Below are positions 1 through 35,313 of a stretch of DNA of 35,313 nt, in pieces; the stretch's first letter is position 1; each line of letters opens with the position of its first letter. The position numbers and the translations under genes were made by a program. Source of the DNA: a virus. The stretch lies in the IMG/VR virus record IMGVR_UViG_3300047470_000206, positions 1 through 35,313 of that record. One strand, 5' to 3'. The notes below the pieces were generated by a model. It saw only the letters and a program-made list of their open reading frames with translations, was not told the origin of the DNA and made no database searches.

Positions 1-23
1 ACCTTATCGGTTCCCATACTGAG

Positions 24-51
24 CGTGACGGGGTTACCCCCCTGGGTCACG
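24..51 (-). terminator. Probable terminator at the left edge
   Basis: CGTGAC (24-29) pairs with GTCACG (46-51), with an inner GGGG/CCCC run. It lies just downstream of the 57-329 gene on the minus strand. The sequence between here and the left edge holds no gene. Confidence 0.45.
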
Positions 52-56
52 GTACG

Positions 57-329
57 TCACTGCAGGTCAGAGGCCTGATCGGTCGCCGTGAAACCGAAGC
101 TCTTGCCGGCCGAAGGCGCGTCGTCGCCCCTGATCTCCAGGCGCGAGGGAACGAGGACGAGCGTCACCGTGGCCATGGTCGACTTCCCGTCGCCAGTGCG
201 GATCTTGGGAGGCTCAGCGATCCTGCCGACATCGACGCCATTGACCACCACGCGCGTGACTACCACGCCGTCACCTGGCGTGTGATCGTCCTCCACGATC
301 TCCACGTGTGCGCCCTCAGGCTGGCTCAT
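57..329 (-). CDS. Hypothetical protein, 90 aa
   Basis: Not recognised. The 90-residue acidic protein is predicted to be mostly beta strand, with a run of alternating hydrophobics (TVTLVLVPSRLEI) near residues 52-65. The ATG (327-329) overlaps the stop of the 43-aa gene upstream as ATGA, so it is translationally coupled to the HNH operon. A hairpin terminator follows. In tailed phages the gene next to an HNH endonuclease is often near the terminase, so it may sit just ahead of the packaging genes; that is inference only. Confidence 0.7.
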   Translation of the reverse strand: MSQPEGAHVEIVEDDHTPGDGVVVTRVVVNGVDVGRIAEPPKIRTGDGKSTMATVTLVLVPSRLEIRGDDAPSAGKSFGFTATDQASDLQ

Positions 330-457
330 GCGGGATCACCATCCACGTCACGCGGGTGTGTGCTGCCACGCTCCACCCACCTTCGGCCGGCGTAGTACAC
401 CCACCTTGATTCTGTGGTGGAGGGGGCTCCAGAAGGTGCCTGCGTGGTGGGCTCCAT
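326..457 (-). CDS. Small hypothetical protein, 43 aa
   Basis: A short ORF filling the gap between the HNH gene and the 90-aa gene. It starts MEPTTQAPSG and carries WVYYAGRRWVERG in its middle. It begins with ATG overlapping the HNH stop (TGATG), has GGAGGAC as ribosome site, and ends by overlapping the next start (ATGA). This double coupling is the main evidence that it is real. The N-terminal half is Pro/Thr/Ser-rich. No function can be assigned. Confidence 0.6.
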   Translation of the reverse strand: MEPTTQAPSGAPSTTESRWVYYAGRRWVERGSTHPRDVDGDPA

Positions 458-762
458 CAGTCCTCCAGGGCGGGGTGTGTGGGCTTCGGGCGCTCGGTAC
501 TCACGCGCTTAGCGGCGCTCGCTGAGCCGCCCTCGTGGCCACTCTTACGCCCGTGGTGCCACGTGCACAGGAGCCTCAGGTTCTCGTCCCTGTGGTCGTC
601 TCCAGGCGTGATGTGGTCGACGTCAGAGCCGACCTGTGTGCAGCGCTGCCCGTCGGACATGCGCCACGTACACACGCCTCCGTCACGCCGGATGATGCGG
701 CGCCGGATGCGGGGCCAGTCCCGCGGGAGGCGGGATCGTCGTGTGCTTCCTGCCCACGCCAC
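457..762 (-). CDS. HNH endonuclease (left copy)
   Basis: A 101-residue protein with a compact HNH nuclease domain: a Cys near residue 31 (GGVCTW), then DVDHITPG around residues 48-55 supplying the His of the first motif, and NLRLLCTWHH around 61-70 ending the beta-beta-alpha-metal fold. The N-terminus is Arg-rich. Phage proteins of this size and type usually lie next to the terminase and cos and help DNA packaging by nicking; the position near the left edge fits this. The start is GTG at 760-762 behind GGAGGTG. It overlaps the downstream 43-aa gene by 3 bases. Confidence 0.85.
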   Translation of the reverse strand: MAWAGSTRRSRLPRDWPRIRRRIIRRDGGVCTWRMSDGQRCTQVGSDVDHITPGDDHRDENLRLLCTWHHGRKSGHEGGSASAAKRVSTERPKPTHPALED

Positions 763-788
763 GGCGCCACCTCCTCTACGCTCTCCCC

Positions 789-1055
789 ATGGGGTTTAAG
801 GAATGGGCCAGAAACAGCATGACGAAGGGCGCCCGGCGTGCTTACGACCGTGGCGACCCCGTCTACGTTCACAGCCTTGCCAACGTGCAGCCGGCCGCAA
901 TCAGCCAGTGGATAAAGGTGATTGAGTCCGTCGGCTGGCGCTTCGAGCAGCAACAGCAGAGCGTGGCTCCGTGGCCCGCCAAGGGTCAGATCCGTTGGAC
1001 GCTGACGTTCCGTCGCGTGGAGCTGCCCGCGGACTCTGTCCCGCAGCCCAAATAG
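789..1055 (+). CDS. Small conserved-type actinobacterial protein, 88 aa
   Basis: This gene is on the plus strand, divergent from the HNH operon and convergent with the tRNAs. The protein begins MGFKEWARNSMTKGARRAYD and ends in a WTLTFRRVEL strand. I believe this resembles a small actinobacterial hypothetical family with an N-terminal GFKEW helix, a central I..VESVGWRFE segment and a C-terminal FRR, but the function is unknown. The ATG at 789 has no clear Shine-Dalgarno, so translation may be leaderless or start slightly downstream. A strong hairpin at 1058-1097 follows. Opposite-strand reading here is only a shadow. Confidence 0.7.
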   Translation: MGFKEWARNSMTKGARRAYDRGDPVYVHSLANVQPAAISQWIKVIESVGWRFEQQQQSVAPWPAKGQIRWTLTFRRVELPADSVPQPK

Positions 1056-1057
1056 CT

Positions 1058-1097
1058 CAGCCCCGGTCACGGGAGGTCGTCCTCCGCGCCGGGGCTG
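1058..1097 (+). terminator. Hairpin terminator after the 88-aa gene
   Basis: CAGCCCCGG (1058-1066) pairs perfectly with CCGGGGCTG (1089-1097), with an inner GGAGG/CCTCC pairing. It begins 2 bases after the stop codon and separates this gene from the convergent tRNA cluster. Confidence 0.75.
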
Positions 1098-1104
1098 CGT
1101 CTTG

Positions 1105-1177
1105 TCGGGATAGCAGGGTTCGAACCCACGGCCTCCCGCTCCCAAAGCGGGTGCTCTTCCTACTGAGCTACATCCCG
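1105..1177 (-). tRNA. tRNA-Pro (anticodon TGG)
   Basis: A complete cloverleaf of 73 nt. The acceptor CGGGATG pairs with TATCCCG (last pair G-U). The D-stem is GCTC/GAGC, the anticodon stem CCCGC/GCGGG encloses TTTGGGA (anticodon TGG, reading CCA), and the T-loop is TTCGAAC. CCA is not encoded. CCA proline codons are rare in high-GC streptomycetes, so the tRNA may supplement host decoding. Confidence 0.9.
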
Positions 1178-1182
1178 TTGCG

Positions 1183-1255
1183 TTGGCGTGAGAGGACTCG
1201 AACCTCCGCACACGGCTTCGTAGGCCGCTGCTCTATCCCGCTGAGCTACACACCA
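1183..1255 (-). tRNA. tRNA-Arg (anticodon ACG)
   Basis: A complete 73-nt cloverleaf. The acceptor TGGTGTG pairs with CACGCCA, the D-stem is GCTC/GAGC, the anticodon loop CTACGAA gives ACG, and the T-arm is GGAGG-TTCGAGT-CCTCT. No encoded CCA. It lies 5 bases upstream of tRNA-Pro in the same orientation and is probably co-transcribed with it. Confidence 0.9.
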
Positions 1256-1364
1256 AGGATGCTGTCCGGGCCCCGCCGTCGGACAGCGTGGCAGGGTGGG
1301 CCGGCACGGCCGTTAATCCTGCCCGGAGGGCGCGTGCTGATCAGTCACGCACGGGGCGCCCCTG
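1256..1364. other. Hairpin-rich spacer between tRNA-Arg and tRNA-Thr
   Basis: No gene. The spacer carries GCTGTCCG/CGGACAGC (1261-1268 with 1280-1287), then GGCAGG...CCTGCC, then GGGCGC...GCGCCC around a CTGATCAG palindrome. These may guide tRNA processing or weaken transcription; neither can be shown here. Confidence 0.4.
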
Positions 1365-1437
1365 AGCCTCCGGCAGGGTTCGAACCTGCGACCGTCGCCT
1401 TACGAGGACGCTGCTCTACCAACTGAGCTACAGAGGC
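1365..1437 (-). tRNA. tRNA-Thr (anticodon CGT)
   Basis: A 73-nt cloverleaf. The acceptor GCCTCTG pairs with CGGAGGC, the D-stem is GCTC/GAGC, the anticodon loop CTCGTAA gives CGT (reading ACG), and the T-arm GCAGG-TTCGAAC-CCTGC is perfect. The outermost anticodon-stem pair is a G-A mismatch. CCA is not encoded. Confidence 0.87.
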
Positions 1438-1439
1438 GC

Positions 1440-1526
1440 GACGTCACGGACGGGATTCGAACCCGCGATTACACCGCCGGATGATCCTCCCCGGCGCGCG
1501 TGTACTGCCTCACACCGCGTGACGTC
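1440..1526 (-). ncRNA. tRNA-like RNA, 87 nt, non-canonical
   Basis: The ends pair over nine bases (GACGTCACG with CGTGACGTC) and a good T-arm (GCGGG-TTCGAAT-CCCGT) is present. A D-like arm GTGT/ACAC can form, but the central arm CGCCGG/CCGGCG has a 10-nt loop with no readable anticodon. It follows a U-run terminator directly. It could be a decayed long-variable-arm tRNA or a tRNA mimic. The extended acceptor recalls tRNA-Sec, but no TCA anticodon sits in the right place. Confidence 0.5.
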
Positions 1527-1553
1527 AAAAACCCCGACCACAAGGGACGGGGT
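1527..1553 (-). terminator. Rho-independent terminator with U run
   Basis: ACCCCG (1531-1536) pairs with CGGGGT (1548-1553), and on the minus strand the stem is followed by five T (1527-1531). It is one of the few terminators here with a true U-tract. It would stop transcripts arriving from 1.6-2.0 kb before the confident tRNAs, so those either rely on read-through or have their own promoter. Confidence 0.65.
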
Positions 1554-1686
1554 GGGTTGTGAGTCCGTATGCCGCCTCCCCGCCGTACGGGGCGCAAGTG
1601 GACTCGCCGCGGACCCACAAGGCCCGGGAAGTTGAAGCTCCAGCGTGGCAGTCCCCTGACTCCAGGGCGGGACACGTCGGAACCGT
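1554..1686. other. Gene-free structured gap
   Basis: No convincing ORF. A hairpin CCCCG/CGGGG around 1574-1590 is enclosed by a 7-bp pairing of GGGTCCG with CGGACTC (about 1562 and 1616). This may be another degenerate tRNA-like fold, but no T-loop is visible. Confidence 0.3.
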
Positions 1687-1798
1687 GGTCACGACCGGAT
1701 TTGAACCGGCGTCTACCCATGGGCTGCCACTTGCCGTCGGAACGGCGGGACTCGATCCCTACTCCGTGGGGCGTGCTAGGCCGCTGCACTACGTGACC
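1687..1798 (-). ncRNA. Oversized tRNA-like RNA, 112 nt
   Basis: The outer parts are those of a tRNA. The acceptor GGTCACG/CGTGACC is a perfect 7 bp, the D-stem GTGC/GCAC is perfect, and the T-arm is GCCGG-TTCAAAT-CCGGT. Between D and T arms lie about 60 nt instead of 22-40, holding the hairpins GGGA-TCGAG-TCCC, GCCGT-TCCG-ACGGC and CCC-AT-GGG. One possible anticodon loop (ACGGAGT, GGA for serine) has C rather than T before the anticodon. A serine-type tRNA with an overgrown variable domain, a pseudogene or a mimic are all possible. Confidence 0.55.
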
Positions 1799-1988
1799 GC
1801 CCTCCCCCGTCCGGGCTTCGAACGGGTCGAAGTCCCATGCACCGGGCGAGGAAGACAAAGACGGCCAGCGTGCTGCGACCACGCTTCAACCCGGAGGAGA
1901 GTGCGGGGAACGCGGGAGCATCGCCGGCCGTCATGAGGGAGAGGTCCGTCCGCCACTCGCGACGGTCGCTCGTCCTCCCTCTACTACT

Positions 1989-2007
1989 GTTATGGGTACG
2001 GTGTGAG
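1989..2007 (-). promoter_or_regulatory. Promoter-like element with shortened spacer
   Basis: CATAAC (1989-1994) and CTCACA (2002-2007), both on the minus strand, match the promoters at 15.07, 27.65 and 34.14 kb, including the shared TACCCATAAC block. Here the spacer is 7 rather than 17 bases, shorter by exactly one helical turn. It may be inactive or a regulator site. No gene lies between 1799 and 2315. Confidence 0.4.
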
Positions 2008-2052
2008 GGGTGCCCGCTGGAGCCGCCTCCGCGCCCGCTGGTCGAAGTGTCA

Positions 2053-2118
2053 AAACAGACCCCTATTTTCTATTCCTCTTAACACGTGTTAGAAGGGCTA
2101 GAAAATAGGGGTTAGTTT
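2053..2118. repeat. 66-bp AT-rich palindrome, copy 1
   Basis: A near-perfect palindrome centred on AACACGTGTT (2081-2090). The arms include ACCCCTATTTTC and GAAAATAGGGGT, so it could extrude as a cruciform. Its base composition is strikingly AT-rich for this genome. A second copy in inverted orientation lies at 34232-34298. It sits in a gene-free gap beside a DnaA box and the integrase. Candidate roles are a replication origin, a partition or repressor site, or a bidirectional terminator. Confidence 0.8.
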
Positions 2119-2183
2119 GAGCTTTTAGCACCCTGTAGTCACTCAGCGTTGAACTACCGTGCTGCGATGGTCACTTGCCGTAG

Positions 2184-2204
2184 TTATCCACAGGCGCCTG
2201 TGGA
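2184..2204. other. DnaA box overlapping an 18-bp palindrome
   Basis: TTATCCACA (2184-2192) equals the E. coli DnaA-box consensus and overlaps the perfect palindrome TCCACAGGCGCCTGTGGA (2187-2204), whose other half gives a weaker inverted box. It lies 66 bp from the AT-rich palindrome, a layout that could be a replication origin. The rest of the gap to 2315 shows nothing coding. Confidence 0.4.
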
Positions 2205-2315
2205 CGGGGACGCGGCTCCGGTCGACGTCAGCGGAGGCGGAAGAGGGCCAAACTCGCCCGCGGGTGCCCCCGGGAGAGGTCCCAGAGACACCCGCAAGCG
2301 TTATCAGTCCGTTAC

Positions 2316-3806
2316 CTAAAGCATCGCCTGATGGAGCGCGTCGTCCATCGCGTCCGCCTCCGGGTCCGCGGGGCCAAAGTCCGCACGCTCATCGACGGGC
2401 GTCGTGCGCGACGGAGCCGGCCGCACCCACACGTGCAGCCCGTATTCCCGCAGCAGATCGCCGCGCTTATCGTCGACGTCCAGCGCCGCCCACGCCTCGC
2501 CCAGCGTCCGGCCCGTGGACTGCACTTCCCAGTGCGGCGTTACCTGCGGAACATCCTCCAGTGCCCGCTTACGCGCATTCAGCCGCTTTACACGGTCGCG
2601 GTACTCGTCCTCTTCGTCGTCGAACAAGCCCGCGTCACGGTCGTCACGAAGTCGTGCGATGGCGCGCGTCACTTGGGTCAGCTCACGCGTCGCGTCGGTG
2701 CCAGGAACCCATACGCGGTGCACCTCCGGCAGTACGGCGAACCGACGTGGGAACTCCTCCATCACCCACTCAATGACCTTCTCCATGCCGACGTATACGC
2801 CTGGCTTGTGTTTCTGCGTCTCAGAGCCGCTGCACGTGAACGAGCGCAGCCCGTTAGACGCGGTGTGCTGCTTCAGATTTCCTTCGCACTCAGTGCAGCG
2901 AAGAACACCGGAAAGCCAGTGTGAGGCCGCCGGAGACTTCCGGATTTGCGCCTGCGCCTCCAGTTCGCTTTGTAGGGCGTCCCACTCATCGCTAGAGAAG
3001 ACCGGAGTCCACGTGACGACTTCCAACCCGTCGTCATCCAACTCCACTCCCCCGCCTGGCAACGGTCGGTGCCCGAGCATCGTTGGGGACGTCAGGATGA
3101 AGCGGAGTGCCCGCGTCCGCCATTGCGCGTCCTGCGCCTTATCCACGCCCTTCAGGGTGGCGCCCCGCTGGCGGCTCGTCGGCTCGCCACGTGCGTTCAG
3201 GCGACGAGCGCACTCCGTAAGCCGCGCGCCCTCCAGAATCCACAGCAGTAGCTCACGCAGCACACTGACGGCGTGCTCGTCGCGCACGAGGACGCGACCT
3301 TTGCCGGACGGGTGTGGTGCCGGCGTCAGTCCGTACGGAACGCGTCCGCCGTGGAACCGCTTGTCTTCCTTCGCCTTGCGCATCGAGTCCCGGACGCGCG
3401 CTTTGATCATCTCGCGCTCCAGCTCCGCGAAGGTCGCGATCATCTGCGCCATGGCACGGCCCGTAGGCCCGGTCATGTCGATGGGCTCCGTAGCTGAGAT
3501 CAGTGCTACGCCATGCTTGTCCAGTTCCCGCACGATGTCAGCGAAGCCGACGAACGATCGGGCGATGCGGTCGATCTTCCACACCATGACTGCGTCAACG
3601 CCGCCCAAGCTGTGGAGTAGCTGCTTCATCGCGGGCCGATCCAGCGGCGGCAGTGCGCCTGATACTCCCTCGTCGACGAAGGGGTCTGCGACGATCACGC
3701 CATTCCGTCGGACAACCTCCGACCTGCACGACTCGTCCTGACGCTGAATCGACGTACTGGACTCCGTGGCCCTGGACAGCCGCTCATACAACAAAAACCG
3801 GTCCAT
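2316..3806 (-). CDS. int: Large serine integrase
   Basis: Site-specific recombinase for phage integration, 496 aa, full length for the large serine recombinases. The N-terminal resolvase domain (about 1-140) carries the Y7-x-R9-x-S11 catalytic motif, with S11 the likely nucleophile, and the arginine cluster WKIDRIARS (76-84). The long helix ELEREMIKARVRD ends the domain. The recombinase domain spans about 150-280, a zinc ribbon has C304, C307 and C325, and a charged coiled coil covers about 370-415, as needed for directionality control. The ATG at 3806 follows GGGAGGGGG. The likely partner factor lies 23 kb away at 26810-27550. Confidence 0.95.
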   Translation of the reverse strand: MDRFLLYERLSRATESSTSIQRQDESCRSEVVRRNGVIVADPFVDEGVSGALPPLDRPAMKQLLHSLGGVDAVMVWKIDRIARSFVGFADIVRELDKHGVALISATEPIDMTGPTGRAMAQMIATFAELEREMIKARVRDSMRKAKEDKRFHGGRVPYGLTPAPHPSGKGRVLVRDEHAVSVLRELLLWILEGARLTECARRLNARGEPTSRQRGATLKGVDKAQDAQWRTRALRFILTSPTMLGHRPLPGGGVELDDDGLEVVTWTPVFSSDEWDALQSELEAQAQIRKSPAASHWLSGVLRCTECEGNLKQHTASNGLRSFTCSGSETQKHKPGVYVGMEKVIEWVMEEFPRRFAVLPEVHRVWVPGTDATRELTQVTRAIARLRDDRDAGLFDDEEDEYRDRVKRLNARKRALEDVPQVTPHWEVQSTGRTLGEAWAALDVDDKRGDLLREYGLHVWVRPAPSRTTPVDERADFGPADPEADAMDDALHQAML

Positions 3807-3852
3807 GCCGGCCCCCTCCCTCGTGCTGGCCTACGAGGGAGAGCATATGTGA

Positions 3853-3886
3853 TTTGGTGCGCTACGTGAGGTCGTACGGCACCGAA
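3853..3886. other. Candidate attP-like inverted repeat
   Basis: Imperfect arms GGTGCGCTACG (3856-3866) and CGTACGGCACC (3873-3883) match at 9 of 11 positions around the 6-bp centre TGAGGT, with further matching T/A pairs outside. It lies 50 bp upstream of the integrase start, a usual attP position for serine integrases. No attB is known here, so this is a guess. No gene is seen from 3807 to 4210. Confidence 0.25.
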
Positions 3887-4034
3887 GAACACTTCTCATA
3901 GGCGCCAGTCTGCGGGTTCAAGAAACGCATACCGCCAGGATACGGGAGCGCACAACGGGTGATCGGATCGTCTGAACGGCGTCTCTACCTCTCGTCGGAT
4001 CACACAGCCGATAGTCCCCGCGCATGACGAAGCC

Positions 4035-4206
4035 CCCCTCGCTCACGGGAACGAGAGGGGTCCGTCAGCGGGCACCCGGTGAGGCCGACCTCACCGGTCA
4101 CCGGGTCCCGCCGTCATCCGCGCGACGTCAGGGAGTGGGACGACGTCGCGCGGGTCTTGCACCGCTCCGGCTATCCGGCGCCGTCAATACCCAGCAGCCG
4201 GAGCGG
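4035..4206. repeat. Array of four consecutive strong hairpins
   Basis: Four stem-loops follow one another within 172 bp. They are CCCCTCG/CGAGAGGGG (4035-4060), CCGGTGAGG-CCGA-CCTCACCGG (4076-4097), CCGCGCGACGTC/GACGTCGCGCGG (4118-4153) and CCGCTCCGGCT/AGCCGGAGCGG (4162-4206). They start right after the stop of the 95-aa gene. They may insulate the integrase from upstream transcription, or form a structured RNA. Confidence 0.7.
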
Positions 4207-4210
4207 ATTC

Positions 4211-4498
4211 TCAGGTGGCCCGTGACTCCAGGGCGTCGGCCGCGGAGTCGAGAATCTGGGCAAGCTGCTTCACGGGGCTGACGTGTGCGCCGCCCAGCCT
4301 CACCATGGGCTCACCAGCAACGGGCACATCGCCGGCCAGTGAGGGCAGCGTCAGGCCGTGGCGGGCGAGGGCGTCACGGAGCGCTCCAGCCGCCTCGTCC
4401 CCCGTGCGTAGCGCCGCCGTGAAGTCGTCCAGCTCAGCGTCACGGGCGCGCCGGCCCCGTGGCGGCTTGAGTGATTCCTTCATCCCGTCGGTACTCAT
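4211..4498 (-). CDS. Hypothetical protein, 95 aa
   Basis: Last gene of a three-gene operon running away from the XRE gene. It is 95 aa with a basic N-terminus (KPPRGRRARDAELDD) and then helices; the C-terminal SPVKQLAQILDSAADALES looks amphipathic. The ATG overlaps the preceding stop as ATGA. No family is recognised. The hairpin array begins just past its stop. Confidence 0.7.
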   Translation of the reverse strand: MSTDGMKESLKPPRGRRARDAELDDFTAALRTGDEAAGALRDALARHGLTLPSLAGDVPVAGEPMVRLGGAHVSPVKQLAQILDSAADALESRAT

Positions 4499-4791
4499 CC
4501 GATCCTCCCTGCGCGGTCGACGACCGCCGTCAGTTCGCGCACAGGAGTCACGTCGACGTCGACGAGTTCCGCACGCCAGTAGCGGTGAACGTGTTCGTGG
4601 AAGCCCGTGTGTGATGGCTGCGTGGCCAGGTGCTCCAAGGTCCAGCCCTGCGCGACGGAGAAGTCCTCACTGGGCGGTCCCGTGGCGCCGCACGTCATGC
4701 ACTCGAACTCAAAACTGATGGGCTCCGACGGGGGCGACGACTCCGGCCGTAACGCCCACATGAGGTAGCGGGTGAACTCGCGAGGGCTCAC
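4495..4791 (-). CDS. Small zinc-binding-type protein, 98 aa (DUF7848-like)
   Basis: The start chosen is GTG at 4789-4791, which overlaps the upstream stop (GTGA), giving MSPREFTRYL. Features are a CxxC pair (ECMTCGATG, about residues 32-40), then a segment ending SHTGFHEHVHRYWRAE. Streptomyces genomes carry many small proteins with CxxCG, an acidic helix and HTGF followed by a W-rich strand near XRE-DUF397 loci, and this looks like that type (DUF7848-like, from memory). A longer reading upstream would overlap the next gene by 130 bp and is rejected. Function unknown. Confidence 0.7.
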   Translation of the reverse strand: MSPREFTRYLMWALRPESSPPSEPISFEFECMTCGATGPPSEDFSVAQGWTLEHLATQPSHTGFHEHVHRYWRAELVDVDVTPVRELTAVVDRAGRIG

Positions 4792-5102
4792 AGGCACGCC
4801 CCGCTGAACCAACCGGGGAAGCCCCGGTACGCCTCTCGCTGACGCGCATCCTCCGCGACGGCGACCGATAACGCCGCACCTGTAGTGATCTCTTCTACGT
4901 CCTCCGGCAGTACTTCCCACTCCAGACCGCCCTTCAAGGGGCGCATGAGGATGAAGGGGCCGTTCCTGCCCATTACGCGGCCGACGCTTCCCGTCGACGT
5001 GTCTTTGGCGAGCAAGCCAGGTGTGGGCATTGCGGGTGCATCGTTGGCCAGGTCCCCCTTCTGAGGATCACTGGCGGAATGCTCCGATTCTTGACGTGCC
5101 AC
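4788..5102 (-). CDS. Hypothetical protein, 104 aa, XRE-locus companion
   Basis: First gene of the operon divergent from the XRE regulator. The N-terminal third is polar and low complexity. The rest (GSVGRVMGRNGPFILMRPLKG) reads like a small beta-barrel that often accompanies DUF397 and XRE genes in Streptomyces. The start is GTG behind GGAGGGGCGGAC. The inverted repeat 5123-5140 lies immediately upstream and probably controls it. Its job is unknown. Confidence 0.7.
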   Translation of the reverse strand: MARQESEHSASDPQKGDLANDAPAMPTPGLLAKDTSTGSVGRVMGRNGPFILMRPLKGGLEWEVLPEDVEEITTGAALSVAVAEDARQREAYRGFPGWFSGACL

Positions 5103-5122
5103 GTCCGCCCCTCCTAGTAGGT

Positions 5123-5140
5123 ACGGTGATAACTCACCGT
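5123..5140. promoter_or_regulatory. Inverted repeat operator candidate
   Basis: ACGGTGA-TAAC-TCACCGT, two perfect 7-bp arms, lies 21 bp upstream of the 4788-5102 start in the XRE divergent region. It is a plausible binding site for the XRE protein. Confidence 0.45.
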
Positions 5141-5200
5141 GTGGGAACTGGCACTTCTAGTGTGATCCCATGCGGTCGGGAAATGCAAGCGGAACTCAGA

Positions 5201-5218
5201 GACTGCAAATTTGCAGTC
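5201..5218. promoter_or_regulatory. 18-bp perfect palindrome upstream of the XRE gene
   Basis: GACTGCAAATTTGCAGTC is perfectly palindromic, AT-rich at its centre and about 95 bp upstream of the XRE start. Size and placement suit an autoregulatory operator. The divergent region 5103-5313 holds no gene. Confidence 0.5.
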
Positions 5219-5313
5219 ATCCGACACGCCTCCGCCGTCGCCTGTGGAAACATGTAGTCAGCCGATCACCACCAGAGTGAGAATTGCCCTACGACGTCCA
5301 GAAGGAGGCGAGC

Positions 5314-6165
5314 ATGACCGCTCCCACAGTCCGCCGCCGACGGCTGGGCGCTGAGCTTCGTCGGCTGCGTGAGGCTGTCGGCCTGAAGCTTGAGGACGTC
5401 GAAACGCGGACCGGGATCACCTCGTCGACGCTCAGCCGGATTGAGACTGCCCGGACCGGCGTCAAGGTCGTGGACGCTGAGAGGCTTCTCGACCTCTACG
5501 CCGTGGAGGACGTCGCGAAGCGTCATGTCATGCTCGGGCTCGTGCGAGACGGCGCCAAGCGGGGATGGTGGCAGACCTACCGGGACGCCATCCGGCCGGC
5601 GTACGCGGACCTGATCAGTCTGGAGGCCGACGCATCAAGTCTCCGCACCTACCAGACGACGTTGATCCCGGGTCTCCTGCAGACTGCCGAGTACGCACGC
5701 GCCACGATCAGCGCTATCAACATGACGTCGACGGCGCAGCAGGTGAACGCCCTCGTAGAGGTCCGCCGGGCACGCCAAGCTGTCCTCACGAAGCCGGAGC
5801 CGCTGGAGGTGTGGGCCATCATCTCTGAGGCCACCCTCCGCACGCGGCTTGCCGACATACCGACCATGCGGGACCAGCTTCAAAGGCTGCTCGAAGTGGC
5901 CGACTTCCCGCATGTGTCACTTCAAGTCCTCCCGCTGGAGGCGTCACCCCATCCGGGGCTCAGCGGGCCGTTCGCAGTCTTGGGCTTCCCTGAGTCTGCG
6001 TTCCTTGACGTCGTTCTGCTGGAGAGTCTGACGACCGCGCTGTACGTCGAAGATCCGGCAGAGGTGACCGTCTACGGCAGCGCGTTCGAGCGCCTTCGGG
6101 CTGCGGCGTTGCCTTTTGGCGAGTCGGCCGACCTCATTTCCAACCTGAAGGACAACCTCAAGTGA
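5314..6165 (+). CDS. XRE-family regulator with DUF5753 domain
   Basis: A 283-aa DNA-binding regulator of the Streptomyces type. The helix-turn-helix spans about residues 8-62 (LGAELRRLREAVGLKLEDVE, then SSTLSRIETAR as recognition part). The remaining 200 residues form the DUF5753 domain, with typical GWWQTYRDAI, QTTLIPGLLQTAEYARA and a late VYVEDP-like segment. ATG 5314 has GGAGGCGAGC just upstream; an earlier in-frame TTG at 5284 lacks one. It overlaps the DUF397 gene as GTGA. Such pairs are numerous in streptomycete chromosomes, so it may be host-derived, perhaps serving in lysogenic control. The rightward direction sets it apart from the lytic genes. Confidence 0.92.
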   Translation: MTAPTVRRRRLGAELRRLREAVGLKLEDVETRTGITSSTLSRIETARTGVKVVDAERLLDLYAVEDVAKRHVMLGLVRDGAKRGWWQTYRDAIRPAYADLISLEADASSLRTYQTTLIPGLLQTAEYARATISAINMTSTAQQVNALVEVRRARQAVLTKPEPLEVWAIISEATLRTRLADIPTMRDQLQRLLEVADFPHVSLQVLPLEASPHPGLSGPFAVLGFPESAFLDVVLLESLTTALYVEDPAEVTVYGSAFERLRAAALPFGESADLISNLKDNLK

Positions 6166-6377
6166 GCCACCACATCCCGAACTCCCAGTCACCCGCCCTC
6201 GCATGGCGCAAGTCGACGTACTCCGGCGGTCAGAACGACTGCGTGGAGGTGGCCGACGGTCTCCCCGTCGTCCCCGTCCGCGACAGCAAGGCCCCTGCTG
6301 GCCCTGCCCTGGTCTTCCCTGCCGGCGCCTGGAGCGCCTTCGTAGAGCGCGTCAAGTCGGGCGGCTTCGACGCCTGA
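6162..6377 (+). CDS. DUF397 protein, partner of the XRE regulator
   Basis: A 71-aa protein starting GTG and overlapping the XRE stop. It has the DUF397 signature: WRKSTYSGGQNDCVEVA near residues 14-30, VRDSK, GPALVFPAGAW and a final FV. DUF397 proteins commonly partner XRE/DUF5753 regulators, like BldB or WhiJ-associated proteins in Streptomyces. No DNA-binding motif of its own. A strong hairpin follows. Confidence 0.92.
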   Translation: MSHHIPNSQSPALAWRKSTYSGGQNDCVEVADGLPVVPVRDSKAPAGPALVFPAGAWSAFVERVKSGGFDA

Positions 6378-6395
6378 TCCGTTGCGCAACGCAAA

Positions 6396-6427
6396 GAGCC
6401 CCCGCCGGATGATCCCGACGGGGGCTC
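6396..6427. terminator. Bidirectional terminator between convergent genes
   Basis: GAGCCCCCG (6396-6404) pairs with CGGGGGCTC (6419-6427). It serves the DUF397 gene on the plus strand and the 6446-6682 gene on the minus strand. Confidence 0.8.
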
Positions 6428-6445
6428 ACTGTGTGGTGCTCAACG

Positions 6446-6682
6446 CTAGGGCGGAGGGGGCTTGATGTTGCGGCTGTCGCGACCGGTCAGCATCAGGTGG
6501 GGGTAGCGACGTTGGAACGCCGCAACCGCCTCCATGGCCTCCGCCCTGCTCTTTGTCAACGGCCGGACGATGATCAGGTCGTCTCTGCCCATTCCGTAGA
6601 CGAGCAGGAACCGCCGCCACCACTCCAGGCTCTCGTACGGCGGCTTCACGCCGTTCTCGTCGCGCATGGATGGATAAGTCAT
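6446..6682 (-). CDS. Hypothetical protein, 78 aa
   Basis: Last gene of a leftward run. Contains YESLEWWRRFLLVYG and a DDLIIVRPLTKSRAEAMEAV segment ahead of a Pro-rich tail. Its start overlaps the preceding stop (ATGA). No family recognised. Terminated by the hairpin shared with DUF397. Confidence 0.7.
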   Translation of the reverse strand: MTYPSMRDENGVKPPYESLEWWRRFLLVYGMGRDDLIIVRPLTKSRAEAMEAVAAFQRRYPHLMLTGRDSRNIKPPPP

Positions 6683-6969
6683 GCGTCCTCGTCCTCTTGG
6701 TTCTCCGGCCGGCTGCCGTCCAGGTTCGCCGCCGTGCGCCGCGTACCTTCCGGGCCGGCGGGCGGGATCTTCCAGGTTCCGCGGCGCTCCGCTGGCTTCC
6801 CCTCCGCCTCGTCAGCCGCGCGGAGGAGGTAAGCAGCCAGGGCGCGAGCGTGGAAGGGGTCGAAGTGCTGCGGGTGCGGCCCCTCGTTTACGTCCAGTAC
6901 GACGCGACCGGGACTGGCGGACACCTCTGCGTACCCGTCGTTCGTCTGGTCAAAGACAGTGGCTTCCAT
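6679..6969 (-). CDS. Hypothetical protein, 96 aa
   Basis: An acidic protein. The middle (FDPFHARALAAYLLRAADEA) is a helix resembling those in small Streptomyces phage proteins that follow a beta-rich start, and the C-terminus is polar and probably disordered. The ATG at 6967-6969 has AAGGAGAG upstream. It lies 9 bases after the DUF2637 gene and overlaps the next gene by 4 bases. Function unknown. Confidence 0.7.
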   Translation of the reverse strand: MEATVFDQTNDGYAEVSASPGRVVLDVNEGPHPQHFDPFHARALAAYLLRAADEAEGKPAERRGTWKIPPAGPEGTRRTAANLDGSRPENQEDEDA

Positions 6970-6978
6970 CGTCTCTCC

Positions 6979-7644
6979 TTACGGTGCGCTGACGAGCCGA
7001 CGGGGCTTCAGCACGCTACGGGCTTCCTTCAGGTCGACGAGGACACGGCCGGCGACCGGTCCCGCGTACTTCTTCAGTCGGCCACCGTTTGCCGCGCCAC
7101 GGACCGTCGCCTCCGCCACGCCCAGCGCCGTTGCAGCCTCCGCGTACGTGACGAGGTGGGGCTTCTGGGCGCCGTTCACGGCCTGTCCGGAGAGTGGCGC
7201 CGTCGGAGGTGCGGGAGGCTCCTCAGCGGGCGCCTGTGGCTCCTGCGCGGGTGCCTCGCGCTGCTCGTCCTCGTGCTTCGGGCGTGAGTGGACGAGCAGC
7301 GAGCCACCGAGGAACGCAAGTGCCGGCCATCCGGCGACGATGACGCGGAGCTGAACGGGCATGGCTGCCATGTCCAGGACGCCGGCCGTCGCGATGTTGG
7401 CGCCCAGTGACGCCGCGAGGGCGAGCAGGAACCAGAACCACGCCGCGCGCTTCGCGACGTCGGGCGTCCGGATCCGCTTCCACGCCATGATCATGAGCAG
7501 GTCGACGGAAACCGGGTACGCCCACGCCTTCCAACCGCCCTGCCCCGCGGCCTCCGCGATGTCGTGGAGGTGGGCGAAGGACAAGGCGGCTGCGATCACG
7601 GCCTGTATCAGGATCGGGTCTATGCGCCGGATGCGGTTGAACAT
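6979..7644 (-). CDS. DUF2637/SpdB-like membrane protein with C-terminal helix-turn-helix
   Basis: A 221-aa protein. Residues 1-120 match the DUF2637 (SpdB-type) pattern, with four hydrophobic segments (around 12-30, 42-56, 66-90 and 98-116) and the helix end VDLLMIMAWKR. A Pro/Ala/Glu-rich linker follows (about 125-150). The C-terminal 60 residues (VTYAEAATALGVAEATVRGA) form an excisionase/MerR-like helix-turn-helix. SpdB proteins belong to plasmid spread in Streptomyces; in a phage the role is unknown. ATG 7644 follows AGAGGAGCC. Confidence 0.82.
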   Translation of the reverse strand: MFNRIRRIDPILIQAVIAAALSFAHLHDIAEAAGQGGWKAWAYPVSVDLLMIMAWKRIRTPDVAKRAAWFWFLLALAASLGANIATAGVLDMAAMPVQLRVIVAGWPALAFLGGSLLVHSRPKHEDEQREAPAQEPQAPAEEPPAPPTAPLSGQAVNGAQKPHLVTYAEAATALGVAEATVRGAANGGRLKKYAGPVAGRVLVDLKEARSVLKPRRLVSAP

Positions 7645-7679
7645 GGCTCCTCTTCGTGTGCGGTGTGGTGTGCGTCGGC

Positions 7680-7712
7680 GGAGCCCCTGGGTCCTCACTC
7701 CGCAGGGGCTCC
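7680..7712 (-). terminator. Terminator with AGTGAGG loop
   Basis: GGAGCCCCTG (7680-7689) pairs perfectly with CAGGGGCTCC (7703-7712), and on the minus strand the loop contains AGTGAGG. It ends the 7724-8221 transcript. Confidence 0.8.
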
Positions 7713-7723
7713 AGGGTGGTGCG

Positions 7724-8221
7724 TCAGGTGGCGCGGGCCAGGATCACGGCCGTGGCGCCGGCGGGGAACTCCAGGGGGATCCACGGGGCGCCCGTCGTGA
7801 CGTCGTACGTCGACGCCCACACGCCGCTTTCGTCATCCCCAACCACGGTGGCCACTACGGCGAACGGCTTTCCCTCGTCGTCGCACAGCACGTCGTGCGC
7901 CTGGAGCTGCCCCGCGGGGACCTCGTTGACGAGCGGCCCCTTCACCCGCAGGACACCCGCCTCCACGCGCTCACCGCAGACCATGATGAACGAGTCGTGA
8001 CCGGGCTCCACCTTCTCCGCATCCCGCCAGATGAAGACGACGCCCGGGGCGCGGTGTTCGACGTGGTCGACGGTGTAGCCGCGGGTACCCCACGAGGCAA
8101 CCTCACCGTCGCACATCACGCCCGGGAGGCAGACGACGTCACCCTTCTTCAGGTCGTTCAGGGCCACGAGGTCGTAGCGCGTGGTGTCGAAGATGGGCAC
8201 CTGCGTGGTGGTGGCGTTCAT
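7724..8221 (-). CDS. Hypothetical beta-rich protein, 165 aa
   Basis: A single-gene unit between its own promoter/operator and a terminator. The sequence alternates short strands: LKKGDVVCLPG near residues 26-36, then VVFIWRDAEKVEPGHDSFIM, AHDVLCDDEGKPFAVV, and a C-terminal FPAGATAVIL. It may consist of two or three small SH3-like barrels, as in several other genes here. ATG 8221 sits behind GAGGAGAACACC. Early expression is likely from its promoter class. Confidence 0.75.
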   Translation of the reverse strand: MNATTTQVPIFDTTRYDLVALNDLKKGDVVCLPGVMCDGEVASWGTRGYTVDHVEHRAPGVVFIWRDAEKVEPGHDSFIMVCGERVEAGVLRVKGPLVNEVPAGQLQAHDVLCDDEGKPFAVVATVVGDDESGVWASTYDVTTGAPWIPLEFPAGATAVILARAT

Positions 8222-8259
8222 GGTGTTCTCCTCAATGCGTGTGTCCCTCGCGTGGATCC

Positions 8260-8315
8260 ATAGTGGCATGGTTATGACGACCAGCACAAGTCATTCACGC
8301 TAGTCGACTGACGTG
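8260..8315 (-). promoter_or_regulatory. Early promoter with operator palindrome, copy 1
   Basis: Reading leftward: palindrome CACG..AGTCGACT..CGTG (8296-8315), then TTGTGC (8284-8289) within TTGTGCTGGTCG, 18-base spacer, then CACTAT (8260-8265). It directs transcription of 7724-8221 and sits right after the terminator of the previous gene. Confidence 0.6.
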
Positions 8316-8319
8316 ACTT

Positions 8320-8352
8320 GGAGCCCCCGCGACCTCACTTCGCAGGGGCTCC
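8320..8352 (-). terminator. Terminator with AGTGAGG loop
   Basis: GGAGCCCC pairs with GGGGCTCC across a loop holding AGTGAGG on the minus strand. It ends the 8365-9630 gene. Confidence 0.8.
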
Positions 8353-8364
8353 GAGGGGAGGAAG

Positions 8365-9630
8365 CTAGCTGAACCGCTCGTACGTCGGCCGACTGTTGGC
8401 CGGCGCCGTTGACACCTCGCGGAAGGACGACCGAAGCGCCTCGTCGGTGCCCTGCGGTTCACCCTCGTCGGTAAGGCACTCCTCGCAGCTCTCCTGCGGC
8501 TGCTCCTGGTGGTCCGGGCAGACCACCTTGACGACGTACTCCGTGTCTCCGTCGTCCTCCGCCATGTAGAACGCCGCGTCGTTCGCCGCCTGTACCGCGC
8601 AGTCCGCCCGGTCGATCGGCCCTTCATCGCCGAAGACGCCGTACTCGTGGCCGAACTCGCACTTCACCGCGGAGGTGACGCCGGGCTTCAGAGCGAAGCC
8701 GTGACCGCACTTCGGACCGCGGACGCCCACCGTTCCGCGCCGCTCGATGTCGCTCAGCTCGTCCCCGCTCAGCGTCGACCGGTCCACGGCGCGCATGCTG
8801 TCGGTGCGTACGGTCACGACTCCGCGGCCGTCGCTCAGGACCGTTCGGTCGATTCCCTCGGAGTTGACCCCGTGAGACCAGGGCTCACGGTCGATTGCTA
8901 CGCGGATGGTCATCGGCTTTGTGCCGACGGTCACCGCTTCGACGATGTCACCAGCGCTGAGCGTCGGTACGATGGCCAGCTCGTCAACGAAGAACCGGCC
9001 CCGCCGACCAGCACCCATGTCGCCCTCAACGGGGTCCATGTCGACGCCGACGTACTGACGGTCGTAGTTGTCGTGGTCAGGGTCTGTGACGCGTCCGATG
9101 TCGTAACCGTTGACGGTTCCCGGCCGTCCCTTGGGCGTCATGACGCGGGTGCCCTGCGGGAGGTCGGTGGCGGGCTGCTCGTCCTGGACGACCGGGGCCG
9201 ACTCCGTCAGCACGCTCAGCGGGAGGCCCTTGACCAGTCCACAGCCCTCCGACAGGTGCGACGTCGCGTGGATGTCGTCGCCCGGCTGCGGAGCGATCGG
9301 GATGTGACGAGGTGCCGACGCCGGCTCCGGGTACTCAGCGTCAGCGAACTTCTCGCCGTTGCGGAAGGCGACGTCCATCGTCTTGTACGCCTTGCTGTGG
9401 AGCTGACGGCCCTGGAGGTTGAACACGAGGACTTCGAACTTCTCGCCGTCCTCCGTCGCGCTGATCATGACCTTGTTGCGCGTGCCGAAGTACTCCGGCA
9501 GTTCCGCGAAGTCGGTGAGCCTCCACTCACTCCCCGGGCGGTCGGTGTACTGGCGGGTGCGGACGGCCTGACGAAGGCGCTCGTACAGCTTGACGCAACG
9601 AGCGGTGGCTTCGAAGTCGTGGTCCGTCAT
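8365..9630 (-). CDS. Large hypothetical protein, 421 aa
   Basis: Transcribed alone from an early promoter. The N-terminal ~75 residues (VKLYERLRQAVRTRQYTDRP) form a helix and strands. The middle contains short beta repeats (LPQGTRVMTPKGRPGTVNGY, about 150-170; LSAGDIVEAV, about 222-231) like the KVGD barrels elsewhere in the window. The C-terminal third has possible metal ligands (CGHGFALKPGVTSAVKCEFG; CPDHQ; CEEC). ATG 9630 follows GGAGGAG. No family is recognised. Promoter class and position suggest an early takeover protein, which is inference. Confidence 0.8.
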   Translation of the reverse strand: MTDHDFEATARCVKLYERLRQAVRTRQYTDRPGSEWRLTDFAELPEYFGTRNKVMISATEDGEKFEVLVFNLQGRQLHSKAYKTMDVAFRNGEKFADAEYPEPASAPRHIPIAPQPGDDIHATSHLSEGCGLVKGLPLSVLTESAPVVQDEQPATDLPQGTRVMTPKGRPGTVNGYDIGRVTDPDHDNYDRQYVGVDMDPVEGDMGAGRRGRFFVDELAIVPTLSAGDIVEAVTVGTKPMTIRVAIDREPWSHGVNSEGIDRTVLSDGRGVVTVRTDSMRAVDRSTLSGDELSDIERRGTVGVRGPKCGHGFALKPGVTSAVKCEFGHEYGVFGDEGPIDRADCAVQAANDAAFYMAEDDGDTEYVVKVVCPDHQEQPQESCEECLTDEGEPQGTDEALRSSFREVSTAPANSRPTYERFS

Positions 9631-9664
9631 GTGAATCTCCTCCATCAGTCCTTCGCGTGAGACG

Positions 9665-9719
9665 ACTATCGCACACATATGGCGACCAGCACAAGTCATT
9701 CACGCTAGTCGACTGACGC
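9665..9719 (-). promoter_or_regulatory. Early promoter with operator palindrome, copy 2
   Basis: Palindrome core CGCTAGTCGACTGACG (9703-9718), then TTGTGC (9689-9694), 18 bases, GATAGT (9665-9670). About 36 bp match copy 1 almost exactly. It lies 35 bp upstream of the 8365-9630 start. Confidence 0.6.
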
Positions 9720-9721
9720 TC

Positions 9722-9895
9722 CTACTCCCCCGCCTTGATGAGCGCCGCCAGCGAGTCCCCCGGCAGCGTCACGACGAACCCTCCGCGTACGCGGGTGACC
9801 TCGTGCCGGCGCCGGACGGCCACGGCCAGGAGGTGATGGACGCCAGCCGGAGTCAGGGGCGCGGAGAGGCCGTTGTTCAGGGTCAGGCGGTACAC
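9722..9895 (-). CDS. Hypothetical protein, 57 aa
   Basis: The start taken is GTG at 9893-9895, with GGGGAGTCGGC upstream and a 13-base overlap with the upstream gene; longer readings would overlap that gene much further. The sequence MYRLTLNNGLSAPLTPAGVH looks like a strand-helix-strand unit ending in a basic patch and a helix (LAALIKAGE). Function unknown. No hairpin separates it from the operator copy 2. Confidence 0.6.
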   Translation of the reverse strand: MYRLTLNNGLSAPLTPAGVHHLLAVAVRRRHEVTRVRGGFVVTLPGDSLAALIKAGE

Positions 9896-10107
9896 GCCGA
9901 CTCCCCCGCCGGTCTCCGGACGTCCAGCTCCAGGGCTTTCGACATGTAGACGCGTCCCTCCACGGCGTCGACGTAGACGGACCCGTACGGTCCCCACGTG
10001 CCCGCGTGCTGGACGGTCCACGTCCTTCCGTGACGCTCGAAGACGTCGCCAGGCTGAAGCTCCGTCGACTTGACGGGGATCGTCTCCGGCTCCTGCTCGG
10101 TCGTCAT
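9883..10107 (-). CDS. Hypothetical protein, 74 aa
   Basis: An SH3-like small protein: LQPGDVFERHGRTWTVQHAG (about 17-36) resembles the strand-turn-strand start of KOW/SH3 barrels that recur in this genome. ATG 10107 overlaps the stop of the secreted peptide gene upstream (ATGA) and has AGAGGAA. No function known. Confidence 0.7.
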   Translation of the reverse strand: MTTEQEPETIPVKSTELQPGDVFERHGRTWTVQHAGTWGPYGSVYVDAVEGRVYMSKALELDVRRPAGESACTA

Positions 10108-10271
10108 CGGGATTCCTCTCCGTAGTCTTCCGGGTGAAGCGTCCACGTGGTCGTCACGTGCGGAACGGGCGTGCGCTCCGGGGCCGGCGTCGGGTCGATC
10201 GAGACGACGGACAGGAGGGCGGTAGCTGCGGTGCCGGCGATGACAACGGCCGCGCGGATGGACGGGCGCAT
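10104..10271 (-). CDS. Small exported or membrane peptide, 55 aa
   Basis: A short ORF starting MRPSIRAAVVIAGTAATALL. A basic N-end and a 16-residue hydrophobic stretch indicate a signal peptide or single membrane anchor, followed by a Pro/Thr-rich exterior segment. It has a very strong ribosome site (GAGGAGGTGAC) and its stop overlaps the next start, so I am fairly confident it is translated. Its role is unknown. Confidence 0.7.
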   Translation of the reverse strand: MRPSIRAAVVIAGTAATALLSVVSIDPTPAPERTPVPHVTTTWTLHPEDYGEESR

Positions 10272-10280
10272 GTCACCTCC

Positions 10281-10409
10281 TCAGTCTTTCGTGGTGTCGC
10301 GACGGGCGATGCGGCGGGCCCGCTCGCGGCTCACGCGCATCCACGCTCCGGCGAGTATGGCGATTGCGGGCGGCCACGCGGCCAGGACAATCCACACCCA
10401 GTCAGGCAT
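10281..10409 (-). CDS. Single-span membrane peptide, 42 aa
   Basis: A short ORF with one transmembrane helix (WVWIVLAAWPPAIAILAGAW, residues 4-23), then a strongly basic tail rich in Arg. Start ATG 10409 behind GGAGGAAGCC. The next gene begins 10 bases later. It is of the size and layout of small phage membrane proteins (holin-like or superinfection types), but nothing assigns it. Confidence 0.65.
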   Translation of the reverse strand: MPDWVWIVLAAWPPAIAILAGAWMRVSRERARRIARRDTTKD

Positions 10410-10439
10410 GGCTTCCTCCTTCGTTGGAGTCCGATAGTG

Positions 10440-10520
10440 CTTCGAGTGCCCCGGGCGGGATTCGAACCCGCTGGTTACGCCGGACCGGGACGGCAGTGCT
10501 ATCGAATGCTGTGCTCGAAG
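10440..10520 (-). ncRNA. Partial tRNA-like element with a T-arm
   Basis: An intact T-arm (GCGGG-TTCGAAT-CCCGC, 10455-10471 on the complement) and a possible anticodon-type stem GCCG/CGGC are bounded by CTTCGAG and CTCGAAG (7 bp pairing at the two ends). Eight extra bases between the T-stem and the end pairing and the lack of a D-arm rule out a normal tRNA. It overlaps the last codons of the 113-aa gene. Tentative. Confidence 0.35.
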
Positions 10521-10840
10521 TTGATTCGCGCGTCCAGGATGGTGCTTACCTCCTCCCACTCGTCGACCGTCAGGGCGTGCCCCCATCGCGGGTCGCCGTA
10601 GTTGCGGACGTAGCCAGCCAGCGCCTTGATACAGCCCTCCCGCGTGCGCGGCGACGTGACGACGTTCTCCTGCCCCGGTTTTCCGTAGTCGGTCATGACC
10701 GACCACCCGAAGAACGATGCCTCCGCCATCCACACGGAGTAGCGGCCCCAGTGGTGCCAGTCGTACGACAGGCGGGTTGCGCGAGCGCGCGGGATGGCTG
10801 CCAGTTCGGCAGCGGTGATCGGCATCGTCGACGTGGTCAT
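10499..10840 (-). CDS. Hypothetical protein, 113 aa, downstream of a ribozyme
   Basis: Not recognised. The protein begins MTTSTMPITAAELAAIPRAR. A tryptophan-rich middle (DWHHWGRYSVWMAEASFFGW) suggests a compact alpha-beta fold, and the end is a helix (TVDEWEEVSTILDA). ATG 10840 sits behind GGGAGGGGAACG. A hammerhead ribozyme lies between the upstream stop and this ribosome site, so self-cleavage would give this mRNA a new 5' end about 55 nt before the start. Confidence 0.72.
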   Translation of the reverse strand: MTTSTMPITAAELAAIPRARATRLSYDWHHWGRYSVWMAEASFFGWSVMTDYGKPGQENVVTSPRTREGCIKALAGYVRNYGDPRWGHALTVDEWEEVSTILDARINFEHSIR

Positions 10841-10857
10841 GTCGTTCCCCTCCCCTA

Positions 10858-10920
10858 TGGCCTGCCTCATCAGGGCGGGTAGGCCATTCCCCGCCGACGG
10901 CCCGGAGGCCGTTTCGGCTA
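10858..10920 (-). ncRNA. Type II hammerhead ribozyme A
   Basis: All core elements occur in order on the minus strand. GAAAC (10911-10915) opens stem III (ACGGCC-TCCG-GGCCGT). The cleavage triplet GTC (10896-10898) follows, then stem I (GGCGGG/CCCGCC), CTGATGA (10867-10873), and open stem II (GGC with GCC). Loop I (TGGCCT) can pair with AGGCCA just after stem II, a pseudoknot typical of active natural hammerheads. The predicted cut is between 10896 and 10895. The 5' end is the TAG stop of the preceding gene. Confidence 0.88.
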
Positions 10921-11103
10921 AAGACTCGCGCCGCACGCTTCGCAAGCCGTCGCGTCGGACTCCCTGAAGACCATTCCGACGGTCTCCGCGATGCTCACGA
11001 ACCGGCGGGAGATCTCACGACCGCACCAATCCGCGTAGCGGCACACGGGGTGCAGCGTCTCGTCGCCGTTGTCGTCGATCACGGTTACCAACTTGACGCT
11101 CAT
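10918..11103 (-). CDS. Small Cys-rich hypothetical protein, 61 aa
   Basis: First gene after an early promoter. Four cysteines (CRYADWC around residues 21-27; ACEACG near the end) could bind a metal ion. ATG 11103 has GGAGGGGCGG upstream. Its TAG stop forms part of the hammerhead's stem II. Function unknown. Confidence 0.72.
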   Translation of the reverse strand: MSVKLVTVIDDNGDETLHPVCRYADWCGREISRRFVSIAETVGMVFRESDATACEACGASL

Positions 11104-11151
11104 TTCCGCCCCTCCCCTTCGTGGCCCCTCCGTGAGGCCCCTACGTGAACG

Positions 11152-11206
11152 ACTATCGCACACATATGGCGACCAGCACAACATGTCACGCTAGTCGACT
11201 TACGTG
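11152..11206 (-). promoter_or_regulatory. Early promoter with operator palindrome, copy 3
   Basis: Palindrome variant CACGCTAGTCGACTTACGTG (11187-11206), TTGTGC (11176-11181), 18-base spacer, GATAGT (11152-11157). It drives the 10918-11103 gene and probably the ribozyme-separated gene behind it. Confidence 0.6.
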
Positions 11207-11215
11207 ACTTCGGGC

Positions 11216-11980
11216 TCAAGCTGCGGTCGACAACTCCGCCTCCGCCTTGCGAAGATCTTCCTGCGCCCAGACGTCGGACGGCTTACGGGCCACGCGCTCA
11301 CGGGCCTTGATGAGCCGCATGCGCGCGCTCAGCACTTCATCCGTCTGCAACTCGTCAGCCGTACGCGTCCAGTCGACGCCTGCCAACTCGTCGGCAGCCA
11401 CCTGGCGGGCGCGATCGCGTGTCTTGAACACGGTCCCGAGGGAGACACCGCGGGGCTTCTCGTCCGTGGCGGAGGCCAGATGCAGGAACGTCCAGCCGTC
11501 GCCACAACGCTCCAGGGAGAGGCCGGGAAGCGTCTCGTCGACGGCGCGCGCCATGGTCTCCGCTACCTCCCGCGTCGCGTACTCGCCGGGGGCGACCTCG
11601 TCCAAGTAGTCGGGGATCCCCACCTTGAAAGTCACCTTCGGCCACCCTTTGCGGGTGTCGACGTAATTGCACTTCGGCAGGTTGAACTTCCGCAGCCGAC
11701 GCGTCTCGTGCGACTCCTTGGTCTGTCGGATGGCGTTCTCCTTCGCTCGCGCCCCGGAGCCAGCCCAGCCTTCCCGGTCCTTCCAGCGCTTCCGCTCCAG
11801 GGCCGCCATGTCGTCCGTGTGGGCGCGGTCCAGTTCCGCCGTGTGCATCTCCTCCAGCGCCGCCTTCACGGCCTTCGTGTGCGCCGCTTCGAGCTGCTTC
11901 GCGGATCCCGCGCGCTCCGTGCGGACGACACGCTCCACGCCGTAGACACGGACCGTGGTCTCCCGGAAGTCGCTGCTCAT
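11216..11980 (-). CDS. Hypothetical protein with coiled coil, 254 aa, downstream of a ribozyme
   Basis: The N-terminus is a strand pair. Residues 24-95 are a long charged helix (AKQLEAAHTKAVKAALEEMH, then ERKRWKDREGW), likely a coiled coil. The middle has KVTFKVGIPDYLDEV and a segment LGTVFKTRDRARQVAADELA. The C-terminus is helical with lysine and glutamate. ATG 11980 follows GGGGCGGGGAC. No function is recognised. Hammerhead B sits between it and the preceding gene, parallel to the ribozyme A arrangement. Confidence 0.75.
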   Translation of the reverse strand: MSSDFRETTVRVYGVERVVRTERAGSAKQLEAAHTKAVKAALEEMHTAELDRAHTDDMAALERKRWKDREGWAGSGARAKENAIRQTKESHETRRLRKFNLPKCNYVDTRKGWPKVTFKVGIPDYLDEVAPGEYATREVAETMARAVDETLPGLSLERCGDGWTFLHLASATDEKPRGVSLGTVFKTRDRARQVAADELAGVDWTRTADELQTDEVLSARMRLIKARERVARKPSDVWAQEDLRKAEAELSTAA

Positions 11981-11995
11981 GTCCCCGCCCCTTTC

Positions 11996-12057
11996 GGTCT
12001 GCCTCATCAGGCCCGGGAGACCATTCCCGGACGACGCCCCGGAGGGCGTTTCGGCTA
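11996..12057 (-). ncRNA. Type II hammerhead ribozyme B
   Basis: Same architecture as ribozyme A. GAAAC (12048-12052), stem III (ACGCCC-TCCG-GGGCGT), GTC at 12033-12035, stem I (GTCCGGG/CCCGGGC), CTGATGA (12004-12010), stem II (GGC/GCC). Loop I GGTCT pairs with AGACC (11996-12000). Compared with A, both sides of this pseudoknot and of stems I and III change together, so base pairing is conserved. Cleavage is predicted between 12033 and 12032. It starts at the TAG stop of the upstream gene. Confidence 0.88.
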
Positions 12058-12234
12058 GCGGATGGCGGAGGGAAGCAGCCCCGTCGGCTCACCCGCGTTC
12101 AGGCTCTTGGCGATGTGGCGAACGTCGGCGTGAGTGCCGAACGCCCCAAGGCTGGTGACCTTGACCGGACCGGCGGCGCCAGCGTCCGTGCGAGTGACGT
12201 ACCAGTTGAAGCCGTCAGTCCCGGTGCCGTACAT
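12055..12234 (-). CDS. Hypothetical protein, 59 aa
   Basis: A small protein beginning MYGTGTDGFNWYVTRTDAGA, predicted as strands plus a helix (HADVRHIAKSLNAG). ATG 12234 with GGGGAGGCAG. It is the first gene behind early promoter copy 4, and its TAG stop is the 5' edge of hammerhead B. Function unknown. Confidence 0.72.
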   Translation of the reverse strand: MYGTGTDGFNWYVTRTDAGAAGPVKVTSLGAFGTHADVRHIAKSLNAGEPTGLLPSAIR

Positions 12235-12280
12235 GTCTGCCTCCCCTTCGCGGCTCTCCGTGAGCCGCTTGTGTGACTCC

Positions 12281-12336
12281 ATAGTCGCACACATATGGCG
12301 ACCAGCACAACATGCCGCGCTAGTCGACTAGCGCGG
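12281..12336 (-). promoter_or_regulatory. Early promoter with perfect operator palindrome, copy 4
   Basis: A perfect 22-bp palindrome (12315-12336) with core CGCTAGTCGACTAGCG, then TTGTGC (12305-12310), 18 bases, GACTAT (12281-12286). This is the most symmetric of the operator sites. Confidence 0.65.
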
Positions 12337-12345
12337 AACGACCGA

Positions 12346-12372
12346 AGGCCCGGAGCATCGCGCCCCGGGCCT
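12346..12372 (-). terminator. Hairpin terminator
   Basis: AGGCCCGG (12346-12353) pairs with CCGGGCCT (12365-12372). It ends the operon that begins upstream with the sigma factor or the SH3-repeat genes. Confidence 0.75.
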
Positions 12373-12378
12373 CCCTGG

Positions 12379-12522
12379 TCAGACTGGTTCGTTGGGCAGG
12401 ATCACGTCGCCGTCCACCGTGCGGTAGGTGGCGCAGCCCTCGCACAGCGGTGTCTCAACGTCGCCAACGCTGAACGTGCCGACCGCCGCGCGTGCGAAGC
12501 AGCCTTCACAGTCGTCAACCAC
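12379..12522 (-). CDS. Zinc-ribbon microprotein, 47 aa
   Basis: A 47-aa ORF reading MVDDCEGCFARAAVGTFSVG and ending in ...CEGCATYRT...: two CxxC pairs (DCEGC and LCEGC) spaced like a treble-clef zinc ribbon. Start GTG (12520-12522) overlaps the upstream stop. There is a good in-frame stop just ahead of the hairpin terminator. Possibly a small transcription or nuclease modulator; no evidence for which. Confidence 0.7.
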   Translation of the reverse strand: MVDDCEGCFARAAVGTFSVGDVETPLCEGCATYRTVDGDVILPNEPV

Positions 12523-12724
12523 GCTGATCCGGCTCGTCGAAAGGGACGAGGTCCCAGTCCTTGCCGGCCTCCGGGATCTGGCCCTCCACGTCGCGCGCTG
12601 CGTCCGTCAGCCGACGGGCGAGCAGTCGCGCGGCGTCAGGATCCATCTCGTGAACGTCAGGCGCGTCGTCCCCGCGGACACGGACGAGAACTTTGCCGGG
12701 TCCGCGGCGGACTTCGAAGCTCAC
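12515..12724 (-). CDS. Hypothetical protein, 69 aa
   Basis: A short strand-helix protein: MSFEVRRGPGKVLVRVRGDD then MDPDAARLLARRLTDAARDV, a helix resembling those in other small genes of this phage. GTG start overlaps the upstream stop (GTGA), and its own stop lies inside the start of the zinc-ribbon gene. Function unknown. Confidence 0.7.
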   Translation of the reverse strand: MSFEVRRGPGKVLVRVRGDDAPDVHEMDPDAARLLARRLTDAARDVEGQIPEAGKDWDLVPFDEPDQRG

Positions 12725-13023
12725 TCGCCGGCCAGGAAGCGGGCGAGATCGATGATGTCGGCGGCGCTGTGCAGGGTGCCCCGGAGGGCTTCCTTCGCCT
12801 TGTCGACGAGGGCCGCACGGTCAGCAACGGGGGTGTCGTCGACCTTTCGCACCTCGTGGACCCACACCGCGTAGTCGCGCGACGGGACTTGCACACGGTA
12901 GGGGAGATCGCCATCCACCGTGTCGACACGGACGACAGTCCCGCATTGACCGACGAGGTCACCCTCTGAGTCGTCGGTGACTTCGACGAGGTCGCCGACC
13001 TTGATGTCTCCCATGCCGCTCAC
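12721..13023 (-). CDS. Single-barrel KVGD protein, 100 aa
   Basis: An SH3/KOW-like barrel at the N-terminus (IKVGDLVEVTDDSEGD, then GTVVRVDTVDGDLPYRVQV). A C-terminal helix AADIIDLARFLAGE nearly repeats the end of the next gene upstream (LIKLADYLAGE), so the two are paralogues. GTG start overlaps the neighbour. Function unknown. Confidence 0.75.
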   Translation of the reverse strand: MSGMGDIKVGDLVEVTDDSEGDLVGQCGTVVRVDTVDGDLPYRVQVPSRDYAVWVHEVRKVDDTPVADRAALVDKAKEALRGTLHSAADIIDLARFLAGE

Positions 13024-14003
13024 TCCCCCGCCAGGTAGTCGGCCAGCTTGATCAGGTCGTCCGCCGTGGATCCGAAACCGGGGACGCCCAGCAGCTCCCC
13101 GGCCTTCTCCAGGAGGGCCGCGCGTGACGAGGGGACGGAATCGACGTCGGCCGGCTGCTCACCGTCGGCCGGCTCGTCGGTGACCTTCTCCACGACGTCC
13201 AGGGAGAAGAACCAGCCGCCGGAGCGAGTGGGCACGGATGTGGTCCGCACACCGGGGCTGAGGTTGGTCTCCAGCGACGCGACGGTGAAGACGTCGCCGG
13301 CCTTCACGTCGGCACAGTTGGCGCGGTCCACCGTCACGCGGACCTTGTCGCCGACCTTGATGGCGTCCGTCTCCGTCGGCTCGTCGACGCGCTCCACGGC
13401 CTTGCAGTTCCACCACCCGTTTTCGGCGCCGTGGGGGCCCCTGCCGTCGCCGAACTCGACCTTGTACGGAAGGTTCTCGTACCCGGTCAGATTCTTCACG
13501 GTGCCGATGCGGCCGACGAACCGCCGGTAGGACAACCCGCCGTCGTCGTCCAGGACGCGGACCCGGTCGCCGGGCTTGATGCTGCTCGATGCGGCCGACT
13601 CGTCGACCCTCCGGACGTCAGCCGCCCACACGCCGTGGGCGTCGTCGAACTGCACGCGGTAGGTCAGGTAGTCGTCGTCAAGGTCGACGACCTCCAACGT
13701 GCCTTCCTTCCCGACGTACCCGCCGCTCTCCGTGTGCCGGTACTTCGTGATCGCCACCCGGTCCCCCACCTTCGGCCGGCTGCGCACCGGGGCGGGTACC
13801 GCCACCTGCTCCCCGCCGTCGATCTCGTCAGCCAGGGCGAGGATCCCGCGGGCGAAGGTGCGGGCGTTGATCGCCGTGACGAACGCGTTCATCACGTTGT
13901 CGTCGCCACTGTGGCCGACCAGTTCCACCTTGTCGCCGCTGATCTCAGCCGTCACGTAGTCGCCCGACGCGCTGTTGCACTGGGCACGGAAGGTCTCGCT
14001 CAT
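13020..14003 (-). CDS. Multi-barrel KVGD repeat protein, 327 aa
   Basis: After an N-terminal segment (about 1-70) come three SH3-like repeats starting KVGDRVAITKYR (about 78), KPGDRVRVLDDDG (about 147) and KVGDKVRVTVDR (about 216). Each has a G-T-V or D-V-F-T-V strand after it. A C-terminal helix ADDLIKLADYLAGE matches the 100-aa paralogue downstream. The same repeat occurs in 24580-25320. Such modules could bind nucleic acid, RNA polymerase or host proteins; none is shown. ATG 14003 lies behind GAGGAGAGAGC. Confidence 0.78.
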   Translation of the reverse strand: MSETFRAQCNSASGDYVTAEISGDKVELVGHSGDDNVMNAFVTAINARTFARGILALADEIDGGEQVAVPAPVRSRPKVGDRVAITKYRHTESGGYVGKEGTLEVVDLDDDYLTYRVQFDDAHGVWAADVRRVDESAASSSIKPGDRVRVLDDDGGLSYRRFVGRIGTVKNLTGYENLPYKVEFGDGRGPHGAENGWWNCKAVERVDEPTETDAIKVGDKVRVTVDRANCADVKAGDVFTVASLETNLSPGVRTTSVPTRSGGWFFSLDVVEKVTDEPADGEQPADVDSVPSSRAALLEKAGELLGVPGFGSTADDLIKLADYLAGE

Positions 14004-14024
14004 GTGCTCTCTCCTCTGTGATGC

Positions 14025-14051
14025 GCCCCTGTCGCCTCACTCGTCAGGGGC
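14025..14051 (-). terminator. Hairpin with AGTGAGG loop in the leader of 13020-14003
   Basis: GCCCCTG (14025-14031) pairs with CAGGGGC (14045-14051), with AGTGAGG in the loop on the minus strand. It lies between an operator palindrome and the ribosome site, so transcripts arriving from the sigma operon must read through it. Confidence 0.65.
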
Positions 14052-14062
14052 TGCGGATGATT

Positions 14063-14082
14063 CGCGCTAGTCGACTAGCGCG
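14063..14082. promoter_or_regulatory. Operator palindrome without adjacent TTGTGC promoter
   Basis: A perfect 20-bp palindrome containing CGCTAGTCGACTAGCG, 3 bases past the stop of the 50-aa gene. No TTGTGC element follows it, unlike copies 1-4. Confidence 0.65.
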
Positions 14083-14085
14083 GGT

Positions 14086-14238
14086 TCAGTCGTCGGCGAG
14101 GATCCGGAACCCGGTCTCGCCGCTCATCGGGTCCAGGTCGTCCAGGGCGTAGCGGACGTCGTCGCCGTAGAGGGCGGCCTCGTCGGCGGTCACGCCCTGG
14201 ACGTCGTAGGAGTCAAGGGAAGGAAGTCCGGTGCGCAT
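14086..14238 (-). CDS. Small acidic protein, 50 aa
   Basis: A short ORF, MRTGLPSLDSYDVQGVTADE..., strongly acidic with a helix DDVRYALDDLDP. The ATG at 14236-14238 has only a weak ribosome site (GAGCGA). It follows the sigma factor by 36 bases and could be a small regulator of it, which is only a positional guess. Confidence 0.55.
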   Translation of the reverse strand: MRTGLPSLDSYDVQGVTADEAALYGDDVRYALDDLDPMSGETGFRILADD

Positions 14239-14274
14239 GGGTCGCTCGCTTTCAGGTGGGTGTCAGTGAGTGCT

Positions 14275-15036
14275 TCACGCGGCGATGGCGTGGCGGTCGG
14301 CGACGTTGCGGGCGTTCTGTACTCCCGTCGACCGAAGTCGGCGGACGGCCGTCTTCTGCGTCTGCAGGTGCGCCGCAACCTCGTCGTCCTCCGTCTTCAG
14401 CATCCCGACGCCGTAGAAGGCGCGGAGCGCGTAGGACTGACGCGGAGAGATCTGCGACATCAGCCAGCGGGCGAGGTCACGACGCTCGTGCGTGTCGGTG
14501 ACGTCGGCGGAGGGGTCGGCGATGATGTCGGCGATGGTCGTGCTCCCGGTGCTGTCCCCGTCGGTGCCCGTGATGGGGCTCTCCAGCGACTCCACGTCGG
14601 CCAGGGCCTCCAGCGTCCCCATGAAGACCTCGCGCGACGTCCCGTACTTGGCGTACATCGACAGGTACGCGGCCTCACGGTTGCCGTCGAAGTCGACGAG
14701 CGCGCGCTTCACACGGAGCGCCGTACCGGCGTCGATCGTCAGGCCCGTTGACATGCGGACCCACTCCTCCGCCACGCTGCGTCGGATGCCCCGGTACGCG
14801 AACGTCATCAGGGCCGCGGACGAGGCCGACGAGTCGTAGTCGCGAACGCGCTGGACGAGAGCCGCGCGGGCCTCCTGGAGCAGATCCTCCGCGTCCTCCC
14901 CGCGGGCGCCGGGGGCGGCGGAGCGGACGATGCCGCGCAGGGTGGAGTCGCTGGCGCTGATGACGTCCCACATGGCGTCGCTGTCGCCGTCCTGCGCGGC
15001 GCTGATCATCTCGTCCGTTACCTGCGTGGCGGTCAT
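14275..15036 (-). CDS. Phage-encoded sigma factor (sigma-70 family)
   Basis: A 253-aa protein with the two domains of a minimal sigma-70 factor. Region 2 lies at about 30-92 (EDAEDLLQEARAALVQRV, then LMTFAYRGIRRSVAEEW), which binds core polymerase and the -10 element. Region 4 lies at about 197-240 (SPRQSYALRAFYG, then DDEVAAHLQTQKTAVRRL), the -35 helix-turn-helix. ATG 15036 follows GAGGAGACGCAC. Its own promoter is of the CTCACA-N17-CATAAC class shared with two other genes, so it may be autoregulated or start a temporal cascade. Confidence 0.85.
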   Translation of the reverse strand: MTATQVTDEMISAAQDGDSDAMWDVISASDSTLRGIVRSAAPGARGEDAEDLLQEARAALVQRVRDYDSSASSAALMTFAYRGIRRSVAEEWVRMSTGLTIDAGTALRVKRALVDFDGNREAAYLSMYAKYGTSREVFMGTLEALADVESLESPITGTDGDSTGSTTIADIIADPSADVTDTHERRDLARWLMSQISPRQSYALRAFYGVGMLKTEDDEVAAHLQTQKTAVRRLRSTGVQNARNVADRHAIAA

Positions 15037-15069
15037 GTGCGTCTCCTCGTGAATGCCTTGTGTGAGGGA

Positions 15070-15098
15070 GTTATGGGTATGGCGTGAGCCGTTGTGAG
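15070..15098 (-). promoter_or_regulatory. Class II promoter of the sigma factor gene
   Basis: CTCACA (15093-15098), 17-base spacer, CATAAC (15070-15075) in the block TACCCATAAC. Transcription would start about 25 bases before the sigma start codon. Nearly identical sequences precede 26810-27550 and 33301-34104. Confidence 0.7.
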
Positions 15099-15214
15099 GG
15101 GTGAGTTCATGTGACGCGGGTCACTCGCGTTGACCTGAACGCGGGCATGGCTGACCCACGTAGTGATGGGCGTGGTTGGACGCGATGGCTGCCGATCTGC
15201 AGCAGGGACGACAA

Positions 15215-15243
15215 AGCCCCCGTCCCTCGCGGGGACGGGGGCT
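15215..15243 (-). terminator. Hairpin terminator upstream of the sigma promoter
   Basis: AGCCCCCGTCCC (15215-15226) pairs with GGGACGGGGGCT (15232-15243). It stops transcripts from 15281-15872. The gap 15099-15214 has no gene. Confidence 0.8.
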
Positions 15244-15256
15244 GTCAAAGATGTTG

Positions 15257-15272
15257 CGCTAGTCGACTAGCG
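15257..15272. promoter_or_regulatory. Operator palindrome
   Basis: Perfect CGCTAGTCGACTAGCG, placed between the stop of 15281-15502 and the terminator. No TTGTGC element is next to it, which argues for a role in stopping transcripts as in stoperators, or for a structural role. Confidence 0.65.
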
Positions 15273-15280
15273 TGACTCGG

Positions 15281-15502
15281 CTACGTGATGAGGTCCAAGA
15301 CAGGGATGCCGAACGCGTCGGCGATCGCGACGTCAGCGACGGCACAGGCGCAGGTGTCCCACCCACAGGCCCGGTACAGCGTAGAAACGTTCCACCACTG
15401 GACGTCTGCCGTCAGAGACGGCGTCAGCCCGTGGAGGCCGGCCAGTTCAGCGAGGTTCCCCCTCTGTTCCGGGGAATTCTGCGGCCCCGTCAGCACCCTC
15501 AT
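15281..15502 (-). CDS. Hypothetical protein, 73 aa
   Basis: MRVLTGPQNSPEQRGNLAEL..., helical, with a WWNVSTLYRACGWDTCACAV segment. I chose the ATG at 15500-15502 because GGGGGG precedes it; an in-frame ATG 12 bases earlier is possible. Its start lies 56 bases inside the end of the 141-aa gene. No function. Confidence 0.6.
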   Translation of the reverse strand: MRVLTGPQNSPEQRGNLAELAGLHGLTPSLTADVQWWNVSTLYRACGWDTCACAVADVAIADAFGIPVLDLIT

Positions 15503-15872
15503 GCGACCCCCCATAGGTCGTTTTGACTGTCGGCTCCTCCCCTTCCCAGAAGGCGAGAGCGCGGTCCAGTCCAGCAGTGGCGCCGCGTACGCACGCCACA
15601 GCGTGAGCGATGTACGTGACGCCGTTCAGTTGTTCCGCCTTGAGACGGTCCCGCGCGTTGTCGAGCGCGATCGTCTCGGTTGGTCGAGAGGGGCCGTACG
15701 CTGCCTGACGTCCGTCTCCGCCATCCACGTCAGCACGGGTACGCCCCGGCGTGGTTCGTGCGTCGTCGCATATGAGCACCATCTGACGCAGCTCGACTAG
15801 GTCACGCTCAAGCGTGTCCAGGAGTTCCGTCAGTCGCTGTCCGTCCGCGACGTGTTGTGGACTGTAGGTCAC
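15447..15872 (-). CDS. Hypothetical protein, 141 aa (DUF7169-like)
   Basis: GTG 15872 is chosen for its strong GGAGGC. The N-terminal helix pair (LTELLDTLERDLVELRQMVL) is followed by a polar linker with many Arg/Gly and then a second helical segment NARDRLKAEQLNGVTYIAHAV. I think similar helical proteins are frequent in Streptomyces phages (DUF7169-like, from memory). The C-terminus is Gly/Glu-rich and probably disordered. Function unknown. Confidence 0.7.
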   Translation of the reverse strand: MTYSPQHVADGQRLTELLDTLERDLVELRQMVLICDDARTTPGRTRADVDGGDGRQAAYGPSRPTETIALDNARDRLKAEQLNGVTYIAHAVACVRGATAGLDRALAFWEGEEPTVKTTYGGSHEGADGAAEFPGTEGEPR

Positions 15873-16118
15873 GAAGCCTCCACAGATCAATCACTGCGCG
15901 GCCGGAAGTAACCGGTTGACAGTGTCGATTAATGACTGATTGTCCGGTTTCTAGCCATGTCATGTCAGAGTGACATATGGCGGTCACCCAACCTCACCTG
16001 CACATATGTCGACCAGCACAGGTCATGTATGACCGTCTGCTGTTACGTAGTTGTTACCTATGTGAAGGCGGTGCCCGTCGGTGCGCGTGTCGCGGGTTGA
16101 GCCCTGCGTGATCGCCGA
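15873..16118. promoter_or_regulatory. Regulatory gap upstream of 15447-15872
   Basis: No gene. It contains a variant early element (CTGTGCTGGTCGACATATG, minus strand, 16003-16021) without a matching -10 or palindrome. There is also a GTGAC/GTCAC inverted pair around a second CATATG-type sequence, and a small hairpin GTGATC-GCC-GATCAC (about 16108-16122) next to the HNH stop. It probably holds the promoter of 15447-15872. Confidence 0.4.
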
Positions 16119-16409
16119 TCACCGCTCAGTAACCGACTGGCCTGCAGTGATGGCGATCCAGGTGTCTATGTCCAGATCCGACTTCGCGCGGTTGCATTCC
16201 TCGCACGAGGGAGCCAAGTTGCTGAAGTTGTGAAGGCCACCCTTCGCAAGCGGAGTCACATGGTCGATCTGACATACAACCTTCCGGTCAAACGAGGCGT
16301 CACAGTAGACACAGGCCCACCATTCCAGCTCCTCCCAGAGCGCCAGCACAGCGGAATGTGACGGTCCGTAGTCAGGCTCTGGACGTCGGAGGGGTGGCAT
16401 ACCAGACAT
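16119..16409 (-). CDS. HNH endonuclease next to DNA polymerase
   Basis: A 96-aa protein with a textbook HNH domain: CVYC (about 34-37), QIDHVTPLAKGG (about 48-59), NFSNLAPSCEECNRAK (about 61-76), where the CxxC pairs bind zinc and the HNH residues bind the catalytic metal. ATG 16409 follows GTGAGGCG; a further upstream reading would overlap the polymerase end. A strong terminator separates it from the polymerase gene. A free-standing HNH beside a replication gene is a common homing endonuclease arrangement. Confidence 0.85.
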   Translation of the reverse strand: MSGMPPLRRPEPDYGPSHSAVLALWEELEWWACVYCDASFDRKVVCQIDHVTPLAKGGLHNFSNLAPSCEECNRAKSDLDIDTWIAITAGQSVTER

Positions 16410-16425
16410 GAGACGCCTCACAGGC

Positions 16426-16460
16426 CGGACAGTGGCGGGTCGGTATCCCGCCACCGTCCG
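16426..16460 (-). terminator. Terminator after DNA polymerase
   Basis: A 14-bp arm pair with one mismatch, CGGACAGTGGCGGG (16426-16439) and CCCGCCACCGTCCG (16447-16460). It ends the primase-polymerase transcript before the HNH gene. Confidence 0.7.
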
Positions 16461-16510
16461 AACAACGCCTCCCCGCCCCGCGCAAGTTGGCGCCGGCCGA
16501 CGAGCGGGCG

Positions 16511-18430
16511 TCACGCGACCAGCGCCACGCGTGCGTACCACTCGTCTTCGCGAGCCCGTAGCGCTTCGTCGTACTTACCGTTCGCGTCCTTCATGTAGAG
16601 CGACCCCCACGACCTCCCCCCGACTTCAGGGTCCGTGTCCAGCGGGACGCCGAAGAAGTCCATCGACATGGCCTCGCCGACCTCACGGGCGACGTCCTCC
16701 GCGATGTCCTCCGGCGCCGACCCAAGGCACTCGTCGTGGATCGGCATGAGGAGGAAGTCCGTGAGGCCCTTCTCGTCCATGTCCAACAGGGCCTGGCACA
16801 GGACGTCGCGAGCCGTCGACTGGACGGCGTAGTTGGTCGCGGCGTAGACCCTGTCGCGGTCCAGCGGAAGGCGCCGGCCGACGGGAGTCCAGACGACATA
16901 GCCATCCGCGCGCGCCTCGCGCTGTAGGTGCGAGCTGTACCTCTTGATCCCTCGGTACGTCCGGTCGTACGCGCCGATGGCCTTCTTCACGTCAGGGAGC
17001 GGAGCGCCTGTCTGGCGCGACAGCGTCACCGCTCCGCCGCCGTAGACCTTGCCGAACCCGACGCCCTTGCACAACTTCCGGTGATAACTCGTGTAGTCGG
17101 CCCCGTAGATCAGCTCCGCCGTGAAGCCGTGAAGGTCGCGGCCCTCGCGGATCGCTCGCTTCATGACCTGCTCGTCTGCCAGGGCGGCAAGGACGCGCAT
17201 CTCCACCGCCGCGTAGTCGACGGAGAAGATGCGGTGCCCCTCGTCGGCGAGGATGCCGCGCCGGATCGTCCAGTCCCCCGAAGGGAGCTGCTGGAAGGGC
17301 GGGCCGGCGACTGACATCCGGGCCGTCCGCGCCTGGAGACTGTTGATCTTCGCGTGAACGCGTCCGTCGACGTCAAGGCCGTCGCGCATGGCCACGCCGT
17401 ACGACGTCCGCCACTTCCCAGCCCGCTTCGCCCGGAGTACAGCGTCCGCCAGGGGGTTGGGCTTGCGGGTCTCGCGCGGCTGCCATTGCGGGTCCAGGTC
17501 GGCCAGGTCCAGGAGAATGCTCTTGTCGACCTTCAGAGCCCCACTGTCAGTGGTCTCCGTTAGCGTCTCTCCCATGCCCACGAGAGCCGCTGATACCTGT
17601 GCAGGCGCGTTGACGGACTTGACGCCGTACTTTGCTGCCTTGCCGGAGTGGAGGGCCGCCTCCTCCTCCAGCCGGTCCACGAGCCCGCTGACGTACTCGC
17701 GGTCGACGAGCATCCCCCGCCGCTCCATCTTCGCGCACACGTGCATCACGCGGTGCTCAAAGTCGATGAGGGCAGGCTTCACGCCAGCCTTCATCAGCCG
17801 CGCCAGGGCAACGGGGAGGAGACGGGATACGAGGATCGCGTCAAGTCCCGCGTACAGGAGGTACGTCGGGTGATTGATGTCGATCTTTGCCCAGCCGGTC
17901 GCCTTCGTCTCGCCGATCGAGTGGAAGACCTGCGTCAAGTCCTCCTGTGTGTCCGGGGCCGCCGGGTCGACGTCCTTCGCGCACAGCTCCTTCAGCCGGA
18001 GCCCGTATCCGCCTTCATGCTTCGGACGTGGGTCGTAGAGGTGAGCAATGATCTTCGTGTCGGTGACGCGTGGCGCTACTGCGTTCAGCGGCGTTCCCGC
18101 GTGCCGGTCCAGGACGAGCAGATCGAATGGCGCGTTGTGGAAGACGAGGTGCGGAAGCGTCATAACAGCCCAGCGGGCCGCCTCCAGCATCTCCGGGCGT
18201 CCTTCCACCTGAAGAACCCATGCGTCCACGTCGTCGCCGAACTGGACGAGGCGGAGGCGGTACGTCGGGGAGAAGGTATCCAGGCCGGTAGTTTCGGTGT
18301 CGCTACCAACCGTCAGACCCGCACGGGCCTTGCGCTCGACCCACGCACGGAACTCCGCCAGGTCGGCGGCGGTCTCCGGGACGCGGGTCATCGTCTCGTC
18401 CCCTGCGATGCGGTACGGGAAGTACTTCAC
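16511..18430 (-). CDS. Family A DNA polymerase with 3'-5' exonuclease
   Basis: Replicative polymerase of 639 aa. Exonuclease domain: Exo I SDTET (D44, E46), Exo II HNAPFD (N99, D103), Exo III YAGLD (Y193, D197). Polymerase domain: motif A VDYAAVEMR (D405, E410), motif B KLCKGVGFGKVYG (around 452-464), motif C HDE (565-567). All catalytic positions look intact. No 5'-nuclease domain, as usual for phage enzymes. The GTG start at 18430 overlaps the primase stop (GTGA) with GAGGGGG upstream; the frame extends further but that lies inside the primase gene. It works with the primase-helicase directly upstream. Confidence 0.95.
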   Translation of the reverse strand: MKYFPYRIAGDETMTRVPETAADLAEFRAWVERKARAGLTVGSDTETTGLDTFSPTYRLRLVQFGDDVDAWVLQVEGRPEMLEAARWAVMTLPHLVFHNAPFDLLVLDRHAGTPLNAVAPRVTDTKIIAHLYDPRPKHEGGYGLRLKELCAKDVDPAAPDTQEDLTQVFHSIGETKATGWAKIDINHPTYLLYAGLDAILVSRLLPVALARLMKAGVKPALIDFEHRVMHVCAKMERRGMLVDREYVSGLVDRLEEEAALHSGKAAKYGVKSVNAPAQVSAALVGMGETLTETTDSGALKVDKSILLDLADLDPQWQPRETRKPNPLADAVLRAKRAGKWRTSYGVAMRDGLDVDGRVHAKINSLQARTARMSVAGPPFQQLPSGDWTIRRGILADEGHRIFSVDYAAVEMRVLAALADEQVMKRAIREGRDLHGFTAELIYGADYTSYHRKLCKGVGFGKVYGGGAVTLSRQTGAPLPDVKKAIGAYDRTYRGIKRYSSHLQREARADGYVVWTPVGRRLPLDRDRVYAATNYAVQSTARDVLCQALLDMDEKGLTDFLLMPIHDECLGSAPEDIAEDVAREVGEAMSMDFFGVPLDTDPEVGGRSWGSLYMKDANGKYDEALRAREDEWYARVALVA

Positions 18431-20910
18431 GCTGCGTCCCCCTCTCGTGCTTGCCCGAAGATGTCGCGCGGTGCGTCGTCGTCCGGCTCGTCGACGTCGA
18501 CCGCGCTCTCTGCAGCGCTGACGGCTGCCTGCTCCTGCTCCGTCGCGAGACGGATCCCGTCGAATCCCCACTTGCCGCCGGAACGGCGCTTCGTGAAGCC
18601 GCGCGACTCCAGCTCGACGCCCAGCGCCCAGCCGGAGAGGACTTCCTTCCGGCTGAGACCGGCGTCTTCCGCCCACTCCGCGTACGCCCGACGGATGGCC
18701 ATCGGAGCTATGCGTTTGCCCTGCTCCTGGACGAGGCGGGCGGCGATGAACTCCGCGAGCCTGTCCTCCGACTCCCGGTAGTCCTGCGTCGCGGAGGCGA
18801 CGGACGTCGGCTCCTGGAGGCCGTGCTCGTGCCACTCCGCAGCGCCGCGAACGGCCCACGCGAGGATGCCCTCCGACTCCGCCCGCAGCTTCGTGGGGAG
18901 AGACGGGTCCGCCTTCGAGCCGCGGAAGGTGGCTTCGAACGGGATGAGCTTCACCCGTCGCCACACGCCCAGATCCTGACTCAGGATGGCCGGCTTGTAG
19001 TTGCCAGCCACGAGCAGCAAGAACGTAGGGACGTAGGTGAACGGGTTCTGATTCAGGAAGCGACACGTCACCGGGTCGCCGCCCGTGAGCTGCTTCACCA
19101 GCGCCTCCGCGAGTCGGCTGTACTTCTCCGTCTCGCTCGCTGTCACGAGCCGCGCCCCGCGCAGGGTTGCCAGCTCCGGCGACGCCTGGCCGACGTTGAC
19201 GCGCTGCTCAAAGGTGGAGAACTCCGTGCTCTTCGTGACGCCGCGGAAGACGTGGATCAGCGCGTCCAGGAGCACGCTCTTCCCGTTCGCCCCCTGTCCG
19301 TGCATGAAGACGAAGCACTGTTCCGCCGTCGACCCTGTGACCCCGTAGCCGACGAGCCGGCACATGAACGCAGGCATTTCCGCATGGTTCGGGAACACCT
19401 CGCAGAGGAACTGATCCCAGCGAGGTGCCTTCGCCTCCGGCCGGTACGCGACGTCGAGCCGCCGCGTGATCATGTCCGCAGGGTCGTGCGGGTGGATCTC
19501 CTGCGTCCGCAGGTTGACCGTGCCGTTCGCGACGGACAGCAGCTCCGGCGACGCGTCGAACTCATCCGCCCGCGCGGGCACTCCGGGAACGGAGGGAAGC
19601 TCCTTCAGGATGCCGTCGATGTGCCGGTTCGTGAGAGCCTTCAGCGCTAGTCGACGCTCGCTGTCGTCCCCCTTCGCGATCATCTCCGCGCCCATGCGGT
19701 GCAGAGCCTCCCGGACCGTCGCGTTCCCGGACGCCCAGACCGTGCCGTCCCACACGAGGTAGCCCAGTCCGGGCGCGTACCGCACTCCCCCGCCCGTTGC
19801 CCGCATGTAGTCGCGGAGGCGGACGGCGAGGCCGACGTCTGTTGCGTCGAACATCTGGCGCGCGCTGAGGCTCATGTCCGCGAGCGAGGCGTCCGCGTCG
19901 TCGACCGTGGCCGGAGCCGTCGACGGAGTGGTAGCAGGAGCGTCCAGGACGACGACCTCCGCGGCGCGTACGGCAGCGTGGAGCGCTCCGGGGAACGCTT
20001 CCGGGTTGTCCTCGCGCCAGTTGGTCAGATCCCAGCCGTCGCGCGGGATCTCCAGGCGACGCACCATGACGCCAGCGCGAACGAGGGCAGACGCCAGGGA
20101 GTCCGTGAAGCCAGCGCCGGCACGGTCCCGGTCACCCGATATGACGACGTCCAGGTCCCGCAGACCCTCCGCCAGCTCCTCCACGAGCTTTGCGTTACGG
20201 GCCAGCCCAGCACCACGGATGGCTAGCGCGTCGTACCCCGCGCCAACCGCCGTCAGGGCGTCTCCAGGGCCCTCGCAGACGAGGACAGTGTCATAGCCTG
20301 CGCCGCTCCGCAGTAGGCCGTACTTCGCCCACGTGCGGCCTTCCACGTTGGCCAGGGACACCCAGCGCGCGGGGCATCGACCGACGATGTCCCGCCCCTG
20401 CAGTCCACGGACCACGCCGTCGAAGCCAGCAAGCGGGACCGTGATACGCGGGTGCCGGGTGAAGCCGCGGGAAAGCCACGGCTGCGATCGGTCGCCCGGG
20501 GCCGCGAAGCCGACCCCCAAGTCGGTCGCCACGTCGACGGACAGGCCGAAGCGGTCCGCGAGGTAGGTGACGGCGTCGAGCGCGCCCGTCAGCGCCTCCG
20601 ACGTCTCGTCGACGAACGCGCGAAGGCCCGCGATCTCGCCTACGCCCACCGTCTCCGGCGGTGCCGCGGACACGGTCCGGGCGCCAGCTCCGTCGACGTC
20701 GAAGAGATCCGACATCGTCAGGTCCAGTTTCCGGAAGATCGCGTCACGCTCGCAGCCAGTCCGGCAGACGATCAGGAGACGTCCGTCGTCCTTCAGCGTG
20801 ATCTTCAGCGACGGGTGCGAGCGGTCCGCGTGAGCGGGGCACAGCGCAAGGTAGCCGTCGTGATCCTCCTCCACGCCGGTCAGTCGCCCCAGGATGTCCG
20901 ACAGCTTCAA
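18427..20910 (-). CDS. Bifunctional primase-helicase
   Basis: An 827-aa replication protein in the P4/D5 style. The N-terminal zinc finger has C24, H27, C49 and C53. The TOPRIM domain (about 205-270) carries E213 in VCEGPGDAL and the acidic pair of GDRDRAG (D260, D262). After a linker comes an SF3/D5-type helicase: D5_N region about 430-530, Walker A GQGANGKS (538-545), a later TASETEK and the sensor VAGNYKP. It should make primers and unwind DNA for the polymerase it overlaps. A half-like operator sequence (CGCTAGTCGAC) occurs inside near 19645, possibly by chance. Confidence 0.94.
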   Translation of the reverse strand: MKLSDILGRLTGVEEDHDGYLALCPAHADRSHPSLKITLKDDGRLLIVCRTGCERDAIFRKLDLTMSDLFDVDGAGARTVSAAPPETVGVGEIAGLRAFVDETSEALTGALDAVTYLADRFGLSVDVATDLGVGFAAPGDRSQPWLSRGFTRHPRITVPLAGFDGVVRGLQGRDIVGRCPARWVSLANVEGRTWAKYGLLRSGAGYDTVLVCEGPGDALTAVGAGYDALAIRGAGLARNAKLVEELAEGLRDLDVVISGDRDRAGAGFTDSLASALVRAGVMVRRLEIPRDGWDLTNWREDNPEAFPGALHAAVRAAEVVVLDAPATTPSTAPATVDDADASLADMSLSARQMFDATDVGLAVRLRDYMRATGGGVRYAPGLGYLVWDGTVWASGNATVREALHRMGAEMIAKGDDSERRLALKALTNRHIDGILKELPSVPGVPARADEFDASPELLSVANGTVNLRTQEIHPHDPADMITRRLDVAYRPEAKAPRWDQFLCEVFPNHAEMPAFMCRLVGYGVTGSTAEQCFVFMHGQGANGKSVLLDALIHVFRGVTKSTEFSTFEQRVNVGQASPELATLRGARLVTASETEKYSRLAEALVKQLTGGDPVTCRFLNQNPFTYVPTFLLLVAGNYKPAILSQDLGVWRRVKLIPFEATFRGSKADPSLPTKLRAESEGILAWAVRGAAEWHEHGLQEPTSVASATQDYRESEDRLAEFIAARLVQEQGKRIAPMAIRRAYAEWAEDAGLSRKEVLSGWALGVELESRGFTKRRSGGKWGFDGIRLATEQEQAAVSAAESAVDVDEPDDDAPRDIFGQAREGDAA

Positions 20911-20940
20911 CGGGTCCCCTCTCCTCGTACGTGCATGCCG

Positions 20941-20975
20941 AAGGGGCGCCCTCCCGGTCTGAGAGGACGCCCCTT
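20941..20975 (-). terminator. Hairpin upstream of the primase-helicase gene
   Basis: AAGGGGCG (20941-20948) pairs with CGCCCCTT (20968-20975), with extra CCTC/GAGG pairing inside. It ends the resolvase transcript or acts as a leader attenuator, as it is only 31 bases from the primase start. Confidence 0.7.
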
Positions 20976-20978
20976 GTC

Positions 20979-21039
20979 GGAACTTGCTTGGAATGGGAAC
21001 TTGCCTGGCCTAGGAAAGTGGCCTGGACGGGCAAGTTCC
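20979..21039. repeat. GGAACTTGC repeats upstream of primase
   Basis: Two direct copies of GGAACTTGC (20979-20987, 20996-21004) and one inverted copy (GCAAGTTCC, 21031-21039). The second and third can pair as GGAACTTGCC/GGCAAGTTCC around a TGGCC/GGCC-type inner arm. This may be a replication-protein or regulator binding site. Confidence 0.5.
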
Positions 21040-21041
21040 GG

Positions 21042-21452
21042 TTATCGGCCGGCGCCGTGCCGCTCGTAATGCTCTTTCCAGATCTCCGGCGGAGCGTGCT
21101 CCTGGAGCAGTTGCTCCGCGTCGCGCAGCCGGTTGACGAGGCGGACGTCAGTCGCGGCGTCACGCACGTGATACGCGGCGCTGACGTTGGCCCTGACGCG
21201 CTTGACGACGGCGACGCCGAAGGGCTGGCCCGCGTTCACGGCCTCGCGGTTCGCCTGCTCGATGTACGCCGGCAGGCGGATCGTCTTCTCCGCCTTCAGC
21301 TCCGACGCGTGGAGGTAGAAGCCGTCGACGTCCCCGATGTCCTTGGAGCCCATCTGGACGTTCCGGTGAGCCGCCGGGTTGTGGGTCTCGCGCAGCCAGG
21401 TCGTCCAAGTGGACTCCCACGCTGTGCCCTTGGCCTTACTCGGATTCGTCAA
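21042..21452 (-). CDS. Holliday junction resolvase-like nuclease
   Basis: A 136-aa protein with a restriction-endonuclease-like (PD-D/ExK) pattern. E13 lies in KGTAWEST, the acidic cluster KDIGDVDG at about 37-44, and E51-L-K53 is the catalytic motif. Next comes EQANREAVNAGQPFGVAVVK (65-84), which I recall from actinophage Holliday-junction resolvases/endonucleases. Start is TTG 21450-21452 with AGGAC and a more distant GGGGAGG; other starts would lose the GTAWE motif. It sits with primase and polymerase, suiting a role in recombination or branched-DNA removal. Confidence 0.75.
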   Translation of the reverse strand: MTNPSKAKGTAWESTWTTWLRETHNPAAHRNVQMGSKDIGDVDGFYLHASELKAEKTIRLPAYIEQANREAVNAGQPFGVAVVKRVRANVSAAYHVRDAATDVRLVNRLRDAEQLLQEHAPPEIWKEHYERHGAGR

Positions 21453-21533
21453 GTCCTGTGCCGTCCTCCCCTGTTGAGGTCGTGCGGTATGCTGGCAGTA
21501 CCTGTACCCGGTCTCTCTAAGCGAGTCGGTGCA

Positions 21534-21620
21534 GTGGCTAGAACGAGAGCGATCATCGAAGTACCGGAGATCCACAAAAGGATCTCTGCCAGCCCGCCGT
21601 ATGGTCTTGTCTTGGCTTGA
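21534..21620 (+). CDS. Possible leader peptide, 28 aa
   Basis: GTG 21534 opens MARTRAIIEVPEIHKRISAS and continues to a TGA at the foot of a four-way RNA junction. The ribosome site is weak. The peptide is tightly followed by structured RNA, so it could be a regulatory leader ORF. Very tentative. Confidence 0.3.
   Translation: MARTRAIIEVPEIHKRISASPPYGLVLA
21567..21586 (+). ncRNA. Hairpin within the structured leader
   Basis: GAGATCC-ACAAAA-GGATCTC, a perfect 7-bp stem with an A-rich loop, lying 33 bases before the four-way junction. Confidence 0.5.
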
Positions 21621-21701
21621 CCTCAACGGAACTGTCCGTCGCAAGACGGCACGCAGCTTGGCGGGCGCTGCGTGTACAGGCTGTCGCCTGTCCGTTGAGG
21701 T
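21620..21701 (+). ncRNA. Four-way-junction RNA element
   Basis: An 11-bp closing stem, ACCTCAACGGA (21620-21630) with TCCGTTGAGGT (21691-21701), encloses three hairpins: CCGTC-GCAA-GACGG (21636-21649, a GNRA loop), CACGCAGC/GCTGCGTG (21650-21674) and CAGGC/GCCTG (21677-21690). The joints are 5, 0, 2 and 0 nt. The GNRA loop and outer G-U pairs favour the plus strand. It lies in the leader of the 59-aa gene and could be a regulatory RNA or riboswitch-like leader. Confidence 0.65.
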
Positions 21702-21757
21702 TGCTGCGCCCGCAGCCACCTCTTCGCAGTCGACACAGACCGGAGAGGTTGCGACCC

Positions 21758-21937
21758 ATGAGGGCCGTAGTTGGGAAGTTCGTCGGCGCTGCGCCATGGA
21801 TGGGGCTCTTTTACCTCGTCATGGCACTCGTGCTGATTCCGCTCACACTCATGATCGCGCTGCGAGGTGCGGACGCCAAGCAACGCCCCGCGATCATCAA
21901 GGCGCTAGCCGAACTCATGCCGTGGCGGCGCCGCTAG
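21758..21937 (+). CDS. Single-span membrane protein, 59 aa
   Basis: A rightward gene in a leftward region. MRAVVGKFVGAAPWMGLFYL then VMALVLIPLTLMIALRG gives one or two hydrophobic segments (residues 11-36), followed by a basic C-terminus ending RRR. ATG 21758 has GGAGAGG about 10 bases upstream. Preceded by a long structured leader. It converges with and overlaps the 80-aa gene by 4 bases. Function unknown. Confidence 0.7.
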   Translation: MRAVVGKFVGAAPWMGLFYLVMALVLIPLTLMIALRGADAKQRPAIIKALAELMPWRRR

Positions 21938-22176
21938 CCGTCGACCCGCTTCACCCAGACTTCCAGCAGAAGACTGCCCTCCTGGAAGTCGACGACCGTC
22001 ACGCCGTCGTCCTCCACCTTCAGGAGTTCGTCGCTGACGGCGACGGCGCCGCCCTCCGCCAGCAGCTCCGCCCGGACGAGCGCCCTGTGACGGTCCAGCA
22101 GCATCCGCACGAGGTCCATCGGTGCGTGCCGCGTGAACTCGTCGTAGATCTTGTCGTAGTCGTCCGGGGTGCTCAT
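21934..22176 (-). CDS. Hypothetical acidic protein, 80 aa
   Basis: MSTPDDYDKIYDEFTRHAPM, a helical N-terminus, then LLDRHRALVRAELLAEGG and a beta-rich end (VTVVDFQEGSLLLEVWVK). ATG 22176 with GAGAGG 13 bases upstream. It overlaps the convergent plus-strand gene at the stop codons. No family known. Confidence 0.68.
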   Translation of the reverse strand: MSTPDDYDKIYDEFTRHAPMDLVRMLLDRHRALVRAELLAEGGAVAVSDELLKVEDDGVTVVDFQEGSLLLEVWVKRVDG

Positions 22177-22254
22177 TGCGCGCCGTCCTCTCTGGCTTGT
22201 GGCGCCTGGCACATAGAGAGACAGCGCTCGGGCGCAGCTATTACACGACTACCC

Positions 22255-22288
22255 GTGTGACGGCTGTCACACTTAATGTGTTCGAACA
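22255..22288. promoter_or_regulatory. Two inverted repeats upstream of the 80-aa gene
   Basis: GTGTGAC-GGCT-GTCACAC (22255-22272) and the palindrome TGTTCGAACA (22279-22288). No gene lies between 22177 and 22306, and a TAAT-type sequence suited to a -10 occurs on the minus strand nearby. This is probably a promoter with operators. Confidence 0.45.
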
Positions 22289-22306
22289 AGAATCGAACAC
22301 TACCAG

Positions 22307-22636
22307 TCACGGCGCCTTCGCGGGCTGGACGTCGCCGCGGAGGATGGCGTCCGCTGTTTCGCGAGCCAGCCCCGCGAAGGGGTTGTGACTGCAGGGGCGC
22401 CGCCGGTACTCCTCTTCCCAGCGCTCCGCGTAGTCCAGGAAGGCGCCAGCCACGAGAGCGCGGATGATCTCCGGCTTCTCAAGCGGACTGCCATCAGCAG
22501 CACAAGGCGATATCGGCCCGAAGTCTGCCGTCAGCTCGTCCCGCGTGCGCGGGTACAGGGCTGAAGCTCGGAACACCTCGCTCGACGCGTCCCACTCCCA
22601 CACGTCGCCGTCTCTGTCCCTGACGTACTCAGACAC
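22307..22636 (-). CDS. Hypothetical protein, 109 aa
   Basis: Begins MSEYVRDRDGDVWEWD, a strand-rich start like other small phage proteins, then a helical part (EIIRALVAGAFLDYAERWEE) and a short Pro-containing tail. The GTG start overlaps the upstream stop by 8 bases. Last gene of a long leftward operon that begins near 24.5 kb. Function unknown. Confidence 0.7.
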   Translation of the reverse strand: MSEYVRDRDGDVWEWDASSEVFRASALYPRTRDELTADFGPISPCAADGSPLEKPEIIRALVAGAFLDYAERWEEEYRRRPCSHNPFAGLARETADAILRGDVQPAKAP

Positions 22637-22847
22637 TCGCCATCGCCCCTCCCGGGCCGCCAGCGTCGACGAGCTTCACGCCCGCCGGCTCGCCGAATTC
22701 CCCGTGCTCGATCACGCCGTCCCCGTCGAAGGATCGGAGGGTGCCGACGCGCTGCTCCGCGTCGACCTTCTCCACGTACGGGCCCCAGACCTTGCCCTCC
22801 GGGTAGTGGAAGGCGCTCACGGTCTGGACTACTCGGAAGCTGCTCAC
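22629..22847 (-). CDS. Hypothetical protein, 72 aa
   Basis: A small beta-rich protein (MSSFRVVQTVSAFHYPEGK, then LRSFDGDGVIEHGEFGEPAG). GTG start overlaps the stop of the upstream gene (GTGA). Gly-rich C-terminus. No family known. Confidence 0.7.
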   Translation of the reverse strand: MSSFRVVQTVSAFHYPEGKVWGPYVEKVDAEQRVGTLRSFDGDGVIEHGEFGEPAGVKLVDAGGPGGAMASV

Positions 22848-23269
22848 TCGCTCTCCCCCGTCTTCGAAGCGGCGTGCTCGTAGGCGCGGGTGAAGGACTC
22901 GACGTGTTCGGCGTAGTGGTCCTCCCCGTCTTCCTCGCCGCTCTCGATGCCCTTGTGGATGTCGTAGTCCAGGTCGGCCACGTAGTCGCGGAGCGCGGAG
23001 TCCAGGATCTTGGGATCGAGGACGACGGGCGGACCAACGTGCGTGGGTACCGTGCCGTCGGCCTTGCGGAGCACCACGACGTTGTAGCCCAGTTGCCCGC
23101 TCTTCGGGTGCGCGCTCTCCTGAATGCCGTACTGCGCGGAGATGTCGATCCGCATCAGGAGACCGTTCTTGCCCTGGTACGCGGTGCCGACCTTCACACG
23201 GCCGTGCGTCGTCGACGCCGACAGGATGTAGTCGCCTTCGCCGATCTCTACGCCGAATGAGTCCTTCAC
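22844..23269 (-). CDS. Hypothetical protein, 141 aa
   Basis: Start GTG 23269 overlaps the upstream stop and follows GGAGGACGTAGC. The N-terminal half is a barrel-like beta segment (VEIGEGDYILSASTTHGRVK), perhaps SH3-like. The C-terminal half is an acidic helix (ALRDYVADLDYDIHKGIESG) with several His residues. Function unknown. Confidence 0.7.
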   Translation of the reverse strand: MKDSFGVEIGEGDYILSASTTHGRVKVGTAYQGKNGLLMRIDISAQYGIQESAHPKSGQLGYNVVVLRKADGTVPTHVGPPVVLDPKILDSALRDYVADLDYDIHKGIESGEEDGEDHYAEHVESFTRAYEHAASKTGESE

Positions 23270-23553
23270 GCTACGTCCTCCCATGTCGTCTGCGCCTTCT
23301 GGATCTTGACGTCAACGACGCCCGGACGGGCCTCTCCGCAGTACTCGCGGTGGCCAGTCGCCTGCCCGCGCGCAGCCCCGATGGAGTTGTACGGCCCGTA
23401 CGCCCTCGTCAGGACCGTGTCCGACGGGATCATGCGCGGATTGTTCTCCGGGTCGTAGATCCCGCGCTCCCAATCGGGGTTCTCGACCATCACCTGACGC
23501 CGCACGACCACGCGGAACACGTCCTGATCGTCGCCAACCATGCGCCGCGCCAT
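23266..23553 (-). CDS. GPYxS-family small protein, 95 aa
   Basis: Carries AYGPYNSIGAARGQATGH (residues 51-68), a motif shared with the 112-aa gene two places upstream (RGPYQSAENARRQASRD). Start ATG 23553 shares one base with the upstream stop (TGATG) behind GGAGGAGGG. Probably a small alpha-beta fold. Function unknown. Confidence 0.72.
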   Translation of the reverse strand: MARRMVGDDQDVFRVVVRRQVMVENPDWERGIYDPENNPRMIPSDTVLTRAYGPYNSIGAARGQATGHREYCGEARPGVVDVKIQKAQTTWEDVA

Positions 23554-23762
23554 CAGCCCTCCTCCGCGAACGTCGCGTCCCACTCCGACGCCGGAAGCTC
23601 GGTGTAGGCGAGCAGTCCCGGCGCAGGCTCGCTGCGGACGAAGATCCGCAGGTTCCGGCTGTGACCCCGGGCGTAGCGGATGGCGGACCGAACGCCCTTC
23701 TTACTGTCGTGGCCCTTCAGCGGGTCACGTCGCCACGTCTCGTGACTGATCCACGGGTCCAT
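23553..23762 (-). CDS. Hypothetical protein, 69 aa
   Basis: MDPWISHETWRRDPLKGHDS, then a basic helix KKGVRSAIRYARGHSRN, a strand, and an acidic end. TGATG overlaps on both sides. Function unknown. Confidence 0.68.
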   Translation of the reverse strand: MDPWISHETWRRDPLKGHDSKKGVRSAIRYARGHSRNLRIFVRSEPAPGLLAYTELPASEWDATFAEEG

Positions 23763-24100
23763 CAGGCGCCCCAACCCTTCTCAGCGTCGCGAACGTCGAA
23801 CTGCGCCCACGCGAGCGACGTATGCTCGATGGCCACGCGGACGAGGCGCTTCACGGTCATCCGTGGGTACCCAGACCCCTTCACGTGTGCGGCGGCGTCC
23901 CGGCTTGCCTGCCGACGGGCGTTCTCCGCCGACTGGTACGGACCGCGGACGTCGGTGTGAAGCTCGTCGTCCCACTCCTCCAGGTACTGCGGGACGTCCC
24001 GGTTGTCCCTCCAGTGGTGCGCCGGGTTGCGCTTCCGCTTCTGGTACTCGACGACGGAACGCCACTGCTCCATGTCGTTCAACTTGCCGTTCGTGGCCAT
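23762..24100 (-). CDS. GPYxS-family protein, 112 aa
   Basis: N-terminal basic/tryptophan-containing helix (EQWRSVVEYQKRKRNP), acidic segment, then the shared VRGPYQSAENARRQASRDAA motif and a strand-rich end (YPRMTVKRLVRVAIEH). A paralogue of 23266-23553. ATG 24100 overlaps the upstream stop (TGATG). Function unknown. Confidence 0.72.
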   Translation of the reverse strand: MATNGKLNDMEQWRSVVEYQKRKRNPAHHWRDNRDVPQYLEEWDDELHTDVRGPYQSAENARRQASRDAAAHVKGSGYPRMTVKRLVRVAIEHTSLAWAQFDVRDAEKGWGA

Positions 24101-24297
24101 CAGCTCTCCTCTCGGTTCAGCAACGTCACGTGCGCCCCGCGGGTCCAGGCGACGCCCAGGGCGTCCCAGTAGCGGGGCCAGTCCTTGCGGGTCGTCGCGT
24201 CACGGCGGACGTAGATCAGGTCGTCACGGCCGGCTGCGCGGACGTCGCCCGTTGCGGGTGCGTTGGCGGACTCGATGACGTGGACGGAACCGGTCAT
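24100..24297 (-). CDS. Hypothetical protein, 65 aa
   Basis: A small alpha-beta protein with DDLIYVRRDATTRKDWPRYW and AHVTLLNREES. The start overlaps the upstream stop (ATGA). No recognised family. Confidence 0.65.
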   Translation of the reverse strand: MTGSVHVIESANAPATGDVRAAGRDDLIYVRRDATTRKDWPRYWDALGVAWTRGAHVTLLNREES

Positions 24298-24509
24298 TCG
24301 GCCACCGTCACGGACTCGAACGCTCCCGCTTCGTCGAAGCTGAAGTAGGCGTAGAACTCCTGGTAACCCTCCACGCCTCCGTGGTTCGCGATCAGCACGA
24401 CGTCCGCCGCCTCGTCCGGACGGGTGCTCTCCCCGAACAACTCAGCCCCGGTCGACGGCGTGACGCCGAACTCCTCCAGCAGCGCGAGCAGCTTCTCCCG
24501 TTGCGTCAT
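24294..24509 (-). CDS. Hypothetical protein, 71 aa
   Basis: MTQREKLLALLEEFGVTPST, an N-terminal helix, then a beta-rich end including DVVLIANHGGVEGYQEFYAY. First gene after a hairpin terminator, with GGAGGAGAGAGCG before its ATG. No own promoter is visible, so it may depend on read-through. Function unknown. Confidence 0.7.
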   Translation of the reverse strand: MTQREKLLALLEEFGVTPSTGAELFGESTRPDEAADVVLIANHGGVEGYQEFYAYFSFDEAGAFESVTVAE

Positions 24510-24538
24510 GTCGCTCTCCTCTCTCCTCCTACGCCGAA

Positions 24539-24567
24539 AGCCCCCGGGACCGAAGTCACCGGGGGCT
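24539..24567 (-). terminator. Intra-cluster terminator
   Basis: AGCCCCCGG (24539-24547) pairs with CCGGGGGCT (24559-24567), followed on the minus strand by TTTCG. It lies after 24580-25320. Confidence 0.75.
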
Positions 24568-24579
24568 GACGGGGGTTGC

Positions 24580-25320
24580 TCAGATCTTGCGCAGCGGGCC
24601 GTAGGTGCGCACGGCCGTCGCCAGGTCGTATCCCGACCACCCGGATTCCAGGATCGGGGGCATCTGCGCCTGAACCCGGCTGCTGTTGGCGGGGTCCCGT
24701 CGCAGCTTCCAGTGGTCGCCGTCCCGGTCGCGGTACGTGGCCGTCAGGTCGTAGGTGATGCCGTTGTACACGTGGGTGGTGGCGGACTGGTCGACCTTCT
24801 CCAGGCTCTCCGGATCGAAGTACCAGCGGTTGCCGCCGTCCGTGCGGAGCGGCGCGTCCACGGCGATCCGACCGCCGGTCAGTTCCACGACCGTGAAGAC
24901 GTCGCCCGCCGACACCCGCGCGAACTCCGCGTTGTCCCGCAGAACGCGCACCGTGTCCCCGACCTTGATGGGCTCCGGAGCGGTGATGGCCTTCAGCCGT
25001 TCGACGTTCCGGGAAGCCCCCGACCCGGTGTGCGGCCCCTCCAGGAAGGTGAAGAGGTAGATCACGTCGCCGGACGTGAAGCCGGTCACCGGGCCGCCCT
25101 CGATCTTCACGCGGTGCCCGTCGTACAGCGCCTCGTCGCCGACGGCGAAGGAGGGCAGTGCCGTCAGGTACCCCGCGCGAACCACTCGCTCCCGACCGTC
25201 CTCCTCCTTCAGGAGGAACGCCTCCCCGCTCAGGCTGACGGACTGGAACGGCCCGTACGTCAGCTCGCCCTTCCGGCGTCCGTTGTGCTCCACCTTGTCG
25301 CCGACCTTGAACTCCGTCAC
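24580..25320 (-). CDS. Multi-barrel KVGD repeat protein, 246 aa
   Basis: Related to 13020-14003. It starts MTEFKVGDKVEHNGRRKGEL and repeats the KVGD-type barrel at about residues 58 (FAVGDEALYDGHRVK) and 119 (IKVGDTVRVLRDNAEFARVS, followed by AGDVFTVVEL and a WYFDPESLEKV end that parallels WFFSLDVVEKV of the other protein). The last 60 residues differ (THVYNGITYDLTATYRDR). GTG start behind GGAGGAGAG. The shared DVFTV..W.F....EKV module shows common descent. Function unknown. Confidence 0.78.
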   Translation of the reverse strand: MTEFKVGDKVEHNGRRKGELTYGPFQSVSLSGEAFLLKEEDGRERVVRAGYLTALPSFAVGDEALYDGHRVKIEGGPVTGFTSGDVIYLFTFLEGPHTGSGASRNVERLKAITAPEPIKVGDTVRVLRDNAEFARVSAGDVFTVVELTGGRIAVDAPLRTDGGNRWYFDPESLEKVDQSATTHVYNGITYDLTATYRDRDGDHWKLRRDPANSSRVQAQMPPILESGWSGYDLATAVRTYGPLRKI

Positions 25321-25350
25321 GATCTCTCCTCCGTGTGATGCCAAGCGAAA

Positions 25351-25377
25351 GCCCCCGCGTCGTCGATGCGCGGGGGC
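25351..25377 (-). terminator. Intra-cluster terminator
   Basis: GCCCCCGCG (25351-25359) with CGCGGGGGC (25369-25377), followed on the minus strand by TTTCG. It ends 25397-25666. Confidence 0.75.
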
Positions 25378-25396
25378 CTGATGTGGTGTGGGCTGG

Positions 25397-25666
25397 TTAC
25401 TGCTCGGTGGTGTCGCCGATCACGACCGCGTGTTCTGCGCCGACGGTCCGGACGCTGATCGTCTTCCGCCCGCTGATGCCGCTCTCACGCCCCGTCGGCT
25501 TGACCTTCAGGACGGGCACCACGCGGCCGGCGCTCTTCCGGCTGCGGGTCTCCAGGACGACCGCCTCCGTCTGAGCGACGCGGTTCCCGCGCCGGGATGC
25601 GTACGTGATGACGACGCCAGGGCGGATCTCCGCTCCTGTGAAGTCAGTCAGTCGGGCTTTGGCCAT
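25397..25666 (-). CDS. Hypothetical basic protein, 89 aa
   Basis: MAKARLTDFTGAEIRPGVVI then YASRRGNRVAQTEAVVLETR: a basic, beta-rich, barrel-like protein (G-V-V-I-T-Y followed by K-V-K-P-T-G), again SH3-like. ATG 25666 with GGAGGAGAG; it overlaps the end of the methyltransferase reading frame by 23 bases. Possibly nucleic-acid binding from its charge. Unconfirmed. Confidence 0.7.
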   Translation of the reverse strand: MAKARLTDFTGAEIRPGVVITYASRRGNRVAQTEAVVLETRSRKSAGRVVPVLKVKPTGRESGISGRKTISVRTVGAEHAVVIGDTTEQ

Positions 25667-26260
25667 CCGTGCTCTCCTCCGTGTGTTCTTTCTGTGCGAG
25701 GCACCAGCGGAAAGCCCAGAAGGATTGCATCGGGACAACTCCGTTTCCGATACGGCCGATCTGCTCTTCCCGGGTAAGTCCGGGGACGTCGGTAACCCAT
25801 CCGTTCGGAAGGCCCATCAGCCATTCCGCAAACTTCGGGGCGAGCTTCACGCCCCCGCGGGGACCGAACATGATGGGAACCGGTGCCGCTGTCCCCATCA
25901 AAACTTCCCAGCGGTGTACGGCCTTTGCGAAAGGGCCCCACCATTCGGCCGGCGAGTGCGGTCCGTCCACCTCGTCGGCGTCCGGGTCCACGTCCAGGAG
26001 GAAACAGACCTCGTCCTCCAACGTCGGCCCGTGACCGCCTGCTTTCCGCTTGTCCGGGTGCTGGGCGGATCCGTTGTTCGCCAAGTTCGCCGTCGGCGTC
26101 TTGAACAGTTGCTCCGCTTTGTCCCGGGGGAAGAGGCGGGCAACTGCCGTCACGAGGTCATCCCCGCCGGATCCGTCCCGGTCGCGCTTGGCGAAGTCCG
26201 GTCCGCGGTAGCCGTCAGAGACCGTCGGGGACGGAAGGTGTGGCGACGCAAAACCATCTG
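25644..26260 (-). pseudogene. C-terminal part of a C5-cytosine methyltransferase (frame-shifted)
   Basis: This frame continues the methyltransferase that stops at 26215. After SPTVSDGYRGPDFAKRD it holds the target-recognition region and the conserved end, with IGRIGNGVVPMQ (motif X; the GN..P pattern) about 30 residues from its C-terminus. No good independent ribosome site was found near the join; the same frame is open upstream to 26537. It may be reached by a +1 frameshift, be a separate subunit, or be split by a mutation or sequencing error. Confidence 0.7.
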
Positions 26261-26715
26261 TCCCGGTGATGGGCGGCGCCGACCTCACTAGCTCGAAGAG
26301 ACGTCCATGTCGCGTCATACCCGATCTCGTGAAGCGATGCGAGGACTTCGTCTTGTCCCCGATTACGGAGTGCTGAGACGTTCTCCAGGAACGCGTATCG
26401 GGGTCGAATGATCCGAATTGCTTCGGCGACGTTGTACCAGACGCTTGACCGGTCACCCTTGATCCCCTCGCGCTTTCCCGCGTTGCTGATGTCCTGGCAG
26501 GGAAAGCCCGCCGTGATGGTGTCGACCTGTCCGACAAGGGGTGTCCACGTCTGGTACCGGATGTCGCCGATGTTCGGGGCGTCCGGGAACCGGTATGACA
26601 TCACCTTGCACGCTGCCCCGTGGACTTCGGCGACGACGGTCACCTTGTCGCCGATAAGGGCTTCTACCGCTATTCCTAGTCCGCCGTATCCGGCGCAGAG
26701 TTCAAGGATCGGCAT
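26215..26715 (-). CDS. C5-cytosine DNA methyltransferase, N-terminal catalytic part
   Basis: A 166-aa N-terminal fragment with intact catalytic motifs: motif I LCAGYGGLG (6-14, cofactor binding), motif IV GFPCQDIS (70-77, catalytic C73), motif VI ENV (111-113) and a motif VIII-like HHRDRWF (149-155). It stops at TGA (26215) in the context CTC-TGA-C, while the sequence resumes in another frame with the rest of the enzyme. Intact, the enzyme would methylate phage DNA against host restriction. ATG 26715 has GGAGGGG at the right distance; an ATG 15 bases earlier is less likely. Confidence 0.85.
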   Translation of the reverse strand: MPILELCAGYGGLGIAVEALIGDKVTVVAEVHGAACKVMSYRFPDAPNIGDIRYQTWTPLVGQVDTITAGFPCQDISNAGKREGIKGDRSSVWYNVAEAIRIIRPRYAFLENVSALRNRGQDEVLASLHEIGYDATWTSLRASEVGAAHHRDRWFCVATPSVPDGL

Positions 26716-26753
26716 ACGCCGCCCCTCCATGTGTGTGAGTAGACTCGTGAGTA

Positions 26754-26794
26754 CGCCCGGCCCCCTCCGCCCTCACTGCGGAAGGGACCGGGCG
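26754..26794 (-). terminator. Terminator with AGTGAGG loop
   Basis: CGCCCGG (26754-26760) pairs with CCGGGCG (26788-26794), with inner CCCTTCCGC-type pairing and AGTGAGG at the apex on the minus strand. It ends 26810-27550. Confidence 0.8.
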
Positions 26795-26809
26795 CATGAC
26801 TTGCGTCGG

Positions 26810-27550
26810 TCAGGCGGCCTTCGCCAGGTCCGCCGACTGCGCGGCCTCGTGGGCGCCCAGCACCTTGACGACCGGCTTGTTGTAGGCCACGTCGCGACCG
26901 GCCTTCGTGGTGTAGCTGACGTGCTCGATGGTGAGCAGCGCGCGCACCGGTCCGCCCGTGTCCTCCTCCGTCGCCCCGCCGGCCTTGTCGACGTCAGCGA
27001 TGACGGTGTGGAGCACCTTGACCAGCTCCCAGGAGCCGGAGTTGAAGCGGAAGAGGCCCAGCTCCGGGGCGTCGGCGAGCTTGAACTGAACGTCGACGCT
27101 GGGCTTCGGGCCGCGACCGGTCTTCGCCTTGTCCTTGCGGTCCTGGAGCAGCGCTGGGCAGCCGCACGGCTCACCCTTCTCGTCCTCCGGCGACAGGTAC
27201 TCCACGCCGTCGCAGTGGTGGATGAGACCGGTGTTCCCGAACAGCTTCATCGAGGCGTCGATCTTGGCCGACGACTCGATGATGATCTCGACGGAGGCCG
27301 CGTCGGTCAGGATCTCGACGTTGTCCTCCTTGTCGGTCTCCCACTCCTCCGGGGCGCCGCCGAAGAGCTGCGCGATCTTGTCCGCGACGACCGGGTCACC
27401 GGTCGTGACCCGCCACGCGTTCAGCGACTCCGGCATCTTGCCGACCAGCCGTCCGGAACGGAAGCGGCCCACGAAGTCGTCGGAGAACGTCCTCTCCTTC
27501 GGGCGGGAGTCGGGGTCGGTGTCCCACAGGCGGGTCAGGTTGTTCGCCAT
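26810..27550 (-). CDS. phiC31 gp3-like recombination directionality factor
   Basis: A 246-aa protein whose opening LTRLWDTDPDSRPKERTFSD, the segment FVGRFRSGRLVGKMPESLNA with WRVTTGDPVVADKIAQLFGG, and the later VDVQFKLADAPELGLFRF match my memory of the gp3 family. In phage phiC31, gp3 binds the serine integrase and switches it to excision. Length matches (about 245 aa). The start is ATG 27550 with AGAGGC. Transcribed from a class II promoter, with a hairpin leader. The integrase lies at the far end of the window, so both halves of the switch are under different control. Confidence 0.75.
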   Translation of the reverse strand: MANNLTRLWDTDPDSRPKERTFSDDFVGRFRSGRLVGKMPESLNAWRVTTGDPVVADKIAQLFGGAPEEWETDKEDNVEILTDAASVEIIIESSAKIDASMKLFGNTGLIHHCDGVEYLSPEDEKGEPCGCPALLQDRKDKAKTGRGPKPSVDVQFKLADAPELGLFRFNSGSWELVKVLHTVIADVDKAGGATEEDTGGPVRALLTIEHVSYTTKAGRDVAYNKPVVKVLGAHEAAQSADLAKAA

Positions 27551-27595
27551 ACGTGAATGCCTCTCGTAGGTGGCGTGTGAATTTCGGTATCAGGA

Positions 27596-27636
27596 GAGGA
27601 CGGAGCCACAGCGTGTACGCCGCGCGCTCCGTCCTC
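27596..27636 (-). promoter_or_regulatory. Leader hairpin of the directionality factor gene
   Basis: GAGGACGGAGC (27596-27606) pairs perfectly with GCTCCGTCCTC (27626-27636), placed between the class II promoter and the start codon. It may stabilise the mRNA or act as an attenuator. Confidence 0.6.
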
Positions 27637-27647
27637 CCGATGTAGTA

Positions 27648-27676
27648 GTTATGGGTATGGGGTGGCCCGATGTGAG
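27648..27676 (-). promoter_or_regulatory. Class II promoter of the directionality factor gene
   Basis: CTCACA (27671-27676), 17-base spacer, CATAAC (27648-27653), in the conserved context TACCCATAAC. Positioned about 100 bases before the start codon. Confidence 0.7.
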
Positions 27677-27695
27677 GGCCGACGTCGACCGGGTT

Positions 27696-27920
27696 TCAGC
27701 GGTCGCTGTAGAGGTGGTCAGCCAGCCACACGACGCCGGCAACCGCACACACCTGGCCCGCACGTGTGTGCAGACTCCGCTTCCTCGCTCCCAGAACGAA
27801 GCGCAGGTGAGCAGACAGCGGGGCGTCAGGATGACCGCCACGCAGGGCGATGCGCTCCGCGGCCGTGAAGTACAGCGCCCAACCGGTCCAGACGACGGCC
27901 CACTTGGCGCGGGGGCTCAC
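27696..27920 (-). CDS. Small membrane-associated protein, 74 aa
   Basis: Begins MSPRAKWAVVWTGWALYFTA (hydrophobic helix, residues 7-22), then ERIALRGGHPDAPLSAHLRF and a second hydrophobic segment AGQVCAVAGVVWLADHL. I recall similar proteins in actinophages as putative membrane proteins. GTG start overlaps the upstream stop (GTGA). Function unknown. Confidence 0.7.
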   Translation of the reverse strand: MSPRAKWAVVWTGWALYFTAAERIALRGGHPDAPLSAHLRFVLGARKRSLHTRAGQVCAVAGVVWLADHLYSDR

Positions 27921-28264
27921 AGCGTCGTCCGCTCCGGGTTCGCGGTCGCGCTAGTCGACTGACGCGCCTTCGCCAGTTCCGCCTTCAGGCGCCGGATCGT
28001 GGCGTCCCGCAGCTCCAGGGCCTCCGTCGCGTACTGCGCTTCCGTGCCGGATCGGCGTCGGGCGGAGAGCCAGGCGGTCCGGTATCGGTTGCACTCCGCC
28101 AAAGAAGCGTTCAGACGATGTCCGTTCGCCGTCGCCCACTCCTCGAAGTACGAAGAATCTGCCTTCGCCTCTTTGAGGGCGTCCTCCGCGGTGACGAGCC
28201 GATCCGCCAGAGCCTTTGCCGACCACTCGCAGTAGTCGTTGTACCGCTCGTCACGCGACGCCAT
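27917..28264 (-). CDS. Coiled-coil protein, 115 aa
   Basis: Nearly all helix: ALADRLVTAEDALKEAKADS, then EALELRDATIRRLKAELAKA. The last 15 codons contain the operator palindrome (27948-27967), so this site doubles as coding sequence ending in SATANPERTTL. ATG 28264. Function unknown. Confidence 0.72.
   Translation of the reverse strand: MASRDERYNDYCEWSAKALADRLVTAEDALKEAKADSSYFEEWATANGHRLNASLAECNRYRTAWLSARRRSGTEAQYATEALELRDATIRRLKAELAKARQSTSATANPERTTL
27948..27967. promoter_or_regulatory. Operator palindrome inside a coding sequence
   Basis: GCGCTAGTCGACTGACGCGC, the same core as the intergenic operators, lies within the 3' end of the 27917-28264 gene and about 30 bp upstream of the 27696-27920 start. 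Confidence 0.6.
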
Positions 28265-28751
28265 GGAGCAGCCTCCACAGGTCCCCCGGCGTCACGTCGC
28301 CCGGGATCCGGCCGTCGTCGAAGAGGTGCACGCCGGCACGGAGGTAGGCCTCGTCGACGAGCTGCGAACAGATCATGTGACCCGTGTCCGCCACGAAGTC
28401 GCGGACCCATGAAGGCCTCACGTGGAAGCGCGCGAGGGCAAGGGAACCGTAGTCCGCGAACGAGTACGGCGTCCCGACGAGGCTGAGGGCATTCGACGTG
28501 ATGGCCGTACGCATCCGATCGTCCAGCGGGATCTTCCCCGTCGACCAGACGACCGGCTCCGGGGCGTAGCTCAGGGGTACGTACTGTGCCCCGCCGGGCA
28601 TGGCCTGGACGATCCATCCTTCGCCGACGTACACGAACGCGTGCTCCACGGGCGCGCCGTCGCCGTTCAGCCACTGGCCGACCTTGATACCAGCGCCGAC
28701 GGCGCCGGAGATCTTCGTCAGGGCGAAGTCTCCGGGCATGGGGTTACTCAT
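28251..28751 (-). CDS. Permuted papain-like (YiiX/NlpC-type) amidase
   Basis: A 166-aa protein with MPGDFALTK near the N-terminus, the catalytic-type HAFVYVGEG (H37) and, 90 residues later, ICSQLVDEAYLRAG (C128). This His-before-Cys order with YSFADYG in between is typical of permuted papain-fold amidases (DUF830/YiiX-type) found in phages and bacteria; a peptidoglycan or small amide substrate is possible. ATG 28751 overlaps the upstream gene by 8 bases. No signal peptide. Confidence 0.78.
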   Translation of the reverse strand: MSNPMPGDFALTKISGAVGAGIKVGQWLNGDGAPVEHAFVYVGEGWIVQAMPGGAQYVPLSYAPEPVVWSTGKIPLDDRMRTAITSNALSLVGTPYSFADYGSLALARFHVRPSWVRDFVADTGHMICSQLVDEAYLRAGVHLFDDGRIPGDVTPGDLWRLLHGVA

Positions 28752-29250
28752 GCGGGAATGCCTCCTTCATCGCTGTCGCTCCGTCGATCTCGCCGGAGGC
28801 GAGTTGCTTGATGGCGTGCGCGGTGTGCCAGGCGTCGCCCGGGAGCATGTCCTCCAGGGCGGACGCGATGGCGGCGATGTACGGGCCGATCTGCTCCTGC
28901 CGTCGGTGCAGTGCGTCCGTCACGTCCAGTTCGCGGTACGTCAGGATGTCGCCGGACGTCATGACGCGGGCCATGCGGTCGCGCTGTGCCTTCACGCGGG
29001 CGATGTGGCGGACGAGGGCGCGGTTCTTCTCCTGCTCCTGATTCCGCTGCCACAGCCACAGAGACGCCATGCGGTCGTTGTGACTTCGTGGACCGCACGT
29101 CAGGCACCACGCGGACCGCTGATGACCGGGCCACTCCTCGAACTCCAGGCGGTCCTTCCGGCGTCGGCATCGAACACACAGGAGCGTGTTCCTCCCGCCC
29201 GGGTGATCGGCGTCGAACTTCCGACGGATGGCCTCAGCCAGGGATACCAC
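28744..29250 (-). CDS. CxxC-containing protein, 168 aa
   Basis: Residues 21-54 hold a zinc-finger pattern (LLCVRCRRRKDR, then AWCLTCGPRSHN). The middle is a charged helix (LWLWQRNQEQEKNRALVRHI) and the C-terminus another helical unit (AIASALEDMLPGDAWHTAHA). Start GTG 29250 behind GGAGGCCGCGA overlaps the previous gene. It may be a nucleic-acid-binding protein; no family recognised. Confidence 0.7.
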   Translation of the reverse strand: MVSLAEAIRRKFDADHPGGRNTLLCVRCRRRKDRLEFEEWPGHQRSAWCLTCGPRSHNDRMASLWLWQRNQEQEKNRALVRHIARVKAQRDRMARVMTSGDILTYRELDVTDALHRRQEQIGPYIAAIASALEDMLPGDAWHTAHAIKQLASGEIDGATAMKEAFPHE

Positions 29251-29596
29251 TCGCGGCCTCCATCTTCTTCCGCGCCCGCTCGCAGAACGACGCAGGCACA
29301 AGCCGACCGGCGTCGAAGTCGCTGCAGGTGTCGCAGACTTCCGCCGGGACGGTGTGCCTGTCCTCGCGCTCCGTTCGGTACAGGGTCGGGCTGTGGTCGC
29401 CCGCCTCCGACAAGAGCCAGAAGTCCCCGATCGTCGCGGAGGACAGTTCAGCGCCGAACCCCTTGTCCGCCCACTCGTTCCGGAGCCGCCGCGCCTCGTC
29501 GACGTCTACCGTGTAGAAGTTCCCGACATCGAAGTCCCCGCGGACCTCCCCGGGCGGGACGACCTTGACCCGGTAGAGCCACGTCGGGCCGTTCAC
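29234..29596 (-). CDS. Hypothetical protein, 120 aa
   Basis: The GTG start (29594-29596) overlaps the stop of the upstream gene (GTGA); longer frames are rejected. It begins MNGPTWLYRVKVVPPGEVRG and has a beta-rich core, then CDTCSDF (a possible metal pair) near residue 87 and a final helix FCERARKKMEAASG. Function unknown. Confidence 0.68.
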   Translation of the reverse strand: MNGPTWLYRVKVVPPGEVRGDFDVGNFYTVDVDEARRLRNEWADKGFGAELSSATIGDFWLLSEAGDHSPTLYRTEREDRHTVPAEVCDTCSDFDAGRLVPASFCERARKKMEAASGIPG

Positions 29597-29895
29597 GGGC
29601 GTCCGCCCTTCGGATCGTGGTCTCCGACGAGATCCGACAGGGCTGCGTACTTCTCCCGCTGCTGTGCACGCTCCTCGACGGTCCGGTGTGCTCGCTGACA
29701 CGCGGCGACAACGGCGTCAGTCATGTCGTCGTGGCGCTCCTCCAGGACGTGCACCTCCGCGACGAGCCGGGATCCGAATCGCCGTTGCTCGCGGATCTCC
29801 AGCTTGTAGCCGACGTGGATGGACTCCCGTAAGCGGTAGAACCAGCCGTCGGGAAGCGCAGGGGCGCCGGCCAGGAGGAGTTGGCCCATGCTCAT
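29593..29895 (-). CDS. Hypothetical protein, 100 aa
   Basis: MSMGQLLLAGAPALPDGWFY, then KLEIREQRRFGSRLVAEVHV and a helical, Gln/Arg-rich end. ATG at 29893-29895 overlaps the previous stop; the nearby ATG 6 bases later is possible. Function unknown. Confidence 0.68.
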   Translation of the reverse strand: MSMGQLLLAGAPALPDGWFYRLRESIHVGYKLEIREQRRFGSRLVAEVHVLEERHDDMTDAVVAACQRAHRTVEERAQQREKYAALSDLVGDHDPKGGRP

Positions 29896-30221
29896 TCGGC
29901 GGCCTTCCTGTCGATCGCCTCAACGATCTTCACGCCGACGGCTATCGCCTGGATCAGCTCCGCACGGAGCTTGACTGGGTCGGTCTCCGCCATGGCCTCG
30001 TAGACCTCCTCCAGGAAGACGTGACGGAACGTCCCACGCCCAGCGGCAAACGCCTCGTCGCACTCGGTCCGGCTGACGTCGGCCATGGCCTGAAGCCACT
30101 CGTCACCCGTGCCGTACGGGAGGTTCTGGACACCGAACTTGGCGTCTTGCGCCGCGCGCTCCTCGGCGATGTCCTCAAAGATGTCGAGTCGCTTCAGTAC
30201 TTCTCGCCCGATGACGCTCAC
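29892..30221 (-). CDS. MazG-like all-helical protein, 109 aa
   Basis: Starts MSVIGREVLKRLDIFEDIAE with ERAAQDAKFGVQNLPYGTG following, a motif seen in phage proteins, then FLEEVYEAMAETDP and ELIQAIAVGVKIVEAIDRKA. The EE-x-x-E-A helix and the repeated acidic helices recall MazG-type NTP pyrophosphohydrolases, which may prune unusual nucleotides. The metal-binding pattern is incomplete from the sequence alone. GTG start overlaps the upstream stop. Confidence 0.65.
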   Translation of the reverse strand: MSVIGREVLKRLDIFEDIAEERAAQDAKFGVQNLPYGTGDEWLQAMADVSRTECDEAFAAGRGTFRHVFLEEVYEAMAETDPVKLRAELIQAIAVGVKIVEAIDRKAAE

Positions 30222-30439
30222 TTCCCGCCACCTCCAATCGCCGACAGCGCCGCGCAGAGCCACGAGCCCGCGGCCTGCTCAGCCATCGTCGGAGACCAGC
30301 CACGGGCCTCCAGGTCCCGCTTCATGCCGTCGGCTGCGTCGTAGATGGGCTCCAGGATGCCGGCCATGTCGAGCATGGCGACGGTGATCTCTGCCTTCAG
30401 ATCCTCCGGCGTGGGCGGCTGTTGCGGTGTGCCGAACAT
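30218..30439 (-). CDS. Hypothetical protein, 73 aa
   Basis: MFGTPQQPPTPEDLKAEITV, a short Pro-rich start followed by helices (MLDMAGILEPIYDAADGMKR) and a Gly-rich end. ATG 30439 overlaps the upstream stop (TGATG). Function unknown. Confidence 0.68.
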   Translation of the reverse strand: MFGTPQQPPTPEDLKAEITVAMLDMAGILEPIYDAADGMKRDLEARGWSPTMAEQAAGSWLCAALSAIGGGGK

Positions 30440-30636
30440 CAGATCTCCTCTGCGGTCACTCGTATGCGGAACGTCCGGAGGTTGTCCGGGAACGGGTCGC
30501 ACGTCTCGACGCCGACGGTCATCGCGTCGCCGTCGACCTCGTGGACGCGCACGCGGAGCTGCGGGCCGCTCTCCGGGGTGAAGTAGCCATTCAGCCACTC
30601 CGACAAGGTGTCGACGGCCATGCCTGCGACGTCCAT
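30439..30636 (-). CDS. Hypothetical protein, 65 aa
   Basis: MDVAGMAVDTLSEWLNGYFT, then a beta-strand end (LRVRVHEVDGDAMTVGVETC). ATG 30636 overlaps the upstream stop (TGATG); an earlier in-frame ATG at 30660 is less likely. Function unknown. Confidence 0.65.
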   Translation of the reverse strand: MDVAGMAVDTLSEWLNGYFTPESGPQLRVRVHEVDGDAMTVGVETCDPFPDNLRTFRIRVTAEEI

Positions 30637-30857
30637 CAGGGCGCCTCGCTGACTAGCCACTCCGACATGCCGTACCAGTTGCCGTCGTTCCCCTGCGAGC
30701 TGACGTCGCCGAAGAACTTGCGCTGCTTCTCCGCCAGCTCGTACGCCTGCGCCCGGAGGAGGTCGTCCAGCAGCTCCGACAGCTCGTCGTGACCCTCGTA
30801 CATGCGGTCCATGGCGGTGTGGATGCTGGCGCGCTCTTCCTCTACGGACCGCTTCAC
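30636..30857 (-). CDS. Helical hypothetical protein, 73 aa
   Basis: MKRSVEEERASIHTAMDRMY then ELSELLDDLLRAQAYELAEK, an amphipathic helical bundle or coiled coil. GTG start overlaps the upstream stop (GTGA). Function unknown. Confidence 0.68.
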   Translation of the reverse strand: MKRSVEEERASIHTAMDRMYEGHDELSELLDDLLRAQAYELAEKQRKFFGDVSSQGNDGNWYGMSEWLVSEAP

Positions 30858-31027
30858 GCCGCGACCTCCATCCGCTCGCGCAGGGCCGCGAAGTCGTCGA
30901 CGGACATGGTGACCGTGGCTGTGGTTTCGCCCTTCGCGTCCTGGACGTTCAGGTCGTAGCCGGAGTCGACTGGCGTGACAGCGACCTTCCCGCCGTCGAC
31001 GGTGTGGATGGTGAACGATCGGATCAT
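30854..31027 (-). CDS. Small beta-rich protein, 57 aa
   Basis: A short ORF: MIRSFTIHTVDGGKVAVTPV, then TTATVTMSVDDFAALRERME. ATG 31027 with GGGAGATTCAC; its stop overlaps the next start (GTGA). First gene after a hairpin terminator. Function unknown. Confidence 0.68.
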   Translation of the reverse strand: MIRSFTIHTVDGGKVAVTPVDSGYDLNVQDAKGETTATVTMSVDDFAALRERMEVAA

Positions 31028-31108
31028 GTGAATCTCCCTTCCGCCCCTTGCAGCGGCCTACGAAGGGCCAGACAGCGGGCGGGAATGAACTTCTTTCGAC
31101 ACGCCGAA

Positions 31109-31137
31109 AGCCCCCGGCGCCGTGGCTACCGGGGGCT
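31109..31137 (-). terminator. Intra-cluster terminator
   Basis: AGCCCCCGG (31109-31117) pairs with CCGGGGGCT (31129-31137), followed on the minus strand by TTTCG. It ends the run from 32649 to 31158. The rest of 31028-31157 has no gene or clear promoter. Confidence 0.75.
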
Positions 31138-31157
31138 GACGTGTGTGACTCGCGTGG

Positions 31158-31328
31158 CTACTGCGGGACGTCGATCGAGACCCAGCGCACAGCCCCGTTC
31201 CCGGGCTCGTACTGGTTCAGTTCCAGGGTGCGGATCGGGGTGTCGTCCCCGTCGTCCAGGTCGAAGCCGTCCGCGTGGGCGGCCTTGATGGCGGCTTCGA
31301 TGGCTGCCGCGTGCTCTTCCAACGTCAT
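31158..31328 (-). CDS. Hypothetical protein, 56 aa
   Basis: MTLEEHAAAIEAAIKAAHAD, an amphipathic helix, then an acidic stretch and a strand-rich end (RWVSIDVPQ). ATG 31328 overlaps the upstream stop (ATGA). Function unknown. Confidence 0.65.
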   Translation of the reverse strand: MTLEEHAAAIEAAIKAAHADGFDLDDGDDTPIRTLELNQYEPGNGAVRWVSIDVPQ

Positions 31329-31675
31329 GCCTCGTCCGCCTCGTTCTCGTAGGAGCACACGGTGTTGCGCTGGTACGCGTCCAGCTCCTCAATGAAGCTG
31401 GGGAAGTCGCCCCACCTGCCGTACTCGAAGTCGACGGCGCCGGAAGCTGTCATGATCTTCGCCTGAAGAATGAAGTCGTCCTCCCGCGTCCAACTGGAGT
31501 AGCAACCGCACTCCCAGTCAGCGTCGGCAGTGACGATGCTCAGGGCCTCGCGCGGTCCGTGCTCGTCGACGGAGTACCTGACGAACGCCTGGTAGTTGTT
31601 CGGGTCGCTGCTGCGCTCCAGCCACTTATCGATCAGCCACGACGACACGAGGTCGTCCACGTCGATGCCGCTCAT
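31325..31675 (-). CDS. Hypothetical protein, 116 aa
   Basis: MSGIDVDDLVSSWLIDKWLE, then a mostly beta fold (AFVRYSVDEHGPREALSIVT; CGCYSSWTREDDFILQAKIM) and a helical end. Aromatic and acidic. ATG 31675 is served by GGAGGACGGG located next to the stop of the 24-aa gene. Function unknown. Confidence 0.7.
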   Translation of the reverse strand: MSGIDVDDLVSSWLIDKWLERSSDPNNYQAFVRYSVDEHGPREALSIVTADADWECGCYSSWTREDDFILQAKIMTASGAVDFEYGRWGDFPSFIEELDAYQRNTVCSYENEADEA

Positions 31676-31684
31676 CCCGTCCTC

Positions 31685-31759
31685 CTACTTGTGGGCCTTC
31701 GAGCCGCACTTACGGCCACAGACCCAGCAGTAATCCGGGTCGCGCTGGTCGTCGGCCAC
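31685..31759 (-). CDS. Cys-rich microprotein, 24 aa
   Basis: MADDQRDPDYCWVCGRKCGS..., three cysteines and a histidine in 24 residues, like a zinc knuckle. GTG start just after the upstream stop, stop codon just before the ribosome site of the next gene. Fits the compact layout but is short; it may be a real microprotein. Confidence 0.5.
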   Translation of the reverse strand: MADDQRDPDYCWVCGRKCGSKAHK

Positions 31760-31762
31760 GCC

Positions 31763-31981
31763 TCACACCTTCCGGCTGCGGGACTTCTTGGCCGGCGTCT
31801 TGTAGACCGGTCGCACGATGCGCGGCGTCGGCTTGCTGGTCTTCGGTGCGTGGTAGTGGTCGATGTCGATCTCGATGCCACCGGACGGGGCCTGAGCCGA
31901 CCCTCCTCCGCAGGCCACGGCAACGCCTACGAGCAGGAAGACCGCGATCACACCCGCGATGACGTAGTTGGGGATCTTCAC
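31763..31981 (-). CDS. Exported or lipoprotein-like small protein, 72 aa
   Basis: Starts MKIPNYVIAGVIAVFLLVGV followed by AVACGGGS: a signal peptide with a possible lipobox (Cys at about residue 24), then a polar, Lys/Pro/His-rich outer region ending in a basic tail. GTG start overlaps the upstream RNA ligase stop. A surface-exposed lipoprotein encoded by a temperate phage could affect superinfection, which is speculation. Confidence 0.68.
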   Translation of the reverse strand: MKIPNYVIAGVIAVFLLVGVAVACGGGSAQAPSGGIEIDIDHYHAPKTSKPTPRIVRPVYKTPAKKSRSRKV

Positions 31982-32649
31982 GCGGCGTCCTCCCACTTGC
32001 CGGCGTCGCGCCGGACGTCCAGGCTGTGAACGTTGCCCACGGGCGTGTCAGTGGTGACCTTGAAGACCTGGCGCGACGCCACGTGGAAGACGCAGACGCC
32101 CTCCGGGTTCATGAAGCCGGGGGCCGCCACCGACCCGTTCTCCTTCAGGTCGTCGACGGCCTCCCAGATCGCGGCCTCGCTGAACTGGCCGTGATAGAGG
32201 ACGGGGACGGCGTCGATCTCCGCGCCCAGCGTCGCGCCCGACGCGCGAGACTGCATGGAGCTGCCGAGCACGGCGTCCACCTTCGCCCAGCGGTCCGTGT
32301 TGAAGATGCTGAACCGCTTCGAGTCCTGGCCGTAGCGTCGCTGGATCCCGGCGCCCCACCACTCGCCGTAGTGCGTCCCGGGGCCCAGGATGTAGGCCAG
32401 ATCCCCGGCGTTGGCGTGGACCCACGTCGCGAACCCGTAGTTGTCGGAGTCCGGCGTGATCAGACGGTTCCGGGACTGGGCGGCGATCCGGCCGTCCTCC
32501 TCGATGTGGATCGCGGCGTTCGTGCCGTCGATCTTCTCCGTGATGATGATGTCGCGGAACAGTCGCGGCGTCTTCGGCCACGGCTGGAAGGTGAACCCGT
32601 GCAGCAACGCGCGCTCTTCGCGCTGCTCCGCCTTCTCCTGCAAAGACAT
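31978..32649 (-). CDS. RNA ligase (Rnl2-type)
   Basis: A 223-aa ATP-dependent RNA ligase. Motif I is EKIDGTNAAI with K39 as the lysine that carries AMP, motif III is GEWWG (95-99), motif IIIa is FSIFN (113-117), motif IV is EGVCVFH (183-189) and motif V is FKVT (196-199). All core motifs are present. Phage RNA ligases commonly repair tRNAs cut by host anticodon nucleases, which fits the phage-encoded tRNAs. ATG 32649 with GGGGAGAGC. Followed by the lipoprotein gene with overlapping codons. Confidence 0.9.
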   Translation of the reverse strand: MSLQEKAEQREERALLHGFTFQPWPKTPRLFRDIIITEKIDGTNAAIHIEEDGRIAAQSRNRLITPDSDNYGFATWVHANAGDLAYILGPGTHYGEWWGAGIQRRYGQDSKRFSIFNTDRWAKVDAVLGSSMQSRASGATLGAEIDAVPVLYHGQFSEAAIWEAVDDLKENGSVAAPGFMNPEGVCVFHVASRQVFKVTTDTPVGNVHSLDVRRDAGKWEDAA

Positions 32650-32677
32650 GCTCTCCCCTTCGTGTGCATGCGAAAGA

Positions 32678-32704
32678 GCGGGGACGCCCTCACTGCGTCC
32701 CCGC
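32678..32704 (-). terminator. Terminator with AGTGAGG loop
   Basis: GCGGGGACGC (32678-32687) pairs with GCGTCCCCGC (32695-32704); the loop on the minus strand is exactly AGTGAGG. It separates the RNA ligase gene from 32721-33005. Confidence 0.8.
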
Positions 32705-32720
32705 CCGTGTGTGCCTCGCG

Positions 32721-33005
32721 TTACTTCTGGTGAATGGCTCCGGCCACAGAGCTGACGGCCAGGACGAGCAGGAGGGCTGCACCGAAGCTGATCGTCGGCA
32801 CAGCCAGGACGGCACCGTGAAGCACGCCGACTCCCAGCATGATCAGCCACGCGCGCAGCGGGAGAAGGGCCAGCTCGGTCAGGAACTCCGTGCATGCCTT
32901 CGTGGCGGCCTGCTTGCGCTGCTCTTCCGCCAGCTCCTCCGCAGCCTTCATCTGATTGGCCAGCCCCAGCAGCCCCGTCATGGTCGGCGTCTTGGACATG
33001 TTCAC
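32721..33005 (-). CDS. Two-span membrane protein, 94 aa
   Basis: A helical N-terminus (LLGLANQMKAAEELAEEQRK), then two hydrophobic segments (about 50-66 and 70-90: WLIMLGVGVLHGAVLAVPTI and FGAALLLVLAVSSVAGAI). The GTG start overlaps the upstream stop. A holin-like or superinfection role is possible but unsupported, and no lysis genes are near. Confidence 0.7.
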   Translation of the reverse strand: MNMSKTPTMTGLLGLANQMKAAEELAEEQRKQAATKACTEFLTELALLPLRAWLIMLGVGVLHGAVLAVPTISFGAALLLVLAVSSVAGAIHQK

Positions 33006-33304
33006 GCGCTCTCCCCCTTCAGGGCAGTGATCTCGTTGGCCTGGCGGACGACGGTCGCCCTCAGCTCGTCGACGTCCCAGCGATCGCGGTCGTCGGTCAG
33101 GCGTCGAATATCCGCGCGGGCCTCGTCCAGAGCCCGAGCCTGCTCCGCCTTCTCAGCGTCGCCAGCCTGGATCACCTTCACCAGCTCGTCGAAGTCCTGG
33201 CGGTTGACGACGACCGACATCTGTGCGCCGCCTCGCAGTTGCCAGCGAGCGTCGTCGGGAAGGTCGATGCGCACCTTCCCGGCTACCGTGTAGCGCGCCC
33301 TCAC
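33002..33304 (-). CDS. Coiled-coil hypothetical protein, 100 aa
   Basis: The N-terminal third is beta (MRARYTVAGKVRIDLPDDAR). The rest is a long charged helix (ELVKVIQAGDAEKAEQARAL, then LRATVVRQANEITALKGE) suited to a coiled coil. The GTG start overlaps the stop of the RecB-like nuclease gene, so it may be its partner. Unconfirmed. Confidence 0.7.
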   Translation of the reverse strand: MRARYTVAGKVRIDLPDDARWQLRGGAQMSVVVNRQDFDELVKVIQAGDAEKAEQARALDEARADIRRLTDDRDRWDVDELRATVVRQANEITALKGESA

Positions 33305-34104
33305 GCCGCCCTCCGCTGTGTTCCCGTCTGGACCTCGCCGCCGGACGCGATGGGCTTACCAACGACCTTCTTCTTTCCGTCGGCCTCCCAGTCGAAGACC
33401 TCACGCAGTGCCAGGAAGGCGCCGTAGACGGCCTCCCCGCACTCCACGGGGACGAACTGCCATCCCTCGGGCCTCACGTGGAGGACGGCCCCTCCATGCA
33501 TCGCAGGGACGGCGACGGACTCCCCGTCCTCCGACCGGATGATCCGGTCGGCGTAGCGGTAGGCGGAGAGCTGCAGCGCCACGGAGTCGTACACGGCCTT
33601 CGACGTCTTCCAGTCCAGGACGACGATCTCTCCGTCAACGCGCGCAATGGCGTCGAAGCTGCCGGCGTACTGGTGAGCGTCGCTCCAGACCGTCTCCTCC
33701 AGGTGCAGGAACTCCGGCTGAATCGTCTGAAGGAACTCGTCGAACCAGCGGACGTGAGGCTTGATGTCCACGTGGACATGGCGGGGATTGATGTAGTCCC
33801 CGCGCGCCTGGCGCTCGAACATGTCGTGCGCGGCGCTGCCGAGATCGCTCGCCGCCTTCGACTTCCTCCGGTGCGCGCCCTTCAGGTAGTCGACGGCGCC
33901 GGCCGGATCGCGCTGGACGAGCTTGCTGACGATGTCCCAGTTGGTTACGGCGGCCTCCGCCGACTCCTTCGCCGCCCAGTACGTCAGGAAGTCCTTCGGG
34001 AGCATGCCGACGACGCTGGTCACACCCGGGACTTTGATCCGGGCATCGTCGGGGTTCACGTAGAAGCGGCTTCCGCCGCGTTTGATCGTGCTGACTCCGG
34101 CCAC
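33301..34104 (-). CDS. RecB/Cas4-type PD-(D/E)XK exonuclease
   Basis: A 267-aa nuclease of the phage recombination type. H93 lies in GSAAHDMFE, E137 in LEETVW, D151 in AGSFDAIARV, D164-W-K166 in VLDWKTSKA, and Q178/Y182 in ALQLSAYRYA: the full RecB-family motif series. Such enzymes trim DNA ends for single-strand annealing or replication restart. GTG start 34104 behind GAGGAGG. Transcribed by a class II promoter 39 bp upstream, so probably co-induced with the sigma factor and the directionality factor. Confidence 0.87.
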   Translation of the reverse strand: MAGVSTIKRGGSRFYVNPDDARIKVPGVTSVVGMLPKDFLTYWAAKESAEAAVTNWDIVSKLVQRDPAGAVDYLKGAHRRKSKAASDLGSAAHDMFERQARGDYINPRHVHVDIKPHVRWFDEFLQTIQPEFLHLEETVWSDAHQYAGSFDAIARVDGEIVVLDWKTSKAVYDSVALQLSAYRYADRIIRSEDGESVAVPAMHGGAVLHVRPEGWQFVPVECGEAVYGAFLALREVFDWEADGKKKVVGKPIASGGEVQTGTQRRAA

Positions 34105-34142
34105 TAGGGGCCCTCCTCGTCGCTGTACTTGCTGACAGAGGA

Positions 34143-34171
34143 GTTATGGGTACGGGGTGGCCAGTTGTGAG
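34143..34171 (-). promoter_or_regulatory. Class II promoter of the RecB-like nuclease gene
   Basis: CTCACA (34166-34171), 17-base spacer, CATAAC (34143-34148), context TACCCATAAC, ahead of the GAGGAGG ribosome site. It shares GGCCCTCACA upstream with the 27.65 kb copy. Confidence 0.7.
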
Positions 34172-34231
34172 GGCCGACGTCGGTGAATCTTCCGTCCGCC
34201 GCCCCGCAGTCGAACCAGGGGCCAAAGTGCC

Positions 34232-34298
34232 AAACTAACCCCTAATTTCTATCTCTTCTAACGCGTGTTAAGAGAGACTGAAAATAGGGGTCTAGTTT
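34232..34298. repeat. AT-rich palindrome, copy 2 (inverted)
   Basis: The same element as 2053-2118 but in the opposite orientation. Arms AAACTAACCCCTA and TAGGGGTCTAGTTT surround a near-palindromic TAACGCGTGTTA. It lies between the RecB-like nuclease promoter and the terminator of 34360-35058. Nothing coding is seen in 34172-34359. Confidence 0.8.
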
Positions 34299-34316
34299 GC
34301 ACCTTTGACACAGCAG

Positions 34317-34343
34317 AGCCCCCGCCGGAGGGTGGCGGGGGCT
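34317..34343 (-). terminator. Terminator after 34360-35058
   Basis: AGCCCCCGCC (34317-34326) pairs perfectly with GGCGGGGGCT (34334-34343). It insulates the AT-rich palindrome and the nuclease promoter from the upstream gene. Confidence 0.8.
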
Positions 34344-34359
34344 GACGTGGGGAGGCGGA

Positions 34360-35058
34360 TCAGGCCTTTGACGTGCGCTTTCGTGTGTGCCGACGGAGAT
34401 CCCGGATCATCTCCTGCATCTCCGCAAGAGCCTCGTCCAGTTTGGCACGCTGCCCGTCGGTCATGGATCCGGTGATGACGTCGGGGTCCAGTTGGCCGAC
34501 GAGGTTCCGAGCGACGTTGCCCAACTTCAGTTGGTCTGCTGTCGCCTTGACGGGAGTTTCACCGTCGACCTTCTCCACACTTTGGGCTGCATCGTCGGAC
34601 GCCCTGCTCGCTACGACGATTGCAGCCTTGACCGCGCGGTCGTCTTGTTGCCGCTCCAGTGGGGACGTCGGCTTCAGGCCGTGGCTCTCCAACTCCCGTG
34701 GAGTCATGTGGCGTCGGAGGAGGTTGCCAACGTGCCATCTGACGGTACCGGGAAGCGGGCTGTCTTGTGAGATACCCGCGTCCCGGTACATGCTGCTGAT
34801 GGCCTGCCGGTAGGGACCACTCCGCCCCAGCATGTCTTGATGCTTGACGCGAAGTGCGACGCTGACCACAGCCAGGTTGTTAGCAAGGACAGTGCTCTTG
34901 TGCGCGATGGTGGCGTATTCCTTGGCGTACGCCACGCCCCGCGCCAAGAGCGCTGCTTCACTCTCTCTGGCGACCTCTTCAAGCTGCAGTGAGGGCACTG
35001 TGCTGATGTCGACGTGGAAGTCTGGCGTTTCAGCCCTTGAGACCTCTTTGCCTGGCAT
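34360..35058 (-). CDS. Helical, possibly DNA-binding protein, 232 aa
   Basis: Not recognised. The start chosen is the ATG at 35056-35058, which has AGAGGGG 6 bases before; an ATG 24 bases upstream lacks a ribosome site. The protein is almost all helix: ARESEAALLARGVAYAKEYA, a middle TVRWHVGNLLRRHMTPRELE that could hold a DNA-binding helix, and a basic C-terminus RHTRKRTSKA. It is a single-gene unit next to one AT-rich palindrome and divergent from nothing; it could be a regulator or a ParB-like factor. Both suggestions are guesses. Confidence 0.68.
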   Translation of the reverse strand: MPGKEVSRAETPDFHVDISTVPSLQLEEVARESEAALLARGVAYAKEYATIAHKSTVLANNLAVVSVALRVKHQDMLGRSGPYRQAISSMYRDAGISQDSPLPGTVRWHVGNLLRRHMTPRELESHGLKPTSPLERQQDDRAVKAAIVVASRASDDAAQSVEKVDGETPVKATADQLKLGNVARNLVGQLDPDVITGSMTDGQRAKLDEALAEMQEMIRDLRRHTRKRTSKA

Positions 35059-35149
35059 CTGATACCCCTCTGTGTCTGTCATGGCCGGTCGCCGGCCTAC
35101 CGATAGTACCTCCTGTGCTTCCTAGAGTGGTCCAGTCCTTCGCAACGAG
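35059..35149 (-). promoter_or_regulatory. Leader and likely promoter of 34360-35058
   Basis: No gene. On the minus strand a TACTAT sequence (about 35102-35107) lies 45 bp upstream of the start and resembles the -10 of the early promoters; no TTGTGC is seen. A CCGGCGACCGGCC-type GC stretch follows it. Confidence 0.35.
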
Positions 35150-35313
35150 TCAGGCAAATCTCTGTCCGCACACGCCGCAGGTGATTGGGCCGGCGGACAT
35201 GGCAGTCTGGGAGATCCGAATCAGGCGCGGTGGGTCGCACTGACAGCGCGCGGTTAGTCGCTCAGTGCGCCTCGTCGACTGGGATTGAGGGATGACTAGG
35301 TGCGGCAGAGCCT
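35150..35313 (-). CDS. Zinc-binding protein, C-terminal part (cut by window edge)
   Basis: An open frame enters from the right edge and ends at TGA 35150-35152. The last part, RCQCDPPRLIRISQTAM then GPITCGVCGQRFA, has CxC followed by CxxCGxxF, a pattern I recall from small actinophage/Streptomyces zinc proteins. About 54 residues are visible; the start lies outside. Function unknown. Confidence 0.65.
   Translation of the reverse strand, partial: ALPHLVIPQSQSTRRTERLTARCQCDPPRLIRISQTAMSAGPITCGVCGQRFA

Follow-up and report, generated by a model that had tools for sequence, protein, structure and literature searches.

What are the two similar blocks that fill junctions between small genes in this phage contig, and what might they do there? 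The window, the whole 35,313-nt stretch analysed, is a 35.3-kb contig related to Streptomyces phage Samy, carrying a serine integrase, a sigma factor and a DNA polymerase; the similarity to Samy supports the actinophage assignment made in a preliminary description of this DNA. That description had proposed two type II hammerhead ribozymes, A and B, and by sequence and covariance search we located both elements on the minus strand where it had placed them. The ribosome-binding sites, palindromes and ribozyme parts below were read from the sequence.

Two hammerhead elements in the window

Minus-strand features, in order of transcription:
12285-12340, minus strand: repeated upstream element, CGCCATATGTGTGCGA plus a TAGTCGACTA palindrome, preceding the ORF1a-ribozyme-ORF2a unit
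12055-12234, minus strand: ORF1a, 59 aa, ending at the TAG that opens ribozyme B (ORF list and sequence)
11993-12057, minus strand: ribozyme B (RF02276, 63.2 bits, and sequence); stem II 12055-12053 with 12003-12001; stem III 12049-12034, UCCG loop; predicted cleavage C17 12033 / 12032; stem I 12032-12011; CUGAUGA 12010-12004
11995-12023, minus strand: pseudoknot of B, loop I UGGUCU 12023-12018 with tail AGACCG 12000-11995 (sequence, helix 4 covariation, tail-swap test)
11983-11993, minus strand: ribosome-binding site of ORF2a, AAGGGGCGGGG, immediately 3' of the pseudoknot tail
11216-11980, minus strand: ORF2a, 254 aa, downstream of ribozyme B
11156-11211, minus strand: repeated upstream element, second copy, preceding the ORF1b-ribozyme-ORF2b unit
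10918-11103, minus strand: ORF1b, 61 aa, ending at the TAG that opens ribozyme A (ORF list and sequence)
10856-10920, minus strand: ribozyme A (RF02276, 46.4 bits, and sequence); stem II 10918-10916 with 10866-10864; stem III 10912-10897, UCCG loop; predicted cleavage C17 10896 / 10895; stem I 10895-10874; CUGAUGA 10873-10867
10858-10886, minus strand: pseudoknot of A, loop I UGGCCU 10886-10881 with tail AGGCCA 10863-10858 (sequence, covariation)
10847-10856, minus strand: ribosome-binding site of ORF2b, AGGGGAGGGG, immediately 3' of the pseudoknot tail
10499-10840, minus strand: ORF2b, 113 aa, downstream of ribozyme A (phrog_26751, E 2e-12, unknown function)

No relatives were found for ORF1a or ORF1b in Pfam, PHROG or by tblastn in phage records, for ORF2b by tblastn in phage records, or for ORF2a and ORF2b in viral contigs; ORF2a matched a Samy hypothetical protein by tblastn (41% identity over 55% of its length). 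The repeated upstream element, which a sigma-70 consensus scan did not recognise, is a probable promoter or operator. A CGCTAGTCGACTAGCG-like palindrome occurs seven times in the window (8295, 9700, 11186, 12315, 14062, 15254 and 27946); close to three of these, an exact CGCCATATGTGTGCGA precedes a gene unit on the minus strand, and together they are probably a shared promoter or operator. Other repeats include three related 33-nt hairpin-like elements, GGAGCCCC...GGGGCTCC (7680-7712, 8320-8352 and 14022-14054), and 92-nt inverted repeats, 78% complementary, near both contig ends (2041-2132 and 34218-34309), the left one holding an inner 33-nt palindrome. Just after ORF2b, at about 10447-10469 on the minus strand, lies a T-arm-like GCGGGTTCGAATCCCGC piece for which neither ARAGORN nor Rfam called a tRNA.

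Each element lies on the sense strand between co-directional phage genes and covers the Rfam Hammerhead_II model (RF02276, cut-off 37 bits) fully, from position 1 to 66: B at 12056-11993 (E 5e-11) and A at 10919-10856 (E 1e-6). No further copy was found in a scan of the whole contig, and 14 control genomes gave no RF02276 match above the cut-off. Every part named in the preliminary description was legible in both copies. In B the order is TAG-CC-GAAA-C...GUC / GUCCGGGAAUGGUCUCCCGGGC-CUGAUGA-GGC-AGACCG followed by AAAGGGGCGGGGAC-AUG, and A has the same order. Both thus have the invariant CUGANGA and GAAA core, a GUC cleavage triplet of the NUH type, and a three-way junction with closed stems I and III and an open 3-bp stem II (GCC/GGC), in which stems I, II and III covary. 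The nucleotides it had predicted to carry the 5'-OH, 10895 and 12032, were correct. The ribozyme fills the space from the upstream TAG (10920-10918 in A, 12057-12055 in B) to the next gene's ribosome site, also as proposed, and the outer base of stem II is the G of that TAG in both copies.

Covariation and core conservation

Copies A and B differ by 11 substitutions, which altered four pairs on both sides with pairing kept (one in stem III, two in stem I, one in the pseudoknot), altered one pair on one side and broke none. When these substitutions were placed at random, at least four doubly hit pairs arose in 36 of 200,000 trials. In an alignment of 16 relatives that share this architecture, bases paired in 96.7% of cells and 14 of the 21 pairs showed double changes, the compensatory changes in homologues that had been anticipated; no shuffle of 500 scored as high, and sliding the partner by one column lowered pairing to about 40%. 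This alignment is gap-free and replaced a first MAFFT alignment, which had set a one-base stem I insertion outside the stem.

A pseudoknot between loop I and the 3' tail is usual in type II hammerheads, not universal. Each window copy has six such pairs, and four of the six showed double changes in the 16 relatives. As the pseudoknot played no role in picking sequences, it provides an independent test: among the matches listed from viral contigs, 65 of 82 long-loop ribozymes had at least four Watson-Crick loop-tail pairs, against 24.4 (maximum 37) after tails were swapped. Phage type II hammerheads in these listed matches formed two classes, and in the short-loop class, whose stem I region is mostly 17 nt, the same tail-swap test found no pseudoknot beyond chance.

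Active hammerheads tolerate substitution of position 7 and of the cleavage base. In 58 distinct ribozymes from R4-type phages (see below), the core varied only there (T 44, C 14 at position 7; C 53, T 4, A 1 at the cleavage site), but covariance searches are biased towards intact cores, and we take this result as support, not proof, that catalysis is under selection. Among stem III loops, UNCG and GNRA tetraloops were the most frequent, and these are well suited to a 3' hairpin with a protective role.

Placement next to stop codons

The same arrangement occurs in more than 100 other phages, the cultured phage R4 among them. A pattern scan of viral contigs with fixed CCGAAAC and CTGATGAGGC returned at least 120 stretches, and the stop-codon figures that follow describe the majority class with those motifs, among the matches listed. 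In 142 distinct flanks, stop codons peaked 3-8 nt before the core and none fell from -2 to +6. Because the upstream gene could not be called as the longest frame in GC-rich Streptomyces loci, the test was redone frame-free, with random and antisense controls and, in its final form, one ribozyme per contig with dissimilar flanks (n = 100). A stop 3-8 nt before the core closed a frame of at least 30 codons in 74 of the 100 contigs, whereas random positions gave 5.5% and the antisense strand 7 of 100; a Shine-Dalgarno sequence and start codon followed downstream in 64 of 100 (7.3% at random). Stop-adjacent placement is a general rule for phage type II hammerheads, one that could come from genome compaction alone. 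The AUG inside CUGAUGA was rejected as a start codon, being in frame in 36 of 116 cases where about one third is expected.

Could A and B nevertheless be chance or inactive hammerhead-like sequence? Copy A does have a competing structure: a nested fold other than the hammerhead is the most stable (-33.7 versus -27.9 kcal/mol, pseudoknot energy left out), while in copy B the hammerhead is the best nested fold. However, the RF02276 scores, pseudoknot test, covariation, core and placement all lie far beyond chance, and we regard this explanation as extremely improbable. Judged from their sequence, A and B are almost certainly type II hammerhead ribozymes.

BLAST with a 75-nt block led to named Streptomyces phages. 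Whole-record scans found nine hammerheads in R4, 12 in Paedore, 11 in Thestral, ten in Celia, 11 in Alvy and ten in Puginator, all Arquatrovirinae-type phages. These hammerheads are unannotated and confined to one gene arm, all on the minus strand at 41-51.6 kb with none elsewhere in the records.

Hammerheads in R4-type phages and annotations that overlap them:
NC_054671, NC_054670, NC_054655, NC_054669, PP978857 and NC_019414, arm at about 41-51.6 kb, minus strand: 9-12 hammerheads each
NC_019414 (R4), 41762-41845: gp60.1, annotated on a hammerhead
NC_019414 (R4), 44125-44217: gp67.1, annotated on a hammerhead
NC_019414 (R4), 47073-47174: gp75.1, annotated on a hammerhead
NC_019414 (R4), 45302-45832: OCR-like antirestriction gene gp72, start annotated on a hammerhead

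The arm also has genes for ThyX, dNMP kinase, acetyltransferase or antirestriction proteins. Most of the hammerheads fall in gaps of the deposited annotation, and arm gaps of at least 55 nt held a ribozyme in 11 of 14 cases in Paedore, 8 of 9 in Thestral, 9 of 11 in Celia, 6 of 6 in Alvy and 9 of 13 in Puginator. R4 departs from this pattern, its ribozymes being overlapped in the annotation by the short genes gp60.1, gp67.1 and gp75.1 and by long gene starts; since they sit on hammerheads, these three gene annotations and the gp72 start are probably wrong. Spacing from stop to ribozyme is looser in the R4-type phages, from 0 to about 45 nt.

Closer to the window phage, relatives of its sigma factor are encoded in nine viral contigs. 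In six of these (L130, with two copies, L131, L133, L134, L136 and L137), type II hammerheads lie on the strand that carries the sigma gene and about 1-2.3 kb downstream of it, an arrangement shared by B in the window. Scans found no type II hammerhead in L132, L135, L138 or Samy, and the ribozyme is therefore dispensable. The same block occurs in genomes of S. microflavus, S. fulvorobeus, S. piniterrae and Streptomyces sp. NRRL S-337, presumably in prophages; of 150 Streptomyces genomes drawn evenly, two passed the cut-off, making it a rare trait in hosts. A lemur-gut phage, Dulem virus 39, has a hammerhead at 4066-4002 that is 86% identical to ribozyme B, with flanking genes not recognisably related to those of the window.

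Downstream genes vary among related Streptomyces phages, where a near-identical block of ribozyme and ribosome site stands ahead of unrelated small genes. Several contigs hold 4-10 copies, and A and B are about 80% identical from the TAG to the base before the AUG. Beyond both ends the similarity stops: of the 60 flanking nt, 18 match on one side and 22 on the other. Such blocks might be kept mainly as mobile or recombination-linker modules (stop, ribozyme, ribosome site) for swapping small genes, with cleavage incidental. A linker needs sequence identity and not catalysis, whereas the stems and pseudoknot diverge freely with pairing kept and the core varies only where activity tolerates it. 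We therefore consider this explanation unlikely.

Possible function and known systems

In our assessment, the ribozymes quite probably cut polycistronic phage mRNA co-transcriptionally into hairpin-ended pieces. We observed the fold, covariation, core conservation and placement, and we infer that cutting occurs in cells, which ends its products have and how the phage would benefit. Each hammerhead would cut its two-gene transcript once during synthesis, at 12033/12032 (B) or 10896/10895 (A). The 3' end of the upstream message, a few nucleotides past its stop codon, would be the stable stem III hairpin with its UCCG cap, carrying a 2',3'-cyclic phosphate. The downstream message would open with a 5'-OH followed by the hairpin of stem I, which would probably stay folded onto the tail immediately ahead of the ribosome site. 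The likely benefit would be independent lifetime and translation of the two genes, as with engineered ribozyme insulators. Counting against this explanation are the competing nested fold of copy A, the absence of the dispensable hammerhead from L132, L135, L138 and Samy, and the chance that stop adjacency stems purely from genome compaction. In addition, since each window unit probably has a promoter of its own, cutting would affect a single junction per transcript, and the advantage is less obvious than in R4-type phages.

The ribosome site lies immediately 3' of the pseudoknot tail and, given the 3-8 nt spacing, a ribosome terminating at the adjacent stop codon would sit over the GAAAC core. 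The ribozymes might accordingly be switches, gated by ligand, protein or ribosome, that govern the downstream gene rather than constitutive cutters. We think this quite unlikely, as alignments show no extra conserved domain or aptamer, the downstream genes are unrelated, and stop-to-ribozyme spacing in R4-type phages ranges from 0 to 45 nt. A specific form of gating for stop-abutting hammerheads, in which a ribosome terminating on the upstream gene keeps the GAAAC strand open and cutting follows only once that gene has been read, seems doubtful to us, though a little less so. If it were true, the roughly ten sites in R4-type phages would yield single-gene messages in step with translation.

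RiboJ-type insulators self-cleave upstream of a ribosome site to give a 5'-OH, hairpin-led message free of upstream context; they were engineered from a satellite-RNA hammerhead of another permutation and are placed after a promoter, not between genes. The window ribozymes likewise precede a ribosome site, and cleavage here is predicted.

Intercistronic phage hammerheads are already known as a kind. Perreault et al. 2011 (PMC3088659) described hammerheads clustered around prophage genes and proposed mRNA processing; 14 of 18 tested were active, native 2-kb multi-gene transcripts were cut in vitro, a cloned triple array was cut in E. coli, and a halovirus transcript had its 5' end at most 3 nt from the cleavage site. 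Those RF02276 hammerheads share with ours the permuted fold, core, loop I/3'-tail pseudoknot and position between phage genes of changing identity. What ours add, as far as the accessible passages of that paper go, are a new host group (Streptomyces phages), the measured stop-codon rule and the 9-12 copies per R4-type genome. HF1-group haloviruses also tie a hammerhead to a phage polycistronic transcript; according to PMC3088659 and PMC7230728 it is an archaeal-virus variant at the 5' end of an early transcript, with the mapped 5' end at the cleavage site, and unlike here it is not set between small genes. The preliminary claim that such use is not well described was therefore too strong in general, but for Streptomyces phages we found no account of such use in the literature we could search, nor of the stop-codon rule or the dense R4-type arrays, most subscription journals lying outside that scope. 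A link to aminoglycoside inhibition of phages was set aside, as the paper concerned cites hammerhead binding as background only.

Several short R4 genes and gene starts coincide with ribozymes, which calls for correction of the annotation. The purpose of bacterial and phage hammerheads has been a question since their discovery in 2011, and the stop-codon rule places a sharp constraint on the answer. The message-cutting idea is directly testable in cultured phages, namely R4 (Streptomyces coelicolor) and Paedore and Alvy (S. lividans).
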